Part shown: positions 1 to 35,131 of the stretch, piece by piece
How the letters are laid out: each line of letters starts with the position of its first letter
How positions within the stretch are numbered: position 1 is the stretch's first letter
NCBI GenBank assembly: GCA_019348255.1
Contig: JAHWJU010000009.1
Location: forward strand, 1-35,131
DNA from: Actinomycetota bacterium
GTDB taxonomy: Bacteria; Actinomycetota; Acidimicrobiia; Acidimicrobiales; CADCTF01
Direction of reading: 5' to 3'
Length of the DNA: 35,131 nt
The notes under the pieces: model-generated
What the model saw: only the letters and a program-made list of their open reading frames with translations
The model's database searches: none
Told to the model about the DNA's origin: nothing
Translations under genes and position numbers: made by a program

Positions 1-2
1 CC

Positions 3-311
3 TACATCGGTGGGCTGACCGCCGTGGAGACCTTCGTCGCTCCCGCGCTTCCCGACGAGGTCGCCGAGCCGGTCAGCTCCGCTCTCCTCGTTGCGACGCT
101 GGCGGCGATCGCGCTCGTGGTCGCCGTCGTCTGGCTCACTCCAGGGGAGCGGATGCGCAGGTTGCGCAGCCGGGTGTACGTCCTCGTGCTCACCTCGGCG
201 CCCGTCGCCGCCCCGTTGACGACCCGAGGCAGTTCGACCGGGGTAGCGCCCGTGCCAGAATCCCGCCTTCGGCCCCGCGTGGAGCCGGCCCGATCGACAC
301 GATCGACATGA
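3..311 (+). CDS. C-terminal fragment of a proton-conducting membrane transporter / DabB-like (NuoL-family) subunit, truncated by the window start
   Basis: Open reading from the window edge (YIGGLTAVETFVAPALPDEV...) with one TM-like segment (ALLVATLAAIALVVAVVWL). Its stop overlaps the dabA start (ATGA), and dabB-dabA is a known operon order. Confidence 0.55.
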   Translation, partial: YIGGLTAVETFVAPALPDEVAEPVSSALLVATLAAIALVVAVVWLTPGERMRRLRSRVYVLVLTSAPVAAPLTTRGSSTGVAPVPESRLRPRVEPARSTRST

Positions 312-2899
312 GCAACAGCGGCGACGGCCACACCGGACGATCTGCCCCCCACGCCGAGCTCCTCGCCGACGTCTCCAGAGCGGCCGACATCATCGCTCCG
401 CTCTGGCCGCTGACCAGCTTCGTGGCGGTCAATCCCCTCGTCGGCCTGCAGCACCTGCCCTTCGACGACGCCACCGCCGTCGCCCGGTGGTGGTTGCGGG
501 CACGCACCCACCAGACGCTCGCCGCGTTCCGCCACGCCCATGGGCGCGGGGCCACCACCGATGCGGATCTCCGGCGCGCCATCATCGAAGTCGACCCGCA
601 GCTCGCGTCGCAGCCCGGCTTCGAGGTGGGGGGGCGAACGGTCGATGCGGTGGAGATCGTCCGCTTGGACCTCCTCGTGGGACCGGACGACAAGCCCCGG
701 GAGACCGCCGGCGATCGGGTCGGCCGTACGGATGTCGGGACCGTCCGGGTGGTCAGCCAGCTCGTGGCCGCGTGGTGTGCAGTCTTCGTCGACGAGGCCG
801 GCGTTGCGTGGCCCATGCCCCGCCGGGAGCACGGGTTCTTCCGTGCGTGGCGAGAGCTCGCGCAACACGACCGGCGGCTCCGGCGCCTCGCCGGCCCGAC
901 CGGCATGCAGTGGCTGGCGCAACTCCCTGATCGTCCGGTCGAGGCACTCGCCGCTTCTCTCGATGCGCTGGGCGTCGGCGACGATCGCGTCGAGGCCCTT
1001 CGCGAGCACCTCGGCCGGCTGCCGGGCTGGGCCGGGTACGCGCGCTGGCACGACGAGTGGGCCCTGCCCAACGACCATCGTCCCCCATTGCGCCTCCTGG
1101 ACCTGCTCGCCGCGCAGGTGGCCGCAACGGCAGCGGCGGCCCATGGTGCAGCTGGCCAGCAGTCCCCGCAGGCCCAGGATGAGGTGCTCGAGGAGCTCCT
1201 CGAGCAACGGACGGCGGCGGTGCTCGCCGCGCTCGGGAGCAGCTCCGACGATCCCGTCGTCACCTCCGCCGTGCGTGGCGTCCTGCAGCAGGTGCCGCCG
1301 CCGGTGCGGAAGTCGATGTGGCTGGAGGCGCAGGAGGGCAACTTCCGCGATCGCCTGCTGGGACTGCTGAGCCGCCCGGATCCCGGGCCGGTGACCGAGC
1401 GGCCGGACGTGCAAGCGGTCTTCTGCATCGACGCGCGCTCGGAGGGCCTGCAACGGCACCTGCAGGCATGCGGCCCCTACGACACCCGCGGGTTCGCCGG
1501 GTTCTTCGGCGTACCTGTGCGCTGGCGGCCGTTCGGGTCGACGGAGAGCCAGCCGCGCTGCCCCGTGCTGTTGACGCCGCGCCACGAGGTCGCCGAGCAG
1601 CCGCTCGTCCCTGACCAGGCCATCGGCTACCTCACCGCGCAGCGAGCCGCCGGCGCAGGACACGAGGCCTTCCACGGCGCCAAGGTGAGCCTGGAGGGTC
1701 CGTTCGCGCTGGCCGAGGCGGCGGGTTACATCATGGGTCCTGTGGCCGCGGTCAGAACGCTGGCACCAGGCGTGGCGCGTCGTCTGAGGGGACTGACGGC
1801 GCGCCTGGTCGCCGCTCCGCAGACACGACCGGCTGTCGAAGCGGAACACGACGCCAGCTCCGGCTTGCCGCTCGAGGAACGGACCTCGTTCGCCGAGAAC
1901 ATCGTCCGGATCATGGGCTTGACCCGCTTCGCCCGGCTCGTCGTGCTCTGCGGACACGGCAGCCACACGGTCAACAACCCGCACGCATCCTCCTATGACT
2001 GCGGCGCGTGCGGCGGCGCCCCCGGTGGTCCGAGCGCCCGAGTGGCGGTGGCCATCCTCAACGACCCTGGGGTCCGTGCCGGCCTCGAAGAGCGAGGCAT
2101 CGTGGTGCCCGACGACACCCGCTTCGTTGCCGCCCAGCACGACACCGCCTCCGACGAAGTGACCGTTCTCGATCGCGAGGCCGTGCCGGACAGCCACGAA
2201 CGGCTGGTCGCCACCTTCGAGCGGGACGTCGCGGTGGCCGGCGAACGGCTCGCACGCGAGCGCAGCGGGCGGCTCCCCGGTGATCCGCGGAAGGTCCGGG
2301 TCCGTGGCCGCGACTGGGCGCAGGTACGTCCCGAGTGGGGGCTCGCCGGCAATGCTGCATTCGTGGTCGGACCCCGCTCGATCACCGCCGAACTCGACTT
2401 GGCATGTCGCGTGTTCCTGCATGCCTACGATGCCGAGAGCGATCGCGAGGGCACCGCCCTGGAGACGATCCTCACCCAGCCGCTCGTCGTGGCCCAGTGG
2501 ATCTCCGCTCAGTACTACTTCTCGGCGGTCGACCCCGACCAGTTCGGCGCCGGAGACAAGACGCTGCACAACCCGGTTGGCGGCATCGGCGTCCTCCTTG
2601 GCGAGGGCGGCGACCTCCAGGTCGGCCTTCCCGCGCAGGCGGTGGGCGTTGGAGACCGTCGCATGCATGAACCGTTGCGCCTGCTCGCGGTCGTCCAGGC
2701 GCCCCTCGAGCGCACCGAGGCGATCATCCAGCGCAACCAGGTGCTCCAAGAACTGATCGGCGGGAAGTGGATCACCATGGCCGGCCGTTCGCGGGGGGAC
2801 GAGCACTGGTCCATCCGCAGCCCGGGCGGCACGTGGATGACGTGGTCTCCCGCCGACGACAGCGTGGATCACACCAACGCATCGCTGGAGGTTCGATGA
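308..2899 (+). CDS. dabA: DUF2309 family inorganic carbon transporter subunit DabA
   Basis: 863 aa; WPLTSFVAVNPLVGLQ N-terminal motif; putative metal/active-site residues in VFCIDARSEG and LCGHGSHTVNNPHASSYDCGACGG, typical of the beta-CA-like DabA fold. Confidence 0.9.
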   Translation: MSNSGDGHTGRSAPHAELLADVSRAADIIAPLWPLTSFVAVNPLVGLQHLPFDDATAVARWWLRARTHQTLAAFRHAHGRGATTDADLRRAIIEVDPQLASQPGFEVGGRTVDAVEIVRLDLLVGPDDKPRETAGDRVGRTDVGTVRVVSQLVAAWCAVFVDEAGVAWPMPRREHGFFRAWRELAQHDRRLRRLAGPTGMQWLAQLPDRPVEALAASLDALGVGDDRVEALREHLGRLPGWAGYARWHDEWALPNDHRPPLRLLDLLAAQVAATAAAAHGAAGQQSPQAQDEVLEELLEQRTAAVLAALGSSSDDPVVTSAVRGVLQQVPPPVRKSMWLEAQEGNFRDRLLGLLSRPDPGPVTERPDVQAVFCIDARSEGLQRHLQACGPYDTRGFAGFFGVPVRWRPFGSTESQPRCPVLLTPRHEVAEQPLVPDQAIGYLTAQRAAGAGHEAFHGAKVSLEGPFALAEAAGYIMGPVAAVRTLAPGVARRLRGLTARLVAAPQTRPAVEAEHDASSGLPLEERTSFAENIVRIMGLTRFARLVVLCGHGSHTVNNPHASSYDCGACGGAPGGPSARVAVAILNDPGVRAGLEERGIVVPDDTRFVAAQHDTASDEVTVLDREAVPDSHERLVATFERDVAVAGERLARERSGRLPGDPRKVRVRGRDWAQVRPEWGLAGNAAFVVGPRSITAELDLACRVFLHAYDAESDREGTALETILTQPLVVAQWISAQYYFSAVDPDQFGAGDKTLHNPVGGIGVLLGEGGDLQVGLPAQAVGVGDRRMHEPLRLLAVVQAPLERTEAIIQRNQVLQELIGGKWITMAGRSRGDEHWSIRSPGGTWMTWSPADDSVDHTNASLEVR

Positions 2900-2983
2900 G
2901 CGGCGCCCGCTCCTTGCGCAGCCGTCAGTCCCAGGAGTGATCGGACGCAAGAGCGCGCGAAGCGGCGGAGACCGCGGTCCGGC

Positions 2984-4240
2984 TCAGCCGTCAGCCCGTA
3001 CGGCGAGGATGGCGACGTCGTCGCGCTGGGGCTGGTCACCCAGGACCGTGTCAGCCACGGACGCTACGAGTTCGCAGGCTGATTGGCCTCGGCAGGACGA
3101 CAGAACCCGGACAAGACCATGCTCGCCGAGCAGCCGGCCGGCTACTGCAGCTTCCGTCACCCCGTCCGTGAAGAGGACGAGCGTGTCGCCGGAACGTAGA
3201 CGCGTGCGTCGGTCGACGAAGGAGACGTCCGGCACCGACCCGATGAGCGTCCCGTAGCCGCCTACCGCCTCGACCGTGCCGTCGTTACGCAGGATCAGGG
3301 GAAGGGGGTGGCCCCCGCTGCCGACGGTCACCCTGCAGTAATCCTCGTGAGGACGCAGCCTTGCGTACACCAGCGTGCAGAAGCGGGTGTCGTCATGGTC
3401 GTGGTCGTCCCCCATGAGCATCGCCTCGTTCAGCACCGACAGGACGTCACTGGGCCTGTCGTGATCGACGGCCGCCGCCCGCAGCGCGTAGCGTGCGGCA
3501 GCGGTGACTGTCGCGGCGCGGGCGCCCTTCCCGCACACGTCGCCCATGGCCAGTCCCCACCCGTGCCTCGGCAGGGGAAACACGTCGTAGAAGTCGCCCC
3601 CGATCTGCGCCCCGGCCGCGGGCTGATAGCGCGCCGCGATGTCCAGGCCCGGTATGGACGGGAGGTGGGGTGGCAACAGGGCTGCTTGGAGCGCCAGCGA
3701 CAGCGCGTCCGATTCTTGCCGCAGCTCTGCTTCGAATTCCACGGCGGCCCGAGCGGCCAGGCGGAGCTCGAGCTCGTGCACCACCAGGGAGCCAAGATCG
3801 CTCAGGGTCTTCATCTCCTCGTCGTCGAGGTTGCGCGGCGCGGTGTCGATCACACACAGCGTGCCCAGGTTGTGGCCGCCGGAGACGGTGAGGGGGACAG
3901 CTGCATAGAACCGGAGGCCGAACTCGCCGGCGACCAACGGGTTGGTGAGCGCGACCGGATCGAGCCGGGCATCCGGCAAGACGTATGGCTCACCGTGGAG
4001 GATGGCAGAGGCGCACAGACCGGGGCTGCGGGGCATCTCGCTCGTCTCGAGGCCGTGGTGGGACTTGAACCAGATGCGATCCTCGTCGACCACGCTGACG
4101 ACGGCGATCGGGACTTGGAGCAGTCGAGCCGCCAGTTGCGTGATCCGGTCGAAGGTGCCGTCGGCGGGCGTGGCGAGGATGGCGTAGCGGCGTACCGCAG
4201 CAAGTCGCTCCCGTTCCCGAGCTTCATCCGCAACCAGCAC
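2984..4240 (-). CDS. GAF domain + SpoIIE/PP2C-type serine phosphatase (RsbU-like)
   Basis: GAF region (VPIAVVSVVDEDRIWFKSHHGL...GLCASAILHGEPYVLPDA...GTLCVIDTAPR) followed by PP2C SpoIIE motifs (GGDFYDVFPL, GLAMGDVCGKGARAA, LVLFTDGVTEA). Chosen GTG start at 4240 has an upstream GGAGG; the ORF track extends to 4282. Confidence 0.88.
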   Translation of the reverse strand: MLVADEARERERLAAVRRYAILATPADGTFDRITQLAARLLQVPIAVVSVVDEDRIWFKSHHGLETSEMPRSPGLCASAILHGEPYVLPDARLDPVALTNPLVAGEFGLRFYAAVPLTVSGGHNLGTLCVIDTAPRNLDDEEMKTLSDLGSLVVHELELRLAARAAVEFEAELRQESDALSLALQAALLPPHLPSIPGLDIAARYQPAAGAQIGGDFYDVFPLPRHGWGLAMGDVCGKGARAATVTAAARYALRAAAVDHDRPSDVLSVLNEAMLMGDDHDHDDTRFCTLVYARLRPHEDYCRVTVGSGGHPLPLILRNDGTVEAVGGYGTLIGSVPDVSFVDRRTRLRSGDTLVLFTDGVTEAAVAGRLLGEHGLVRVLSSCRGQSACELVASVADTVLGDQPQRDDVAILAVRADG

Positions 4241-4356
4241 TGTGCCTCCCGTCCTGAGCCGTGCCCAGTCGCATACGGGCACACGCCCGACAGCGACGTT
4301 CTGGTCTGGAAGTTTTGTCTACAAACAGTGTGCGGCGTCTCGCCATGACGCGACAA

Positions 4357-4381
4357 GCGCCCCGCCTCTTTGGCGGGGCGC
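4357..4381 (-). terminator. Hairpin terminator candidate downstream of the anti-sigma-like gene
   Basis: Perfect 10-bp stem GCGCCCCGCC/GGCGGGGCGC with loop TCTTT, 26 bp past the stop of the minus-strand CDS. Confidence 0.75.
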
Positions 4382-4407
4382 CGTCCAGTTGGCGGCCGAA
4401 CCCGGGA

Positions 4408-5304
4408 CTACGGGCGTGAGGGCCTGCCACCCTCGGGAGCGGAGTCGCGGTAGGAGCTACCGCCGTTCTCCTCGGCCGGGGGGCTCTGCTCCGGCTGGCC
4501 GGCGGGGGCCGACTCCCGGTACGACGTGCCGGCGTTGTTGCCGGCGGTCGGGGCCTGCTCCGGCTGGCCGGCGGGGGCCGATTCCCGGTACGACGTGCCG
4601 GCGTTGTTGCCGGCGGTCGGGGTCTCGGCCGGCCGAGGGGCCGCGTCGGCCTGCGGGGCCTTGGGGGCGTTGTCGGCCACGTTCTCCCCGAAGCTGCGCC
4701 CGTCGCCCTGCGGCAGCCCCGAGGTGGCGTCGTCCGAGACCGTCGAGCCGAAGCCGCCCGGCTCTTCGACGTCGGCCTTGTGCTCGTCGGCAACCGACTC
4801 GCCGTCCGAGCGCTTGGCCTTGGCCGCGTCGGCGCTGTCGGGGATGTCGACGGGCAGCACCAGCTCCATGGCTGCGGCCATCTTGTCCTGGGCCACCTGG
4901 GGCAGGACGTCGGCGGCGGCAGCTGCGCCGGCGGTCACGGTCAGCCCCGCCAGCACGGCCGCCCCCTTCACCAGGGCGCTTCCGAGCAGTGTCTCGAACA
5001 TCTTCTTTCTCCTCTTCGGTAGTCCGGCCGCCTGCGGTGCAGGCCCGGTGACGTTGCTTGCTGCCGTCGCCGACAGGTCGCCTTTTTCGGTGGTCAGCCC
5101 GCCGGTGAGGATCGCCGCCAGTTGCGGGCCCGGCGTGGGCACGTAGGAGGAGGCGAGAGCACGCATCTCTCCCACCAGCTGGGCGAGGTCCCCCAGCTCG
5201 GCGGTGCGGGGGGTGACCCGGCCGGCGAGGAGGGCTTCGACCGTCTGGTCGTCGAGGAATCGGTGGGTGGGCATCTCGTGATGTTCATCGTCGAGGCGGC
5301 TCAT
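4408..5304 (-). CDS. Non-ZAS anti-sigma-like single-pass membrane protein (RsdA-like N-terminus possible) with low-complexity repeat tail
   Basis: Start ATG overlaps the sigma factor stop (ATGA). N-terminal helical region FLDDQTVEALLAGRVTPRTAELGDLAQLVGEMRAL, TM-like GSALVKGAAVLAGLTVTAGAAAAADVLP, then a Pro/Ala/Asn-rich extracytoplasmic-type tail. The longer 462-aa ORF start is rejected. Confidence 0.7.
   Translation of the reverse strand: MSRLDDEHHEMPTHRFLDDQTVEALLAGRVTPRTAELGDLAQLVGEMRALASSYVPTPGPQLAAILTGGLTTEKGDLSATAASNVTGPAPQAAGLPKRRKKMFETLLGSALVKGAAVLAGLTVTAGAAAAADVLPQVAQDKMAAAMELVLPVDIPDSADAAKAKRSDGESVADEHKADVEEPGGFGSTVSDDATSGLPQGDGRSFGENVADNAPKAPQADAAPRPAETPTAGNNAGTSYRESAPAGQPEQAPTAGNNAGTSYRESAPAGQPEQSPPAEENGGSSYRDSAPEGGRPSRP
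4486..4623. repeat. Two near-identical 69-bp tandem repeats (23-aa period) inside the anti-sigma-like CDS
   Basis: Unit ctgctccggctggccggcgggggccga(c/t)tcccggtacgacgtgccggcgttgttgccggcggtcggg starts at 4486 and again at 4555. It encodes (A)PTAGNNAGTSYRESAPAGQPEQ twice, with a diverged third copy SPPAEENGGSSYRDSAPEGG. Confidence 0.93.
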
Positions 5305-5861
5305 AGGGGTACGCCCTTCCGTGAGATCTCCCGGCGCAGGGCGTCCAGCGCCCGCCGCTGCAGGGCCTTGACCGCCCCCTCGCTCTTGCCCAGCGCCTCG
5401 GCCACCTGCTCCACGGTCATGTCGGCCACGATGCGCAGCATCAGCACGTCGCGCTGGTCCGGCGCCAAGCCGGCGAGCAACGCTTCGACCCGCTCGGAGC
5501 CGATCTGGCCCAGGGCGTCGTCCTCCACGTCTCCTCCCGCCGCGTGGGCGCCCAGGGCTTCTTCGCTGGTGGGGGGGCGGCGCGACCCGCGGCGCCACTC
5601 GTCGACCAGGCGCCGGCGGGCGATGGTGAACAGCCAGGCCCGGAACTCTCCCTCGTTGCCCCCGAAGCGACCGATGGCCGAGAAGGCCGACATGAACGCC
5701 TCGCTCGCCACGTCGTCGGGGTCGGCGAGGCCCTGCAGGCGCAGGAACCCGGCAACGGTGGGCGCGAACTCCCGGTACAGGCGCTCGAACGCCCACGGCG
5801 CGTTGGCTTGGGCGGCCGCAAGCACCGTGGGGAAGGCGTCACCGACCGGCATCATCGACAT
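5301..5861 (-). CDS. RNA polymerase sigma-70 factor, ECF-type
   Basis: 186 aa; sigma2 region ANAPWAFERLYREFAPTVAGFLRLQGLADPDDVASEAFMSAFSAIGRF...FRAWLFTIARRRLVDEWRR and sigma4 LAPDQRDVLMLRIVADMTVEQVAEALGKSEGAVKALQRRALDALRR. Confidence 0.9.
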   Translation of the reverse strand: MSMMPVGDAFPTVLAAAQANAPWAFERLYREFAPTVAGFLRLQGLADPDDVASEAFMSAFSAIGRFGGNEGEFRAWLFTIARRRLVDEWRRGSRRPPTSEEALGAHAAGGDVEDDALGQIGSERVEALLAGLAPDQRDVLMLRIVADMTVEQVAEALGKSEGAVKALQRRALDALRREISRKGVPL

Positions 5862-5969
5862 ATCGGCCTAAACGTCGCCCGGGGTTATGGCTAGGCGACA
5901 AATAGCTCGATCGGGTGGTGCCAACCTCCGTGATGTCGTCGTTCGGCGGTGCCTCGCTCGTTAAAGTTG

Positions 5970-5998
5970 ACCTAACGATGCAGGATAGGTAGACCTAA
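5970..5998. promoter_or_regulatory. Candidate DtxR/IdeR-type iron box half-site cluster upstream of the siderophore ABC operon
   Basis: ACCTAA (5970-5975), ATAGGT (5985-5990), ACCTAA (5993-5998) resemble half-sites of TTAGGTTAGGCTAACCTAA, in the AT-richer intergenic region about 100 bp upstream of the binding-protein start. Confidence 0.45.
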
Positions 5999-6097
5999 AA
6001 TCGTGATCTGGTTCTGGAGGTGACGCCGGCACTCATGTGCCATCGGCGCCCGCGGGGCCAGGCCACAGCTGTGTTGCCCACAAAGGAGAGGAACACC

Positions 6098-7171
6098 ATG
6101 CGTCACTCCGGCCGCCGCGCCCTTGTCGCGCTCGCTGCCTTGGTTGCCACCGCCGGCGGCGCCTGCGGCGGATCCGATGAGCCCGCCAGTCCGGTGCGAG
6201 ACGCGGCGCCGGCGCCGACGACGGCACCTTCGGAGGTGCCACCGCCCCTGCCGTCGTCCAACCCGAAGGCAGTCACCATCGCCTCCGCCCTTGCTCCCTA
6301 CGACCGCTTCGGTACCGACGCCGCGCCCGGCGAGTTCCCGCGCACCATCCGCCACGCCATGGGTGAGACCCGTGTGGAACGGGCACCGGCCCGGGTCGTG
6401 ACCCTGGACACCGGTGAGCTCGACACCATGGTCGAGCTCGGCATCAAGCCCGTCGGGGTCGTCGACTACGGCGCCGACGGCCTACCGGCGTACTTCGACC
6501 CCAAGGAGATCCAGGGGGTGGAGGTCATCGGCACGATCGACCAACCGAACCTGGAGGCCATCGCCCGCCTCCGGCCCGAGCTGATCGTCTCCAGCAAGCT
6601 GCGCCACGAGAAGCTCTACCCCCAGCTCGCCCAGATCGCCCCCACGGTGTTCGCCGAGCGCCCCGGGGTGGCCTGGAAGCGCAACTTCGAGCTCTTCGCC
6701 CAAGCGGTGGGCCGTGAGAAGCAGGCGGTCGCCACCGTCGAGCGCTACCAGCGGCGGGTGGCAGAGCTCAACGAGAAGCTCCCGACCCCGCGCCCGGCGG
6801 TCTCGGTCACCCGGATCATGGCCGACGGGAACATCCGGCTCTACCAACGGGCCAACTTCCTCGGCCTGCTGCTCACGGACCTCGGCTTCCCCCGCCCGCC
6901 GGCCCAGAACGTCGACGACTTCGCGGCGGAGGTCAGCATGGAGCAGCTCGACCAAGCCGACGGCGACGCCATCATCGTCGCCGTGTTCGACGCCACCAAG
7001 AACACCCACGACGACGCCGTCTTGAGCTCTCCGGTGTGGAAGCAGCTCTCCGGCGTCAAGGCGGGAGCGGTCCACACCGTCGACGACCAGACCTGGATCG
7101 GCGGCATCGGCTACAAGGCCGCCTTCGCCGTCATGGACCAACTCGAGAACACGTTCGGGAAGAAGCGGTGA
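6098..7171 (+). CDS. Fe-siderophore ABC transporter substrate-binding lipoprotein (FecB/FepB-type)
   Basis: Lipoprotein-like signal MRHSGRRALVALAALVATAGGAC; ARVVTLDTGELDTMVELGIKPVGVVDYG, IGTIDQPNLEAIARLRPELIVSS typical of the peripla_BP_2 fold. AAAGGAG about 10 nt upstream of ATG 6098; the longer ORF start at 6020 is not needed. Confidence 0.9.
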   Translation: MRHSGRRALVALAALVATAGGACGGSDEPASPVRDAAPAPTTAPSEVPPPLPSSNPKAVTIASALAPYDRFGTDAAPGEFPRTIRHAMGETRVERAPARVVTLDTGELDTMVELGIKPVGVVDYGADGLPAYFDPKEIQGVEVIGTIDQPNLEAIARLRPELIVSSKLRHEKLYPQLAQIAPTVFAERPGVAWKRNFELFAQAVGREKQAVATVERYQRRVAELNEKLPTPRPAVSVTRIMADGNIRLYQRANFLGLLLTDLGFPRPPAQNVDDFAAEVSMEQLDQADGDAIIVAVFDATKNTHDDAVLSSPVWKQLSGVKAGAVHTVDDQTWIGGIGYKAAFAVMDQLENTFGKKR

Positions 7172-7215
7172 ACGGGACCCTGGCGCCGCCACGGGGTCGT
7201 CGAGGAGACACTCCT

Positions 7216-7569
7216 GTGACCAGGGCCGTCCCGGTCGAAGACACGACTCGCCGGCAGTTCCTGGCCGGAACCACCCGCCCCCAGGCTCAACTCGACGCGC
7301 TGGCCGCCGCTCCCGAGGCTTTCCCGGTGGCGGCCGAGGTGTCGCTCGAGCAGGTGCACATCGCCGACGCCGATCTGGTCATCGTGCCGAGGTCCAGCTT
7401 CGACAAGGAGCCGCTCGCGGACAACCCGTTGTTCCAGCGCCTGACCGCCGTCCGGGAGGGCCGATCCTTCGCCGTGGACGGCGAGCTGTGGTTCTCCCGC
7501 AGCATCGTCGGGGCGGCCCTGGTCCTTGACGACCTCGACCGGATCCTGGGGAAGCTTCCCGGACAGTGA
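7216..7569 (+). pseudogene. Gutted second siderophore-binding protein: Tat-like n-region fused to a C-terminal lobe remnant
   Basis: TTRRQFLAG followed almost directly by FPVAAEVSLEQVHIADADLVIVP...[42 protein letters not shown], which aligns by eye with the C-terminus of the upstream binding protein (DDFAAEVSMEQLDQADGDAIIVA...WKQLSGVKAGAVHTVDDQTWIGGIGYKAAFAVMDQLENTFGK). No h-region and no N-lobe. GAGGAG precedes GTG 7216; alternative start GTG 7168. Confidence 0.65.
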
Positions 7570-8393
7570 CGGGCCACGACCTGCGGGCCGAGGGCCTGCG
7601 CCTGGCCTACGACGCCAAGGTCGTGGTCGACGGGCTCACTCTCGCCATCCCCCCGGGCCAGATCACGGTCATCGTGGGAGCCAACGCCTGCGGGAAGTCG
7701 ACCCTGCTGCGGGGCCTGGCGCGGTTGCTCAAGCCGACGGCCGGCGGTGTCCATCTCGACGGCGAGAGCATCTCCCGGCTGCCCACTCGCGAGGTGGCCA
7801 CCCGAGTCGGCATCCTGCCGCAGTCACCCGTGGCGCCGGAAGGCCTCACCGTGGCGGAGCTGGTGGCGCGCGGCCGCTACCCCCACCAGCGGTGGTTCCA
7901 GCAGTGGTCGGCCGCCGACGAGGCGGCGGTCGCCGCCGCGCTGGAGTCGACCGGCACCGCCGAGTTGGCCACCCGCCCCGTGGACGAGCTGTCGGGCGGC
8001 CAGCGCCAACGGGCCTGGATCGCCATGGCGCTGGCTCAGGGCACCCCGATCCTCCTGCTGGACGAGCCCACGACCTTCTTGGACCTGGCCCACCAGGTGG
8101 AGGTGCTCGACCTGCTGGGGGAGCTGAACGCCACCGAGGGCAGAACCGTGGTGCTGGTGCTCCACGACCTGAACCAGGCCTGCCGGTATGCGCACCACCT
8201 GGTCGCCATGGCCGAGGGGTCGATCGTGGCCGAGGGCCGGCCGAGCGAGGTCGTCAGCGAGGAGCTCGTGACCAAGGTGTTCGGGCTCGAGTGCCGCGTG
8301 GTGCCCGACCCGGTGGCAGGCACCCCGCTCGTCATCCCGGTCGGCGCCCGCCATCGGCGGCCGCTTGTCGACTTCGGCTCGGACCCCACTTGA
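7566..8393 (+). CDS. Fe-siderophore ABC transporter ATP-binding protein (FecE/FepC-type)
   Basis: Walker [10 protein letters not shown], signature [17 protein letters not shown], Walker [14 protein letters not shown]-loop [13 protein letters not shown] start overlaps the previous stop. Confidence 0.93.
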
Positions 8394-8457
8394 GCTCGCC
8401 CGTGGCCGCTCACCTGACCGGCTCGTCGTGGGACCGTCAGGGCCGGTCGGCGATGTA

Positions 8458-9507
8458 ATGGTGCCGCCATGGACCCGCCTCGAGCGCATGGAACGCAAGG
8501 GCGTGGTGGCCTCCCGTCGTTGGCGGGCGGCCGGACTGGTGCTGGCGGCGGCGGCCCTGGTGGCCGTGGCGCTGGCCAGCGTCGCCTACGGGTCCAAGCC
8601 CATCGCCGTCAACCGCGTGCTCGGATCCTTCTTCACCTTCGACGGCTCCAGTGACCACCTGATCGTGCGCAGCCTGCGGGTGCCGCGGACGCTTGCCGGC
8701 CTCGGCGTGGGCGTGGCCCTCGGGATGGCTGGTGCCGTGATGCAGGGCGTGACCCGCAACCCGCTGGCCGACCCAGGCATCCTCGGCGTCAACGCCGGCG
8801 CCTCCCTCGCCGTCGTGCTGGCCATCTACGGCCTCGACGTCACCAGCCCGAGCGGGTACGTCTGGTTCGCTTTCCTGGGCGCGGCGGGCGCCTCGGTGGT
8901 CGTCTACGGCCTCGGCTCCCTCGGCCGCGACGGCGCCACTCCCGTGAAGCTGGCGCTCGCCGGCGCGGCCATGAGCGCGCTGCTCGGCTCCGTCACCACC
9001 GCCATCCTCCTTCTCGACGTCGCCACGCTGGATCAGTTCCGGTTCTGGGTCGTGGGCTCGCTGGCCGGCCGGGACGCGACCATCCTGCGGGGAGTGGCAC
9101 CCTTCCTGGGCGCCGGTGCGCTGTTGGCGCTGGGCTCGGCCCGGTCCCTCAACACCTTGAGCCTGGGTGACGACGTGGCGCGCTCCCTCGGCCAGCGGGT
9201 GGGCCTGGCCAGGGTGTGCGCGGCAGTGGCAGTGGTGGTGCTCACAGGCGCGGCGGTGGCCGCTGCCGGGCCCATCGGGTTCATCGGGCTGACGGTGCCC
9301 CACGTGGCCCGGGCCATCACCGGACCCGACTACCGATGGGTGTTGCCCTACTCCGCCGTGTTGGCCCCCATCCTGCTGCTGGGTTCCGACATCGCCGGGC
9401 GGGTGGTGGCCAGGCCGGGCGAGCTGCAGGTGGGAATCGTCACCGCGTTCGTAGGGGCGCCCTTCTTCGTCGCTCTCGTGCGGCGGCGAAAGCTGGCCGA
9501 GCTGTGA
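8458..9507 (+). CDS. FecCD-family siderophore ABC permease
   Basis: Multiple TM segments; RSLRVPRTLAGLGVGVALGMAGAVMQGVTRNPLADPGILGVNAGASLAVVLA is a FecCD hallmark. Confidence 0.92.
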   Translation: MVPPWTRLERMERKGVVASRRWRAAGLVLAAAALVAVALASVAYGSKPIAVNRVLGSFFTFDGSSDHLIVRSLRVPRTLAGLGVGVALGMAGAVMQGVTRNPLADPGILGVNAGASLAVVLAIYGLDVTSPSGYVWFAFLGAAGASVVVYGLGSLGRDGATPVKLALAGAAMSALLGSVTTAILLLDVATLDQFRFWVVGSLAGRDATILRGVAPFLGAGALLALGSARSLNTLSLGDDVARSLGQRVGLARVCAAVAVVVLTGAAVAAAGPIGFIGLTVPHVARAITGPDYRWVLPYSAVLAPILLLGSDIAGRVVARPGELQVGIVTAFVGAPFFVALVRRRKLAEL

Positions 9508-10655
9508 ACAGCCCCGCAGCGCCGGCCTCGGCGGCTGCTACGACGGCACCGGACGGTCCGCCCGCCGGCCGCGACGGTGGGTCTGCTTCTGATCCGCCCA
9601 CGACGAAGGTGGACGGGCCCTGCGCCGTCCGGCTACGCCGGCCGTCGGCGTCCATCCGGGTGGACGTGCGGGCGGTTGCCGTGTGCGGCTGCCTGGCCGG
9701 GCTGATCGCCGGCGCCTTCGCCGTCAACCTGAGCGTGGGCGACTTCCCCATCCCACTGGGCGAGGTCGTGGCCTCGATCCTCGGCCACGGTGGTGCCGAC
9801 TCCGACTTCATCGTCCGGACGCTGCGCCTGCCCCGATCACTGACGGCCGTGCTGGTGGGCGCAGCCTTCGGACTCTCCGGCGCCATCTTCCAGAGCCTCG
9901 CCCGTAACCCGCTCGCCAGCCCCGACATCATCGGTGTGACGGCGGGCGCGGCCGCCGCCGCGGTGGCCGCCATCGTGCTCGGCGGCGTGGCCAGCAGCGC
10001 GGCGCTGGCTGCGGCGGCGCTGGCGGGAGGGCTGGCTGCCGCGCTTGTCGTCTACGGCCTCGCCTTCCGCAAGGGGGTCACCGGCTACCGCCTGGTGCTG
10101 GTTGGCATCGGCATCACCGCCGTCCTCTCCAGCGTCACCTCCTACCTGCTCACCCGGGCCGAGATCTTCGACGCCCAGCGGGCGACGGTGTGGCTGACCG
10201 GCAGCCTCAACGGACGGGGCTGGGAGCATGTCCGGCCGGTCGGAGCGGCCCTTGCCGTGCTGGTCCCTGCCACCCTGGTCCTGGGACGCGCCATGCGGGC
10301 GCTGCAGCTGGGTGACGACGCGGCCCGGGGGCTCGGGGTCCCGGTCGACCGCGCCCGCCTCGGCCTCGTAGTCACCGGCGTCGGCCTGGCGGCGGTGGCC
10401 ACGGCTTCGGCCGGGCCCGTCGCCTTCGTGGCCCTGGTCTCACCCCAGATCGCGCGACGGCTGGTCGGGGCATCGCCGCTGGGTCTGGTTCCCGCCGCCC
10501 TGGTGGGAGCCGTCGTGATGTTGCTGGCCGATCTCGTCGGCCGGCGCATGTTCGCGCCGATCGAGCTGCCGGTAGGGGTCATCACCGCCGTCGTCGGCGC
10601 GCCCTATCTGCTCTGGCTGCTGGCCCGAGCCAACCGGGTAGGCCGGGGCGGATGA
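9504..10655 (+). CDS. FecCD-family siderophore ABC permease (second subunit)
   Basis: RTLRLPRSLTAVLVGAAFGLSGAIFQSLARNPLASPDIIGVTAGAAAAA; GTG start overlaps the preceding TGA. The ORF-track start at 9216 lies inside the previous gene. Confidence 0.92.
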   Translation: MNSPAAPASAAATTAPDGPPAGRDGGSASDPPTTKVDGPCAVRLRRPSASIRVDVRAVAVCGCLAGLIAGAFAVNLSVGDFPIPLGEVVASILGHGGADSDFIVRTLRLPRSLTAVLVGAAFGLSGAIFQSLARNPLASPDIIGVTAGAAAAAVAAIVLGGVASSAALAAAALAGGLAAALVVYGLAFRKGVTGYRLVLVGIGITAVLSSVTSYLLTRAEIFDAQRATVWLTGSLNGRGWEHVRPVGAALAVLVPATLVLGRAMRALQLGDDAARGLGVPVDRARLGLVVTGVGLAAVATASAGPVAFVALVSPQIARRLVGASPLGLVPAALVGAVVMLLADLVGRRMFAPIELPVGVITAVVGAPYLLWLLARANRVGRGG

Positions 10656-10751
10656 TCGGGTGGCCGTGTGACTACGGCATGGAGGAGACCTTCTCCTGGT
10701 CGGTGATCCCTACGGATGGCGGTACTTGCGCCGCCCGGTGAGAATGGCGCG

Positions 10752-11428
<677 letters not shown>

Positions 11429-11432
<4 letters not shown>

Positions 11433-12838
11433 GCACCCGTCCGAGGCTCTCGCGGCGCCAGCACCTCGGGCTGCGGGCCCGCGTCACCGTCGCCTTCGCC
11501 CTGGGTGCACTGGCGCTGTCGACGGTGCTCGCCGGTATCACCTTCGGCCTCGTGCGCAACTCGCTCGTCCAGCAGCGCGAGGAGTCAGCCATGGCCCAGT
11601 CGTTCGTGAACGCGCGGGTGGTACGCGACGGTCTGCGCCGGGCGGGAGGCACTGACCTCGGCCGGGTCCTGGCCTCCGTGGAGAGCCCGGGCCGAGGCGG
11701 CGTCGTCCTGCATGTCGGCGACCGCTGGTTCGCAAATTCGCTGGTGGTCGGCCGCGACACCCTGCCGCCCGCGCTGCGCGAGCAGGTGGCCGGCGGGAAG
11801 CCGGCCCGGCAGCGCTTCTTCTCCGGCGGCGAGGCCTGGGTCGCCGTGGGGGTTCCGATCCCCCGGGTCGACGCGCAGTTCTTCGAAGCCTTCTCGCTGG
11901 GTGAGGTCGACCGGACCCTCGACGTGCTCGGTTACTCCCTGGCCGGGGCGGCCGTGCTCACAACGATGGCCGGCGCCGCCGTGGGCCGGTGGGCGAGTGC
12001 GCGGGTGCTGAGGCCGCTCGCAGGGGTGTCGGAGGCGGCGGCAGCGATTGCCGCCGGATCGCTCGCCACCCGCCTGGAGGCTCCGGCTGACCGGGACCTC
12101 GCGCCGCTGGCGGATTCGTTCAACCGCATGGTGGACGCGCTGTCGGAGAGGATCTCCCGCGACGCCCGGTTCGCCTCCGACGTGAGTCATGAACTGCGGT
12201 CGCCGCTGACGACGCTGTCGACCTCGCTCGAGGTGATGCGGACCCGTCGGGGCGAGCTCAGTCCGAGGGCCCAGGCCGCGCTCGACCTGCTCGACGCCGA
12301 CGTCAGGCGCTTCCAGAGGATGGTGGAGGACTTGTTGGAGATCTCCCGCTTCGACGCCGGCGTGGCCGAGCTCGAGCTCGACGAGGTCGACCTGCGGGAG
12401 CTGGTGCGCCACACGCTCGGGCGGGCCGGCGGGACGGTGCCCCTCGACCTGCACCAAGCCGGCGACGAGGCGTTGGTGCTCGCCGACAAGCGCCGCCTCG
12501 AGAGGGTGGTGGTGAACCTCCTCGAGAATGCGGCCGCCCACGGCGGTGGTGCCACCCGGGTAGGGGTGGAGGCCAGCGATCACGCCGTGCGGGTGGTGGT
12601 GGAGGATGGCGGCGCCGGGGTGCCCCTGGAGGAGCGACCGCTCATCTTCGAGCGGTTCTTCCGGGGCTCGGCCGCCGGGCGCAGGGGCGCCGGTGGCGGC
12701 TCCGGTCTGGGCCTGGCGCTGGTGAACGAACACGTTCGCCTCCACGCGGGGCGGGTGTGGGTCGAAGACGGCCCGGACGGGCAGGGGGCTCGTTTCGTGG
12801 TCGAGCTACCGAGGGTGCCCACAGGTCTCGGCACATGA
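11429..12838 (+). CDS. HAMP-domain sensor histidine kinase, MtrB-like
   Basis: HAMP-like region after a TM segment; H-box FASDVSHELRSPLTTLSTSLEVM; N-box VVVNLLENAAAHG; G-boxes VVVEDGGAGVP and GGGSGLGLALVNEHVRLHGG-like. TTG start overlaps the regulator TGA. Confidence 0.92.
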
Positions 12839-13449
12839 GACGCTCGCGCCGGTGGGCCAGCCTCCTCGTGGCCGGGTCAATGGCCTTCACGACAGTCTCC
12901 TGCGGGGTGCAGGGCGAAGAACGCCCGGAGACGCTTTCGGCCAGCGAGGTGCCCTACGGCCTGCTGGAGGAAGCCCCCAGCACCACGACCAGCACCACGC
13001 TGGTGGACGCCCGCAAGGTGGGGCTGGTCATCTTCCTGGTCGTCGGCGGGCGCCTGCACCCGGCACCGCGCTCAGTGACGACACCGCTCACGGTCGCCAA
13101 GGCTCTCAGCGCGCTGTTGGCCGGACCGGAGGAGGACGAGGCCGTTGCCGGGCTGCGCTCGGCCATCAATCCCGCCGCCAGCCTCGTCCCCAGCCGGGTG
13201 GATCCCTCGACCTGGGTCGTGGATGTCAGCACCGAGTTCGTCCAGGGGCCCACGTCGGAACAGGTGCTGGGCCTGGCCCAGATCGTCTTCACCCTCACCG
13301 AGATCCCTGGGGTGACGGGAGTCCGCTTCACCCTGGAGGGAGCACCGATCGAGGTGCCGACGCCGAGCGGGACCACGTCGGCCCCGCTCGGCCGCGACGC
13401 CTTCGTGGACCTGGCGCCGGCGCCCCCCGAGCCCGGCGCCGCCTCGTGA
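12835..13449 (+). CDS. GerMN-domain lipoprotein (short LpqB-like)
   Basis: Lipobox-like MAFTTVSCG; GerMN-type region VGLVIFLVVGGRLHPAPRSVTTPLTVAKALSALLAGP...STWVVDVSTEFVQG...LAQIVFTLTEIPGVTGVRFTLEG. ATG overlaps the kinase stop. Confidence 0.82.
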   Translation: MRRSRRWASLLVAGSMAFTTVSCGVQGEERPETLSASEVPYGLLEEAPSTTTSTTLVDARKVGLVIFLVVGGRLHPAPRSVTTPLTVAKALSALLAGPEEDEAVAGLRSAINPAASLVPSRVDPSTWVVDVSTEFVQGPTSEQVLGLAQIVFTLTEIPGVTGVRFTLEGAPIEVPTPSGTTSAPLGRDAFVDLAPAPPEPGAAS

Positions 13450-13510
13450 GCGCCGGCTGACGGAACCGTCTCCGAACTGCAACGAGAAGGGGTCGAGATC
13501 GACGCACTGC

Positions 13511-13849
13511 TTGAGGCAGAATCCCGGGACCGTGATCCTCGCCTCCGAGACACTTGCCCCCGACGCCGGTTTCACGGCCGGCGCCCGCACCATGACGTTG
13601 GCGGGCTCGGTGTTGGAGGTCCTGGAGTCTTGCGCGTACCGGTGGTTCTTCGACAGGGAGCGCTCCCGCTTCCGGCGCCTTCCGAGAACCGCTGCACTCG
13701 ACGGTTTCAGCGACGCTCCGTGGCGGGACTACTCGAGCCTGGAGTTCTCCAATGACGGCAACTCCTTCGTCGTGGCTCTCGATCCCCACGGCACGCGGCT
13801 GTTGAGCGCCACCGGCCACGGCGAGGGCTGCACCTGCACCAAGCTGTAG
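13511..13849 (+). CDS. Hypothetical protein, about 105-112 aa, C-terminal CTCTKL
   Basis: ORF free of large opposing genes, fills the gap between the GerMN gene and glgX; GTG alternative start at 13532. No family recognised. Confidence 0.55.
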   Translation: MRQNPGTVILASETLAPDAGFTAGARTMTLAGSVLEVLESCAYRWFFDRERSRFRRLPRTAALDGFSDAPWRDYSSLEFSNDGNSFVVALDPHGTRLLSATGHGEGCTCTKL

Positions 13850-13934
13850 CGGACTGCTTGGAGCTGGGCCCTCCGGGCTAGCGTCGGGAAATGTTCCAAC
13901 GGCCCGGCGCGACCGAACACCGGACGTCCCCGCT

Positions 13935-13976
13935 GGCGCGGGCGGACGGCCCGTGCGCGTAATTCCCGCCCGCGCC
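13935..13976. other. 11-bp perfect inverted repeat immediately upstream of glgX
   Basis: GGCGCGGGCGG (13935-13945) and CCGCCCGCGCC (13966-13976), 20-nt spacer, ending 15 nt before the glgX ATG. Confidence 0.7.
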
Positions 13977-13991
13977 GGGTAGGGAGCGAGG

Positions 13992-16112
13992 ATGGAGGTC
14001 TGGCCCGGTCGGCCGTACCCGCTCGGAGCCACCCCCGACGGCGAAGGTGCGAACTTCTCGCTGTTCTCCGAGCATGCCGAGGCGGTCGATCTCTGCCTCT
14101 TCGACGACGACGGCTCCGAGGTCCGGGTGCGCCTGCCGGAGGTGACAGCGCACCGCTTCCACGGTTATCTACCGGGCGTGGGGCCGGGACAGCGCTACGG
14201 GTTCCGTGTCCACGGCCCCTTCGAGCCGGAGGCAGGGCACCGGTTCAACCCCCGTAAACTCTTGATCGATCCCAACGCCAAGGCCATCGACGGACAGGTC
14301 CAGTGGGACGAAGCCGTCTATGGATATCCGTTCGGGTCCGAGGACGCGGACCTCCGGCGCAACGACGCGGACAGCGCCCTCTTCGTGCCGAAGTCGGTGG
14401 TGGTGGACGACCACTTCGACTGGGGTGAGGACCGGCGGCCCTACACGGCGCTGCACGAGTCGATGATCTACGAGGTCCACGTCAAGGGCTTCACCAAGCT
14501 CCACCCCACGATCCCGCCGGAGATGCGGGGCACCTACGCCGGCCTCGCCACTCCCGAGGCGATCGAGCACCTGCACCTGCTGGGTGTCACCGCCGTGGAG
14601 CTGTTGCCGGTGCACCACTTCGTCGACGACCACATCCTGGTCGACAAGGGGCTGCACAACTACTGGGGCTACAGCTCGATCGGCTTCTTCGCCCCGCACT
14701 CCGCCTACAGCTCGAGTGGCACCCGCGGAGAGCAGGTGCGGGAGTTCAAGGCGATGGTCAAGGCGCTCCACGAGGCCGGGATCGAGGTGATCCTCGATGT
14801 CGTCTACAACCACACCGGCGAGGGAAACCACCTGGGGCCGACGCTGTGCTTCCGGGGCGTCGACAACGCGTCCTACTACCGGCTGGTGGAGGGCGACGAG
14901 CGGTACAATATGGACTACACGGGGACGGGCAACAGCCTCAACATGCGTCACCCGAACGTGCTGCAACTGTTGATGGACTCGTTGCGGTACTGGGTCACCG
15001 AGATGCACGTCGACGGCTTCCGCTTCGACCTGGCGGCCACCCTGGCCCGGGAGCTTCACGACGTCGACCGGCTGTCGGCCTTCTTCGACGTGATCCAGCA
15101 GGACCCGGTGGTGAGCCAGGTCAAGCTCATCGCCGAGCCGTGGGACCTGGGCGAGGGCGGGTACCAGGTCGGCAACTTCCCGCCGCTGTGGTCGGAGTGG
15201 AACGGCAAGTACCGCGACTGCATGCGCGACTACTGGCGGGGCCAGGAGGCGGGGCTGTCCGAGTTCGCCTTCCGCCTCACGGGCAGCTCCGACCTCTACG
15301 GTGACGCCCGCCGCCCGAGTGCTTCGGTCAACTTCATCACCGCCCACGACGGGTTCACCCTCAACGACCTGGTCTCCTACAACGAAAAGCACAACGAGGC
15401 CAACGGTGAGGGCAACGCCGACGGAGAGAGCCACAATCGATCCTGGAACTGCGGCGTCGAGGGCCCCACCAAGGACCTCGAGATCTGCGAGTTGCGGGCC
15501 CGCCAGCAGCGCAACTTCCTGGGCACGCTCTTCCTGTCCCAGGGCGTGCCCATGCTCCTCGGTGGCGACGAGATGGGGCGGAGCCAGAACGGGAACAACA
15601 ACGCCTACTGCCAGGACAACGAGCTGTCGTGGTTCGACTGGAGCCAGCGCGACGAGCACCTCATCCTCCTCGGGTTCACCCGCCGGCTGATGGACCTTCG
15701 CCGGGCCCATCCGGTGCTTCGCCGGCGAGGCTGGTTCCAGGGCCGCTCCATCCGGGGGGGAGCGGCCAAAGACATCGCCTGGTTCAACCCGGACGGCCTC
15801 GAGATGACCGACCTCGACTGGGAGGCGGGCTTTGCCAAGGTGCTGGGCGTCTTCCTCAACGGCGATGCGATCGCCAGCCGTGGCCCGCGCGGCGAGCGCA
15901 TCGTCGACGACTCGCTCCTGCTGTTGTTCTCGGCCCACCACGAGCCCATCGAGTTCATGCTCCCCAGCGGCCCCTATGGGGAACGGTGGGAGCTCCTGTT
16001 GGACACGGCCGATCCGATCGTCCCTGAAGCTTCCCGTGTCTACAAAGCCGGTGACGCGGTCCCGCTGGCCGACCGCTCGCTCGTGGTGCTCCGCCTCGGC
16101 GGCCGCCCCTAG
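13992..16112 (+). CDS. glgX: Glycogen debranching enzyme GlgX/TreX
   Basis: 706 aa GH13; VWPGRPYPLGATPDGEGANFSLFSEHAEAVDLCLF N-terminus; VILDVVYNHTGEGNHLGPTL, DGFRFDLAATLAREL, LIAEPWDLGEGGYQVGNFPPLWSEWNGKYRD, NFITAHDGFTLNDLVSYNEKHNEANGE. Confidence 0.96.
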   Translation: MEVWPGRPYPLGATPDGEGANFSLFSEHAEAVDLCLFDDDGSEVRVRLPEVTAHRFHGYLPGVGPGQRYGFRVHGPFEPEAGHRFNPRKLLIDPNAKAIDGQVQWDEAVYGYPFGSEDADLRRNDADSALFVPKSVVVDDHFDWGEDRRPYTALHESMIYEVHVKGFTKLHPTIPPEMRGTYAGLATPEAIEHLHLLGVTAVELLPVHHFVDDHILVDKGLHNYWGYSSIGFFAPHSAYSSSGTRGEQVREFKAMVKALHEAGIEVILDVVYNHTGEGNHLGPTLCFRGVDNASYYRLVEGDERYNMDYTGTGNSLNMRHPNVLQLLMDSLRYWVTEMHVDGFRFDLAATLARELHDVDRLSAFFDVIQQDPVVSQVKLIAEPWDLGEGGYQVGNFPPLWSEWNGKYRDCMRDYWRGQEAGLSEFAFRLTGSSDLYGDARRPSASVNFITAHDGFTLNDLVSYNEKHNEANGEGNADGESHNRSWNCGVEGPTKDLEICELRARQQRNFLGTLFLSQGVPMLLGGDEMGRSQNGNNNAYCQDNELSWFDWSQRDEHLILLGFTRRLMDLRRAHPVLRRRGWFQGRSIRGGAAKDIAWFNPDGLEMTDLDWEAGFAKVLGVFLNGDAIASRGPRGERIVDDSLLLLFSAHHEPIEFMLPSGPYGERWELLLDTADPIVPEASRVYKAGDAVPLADRSLVVLRLGGRP

Positions 16113-18809
16113 ATGGCCGCAACCGAACGGCGGGCCGTGCTCGCCACCTACAGGATCCAGCTCCACGCCGGCTTCACCTTCGATGATGCCGCCGCCATTG
16201 CGGGCTACCTGCGCGACCTCGGCATCAGCCACCTGTACTGCTCTCCCTATCTGCAAGCCACCGCCGGCAGCACCCACGGCTACGACGTCGTCGACCACCA
16301 TCGGCTCAACGACGAGCTCGGCGGCGCCCCTGCCCATGCCCGCATGACCGCGGCGCTGGTGCAGCAGGGGCTGGCTCAGGTGCTCGACATCGTCCCCAAC
16401 CACATGGCGGTGGCGGGCCGGGCCAACACCTGGTGGTGGGACGTGCTGGAGAACGGGCCCTCCAGTCAGTACGCCTCGTACTTCGACATCGACTGGGATC
16501 CGCCCGAGCGAAAGCTCATCGCCCAGGTGCTGGTGCCGGTGCTGGGCGATCACTACGGCAGGGTGCTCGAGAACGGCGAGCTGCAGCTCGTGCGGGAGGA
16601 TGGATCCTTCACGGTCCGGTACCACGAGCACGAGGTGCCGGTATCGCCCAGGAGCCTTGACGACGTGGTGGCCCGGGCGGCCGAGCGGCTGGAGGCGGGG
16701 CCCGTGGCCGACCAGGTGGCGAGCTTGGGGGACGCCCTTGGGCGCCTCCCGCACGCGCTCGTGACCGACCGCAAGAGCGTGGTGGAACGCCACCGCGACA
16801 AAGAGGTGCTGCGGCAGCGGCTCGCCGACCTGGTCAGCGAGCACCCGGAGGTGGCCGTGGCCCTCGACGAGGAGGTGAAGGCGCTCAACGAGGACTTCGA
16901 CGCCCTGGACGCGCTCCTCGAACGCCAGAACTACCGACTGGCCTTCTGGCGCACGGCCGGTCGCGAGCTCGACTACCGCCGATTCTTCGACATCACCAAC
17001 CTGGTGGCCCTGCGGGCCGAGGAACCCGACGTGTTCGCGGACACCCACGAGTTGGTGCTGCAGTTGGTGGAGGCCGGGGTGGTACAGGGGCTACGGGTCG
17101 ACCATGTCGACGGGCTGCGGGATCCGCAGGGTTACCTGGAGCGGTTGCGGGCGGCCGCCGGCCCCGACACCTTCCTCGTGGTGGAGAAGATTCTCGAGGG
17201 TGAGGAGCGGTTGCCGGCATCGTGGCCGGTGGAGGGAACCTCCGGCTACGACTTCCTGGCCCAGGTCAACGACCTGCTGGTCGATCCGGCCGGCGAGGAC
17301 GCGATGAGTGGCACGTACCAGCGCTTCACCGGCGAGACGGCCGGCTTCGAAGAGCTCGCTCGTGCCGCGAAGCACGAGATCATGCGCTCGGTTCTCGCCG
17401 CCGACATCGAGCGGCTCACCGAACAACTCGCCGTCGTGGCCGAGCGGCACCGTCGCTACCGCGACTACACCCGCTCGGAGCTGCGCGACGCTCTCCGGGA
17501 GACGATCGCCGGGTTCTCCCGGTACCGCACCTATGTCCGCCGCGGTCACGAGCCGCAGGAGGAGGACGTCTGGCAGGTGGAGCGGGCCGTGAGGCTGGCA
17601 GCCCAGCATCGACCGTCGCTCGACCCCGACCTCCTGGGCTTCCTCGCCGACGTGCTCCTCCTGCGTTGCTGCGGTGCGCCGGCCGGCACCGACAGCGGCC
17701 CCGAGGTCGACCTGGCCGAGCGGTTCCAGCAGGTGAGCTCGCCGGTCATGGCCAAATCGGTGGAGGACACCGCCTTCTACCGGTACCTACGGTTGGTGTC
17801 GCTGAACGAGGTCGGAGGCGATCCGGGCCGCTTCGGCCGAGCTGTGGCGGCGTTCCACGAGCGGCGCATCGAGTCGACGGCGTGCTCGCTGCTGGGGTCG
17901 TCGACGCATGACACCAAGCGCAGCGAGGACGTGCGGGCCCGACTGGCGGCGCTGTCGGAGATGCCGGCGGAGTGGGAGGCGGCCCTGTGGCGGTGGGCCC
18001 ACCACAACGACCGGCACCGGCGCGAGGGCTTGCCCGACCGCAACACCGAGTACCTGCTGTACCAGACGCTGGTCGGAGCGTGGCCTCTTCCGGTCGAGCG
18101 GGCCGTGGCCTACATGGAGAAGGCGACCAAGGAGGCCAAGACCCATACCTCCTGGATAGACCCGGTGGCGGACTACGACGAAGCGGTGCGCAGCTTCACC
18201 GAGGCCGTCCTGGCTGACCCCGAGTTCGTGGCGGAGGTGGAGGCGTTTCTGGCCGCCACCGGTCTGGTTGCCGCTGGTTGGCACAACTCACTCACGCAGG
18301 TCGCACTCAAGCTCACGTGCCCGGGGGTGCCCGACGTCTACCAGGGCACAGAGCTGTGGGATCTCTCCCTCGTCGACCCCGACAATCGCCGGCCGGTCGA
18401 CTACGAGCGGCGTCGCCGGTTGCTGGCCGAGGTGACGGGCCTCGACGCCGGCGGGGCGCTGGCCCGCATGGACGAAGGCGTGCCGAAGCTGTGGCTGATC
18501 CAGCGTCTGCTCCGGCTCCGCAACGAGATGCCCGAGCTGTTCGGACCGGACGCCGCCTACGAGCCGCTCGAGGTGGTGGGTGCGGACCGCGAGCGGGTGG
18601 TGGCCTTCATGCGGGCGGGGTTGCTGGCGGTCGTGACGACGCGGTTGCCGGGTCGGGGGCCGGTCCACCCCCGCACCACGGTCCGGCTTCCTCCCGGCCC
18701 CTGGCAGCCGGTGCTCTCCGGCACGCCGCTGGCTGGCGGTCCCGTCTCTGTAGCCGCTCTGGTGTCGGAGTTCCCGGCAGCCGTGCTGGAACGCGACGGC
18801 GCTCGCTGA
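16113..18809 (+). CDS. treY: Malto-oligosyltrehalose synthase
   Basis: 898 aa; TYRIQLHAGFTFDDAAAIAGYLRDLGISHLYCSPYLQATAGSTHGYDVVDH...DIVPNHMAV; YRRFFDITNLVALRAEEPDVF; FLVVEKILEGEERLP; GVPDVYQGTELWDLSLVDPDNRRPVDY. ATG directly abuts the glgX stop. Confidence 0.97.
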   Translation: MAATERRAVLATYRIQLHAGFTFDDAAAIAGYLRDLGISHLYCSPYLQATAGSTHGYDVVDHHRLNDELGGAPAHARMTAALVQQGLAQVLDIVPNHMAVAGRANTWWWDVLENGPSSQYASYFDIDWDPPERKLIAQVLVPVLGDHYGRVLENGELQLVREDGSFTVRYHEHEVPVSPRSLDDVVARAAERLEAGPVADQVASLGDALGRLPHALVTDRKSVVERHRDKEVLRQRLADLVSEHPEVAVALDEEVKALNEDFDALDALLERQNYRLAFWRTAGRELDYRRFFDITNLVALRAEEPDVFADTHELVLQLVEAGVVQGLRVDHVDGLRDPQGYLERLRAAAGPDTFLVVEKILEGEERLPASWPVEGTSGYDFLAQVNDLLVDPAGEDAMSGTYQRFTGETAGFEELARAAKHEIMRSVLAADIERLTEQLAVVAERHRRYRDYTRSELRDALRETIAGFSRYRTYVRRGHEPQEEDVWQVERAVRLAAQHRPSLDPDLLGFLADVLLLRCCGAPAGTDSGPEVDLAERFQQVSSPVMAKSVEDTAFYRYLRLVSLNEVGGDPGRFGRAVAAFHERRIESTACSLLGSSTHDTKRSEDVRARLAALSEMPAEWEAALWRWAHHNDRHRREGLPDRNTEYLLYQTLVGAWPLPVERAVAYMEKATKEAKTHTSWIDPVADYDEAVRSFTEAVLADPEFVAEVEAFLAATGLVAAGWHNSLTQVALKLTCPGVPDVYQGTELWDLSLVDPDNRRPVDYERRRRLLAEVTGLDAGGALARMDEGVPKLWLIQRLLRLRNEMPELFGPDAAYEPLEVVGADRERVVAFMRAGLLAVVTTRLPGRGPVHPRTTVRLPPGPWQPVLSGTPLAGGPVSVAALVSEFPAAVLERDGAR

Positions 18810-20554
18810 TGAGCAAGGAACCTGCACCGGCGCACCGCTTCGAGGTCTGGGCACCGCGGGCCGAGCAGGTGGAGGTGGTGATCGAAGGAACGCGCTGGCC
18901 CTTGGCGCCGGCCACCAGGCGCGGCTGGCACGAGGGGGTGGTCGCCGGTGCCGGCCCCGGCGCCCGCTACGCCTTCTCTCTCGACGGAGGCCCGCCCCGT
19001 CCTGATCCGCGGTCCGCTTCTCAGCCCGAGGGGGTGGACGGTCCCTCCGAGCTGATCGACCATGGCATGTTCCGCTGGAGCGATGCCGGCTGGAGGGGGA
19101 TCCCGCTGGCGTCAGCCGTGGTCTACGAGCTCCACGTCGGCACCTTCACCGAGGAGGGCACCTTCGACGCGGTGGTGGACAAGCTCGACCACCTGGTTGA
19201 TCTGGGCGTCGACGCGGTGGAGCTCCTGCCCGTCAACGAGTTCCCGGGGGAGCGGGGCTGGGGTTACGACGGCGTGGCGCTCTTCGCGCCCCACCACGCC
19301 TATGGAGGCCCCGACGGCCTCAAGCGCCTGGTGGACGCCTGTCACGGCGCCGGCCTGGCTGTGATCCTCGACGTCGTCTACAACCACCTGGGCCCGGCGG
19401 GCAACTACCTGGGAGAGTACGGCCCCTACTTCACCGACAAGTACTCGACGCCCTGGGGCATGGCCGTCAACCTCGACGACCGAGGCAGCGACGAAACCAG
19501 ACGGTTCCTCCTCGACAACGCCCTGGGCTGGTTGCGCGACTACCACTTCGACGGCCTGCGCATCGACGCCGTCCACGCCCTGGTGGACCGCTCCGCGATG
19601 CATCTGCTCGAGGAGATGGCGGTGGAGGTGGAGGCGCTCGAGGCCGAGCTGGGCCGCAGCCTCTTCCTCATCGCGGAGAGCGACCTCAACGATCCGCGGG
19701 TGGTGGCTCGGCGGGAGGTTGGCGGCTACGGGATGGACGCCCAGTGGAGCGACGACTTCCACCACGCCCTCCATGCCGCCCTCACGGGCGAGCACGATGG
19801 CTACTACGCCGACTTCGGCGGGCTGGGCGACGTGGCGACGGCACTGCAGCGAGTCTTCGTCCACGCCGGCCACTACTCCCCCCACCGCGGCCGCCGTCAC
19901 GGCCGGGCTCCCGACGGCATCCCCGGCTGGCGCTTCCTCGGCTACCTCCAGAACCACGACCAGGTCGGCAACCGGGCCCAGGGCGACCGAAGCTCACACC
20001 TGCTCAGCCCGCAACGACTCAAGATCGCGGCGGTACTGGTGTTCACTGCTCCCTTCGTGCCGATGCTGTTCATGGGAGAGGAGTGGGGGGCCGGCTCCCC
20101 CTTCCAGTACTTCACCGACCACCAGGACCCCGACCTCGGCCGGGCGGTGAGCCAGGGCCGGCGTTCGGAGTTCTCCTCCTTCGGCTGGTCGACCGAGGAA
20201 GTCCCGGACCCGCAGGACCCCGACACCTTCTGGCGCTCGAAGCTGGACTGGTCCGAGCGCGACATCGATCCCCACGCCGAGCTGCTGGCCTGGCACAAGG
20301 CGCTGATCCGCCTGCGCCGTGGCTATCCCGAGCTCACCTCGGGGAGCCTGGCCGGAGTCGAGGTCGACGTCGACGAAGCCGCCGGCCATCTCCAGGTCCG
20401 GCGGGGGCGGGTACGCGTAGTGGTGAACCTCGGGGTGCAGCCGTGGGATTTACCCCAGGAGCCAACAAAGATCCTCCTGGAGTCACGCATGGTGACTACC
20501 GAGGCGGCTACCGTGGTCACATTGGCAACCGACGGCGTGGTGATTTTTACCTAG
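18809..20554 (+). CDS. treZ: Malto-oligosyltrehalose trehalohydrolase
   Basis: 581 aa; FEVWAPRAEQVEVVIEG; ELHVGTFTEEGTFDAVVDKLDHLVDLGVDAVELLPVNEFPGERGWGYDGV; ILDVVYNHLGPAGNYLGEYGPYFTDKYSTPWG; GWRFLGYLQNHDQVGNRAQGDR. Start overlaps the treY stop; the ORF-track extension to 18278 is within treY. Confidence 0.96.
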   Translation: MSKEPAPAHRFEVWAPRAEQVEVVIEGTRWPLAPATRRGWHEGVVAGAGPGARYAFSLDGGPPRPDPRSASQPEGVDGPSELIDHGMFRWSDAGWRGIPLASAVVYELHVGTFTEEGTFDAVVDKLDHLVDLGVDAVELLPVNEFPGERGWGYDGVALFAPHHAYGGPDGLKRLVDACHGAGLAVILDVVYNHLGPAGNYLGEYGPYFTDKYSTPWGMAVNLDDRGSDETRRFLLDNALGWLRDYHFDGLRIDAVHALVDRSAMHLLEEMAVEVEALEAELGRSLFLIAESDLNDPRVVARREVGGYGMDAQWSDDFHHALHAALTGEHDGYYADFGGLGDVATALQRVFVHAGHYSPHRGRRHGRAPDGIPGWRFLGYLQNHDQVGNRAQGDRSSHLLSPQRLKIAAVLVFTAPFVPMLFMGEEWGAGSPFQYFTDHQDPDLGRAVSQGRRSEFSSFGWSTEEVPDPQDPDTFWRSKLDWSERDIDPHAELLAWHKALIRLRRGYPELTSGSLAGVEVDVDEAAGHLQVRRGRVRVVVNLGVQPWDLPQEPTKILLESRMVTTEAATVVTLATDGVVIFT

Positions 20555-20641
20555 CCCGGGGTTTGACCTAGCTGAGTGGTGGGCACATCACTTTGCGTAA
20601 ATCGGGTCAGGGTGCGAGCTGCACCTAGAAGGAAGGCAAAG

Positions 20642-21556
20642 ATGAGCATTTCACGGAGGTACCGGCGCCTCAGCGCTGCGGTGGTCGGGGGCGTAGCGGC
20701 AGTGGTGTTCTCCCTCGGAGCACCTGCCTTCGCCAACCACGGCGAGCGCCACGCCAGCGAACAGGGAGAGACGGCGTCGGCCAATTCCCAGGCGGCGTCC
20801 AACTCACAGTCGGCCGAACACGCCCAGAACGACGAGGCTGCGGCCCGTCGGGAGGCGGCGGCACAGTCCGGCCAAGGGGGCCAGGGCGGCGGGGCTGGAA
20901 CGGCCGATGCCGCCAGCAACGGCGAGACCCAGGGCGCCAGCCCGTCCAACCCCGATGGCGGCGGCCTCGACAAACCCGAATGTGAGACGACCGCAGAGGG
21001 TTGCCAGGGCACTGCCGACTTCGACGGCAACAACGGCTGTGGCAACGACGCGGACCGCGAGGACGACAACAACGGCAACTGCGGCGGGCCGAAGAAGCCC
21101 AAGGACTGCCCGCCCAACGCCAACACGACCAACGGCCGGGGCACCGAGAACGCCAACGCCCGCAGCCGCATCCGTGACTGCGCCCCCGGCACGCCCGGAA
21201 ACCCCGTCATCCCGGAGAACGCGCCGACCAATGTCAACACTGAGTCGGGGAATGTCAACACCGGGTCGAGGAACATCAGCACCGGGTCCGACACCACCAA
21301 CGTCTTGGGCTCGGCCGTCACCGCCGCTGAGGCGGCAACCCTCGCCTCCCAGGCCGGCGACGGGGCGAGCGTCCTCGGCATCAGCTTCGAGCGGGGCGCC
21401 GAGGCGGCTCCGGCAGGTTCGAAGGCCGAGGTGATGGGCGTGCAGTTCGAGCGTGGGCAGCTGGCCCGCACCGGCCTCGGCGTGGTCCTGCTGGTCCTGG
21501 TCGGCCTGGGCCTGGTCGGTTCCGGCGCCGGCCTCAGGCGCTTCGCCCGCCGCTAG
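20642..21556 (+). CDS. Secreted Asn/Cys-rich cell-wall protein with C-terminal LARTG sorting signal (class E sortase-type substrate)
   Basis: Sec signal MSISRRYRRLSAAVVGGVAAVVFSLGAPAFA; C-terminal QLARTG + hydrophobic LGVVLLVLVGLGLVGSGAGL + RRFARR; AAGGAAGG upstream of ATG. Confidence 0.8.
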   Translation: MSISRRYRRLSAAVVGGVAAVVFSLGAPAFANHGERHASEQGETASANSQAASNSQSAEHAQNDEAAARREAAAQSGQGGQGGGAGTADAASNGETQGASPSNPDGGGLDKPECETTAEGCQGTADFDGNNGCGNDADREDDNNGNCGGPKKPKDCPPNANTTNGRGTENANARSRIRDCAPGTPGNPVIPENAPTNVNTESGNVNTGSRNISTGSDTTNVLGSAVTAAEAATLASQAGDGASVLGISFERGAEAAPAGSKAEVMGVQFERGQLARTGLGVVLLVLVGLGLVGSGAGLRRFARR

Positions 21557-21571
21557 GTTCGGCCTGCTACT

Positions 21572-21598
21572 GGACCGGCGGCCTGGTGGCGCCGGTCC
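21572..21598. terminator. Hairpin terminator candidate 1 after the LARTG gene
   Basis: Perfect 9-bp stem GGACCGGCG/CGCCGGTCC with 9-nt loop, 15 nt past the stop codon. Confidence 0.7.
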
Positions 21599-21641
21599 GA
21601 CGGGCGGCCCCCGTGGGTGCGCCTGACCTGTTCGACCCGAC

Positions 21642-21683
21642 CCGGAGACAGCGGTTGGTCCACTGACCAGCCGCTGTCTCCGG
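21642..21683. terminator. Very strong hairpin (19-bp stem, 4-nt loop), terminator candidate 2
   Basis: CCGGAGACAGCGGTTGGTC-CACT-GACCAGCCGCTGTCTCCGG; all pairs Watson-Crick except one T-G. No U-tract follows. Confidence 0.82.
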
Positions 21684-21709
21684 CGCGTCACGGCACTACT
21701 TTCTCAGCG

Positions 21710-23095
21710 GTGGACTTCGACCTGGTGGTAGTGGGCGGCGGGGCTGGCGGAATGGCGGCGGCACGGGCCGGTGTGCGACGGGGCAAGCGCACCCTGCTCG
21801 TGCAGGACGGGCCGGTCGGGGGTGACTGCACCTTCACCGGCTGCGTGCCGTCGAAGGCCCTCATCGCGGCGGCCGGCGCCGGCGCCGGCTTCTCCGAGGC
21901 CATGGCATCGGCGGCGCGGGCCGTGAAGATCATCGCCGCCGGGGAGGAGGCGGAGGTGTTCCGGCGGGAGGGGGTCGAGGTGCTCGAGGGGAGGGCCCGG
22001 TTCCGCTCCCGCAACGAGATCGACGTCGACGGCCAGGCGGTGGGGGCCGACCGCTTCGTCGTAGCCACCGGCGCGGCGCCGGCCGTCCCGCCCATCCCCG
22101 GGCTGCGCGAGCTCGACCACTTGACCAGCGACAACGTGTGGGACCTGCAGGAATGCCCGGCCACGCTGGCCGTTCTCGGCGGTGGGGCCATCGGCTGCGA
22201 GCTGGCGCAGGCTTTCGCCCGGCTGGGGGCCCGGGTCACCGTGATCGAGGCCCTCGATCACCTGCTCTCCAAGGAGGAACCCGAGGTCGCCACCGTGATG
22301 GAGGGGGTCCTGCGCCGTGAGGGGGTGGAGGTGCGCGCCGGCCAGAAGGTCGTGCGTGTGGAGGCGCTCGGCTCCGCCACCGGCGCCACCGCGACGGCGG
22401 CGAGGATCCACGTCGAGGGCGGCGAGCCGGTGGAGGTGGAGCGGGTGCTCGTGGCCATAGGCCGCCGTCCCGTGACCGACGGTCTCGATCCGGCTGCCGC
22501 CGGAGTCGAGCTCGACCAACGGGGCTTCGTCGAAACGGACGACTACCTGCAGACGAGCGCCCCGAACATCTGGGCCGTCGGTGACGTGGCGGGAAAGCTG
22601 CAGTTCACCCATGCCGCCGACGAGATGGGGCGGATAGCGGTGGGCAACGCCTTCGGCTCGTTCCGCAAGCGCCGGTTCCACGCCGAGCGCATCCCGTGGG
22701 TGACCTTCACCGACCCCGAGGTGGCTCGGGTGGGGCTGAGCGAACAGGAGGCGGCGGCCCGGGGTGGGCAGGTCGCCTTCCTCCCCTTGTCGGAGGTGGA
22801 CAGGGCCGTGGCCGAGGACCGTACCGACGGCTTCTTGAAGGTCATCGTGGGCCCCCGGTGGCCCACCGGCAACCTCGCCGGCGGCCGGGTCCTCGGAGCC
22901 ACCCTGGTGGCGCCACGGGCGGGCGAGCTGATCCACGAGTTCGCCCTCGCCATCCGCACCGGCATCTTCCCGGCGCATCTGGCCTTGACCGTGCACGCCT
23001 ACCCGACGTGGTCCATGGCCGTCCAGAAGGTGATGGGGCAGTTCTTCGTGGAGGTCGAGGGCCGCCGGGCGCGGCCCGCGGGAGCGGGGGGGTGA
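21710..23095 (+). CDS. FAD-dependent pyridine nucleotide-disulfide oxidoreductase (mercuric reductase-like, lacking an HMA domain)
   Basis: DLVVVGGGAGGMAAARAG FAD motif; redox GGDCTFTGCVPSKALI (C-x4-C); NAD motif LAVLGGGAIGCELAQAFARLGARVTVIE; NIWAVGDV; C-terminal dimerisation HAYPTWSMAVQ. Confidence 0.9.
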   Translation: MDFDLVVVGGGAGGMAAARAGVRRGKRTLLVQDGPVGGDCTFTGCVPSKALIAAAGAGAGFSEAMASAARAVKIIAAGEEAEVFRREGVEVLEGRARFRSRNEIDVDGQAVGADRFVVATGAAPAVPPIPGLRELDHLTSDNVWDLQECPATLAVLGGGAIGCELAQAFARLGARVTVIEALDHLLSKEEPEVATVMEGVLRREGVEVRAGQKVVRVEALGSATGATATAARIHVEGGEPVEVERVLVAIGRRPVTDGLDPAAAGVELDQRGFVETDDYLQTSAPNIWAVGDVAGKLQFTHAADEMGRIAVGNAFGSFRKRRFHAERIPWVTFTDPEVARVGLSEQEAAARGGQVAFLPLSEVDRAVAEDRTDGFLKVIVGPRWPTGNLAGGRVLGATLVAPRAGELIHEFALAIRTGIFPAHLALTVHAYPTWSMAVQKVMGQFFVEVEGRRARPAGAGG

Positions 23096-24294
23096 CGCTG
23101 TTCGACGATCCGACGCCGGCCGTGCGCAAGCTCAGCCTCGTCCGCCTGGGCGCCGAGGTGGCCCGGTCGGTGGCCGCAGTGGGAAAGGTGGCGGTGGAAG
23201 GAGAGGTCCACCGACCCACGACCCGCCCCGGCGGCAGGGTCTACTTCACGCTCAAGGATCGCGCCGCCCAGATCGACGTGACCGTGCCGGCGGCCCGGTC
23301 CCGACGGGCCCGCACCGTGGAGGGGGAGCGGGTACAGGCCACCGGCATACTCGAGTGGATCACCGGCTGGGGCCGGCTCCAGTTCGTGGCCGAAGAGGTC
23401 GTTCCCGTGGGAGCGGGAGCGGTAGCGGCCATGGTCGCCGAAGCCCGCCTGCGGCTGGGCAGGGACGGGCTGCTCGACCGCCCGCGCCGGCCGATCCCCC
23501 GCCTGCCGGCGGCCATCGGTGTGGTGTGTGGCAGCGAGGCCGCGGTACGGGGGGACATCCTCTCGGTGGTCGCCAGCCGGTTCCCCGGCTATCCCATCGT
23601 TTTCCGGGAGGTGCCGGTGTCGGGACCGGGTGCCGCAGATGCCATTGCCGGCGCCGTGCGGGATCTCGACCTCCGCCCCGAGGTCGAGGTCATCCTCCTG
23701 GCCCGGGGAGGCGGCGACGCCACCCAGCTGCTCCCCTTCAGCGACGAGGAGCTGTGCCGGGCGATCTGCGCGTCCCGGACGCCGGTGGTGGCGGCCATCG
23801 GCCACGAAGGCGACCGGCCGCTGTGCGACGAGGTGGTCGACCTCCGTTGCGCCACCCCTTCGCTGGCGGCGGCGGCCGTGGTGCCCGACCGCGCCGTCAT
23901 CGAAGGTGAGTTGCGGGCACTGCGGTTGCGGGCCGAGTCGTTGGGCTGCTCCGCCGTAGCCGTCGCCCGCCGGCGTCTCGATGCGGTAGACCGCGACCGG
24001 GCGGTCGCCGCCGGCGTGCGACGGGCCACGGATCGTCTGGTGCATGCACGTCATCGGCTGGATGCGGTCCACCCCCGTCATCGCGTCAGCCGGGCCTGGG
24101 CCACCCTCGATGGTGCCCACCGGGAGATGGAGGCCCTGAGCCCGGTCAGGGTGCTCGAGCGGGGCTATGCAGTGGTTCGCTCGGATGAGGGGTCGGTGCT
24201 GCGGGACGCAGGGCAGGTCGGCACCGGCGACCACGTGCACGTGCAGCTGGCGGCGGGGCGGCTGCGGGCTCTCGTCGAGGAGGCAGCGAGATGA
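23092..24294 (+). CDS. xseA: Exodeoxyribonuclease VII large subunit
   Basis: OB-fold N-terminus (VAVEGEVHRPTTRPGGRVYFTLKDRAAQIDVTVP) and LPAAIGVVCGSEAAVRGDILSVVASRFPGYPIVFREVPVSGPGAADAI...VEVILLARGGGDATQLLPFSDEELCRAI...VVAAIGHEGDRPLCDEVVDLRCATPSLAA; overlaps xseB. Confidence 0.93.
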   Translation: MTLFDDPTPAVRKLSLVRLGAEVARSVAAVGKVAVEGEVHRPTTRPGGRVYFTLKDRAAQIDVTVPAARSRRARTVEGERVQATGILEWITGWGRLQFVAEEVVPVGAGAVAAMVAEARLRLGRDGLLDRPRRPIPRLPAAIGVVCGSEAAVRGDILSVVASRFPGYPIVFREVPVSGPGAADAIAGAVRDLDLRPEVEVILLARGGGDATQLLPFSDEELCRAICASRTPVVAAIGHEGDRPLCDEVVDLRCATPSLAAAAVVPDRAVIEGELRALRLRAESLGCSAVAVARRRLDAVDRDRAVAAGVRRATDRLVHARHRLDAVHPRHRVSRAWATLDGAHREMEALSPVRVLERGYAVVRSDEGSVLRDAGQVGTGDHVHVQLAAGRLRALVEEAAR

Positions 24295-24527
24295 CGGGGG
24301 CCGGCGAAGCCGACAACGAGCGGACCTTCGAGGAGCTGATGGAGGAGCTGGAGGCGACCGTCGCCTCCATGGCCAGGGGCAACCTCGGGATCGAGGAGGT
24401 GACCGATCTCTACGAACGGGCAGGACGGCTGCATGCGGCCGCCACCGAGCGGCTGGCTGCCGTACAGGCACGCATCGACAACCTCACCTCTGCGCCGACC
24501 CCGGATGCGCCGGCCATTGATGGCTGA
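24291..24527 (+). CDS. xseB: Exodeoxyribonuclease VII small subunit
   Basis: 78 aa; FEELMEELEATVASMARGNLGIEEVTDLYERAGRLHAAATERLAAVQARIDNL; coupled to xseA. Confidence 0.95.
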   Translation: MTGAGEADNERTFEELMEELEATVASMARGNLGIEEVTDLYERAGRLHAAATERLAAVQARIDNLTSAPTPDAPAIDG

Positions 24528-25626
24528 AGCAGCGTGAGGTCAGCCGGCCGGGCGCCCACAAGCCCCAGAAGCCGCCGAGCACGCGGCGGGTCTTGTCGGT
24601 CCACTCCAGGCAATCAGGAGGGCTGATCCGCCGGACCACCTGGCGGATGCCCCCCTCGTGGACGGCGTAGCCGGCCCAGACCCCCGGATAGTCCTTGGTC
24701 GAGCCCACCTCGGTGACAGCCAGGCCATGGCGGGTGCCACGCCGGTTGCGGTGGGTGTGGCCGAAGCTGACGAGGGTGGCGGCATTGGCCTGCGCCAGCG
24801 CCCTCAGCAACGGCTCACCCTCGCGCTTGGGAATCCCGGCCGGGTACCTGGACGGGACCGGCAACCGGTCCACGTAGTGGTGGAGGGTCACGAAGGCGGC
24901 GCCGGCACTCCCGCCGGCCAGTCGCACCAGCGTCTCGCGCTGGTGGCGGTCGACTGCGCCCACCGAGCGCCTCGGTACCGCCGAGTGGCCCACGACCAAC
25001 CTGATCCCGGGGAGGTCGACCGACACCGGCTCGTCCGCCAGGGAGATGCCGTGCCGGGCCAGGATGTCGCGTCCGTCGGTGCTCTTGGGCACCACGTCGT
25101 GGTTGCCCAGCGTGGTGTGCACCGGCATCGGGGCGTCCCCCAGCACCTCGGCCACCAACTCCCATTGCTTCGGCCGTCCCGAGAACGTGAGGTCGCCCTT
25201 CACCACCAGCGCCTGCGCCCCCCAGGCGGTGGCCTCGGCGATGGCGGCGCGGGCGCACCTGACGGCGTAGCCCTCTTCCGGCGGTCGGGCCGGCAACTCC
25301 CTCACGCGGGGCAGAAGCCCGAAGCCTCTCTCACCGATGTGGAGGTCGCTGATGGTGGCGAACCGGCAGAGCAGCCGCCCCGGAGGTGGGGCCAGGGTCC
25401 GGAAGGCTCCGACGGCTCGGCGCCCTCCGCCCACCTCCAGCACCAGCTCGTGGTCCGTGTCGGGCGCCAGGCCCTCGAGCACCACCGCGCCGGGACGGCC
25501 CGGATCGTGGTGGTCGAGCGGCACGTCGACGTCACCGGCCCGAAGCACGGCGTCAGCCGCCGGCAGGCTCTCCCAGCAGACCTGGACCGCGGTGTCTTCG
25601 ACGCCGAAGACACCGATCTCGTTCAC
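24484..25626 (-). CDS. Metallophosphoesterase (calcineurin-like)
   Basis: ISDLHIGE, VVKGDLTFSG, TTLGNHD, FVTLHHY, LVSFGHTHRNR metallophosphoesterase motifs, preceded by a small beta-sandwich-like N-terminal region. Confidence 0.9.
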   Translation of the reverse strand: MNEIGVFGVEDTAVQVCWESLPAADAVLRAGDVDVPLDHHDPGRPGAVVLEGLAPDTDHELVLEVGGGRRAVGAFRTLAPPPGRLLCRFATISDLHIGERGFGLLPRVRELPARPPEEGYAVRCARAAIAEATAWGAQALVVKGDLTFSGRPKQWELVAEVLGDAPMPVHTTLGNHDVVPKSTDGRDILARHGISLADEPVSVDLPGIRLVVGHSAVPRRSVGAVDRHQRETLVRLAGGSAGAAFVTLHHYVDRLPVPSRYPAGIPKREGEPLLRALAQANAATLVSFGHTHRNRRGTRHGLAVTEVGSTKDYPGVWAGYAVHEGGIRQVVRRISPPDCLEWTDKTRRVLGGFWGLWAPGRLTSRCFSHQWPAHPGSAQR

Positions 25627-28232
25627 GCCTCCGCGAACAACAAGGGCAGTCGCTCCTGCTCACGCTGGAGGAACGCGACGTTGACGTCGAGGCGTTCGAG
25701 CGTCTGCTCCACCGTCTTCTGGCCGGCTACGACCGGGTGCTCGGTGAGGAAGGCGCGGATCTCACCGGCCAGTTCGGGGGTGGCCAGCAGGCTGACGCTT
25801 TCGATCATCCGGGCGTGACTGTTGTGGGGGAACCGCTCGAGCAGGCTGTCCCAACGCTCGGTGACCCACTGCCACGCCATCGGACCGTGGGCGAGGTTGG
25901 CCAGTGCCGAGTTGATGAGAAACGGCGCGTTCTGGGTGCGCACCTCGGTCACGGCCAGTTCCAGTGTCCGGCGCAAGAGAGCCTCGTCGTGGAACGAGGC
26001 CAGTGCCATCAGGTAGCGCACCTCCTCCTGCGGGGTGGCCGGGTGCCGGTAGCGCTCGAGGAACTCGTGGTAGTCGGACTCGCCCCCGATGTGGGCCGTG
26101 ATGTGGATGATGGACGGCACGATGTCGGCGTCGACCGAGGCCCGGTCCTGCAGGTACGAACGGTGCAGCTCCGCCGCCCGCCGCTGGACGGCCGGATCGG
26201 CACCGATGGTGCCGAGGCGGTCGAGCAGCAGAGCCCGCAGCGTCGGCGTCTTCTCGCTCTCCCCGGGCTGGCTGGTCCACCCCACCCGCTCGAAGGCGGG
26301 GCCGACCAGGCGGCGGAGGAAGCCCTGCAGGGCGGGACGGTCCTCTTCGCCCAGCCCCCGCTCGACCAGGCCGAAGGGCCCCAGCACCGCCGCCCACACG
26401 GTGGGGTCGGGCTCGTCGCCGAACAGGCGGACAAGGTCGATGAAGTCCTGAAGCGGCGCCAGGCCGGAGAGCACCGAGGCCCAGGTGTCGCTGACGAGGT
26501 TGAAGCGCTCCACCGCCGAGAGCTGCGCGGCGGCAAGGTCCCCGGTCAGGCCCCGCAGCTGATCGGGCGCGTAGCGGGTCCGGTAGAAGCCCGACCCCCC
26601 GGCATTGGCCACCAGCCAGTCGAGCTTGCCCTCCCCGAAGTCGATCACGGCGGCCTGGTCCGCAAGGAGGAGCTTGCGGGTGGCGACGGTGCCGTCGACA
26701 CTGGCTCGCAGGATCACCGGCACCTGCCATCTGGCGTCGGCATCGTCGGGGGCGGCCAGGTAACGGAACCGGCGCTGGCTCAGGGTCACGCCGCCTCCTC
26801 CCGGCGGGCGGGCGTCCTCGCCGGCCCCGGTTTCTGCCTCGTCGCTGTCGACGGTCACGATGGGGTGTCCGCCCTGGAAGATCCACGAGTCCATGGTCGA
26901 GCGCACCGGCTCTCCCGTCGCCTCCTCGATGGCGTCCCAGAGATCTGTCGTCTCGGTGTTGCCGTAGGCGTGCTTCTGCATGTACAGCCGGATGCCGGAG
27001 CGGAAGGCATCAGCGCCCAGGTACTGCTCGAGCATGCGGACCACCGACGCCCCCTTCTGATAGGTCAGGACGTCGAACATGCCCTCGGCCTCCTCGGGTG
27101 CGGCGACCGGGAACTCCACCGGCCGGGTGGCCCGCATCCCGTCGGTGTTCATGGCCGAGGCCCTCCCGGTGGAGAAGCTGACCCACCGCTCCCACTCGGG
27201 GCGGAAGGCGTCGACCGCCAACAGCTCCATGAACGTCGCGAACGCCTCGTTCAGCCAGATGCCGTTCCACCACTTCATGGTCACCAGGTCGCCGAACCAC
27301 ATGTGGGCGATCTCGTGGGCGACCACGTCGGCCACCCGCTCGAGATCTAGACGGCTCGCCGCCTCCCGGTCCACGAGCAAGGCAGTCTCGCGGAAGGTCA
27401 CCGCGCCGAGGTTCTCCATGGCGCCGAAGGCGAAGTCGGGCAGGGCGATCAGGTCGAGCTTCTCGGCTGGGTAGGGGATCCCGAAGTAGTCGGTGAAGAA
27501 GCGCAGGGAGTGCGCCCCGACCTCGAGCGCGAACGCGCTCAGGTGGGCCTTGCCCGGCACGTAGGCGACGCGCAACGGCGTCCCGTCCACGTCCACCGGA
27601 GCCGTCAGCTCGAGGGGACCGACCACGAAGGCCACGAGGTAGGTCGACATCACCATGGTGTCCGCGAACGTCACCGCCCGCTTGCCGTCCATCGGCACCT
27701 CGCGCACCACCGGACCGTTGGAGATGGCGACCAGACCTTCCTCCACCACCAGCGTCACCGCGAACACCGCCTTGAAATCCGGCTCGTCCCAGCAGGGGAA
27801 GGCACGGCGGGCGTCGGTGGACTCGAACTGCGTGGTGGCGATGACCCGCTCCACACCGTCGTCGCCGGTGTAGGTGCTGCGGTAGAAGCCGGCCAACTTG
27901 TCGTTGAGAACGCCGCTGAAGCGCAGTTCGATCTGCCACTCACCGGGCTGGGCCGTGCCCTGCAGGGCGACCGTCACCCGTTCCCGCTCGGGGTCGAGGC
28001 GGACGTCAGCGGCGAGTGTGGTTCCACCGGAGCGAACGACGGCGCCCTGGATCTCGAGGTCGGCGCCGTTGAGCACGATCTCGCTGACGGGCTCGAGCAC
28101 GTCGACCGTCACCGTCTCCACGCCGTCGAAGCGGAATGCCCGGAGGTCGGGCGCCAGCGTCAGCTCGTAGTGCCGGGGGATGACGCTGCGAGGCAGACGG
28201 TACGTCTGCTCGTCAGGGACGAGATCGGACAT
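25623..28232 (-). CDS. pepN: M1 family aminopeptidase N
   Basis: 869 aa; GAMENLGAVTFRE, VVAHEIAHMWFGDLVTMKWWNGIWLNEAFATFME zinc metallopeptidase motif; ERAP1-like C-terminal region. Confidence 0.96.
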   Translation of the reverse strand: MSDLVPDEQTYRLPRSVIPRHYELTLAPDLRAFRFDGVETVTVDVLEPVSEIVLNGADLEIQGAVVRSGGTTLAADVRLDPERERVTVALQGTAQPGEWQIELRFSGVLNDKLAGFYRSTYTGDDGVERVIATTQFESTDARRAFPCWDEPDFKAVFAVTLVVEEGLVAISNGPVVREVPMDGKRAVTFADTMVMSTYLVAFVVGPLELTAPVDVDGTPLRVAYVPGKAHLSAFALEVGAHSLRFFTDYFGIPYPAEKLDLIALPDFAFGAMENLGAVTFRETALLVDREAASRLDLERVADVVAHEIAHMWFGDLVTMKWWNGIWLNEAFATFMELLAVDAFRPEWERWVSFSTGRASAMNTDGMRATRPVEFPVAAPEEAEGMFDVLTYQKGASVVRMLEQYLGADAFRSGIRLYMQKHAYGNTETTDLWDAIEEATGEPVRSTMDSWIFQGGHPIVTVDSDEAETGAGEDARPPGGGGVTLSQRRFRYLAAPDDADARWQVPVILRASVDGTVATRKLLLADQAAVIDFGEGKLDWLVANAGGSGFYRTRYAPDQLRGLTGDLAAAQLSAVERFNLVSDTWASVLSGLAPLQDFIDLVRLFGDEPDPTVWAAVLGPFGLVERGLGEEDRPALQGFLRRLVGPAFERVGWTSQPGESEKTPTLRALLLDRLGTIGADPAVQRRAAELHRSYLQDRASVDADIVPSIIHITAHIGGESDYHEFLERYRHPATPQEEVRYLMALASFHDEALLRRTLELAVTEVRTQNAPFLINSALANLAHGPMAWQWVTERWDSLLERFPHNSHARMIESVSLLATPELAGEIRAFLTEHPVVAGQKTVEQTLERLDVNVAFLQREQERLPLLFAEA

Positions 28233-28265
28233 GGCGGACCAGGTTAGGCGGCTGGATCATGGGCG

Positions 28266-28314
28266 GATCCCGGTACCCCCGCTGTGAGGGGCCGCTCGGC
28301 CCTGGCCCGGGATC
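28266..28314. terminator. Nested inverted-repeat structure between the NadR-like ATPase gene and pepN
   Basis: Outer 8-bp arms GATCCCGG (28266-28273)/CCGGGATC (28307-28314) enclosing hairpin GGGCC-GCTC-GGCCC (28289-28302). Confidence 0.5.
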
Positions 28315-28846
28315 AGCGGCCGGTCAGCTTGTTGGCTGCCTGACGCCGCTCCTCGACCGTTCCGGTGAGGGTGTGGTATTCGACGTCGTTGGCTTCGAGC
28401 AGCGCGACCATGCGCCGGTCGATGTCGGCTTGGAAGGCCGTGTCGTCGGGGCGGAGACCGTCGAGCACGATCGGGAACTCGACCGGCAGGTAGAACACGT
28501 GGTCGTAGCGGGCGCGCAAGTCGAGCGTGGCGATCTCCCGTGCCTCCAGCCACAGGTGGTCTTCCTTGCGGGCAGGGCGGTCTTGTTCCATGACCCAGTC
28601 GGCGTAGCAGAGGACGTCGAAGAACGACCGGTCGGCGACGAAGGTGGGGTGGGTGAGCTCGGCCCGCAGCGTCTTGAGGAAGATGAGGGTCTCGGTCTCG
28701 GCGGTGGCCGTCATGTCGAGCGGAAACCCCAGATCGGCCACCTCCCGGGCCGCTTCAGGCAGGAGCGGCAGATCCCACTCCCGCGCCATGAGGTTGGCCA
28801 TGGTGGTCTTCCCGGTGGAGAACGACCCGACGAAGGCGACCTTCAC
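28313..28846 (-). CDS. NadR/AAA_28-like P-loop nucleotide-binding protein
   Basis: VAFVGSFSTGKTTMANLMAREWDLPLLPEAAREVADLGFP; DRSFFDVLCYADW; GTG start. Confidence 0.82.
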   Translation of the reverse strand: MKVAFVGSFSTGKTTMANLMAREWDLPLLPEAAREVADLGFPLDMTATAETETLIFLKTLRAELTHPTFVADRSFFDVLCYADWVMEQDRPARKEDHLWLEAREIATLDLRARYDHVFYLPVEFPIVLDGLRPDDTAFQADIDRRMVALLEANDVEYHTLTGTVEERRQAANKLTGR

Positions 28847-28899
28847 GAACGGCCTGCGCGGTGCGGGAGGGTCACCGGCGTGAGACTACCGTGCCCCAG

Positions 28900-29763
28900 G
28901 TGAGCAGCAACCCGTGGCTCGAGCGGCGCGTATTGAACTGGGCCCACCAGGGAGGGTCGAGGGAGGGCCCTTCGAGCACGTTGTTCGCCATGCGCGAGGC
29001 CATCGACGCCGGGGCCGACGCCTTGGAGCTCGACGTGCACATGAGCGCCGACGACGTGCTCGTGGTGTGCCACGACGCCACCGTCGAGCGCACCACCGAC
29101 GGGCGGGGTGCCATCGCAGAGCTGACCCTTTCCGAGTTGAAGGCGCTGGACAACGCCTACTGGTGGGTCCCCGGCACCGTGATCGACCACGACGCTGCTC
29201 CCGACGCATACGTGCACCGGGGCAAGGCGGCTTCTGATCCGGACTTCCGCATCGCGACGGTGGACGAGGTGCTGGAGGCGTTTCCCGGAGTGTTCTGCAA
29301 CTTCGACATCAAGCAGACGGCGCCGGCGGTGCGCCCCTACGAGGAGTTGCTGGCCCGCACCCTGCGCCGGCATGGGCGGGCCGACGACGTCATCGTCGCT
29401 TCCTTCCTCGACGATGCCACCCACCGGTTCCACCAGTTGGCACCCGAGATCCACACCTCCCTGGGCACCAACGGCACTGCCGAGTTCTACTTCGCCGTCC
29501 GGGCCGGGAAGGCCCCTCCGGCGACCGAGCACGTGGCGCTCCAGGTGCCCCGCACCTTCGGGGAGGTGGTCGTGGTCGACGAGCAGTTCGTGGCTGCCGC
29601 CCACGGCGCCGGCCTGGCCGTGCACGTCTGGACCATCGACGACAGCGAGGAGATGGCGCTCCTGGTCGAGCTGGGCGTCGACGGGATCATGACCGACTGT
29701 CCCACGGTCCTCGCCGGAGTTCTCGCCGACAGAGGCGTATCTGCGGGGCGGCCCACCACGTAA
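28900..29763 (+). CDS. Glycerophosphodiester phosphodiesterase
   Basis: NWAHQGGSREGPSSTLFAMREAIDAGADALELDVHMSADDVLVVCHDATVERTTDGRG; VFCNFDIK; VHVWTIDDSEEMALLVELGVDGIMTDCP. GTG 28900 chosen (GTG 28891 also possible). Confidence 0.92.
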   Translation: MSSNPWLERRVLNWAHQGGSREGPSSTLFAMREAIDAGADALELDVHMSADDVLVVCHDATVERTTDGRGAIAELTLSELKALDNAYWWVPGTVIDHDAAPDAYVHRGKAASDPDFRIATVDEVLEAFPGVFCNFDIKQTAPAVRPYEELLARTLRRHGRADDVIVASFLDDATHRFHQLAPEIHTSLGTNGTAEFYFAVRAGKAPPATEHVALQVPRTFGEVVVVDEQFVAAAHGAGLAVHVWTIDDSEEMALLVELGVDGIMTDCPTVLAGVLADRGVSAGRPTT

Positions 29764-29782
29764 ATCCGCTTTCGGCCGCCCC
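29745..29782 (+). terminator. Inverted repeat spanning the GDPD stop codon
   Basis: 9-bp perfect arms GGGGCGGCC (29745-29753)/GGCCGCCCC (29774-29782), 20-nt loop containing the TAA. Confidence 0.5.
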
Positions 29783-29831
29783 CCGGTGGTGTTACAGCTT
29801 GTGGTCTCGGGGATCCCACTGGAGGCGGGTC

Positions 29832-30878
29832 ATGGCGTGGCGCATCGAGGCAATAGACACCGAGACGGCTCCCGAACACGAGCTGCGGATGCTCTACGAC
29901 CTCCACCTGGAGATCCACGACGAGCTGTGGTCCGAGGACCCCCGCGAGCCCTTCGAGCTGTGGGAGAAGGAGATCCGGGAGACGCCGTCGTGGCGCAGGA
30001 CGCTGCGGTGGGCGGTCTGGAGTGACGACCGGGCACGGGCCCTCGCCCTGGCCACGCTCTCGATGGGCTTCACCGAGACCAACCGGCACCTGGCCGATTT
30101 CGACGTCACGGTGCGCAGAGAGGTGCGCCGCCGAGGCGCCGGCCTGCAGCTGCTCGCGCCGGTGGTGGCGGCGGCCGAGGCCGAGGGGCGGACGTTGCTG
30201 GAAGCCGGCGCCCCCACCGACACCCCCGGAACCGCGTTCCTCGACGCCGTGGGAGCAGAGACGAAGATCGTCGAGCGCAAGAGCCGCATGGTGGTGGCCG
30301 ACGTCGACAGAGCCATGTTGGAGCTCTGGGTGGAGCGGGCTGCCGAGCGGGCCGCCGGCTACTCCCTGCTGGCCTGGGACGGCCCGGTGCCCGAGGAGTA
30401 CCTGGAGCGCTTCGTCGACCTCCAAATGGTCATGAACACCGCCCCCCGCGACGACCGGGAGGTGGACGACTGGGTGCACACGCCGCAGCGCCAGCGGGAG
30501 AACGAAGAGCGCTACGCCCGCAAGGGCGAGACGTGGTGGACGCTGGTCGCCCGCCACGACGCCACCGACGGGCTGGTGGGCTACACCGAGTTCGTCTTCC
30601 CGCCCCACGATCCGACAGTGGTCTGGCAGGAGGCGACGGTGGTGGATCCCACCCATCGCGACCGGGGCATCGGCCGCTGGCTCAAGGCCGTCAACTGCCT
30701 GCGTCTGATGGACGAGCGTCCCGACGTCCGCTACGTGGACACCTGGAACGCCTTCAGCAACGCGCCGATGCTCGGCATCAACAACGCCATGGGCTTCCAG
30801 GTGGTCAAGTCCTACAGCGACTACCAGATCCCCACCGAGAGGCTGGCCGCGGCGCTCAAGGAGCGCCGGGGCAGCTGA
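29832..30878 (+). CDS. Tandem GNAT-domain N-acetyltransferase
   Basis: Two GNAT-like halves; TLSMGFTETNRHLADFDVTVRREVRRRGAGLQLLAPVVAAAEAEGRTLL and VGYTEFVFPPHDPTVVWQEATVVDPTHRDRGIGRWLKAVNCLRLMDERPDVRYVDTWNAFSNAPMLGINNAMGFQ. ATG 29832 with GGAGGCGG upstream. Confidence 0.87.
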   Translation: MAWRIEAIDTETAPEHELRMLYDLHLEIHDELWSEDPREPFELWEKEIRETPSWRRTLRWAVWSDDRARALALATLSMGFTETNRHLADFDVTVRREVRRRGAGLQLLAPVVAAAEAEGRTLLEAGAPTDTPGTAFLDAVGAETKIVERKSRMVVADVDRAMLELWVERAAERAAGYSLLAWDGPVPEEYLERFVDLQMVMNTAPRDDREVDDWVHTPQRQRENEERYARKGETWWTLVARHDATDGLVGYTEFVFPPHDPTVVWQEATVVDPTHRDRGIGRWLKAVNCLRLMDERPDVRYVDTWNAFSNAPMLGINNAMGFQVVKSYSDYQIPTERLAAALKERRGS

Positions 30879-30884
30879 CGCCGG

Positions 30885-30974
30885 CTACTTCTTCGAGCCC
30901 CGGTTGGGCTTGCGGCCGTGGTTGGCCTTCTTGCGCCGGGCGCGGTTCTTGGCCTTCACGGTGCGCTTGGACAT
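30885..30974 (-). CDS. 29-aa highly basic small protein, putative actinobacterial ribosomal protein bL37 homologue
   Basis: Translated by hand: MSKRTVKAKNRARRKKANHGRKPNRGSKK*. The KANHGRKPN core resembles the KANHGKRPN-type end of mycobacterial bL37 (recalled, not searched). Below the size cutoff of the ORF track. Confidence 0.68.
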   Translation of the reverse strand: MSKRTVKAKNRARRKKANHGRKPNRGSKK

Positions 30975-30980
30975 GTGAGC

Positions 30981-31003
30981 AGGCTACCGGGCGCCGGTAG
31001 CTT
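30981..31003. promoter_or_regulatory. Candidate symmetric divergent promoter between bL37-like ORF and ychF
   Basis: TAGCTT (30998-31003) lies 8 nt before the ychF ATG, and TAGCCT (complement of 30981-30986) lies 6 nt before the bL37-like ATG; 8-bp inverted repeat GCTACCGG-GCG-CCGGTAGC at 30983-31001. Confidence 0.45.
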
Positions 31004-31011
31004 GGGACCAG

Positions 31012-32088
31012 ATGGAACGATTCGGGTTCGTCGGCCTCCCCAACGCCGGCAAGTCGTCACTCTTCAATGCGCTGGCCGGAGGCGGTGCGCTGGCCGCCCC
31101 GTTCCCGTTCGCGACCAAGGACCCGAACGTCGGCCGGGCCAAGGTCCCCGACCCCCGCCTCGACGCGCTGGCGGTGATGTCGAGGTCCAAGAACGTCGTC
31201 CACGCCGCCTGCGAGTTCATGGACATCGGAGGCCTGGTCGAGGGGGCGAGCAGGGGAGAGGGGTTGGGCAACCGGTTCCTGGCCGGCATCCGCGAAGTCG
31301 ACACCATCGTCTATGTCCTGCGGGCCTTCGAGGACGACGACGTCACCGGCCCCTCGGACCCGCTCGAGCACCTCGCCGTCGTCGAGACCGAGCTGTGCCT
31401 CGCCGACCTGGCCACCATCGACGCCCAGCTGCCCCGCAAGGACAAGCAGTCCCGGCTCGACAAGTCACTGGTGGCCGAGGTGGCCGCCCTCGGCGCAGCC
31501 CGGGCGGTGCTGGACCAGGGCACGCCGCTGTACCGCTCGAAGCTCGGCGCCGAGATGCGGGAGCTGTTGAAGCCGGCGTTCCTGCTCACGAACAAGCCGG
31601 TGCTGGCCGTGGTGAACGTGGGCGAGGACGACCTGGAGCGGGCCGACGAGAAGGCCAAGCCCGTGGTCGACCACCTGGAGGGCTTCGCGGAGGTCCTTCC
31701 CATGTGCGTGCAGCTCGAGGCCGAGGCGGCCCAGCTGGCCGAGGACGAGCGGGGCGAGATGCTCGACGCACTGGGCCTGGGGGAGGGGGCGCTGCCCCGG
31801 GTCGTCCACGCCGCCTACCACCTCCTCGGGCGCCGCACCTTCCTCACCACCGGCGACAAGGAGAGCCGGGCCTGGACCTTCCGGGCCGGGGCCAAGGCCC
31901 CCGAGTGCGCCGGCGTGATCCACTCCGACCTCCAGCGCGGCTTCATCCGGGCGGAGGTGATCCGCTGGGACGAGCTTCTCCAACTGGGATCCTGGGCCAA
32001 GGCCCGGGAGGTGGGACGGCTGCGGGTGGAGGGCAAGGACTACGAGGTGGTCGATGGGGACGTGCTCGAGATCCGCTTCAGCGTCTAG
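31012..32088 (+). CDS. ychF: Redox-regulated ATPase YchF (Obg-family)
   Basis: MERFGFVGLPNAGKSSLFNALAGG; DIGGLVEGASRGEGLGNRFLAGIREVD; LLTNKPVLAVVNVGE; C-terminal TGS-like HSDLQRGFIRAEVIRWDELL. Confidence 0.96.
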   Translation: MERFGFVGLPNAGKSSLFNALAGGGALAAPFPFATKDPNVGRAKVPDPRLDALAVMSRSKNVVHAACEFMDIGGLVEGASRGEGLGNRFLAGIREVDTIVYVLRAFEDDDVTGPSDPLEHLAVVETELCLADLATIDAQLPRKDKQSRLDKSLVAEVAALGAARAVLDQGTPLYRSKLGAEMRELLKPAFLLTNKPVLAVVNVGEDDLERADEKAKPVVDHLEGFAEVLPMCVQLEAEAAQLAEDERGEMLDALGLGEGALPRVVHAAYHLLGRRTFLTTGDKESRAWTFRAGAKAPECAGVIHSDLQRGFIRAEVIRWDELLQLGSWAKAREVGRLRVEGKDYEVVDGDVLEIRFSV

Positions 32089-32096
32089 CGCCTGAC

Positions 32097-32426
32097 ATGG
32101 CCTGGTTGCTGCGGGACGGGGAGGTGCTCGCCGCGGTGGAGGTCGCGGACTCTTTCGGGGATCGCGCCGTCGGCCTTCTCGGCCGCGACGGCATCGAGGG
32201 GGCGATGCTGTTGAAGCAGGCACGCTCGGTGCACACCTTCGGCATGCGCTTCCCCATCGACGTCGCCTTCTGCGACGGCGACCTCAGGGTCCTCGACACG
32301 CTCACCCTCCGTCGGCAGCGCATGACCCGCCCCCGCTGGCGGGCCCGTAGCGTTCTCGAGGCCGAGGCCGGCGCCTTCGACCGCTGGCGCCTCCGTCCCG
32401 GCGACCAGCTGGAGATCAGGGGCTGA
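32097..32426 (+). CDS. DUF192 family protein
   Basis: VADSFGDRAVGLLGRDGIEGAMLLKQARSVHTFGMRFPIDVAFCDGDLRVLDT...VLEAEAGAFDRWRLRPGDQLEI; no signal peptide. Confidence 0.88.
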   Translation: MAWLLRDGEVLAAVEVADSFGDRAVGLLGRDGIEGAMLLKQARSVHTFGMRFPIDVAFCDGDLRVLDTLTLRRQRMTRPRWRARSVLEAEAGAFDRWRLRPGDQLEIRG

Positions 32427-32428
32427 CG

Positions 32429-33280
32429 GTGGCCGCCGGCGGTGAGCAGGGCGGTGGCGCCCTCGTGCTGGTGGCGACTCCCATAGGGAACCTGGGCGAC
32501 CTGTCGCCCAGGGCGGTCGAGGCCCTGCGGTCGGCCGACGTCATCGCCTGCGAGGACACCCGCCACAGCGGCAAGTTGCTCCACCACGCCGGCATCGCGC
32601 CCCGGCGCCTCGTTGCCGTGCACGCCCACAACGAGGCGGAGCAGGCCGAGCGGCTGGTGGAGGAGATGCGAGCCGGCGTCCGGCTCGCAGTCATCACCGA
32701 CGCGGGCACCCCCGGCATCAGCGACCCGGGGGAGCGACTGGTGGCGGCCGCGGTGGCCGCCGGCGTCGCCGTGGAGACCGTCCCCGGTCCGTCGGCGGTG
32801 ATCGCCGCCCTGGTGGTGAGCGGACTGCCGACAGGGCGGTTCTGCTTCGAGGGGTTCCTGCCCCGCAAGGGCCGTGAGCGCACCGACCGCCTGGCGGTGC
32901 TCGCCGGTGAGACCCGCACCACCGTGCTCTACGAGGCGCCCCACCGGATCGGCGTCACCCTGCACGACCTGCTCGACGCCTGTGGGGGCGAGCGCCGCAT
33001 CGTCATCGCCAGGGAGCTCACCAAGCGGTTCGAGGAGGTGTGGCGGGGGACGGTGACCGAGGCGGGCGAATGGGCTTCGGCGGTGGCAGCAAGGGGCGAG
33101 TTCGTCCTGGTGCTGGAGGGCGCCGCGCCGGCGCGGGTCACGGCTGCGGAGGTGGACGAGGCCTTGCGCCGGCATCTCGCAGCGGGAGAGTCGACCCGCG
33201 ATGCCGTGGCCGCGGTGGCGGCCGGACTCAGCGTGCCGAAACGGCAGGTGTATGCGGCGGCCCTTCGGCTGGAGCGGTGA
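32429..33280 (+). CDS. rsmI: 16S rRNA (cytidine(1402)-2'-O)-methyltransferase
   Basis: LVLVATPIGNLGDLSPRAVEALRSADVIACEDTRHSGKLL; VITDAGTPGISDPGERLV; VPGPSAVIAALVVSGLPTGRFCFEGFLPRKGRER; IVIARELTKRFEEVWRGTV. Confidence 0.95.
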   Translation: MAAGGEQGGGALVLVATPIGNLGDLSPRAVEALRSADVIACEDTRHSGKLLHHAGIAPRRLVAVHAHNEAEQAERLVEEMRAGVRLAVITDAGTPGISDPGERLVAAAVAAGVAVETVPGPSAVIAALVVSGLPTGRFCFEGFLPRKGRERTDRLAVLAGETRTTVLYEAPHRIGVTLHDLLDACGGERRIVIARELTKRFEEVWRGTVTEAGEWASAVAARGEFVLVLEGAAPARVTAAEVDEALRRHLAAGESTRDAVAAVAAGLSVPKRQVYAAALRLER

Positions 33281-33509
33281 GGTCGCGCCGGCACTCGGCG
33301 CAAAGGCAACGGTCGCGGTAGGTGGAAAGCGACTCGTGCCTCCCGCAGAACACGCAGCCGAGCGTGAGCTTGCGCAACACTATGGAGTCGCCGTCGACCG
33401 ATATCTCCAGTGAGTCGCCGGTCTGGATGCCGTGGAGCCGGCGCAGCTCCACCGGCAGGACGATCCGGCCCAGGTCGTCGACCTTGCGGGCCATCCCGGT
33501 GTCTTTCAC
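33228..33509 (-). CDS. AbrB/SpoVT-family transition-state-type regulator with Cys-rich C-terminus
   Basis: MKDTGMARKVDDLGRIVLPVELRRLHGIQTGDSLEISVDGDSIVLRKL swapped-hairpin domain, then CVFCGRHESLSTYRDRCLCAEC. Confidence 0.9.
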   Translation of the reverse strand: MKDTGMARKVDDLGRIVLPVELRRLHGIQTGDSLEISVDGDSIVLRKLTLGCVFCGRHESLSTYRDRCLCAECRRDLTAPAEGPPHTPAVSAR

Positions 33510-33550
33510 AAGAACCGACCCCCCTTGCCCTCACTAGGCTCCCCGCAGCC

Positions 33551-35074
33551 ATGGGTCGTTTCTACGCCACAACGCCGATCTACTACGTCAACGACGCTCC
33601 CCATATCGGACATGCCTACACCACCGTGACCGGCGATGCTCTCTGCAGGTGGCGCCGGCTCCAGGGTGACGAGGTCTTCTACCTCACCGGAACCGACGAG
33701 CACGGCCTCAAAATGTTGAGAGCCGCCGAAGCACAGGGCATTTCACCCAAGGAGCTGGCCGACCGCAACAGTGCCCGGTTCCGCCAGGCGTGGGACGAAC
33801 TGGCCATCGACTACGACCAGTTCATCCGCACCAGCGAGGCCCGCCATTACCAGGCCGTGCAGCGCTTCCTTCAGGCCGTGTACGACAACGGTGACATCGA
33901 GCTGCGGACCTACGAAGGCCTGTACTGCGTCGCCTGCGAGGCGTACTACGCGGAGGCCGAGGTGGTGGCGGTCGAAGGACAGGAGCTGGGGAACTGCCCG
34001 GTCCACGGACGACCTCTGGAAGTACTGACAGAGGAGAACTATTTCTTCCTCTTGTCTCGCTACCAGGAGCGCCTGCTCGACTGGTACGGACGCAACCCGG
34101 GAGCGGTCTACCCCGAGACCCGGCGCAACGAGGTCCTGGCCTTCATCAAAGGAGGGCTCCAGGACATCTCCATGAGCCGCAGCTCGTTCCGGTGGGGGGT
34201 TCCCCTGCCCTGGGACGAGCGCCACGTCGCGTGGGTCTGGTTCGACGCGCTCCCCAACTACATCAGCGCCGCCGGCTACGGCGACGACCCCGATTTCTTC
34301 CAGAGGTGGTGGCCGCCCGCCTACCACCTCGTGGGCAAGGACATCATCCGCTTCCACGCCGTCTACTGGCCCGCCATGCTGATGTCGGCGGGCCTGGAGC
34401 CGCCCCGCTGTGTCGCCGCCCACGGCTGGCTTCTCGTGGGCGGGGAGAAGATGTCGAAGACGAGTCTGAACCAGATCGCGCCCGCCGACCTGGTCGCTGA
34501 GTTCGGGGTGGACGGCTTCCGCTACCACTTCCTGCGCGACAGCTCCTTCGGGCCCGACGGCGACTTCTCCTACGAGGGGATGGTCAACCGTTACAACGCC
34601 GATCTGGCCAATCAGTTGGGCAACCTGTTCTCGCGGGTGGCCACAGTGGTCGCTCGCAAGTGCGGCGGAACCGGCTCGCGGCCCCAGTCCGGCAGCCCGC
34701 TCCAGCAAGCGGCGGCCGAAGCCGTCGCCGGGGCGACCGCTGGTTGGGCCAAGCCGGCGCCGAGTGAGGCGCTCGAGGCGACTTGGAAGCTGGTGCGGGA
34801 GGCCAATGCCTATCTCGAAGCCAACGAGCCATGGAAGGCGGAACCGGGGCCGGCGCTCGACTCGGTGCTGGGCGATGCCTTGGAGGCGCTGCGGATCGTG
34901 AGCCTGCTGGCATGGCCCGCCATCCCCGCGGCGGCCTCGGAGATCTGGCGCCGGCTCGGGCTGCCCGGAGCCCCCGCAGACCAACGCCTGCCGGAGGCCG
35001 CTTCGTGGGGCGGGTACCCGGGTGGGCTCCAGGTCGAGAAGGGCCAGGCACTCTTTCCCCGCCTGTCGGTCTAG
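33551..35074 (+). CDS. metG: Methionyl-tRNA synthetase
   Basis: TPIYYVNDAPHIGHAYTT (HIGH), EGLYCVACEAYY...NCPVHGR, WVWFDALPNYISA, GKDIIRFHAVYWPAMLM, GGEKMSKTSLN (KMSKS-like). Confidence 0.97.
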   Translation: MGRFYATTPIYYVNDAPHIGHAYTTVTGDALCRWRRLQGDEVFYLTGTDEHGLKMLRAAEAQGISPKELADRNSARFRQAWDELAIDYDQFIRTSEARHYQAVQRFLQAVYDNGDIELRTYEGLYCVACEAYYAEAEVVAVEGQELGNCPVHGRPLEVLTEENYFFLLSRYQERLLDWYGRNPGAVYPETRRNEVLAFIKGGLQDISMSRSSFRWGVPLPWDERHVAWVWFDALPNYISAAGYGDDPDFFQRWWPPAYHLVGKDIIRFHAVYWPAMLMSAGLEPPRCVAAHGWLLVGGEKMSKTSLNQIAPADLVAEFGVDGFRYHFLRDSSFGPDGDFSYEGMVNRYNADLANQLGNLFSRVATVVARKCGGTGSRPQSGSPLQQAAAEAVAGATAGWAKPAPSEALEATWKLVREANAYLEANEPWKAEPGPALDSVLGDALEALRIVSLLAWPAIPAAASEIWRRLGLPGAPADQRLPEAASWGGYPGGLQVEKGQALFPRLSV

Positions 35075-35089
35075 GACGGTCCAGTAGCG

Positions 35090-35131
35090 GTGTGGACGGA
35101 CTCGCACTGCCACCTGCCCTATGAGGGGCTG
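35090..35131 (+). CDS. 5' end of a TatD-family DNase, truncated by the window end
   Basis: GTG start; VWTDSHCHLPYEGL matches the TatD N-terminal DSHCHL metal-binding motif; follows metG. Confidence 0.72.
   Translation, partial: MWTDSHCHLPYEGL

Follow-up and report, generated by a model that had tools for sequence, protein, structure and literature searches.

The reading frame at positions 30885-30974 on the minus strand of the window, the window being the whole 35,131-nucleotide stretch of DNA that was analysed, is a real, conserved gene that is under strong purifying selection in exactly this frame. On the evidence of sequence comparison we hold, with a probability of about 95%, that it encodes ribosomal protein bL37 of an uncultured Acidimicrobiales bacterium (class Acidimicrobiia, phylum Actinomycetota), and we infer that its product resides on the ribosome. 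The protein belongs to a known family of ribosomal proteins, of which it is a divergent but ordinary representative, and the gene is not a new kind of gene. The source genome (G000) is a draft assembly of 2.99 Mb, comprising 314 contigs and approximately 93% complete. The features to which we refer below are the following.

30885-30974, minus strand: bL37 homologue, ATG at 30974, stop codon TAG, 29 amino acids plus stop (match to NF047428, conservation, dN/dS)
30903-30929, minus strand: conserved core KANHGRKPN, residues 16-24 (alignment A1)
30888-30902, minus strand: C-terminal tail RGSKK, residues 25-29, extending past the 24-residue structural references (alignment)
29799-30878, plus strand: GNAT-family acetyltransferase gene, convergent neighbour, start codon uncertain (Pfam PF00583)
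31012-32088, plus strand: ychF, ribosome-associated P-loop NTPase family, divergent neighbour (Pfam PF06071, PF01926)
30981-30986, minus strand: predicted bL37 -10 box (TAGCCT); distance from the start of the box to the ATG, 12 nt
30998-31003, plus strand: predicted ychF -10 box (TAGCTT); distance from the start of the box to the ATG at 31012, 14 nt
30980-31004, no strand: near-perfect inverted repeat CAGGCTACCGG-gcg-CCGGTAGCTTG, made by the two back-to-back -10 boxes and their promoters

A conserved gene between the GNAT gene and ychF

Translation of the minus strand over 30885-30974 yields MSKRTVKAKNRARRKKANHGRKPNRGSKK followed by a stop codon, which matches exactly the peptide, stop and strand given in the initial annotation. 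Its remark that about half of the residues are lysine or arginine also holds (14 of 29, or 48%), as does the 6-nt gap that it placed between this frame and the convergent GNAT gene, whose stop codon ends at 30878 while that of the bL37 frame occupies 30885-30887 in plus-strand coordinates. A GNAT-family gene adjoins the bL37 gene in two further loci (L027 and L029). The ychF gene on the other side is 83.5% identical to that of the closest named record, the uncultured Acidimicrobiales bacterium AVDCRST_MAG50 (L035).

With a length of only 29 codons in a GC-rich window, where short ORFs are frequent, the frame could conceivably be an untranslated one that happens to stay open in the interval from the GNAT gene to the promoter of ychF. 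Against this stands, first, the breadth of its conservation, which the initial annotation had proposed to check in related genomes: the peptide was matched at E <= 0.01 in 53 of 60 Acidimicrobiales genomes, each sampled from a different genus and the genome of origin, which carries a single copy, being included. The 108 homologues collected (103 distinct) are 26-29 amino acids long and start with ATG in 102 cases and GTG in six; both the start codon and the -10 box in front of it are conserved. Second, in the comparison of substitutions that the same annotation had proposed, synonymous changes dominate over nonsynonymous ones. Pooled over 45 non-overlapping sister pairs, pS was 0.315 and pN 0.048, corresponding to a dN/dS of about 0.12, and pS exceeded pN in every one of the 45 pairs; over the 25 codons compared, seven synonymous changes and no amino-acid replacement separate the copy in the window from its nearest relative. 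The ratio pN/pS was 0.15 in the bL37 frame as opposed to 0.45-3.6 when the same calculation was applied to the other five frames, none of which shows selection of such strength. Since the purifying selection is thus specific to the frame, we regard a chance frame as already refuted and give it practically no weight.

Assignment to bL37

The sole NCBIfam match of the peptide is NF047428 (50S ribosomal protein bL37; E 8.3e-5, 22.7 bits), with residues 1-24 falling on positions 1-23 of the 24 positions of the profile, and a Pfam search with the 29-residue peptide returned no match. NF047428 is described as a bL37 equivalog model with a curated cut-off of 30 bits, which the peptide itself does not reach. 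Among its relatives, the cut-off was exceeded in 17 of the 60 genomes of the order, each time at a place that the window peptide also matched, and all 13 Acidimicrobiales sequences of alignment A2 matched the model. When the PDB was searched with the single peptide, four bL37 sequences, of the M. smegmatis, M. tuberculosis and C. acnes type, were the only ones found, and a profile of 13 Acidimicrobiales sequences containing no mycobacterial row recovered the same four together with the 22-residue chain 7sfr_v, which is named "peptide"; the best E-value obtained with this profile was 0.0019, for C. acnes bL37.

The shortfall in score, together with the large bias corrections that HMMER applies to peptides of this kind, speaks for another possibility: a small basic peptide, RNA-binding or ribosomal, that is not bL37 and resembles it only by virtue of its K/R-rich composition. 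E-values carry little weight for short basic peptides, and a shuffle control was therefore run with a model derived from the three structural bL37 sequences. The peptide scores 28.8 bits against it and only three of 20,000 residue shuffles do as well; the match therefore does not merely reflect basic composition. In alignment A1, which includes M. smegmatis, the residues K16, A17, N18, H19, G20, P23 and N24 are invariant (ANHGRKPN being residues 17-24), and, judged by this alignment, the homology is carried by the common non-basic motif ANHG..PN. Given in addition that relatives within the order pass the bL37 cut-off at the very places matched by the peptide, and that the peptide matches no other family in Pfam or NCBIfam, we consider resemblance by composition very improbable. 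The assignment to bL37 is further in keeping with size and composition (29 residues and 48% K/R, compared with 24 residues in the structures), and the initial reading of the frame as a bL37 homologue is supported by the conserved frame, the excess of synonymous changes and the lone NCBIfam match alike; none of the three outcomes that it had named as refuting came about.

The peptide is alignable with bL37 of M. smegmatis and M. tuberculosis (5o60 chain 3 and 7kgb chain v; NF047428) from Met1 through the PN that closes ANHGxxPN. The two share M1, K3, K7, K16, A17, N18, H19, G20, P23 and N24 and are both about half basic, and the identity of the peptide to the M. smegmatis sequence in A1 is 50%; it differs in an extra residue before ANHG, in having RK rather than KR before PN, and in the tail RGSKK. 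The best PDB match, C. acnes bL37 (8crx chain V), has the core RxRARRKK-ANHGxxPN in common with the peptide, but is 24 residues long, has no long tail and is off by one residue in register before ANHG. The initial annotation had described the protein as slightly extended at both ends, which is correct for the C-terminus, where five residues follow those of the 24-residue references, but not for the N-terminus, since MAFFT places Met1 of the peptide on Met1 of mycobacterial bL37; there is instead one additional internal residue, the exact place of which before ANHG is ambiguous. Within the order, some forms have the extra residue and others lack it, and nearly all sequences of the order carry a short tail after PN, typically GRG or GRNS.

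Another small ribosomal protein, bS22 (AURKAIP1/COX24 type, the 33-residue M. smegmatis type), was also considered and rejected, as the window peptide has no match to such a family. A search of its own assembly for bS22 returned nothing at the bL37 peptide, and separate bS22 genes were found in 18 of the 21 genomes searched. As an aside, no bS22 gene was found in the source genome itself, although those 18 genomes include G001 from the same family; because the draft is incomplete, this absence may reflect an assembly gap.

Predicted expression signals and the ychF promoter

The pattern TANNNT, beginning 12-17 nt ahead of the start codon and unaccompanied by a Shine-Dalgarno sequence, is present in 97 of the 103 distinct homologues, whereas TANNNT at this distance is seen for 2.1% of the other ATG triplets in the same loci; of the other six homologues, five carry a Shine-Dalgarno motif and one lacks both signals. 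A -10 box at this fixed distance predicts that the transcript begins at the start codon itself, and most mRNAs of bL37 homologues are thus probably leaderless. In the window, the bL37 homologue would have a promoter of its own, arranged back to back with that of ychF, and give rise to a leaderless mRNA; ychF appears to be leaderless as well. We infer that the two promoters are too close to each other for two polymerases to bind simultaneously. A generic scan reported neither a sigma-70 promoter with both hexamers nor an intrinsic terminator. The divergent ychF lies within 200 nt in nearly half of the homologous loci (48 of 108, a number in which a few contigs are represented twice); the pairing is therefore common, not universal.

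Four loci lacking a -10 box at the leaderless distance (L011, L012, L013 and L023) have GGAGG 9-10 nt ahead of the start codon, with -10-like boxes lying farther upstream, a pattern that suggests switches between leaderless and led transcripts. Elsewhere in the window, the gene for an M1-type aminopeptidase (25623-28232, minus strand) is preceded by a TAACCT box, 14 nt upstream of its ATG, and is a further candidate for leaderless expression.

Probable placement on the ribosome

The bL37 of M. smegmatis and C. acnes consists of a short helix and a loop, both buried beneath the 5S rRNA tip in a pocket of the 23S rRNA helices H39, H40, H72 and H89; it contacts H89 and has been proposed to stabilise that part of the peptidyl transferase centre (PMC5876184, PMC10085706). 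By analogy with these solved relatives, the N-terminal basic segment of the window peptide would form the short helix and its ANHGRKPN segment the loop, both would be buried among H39, H40, H72, H89 and the 5S rRNA tip, and the protein may thereby brace H89 and hence the peptidyl transferase centre.

In Borreliella burgdorferi, the same pocket of the 50S subunit is filled by an N-terminal extension of uL30 (PMC10618245), that is, by a part of uL30 and not by a separate protein. In contrast, the N-terminus of uL30 is short in the genome of the window and in its relatives, with no long extension able to fill the pocket, which is consistent with, though no proof of, a pocket that is available to bL37. 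The small protein CLaSP of Coxiella burnetii overlaps the position of bL37 on the ribosome (PMC13392368); it was reported to have no substantial sequence or structural similarity to bL37 (PMC13392368), and may have arisen by convergence.

C. acnes bL37 inhibited Gram-positive bacteria in disk assays (PMC10085706) and has been proposed to act as a released antimicrobial peptide. For the lineage studied here we deem a main role off the ribosome, of this or another kind, exceedingly improbable, given that the peptide has, by inspection, no signal peptide, and that its wide conservation and frequent pairing with ychF are as expected of a housekeeping gene. Moreover, basic peptides that are added externally often inhibit bacteria. 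As for what might set the ribosomal bL37 of this lineage apart, it is conceivable, albeit in our opinion rather unlikely, that the extra residue and the tail would make contacts absent from mycobacterial bL37 in the pocket close to H89 and the 5S tip, and that the back-to-back leaderless promoters would couple the supply of bL37 to that of ychF.

Distribution and annotation

bL37 has been reported as restricted to Actinomycetota (PMC5876184), and the lineage of the window lies inside this phylum. Among the genomes of the phylum that were sampled, NF047428 matched 31 of 149, and the A1 profile matched 70 of 298, its matches outside the order arising partly by construction because A1 holds one mycobacterial row. 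Only Corynebacterium glutamicum was matched at E <= 0.001 among 14 named control genomes. Weak matches in genomes that we presume to be Streptomyces-like were set aside, as the two models hit different places in one of them (G228). No homologue was detected in the nearly complete order genomes G004, G016, G021, G059 and G254, so that bL37 is either not strictly universal in the order or present there in divergent copies or in assembly gaps. Neither a diverged copy beside ychF, which was sought in the homologue-less genomes of the order and the class, nor an extended uL30 that could serve as a substitute in homologue-less genomes was seen.

These findings extend bL37, known from the ribosome structures of mycobacteria and Cutibacterium, to an environmental order of actinobacteria, in which most of the genomes sampled carry it. 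The homologue in the window, with its 29 codons, no Shine-Dalgarno sequence and a score below the cut-off, is likely to escape both gene finders and the current family model. Approximately two thirds of the homologues in the order (36 of 53) fall under the NF047428 cut-off, and a broader model would therefore repair the annotation of a ribosomal protein that is placed near the peptidyl transferase centre.

The 80 loci with named records are nearly all assigned to Acidimicrobiales, Acidimicrobiia or unspecified actinobacteria. Three records titled Proteobacteria, Acidobacteria and Bifidobacterium breve (L066, L106 and L113) carry Acidimicrobiales-like bL37 loci and are probably mislabelled or mixed MAGs.
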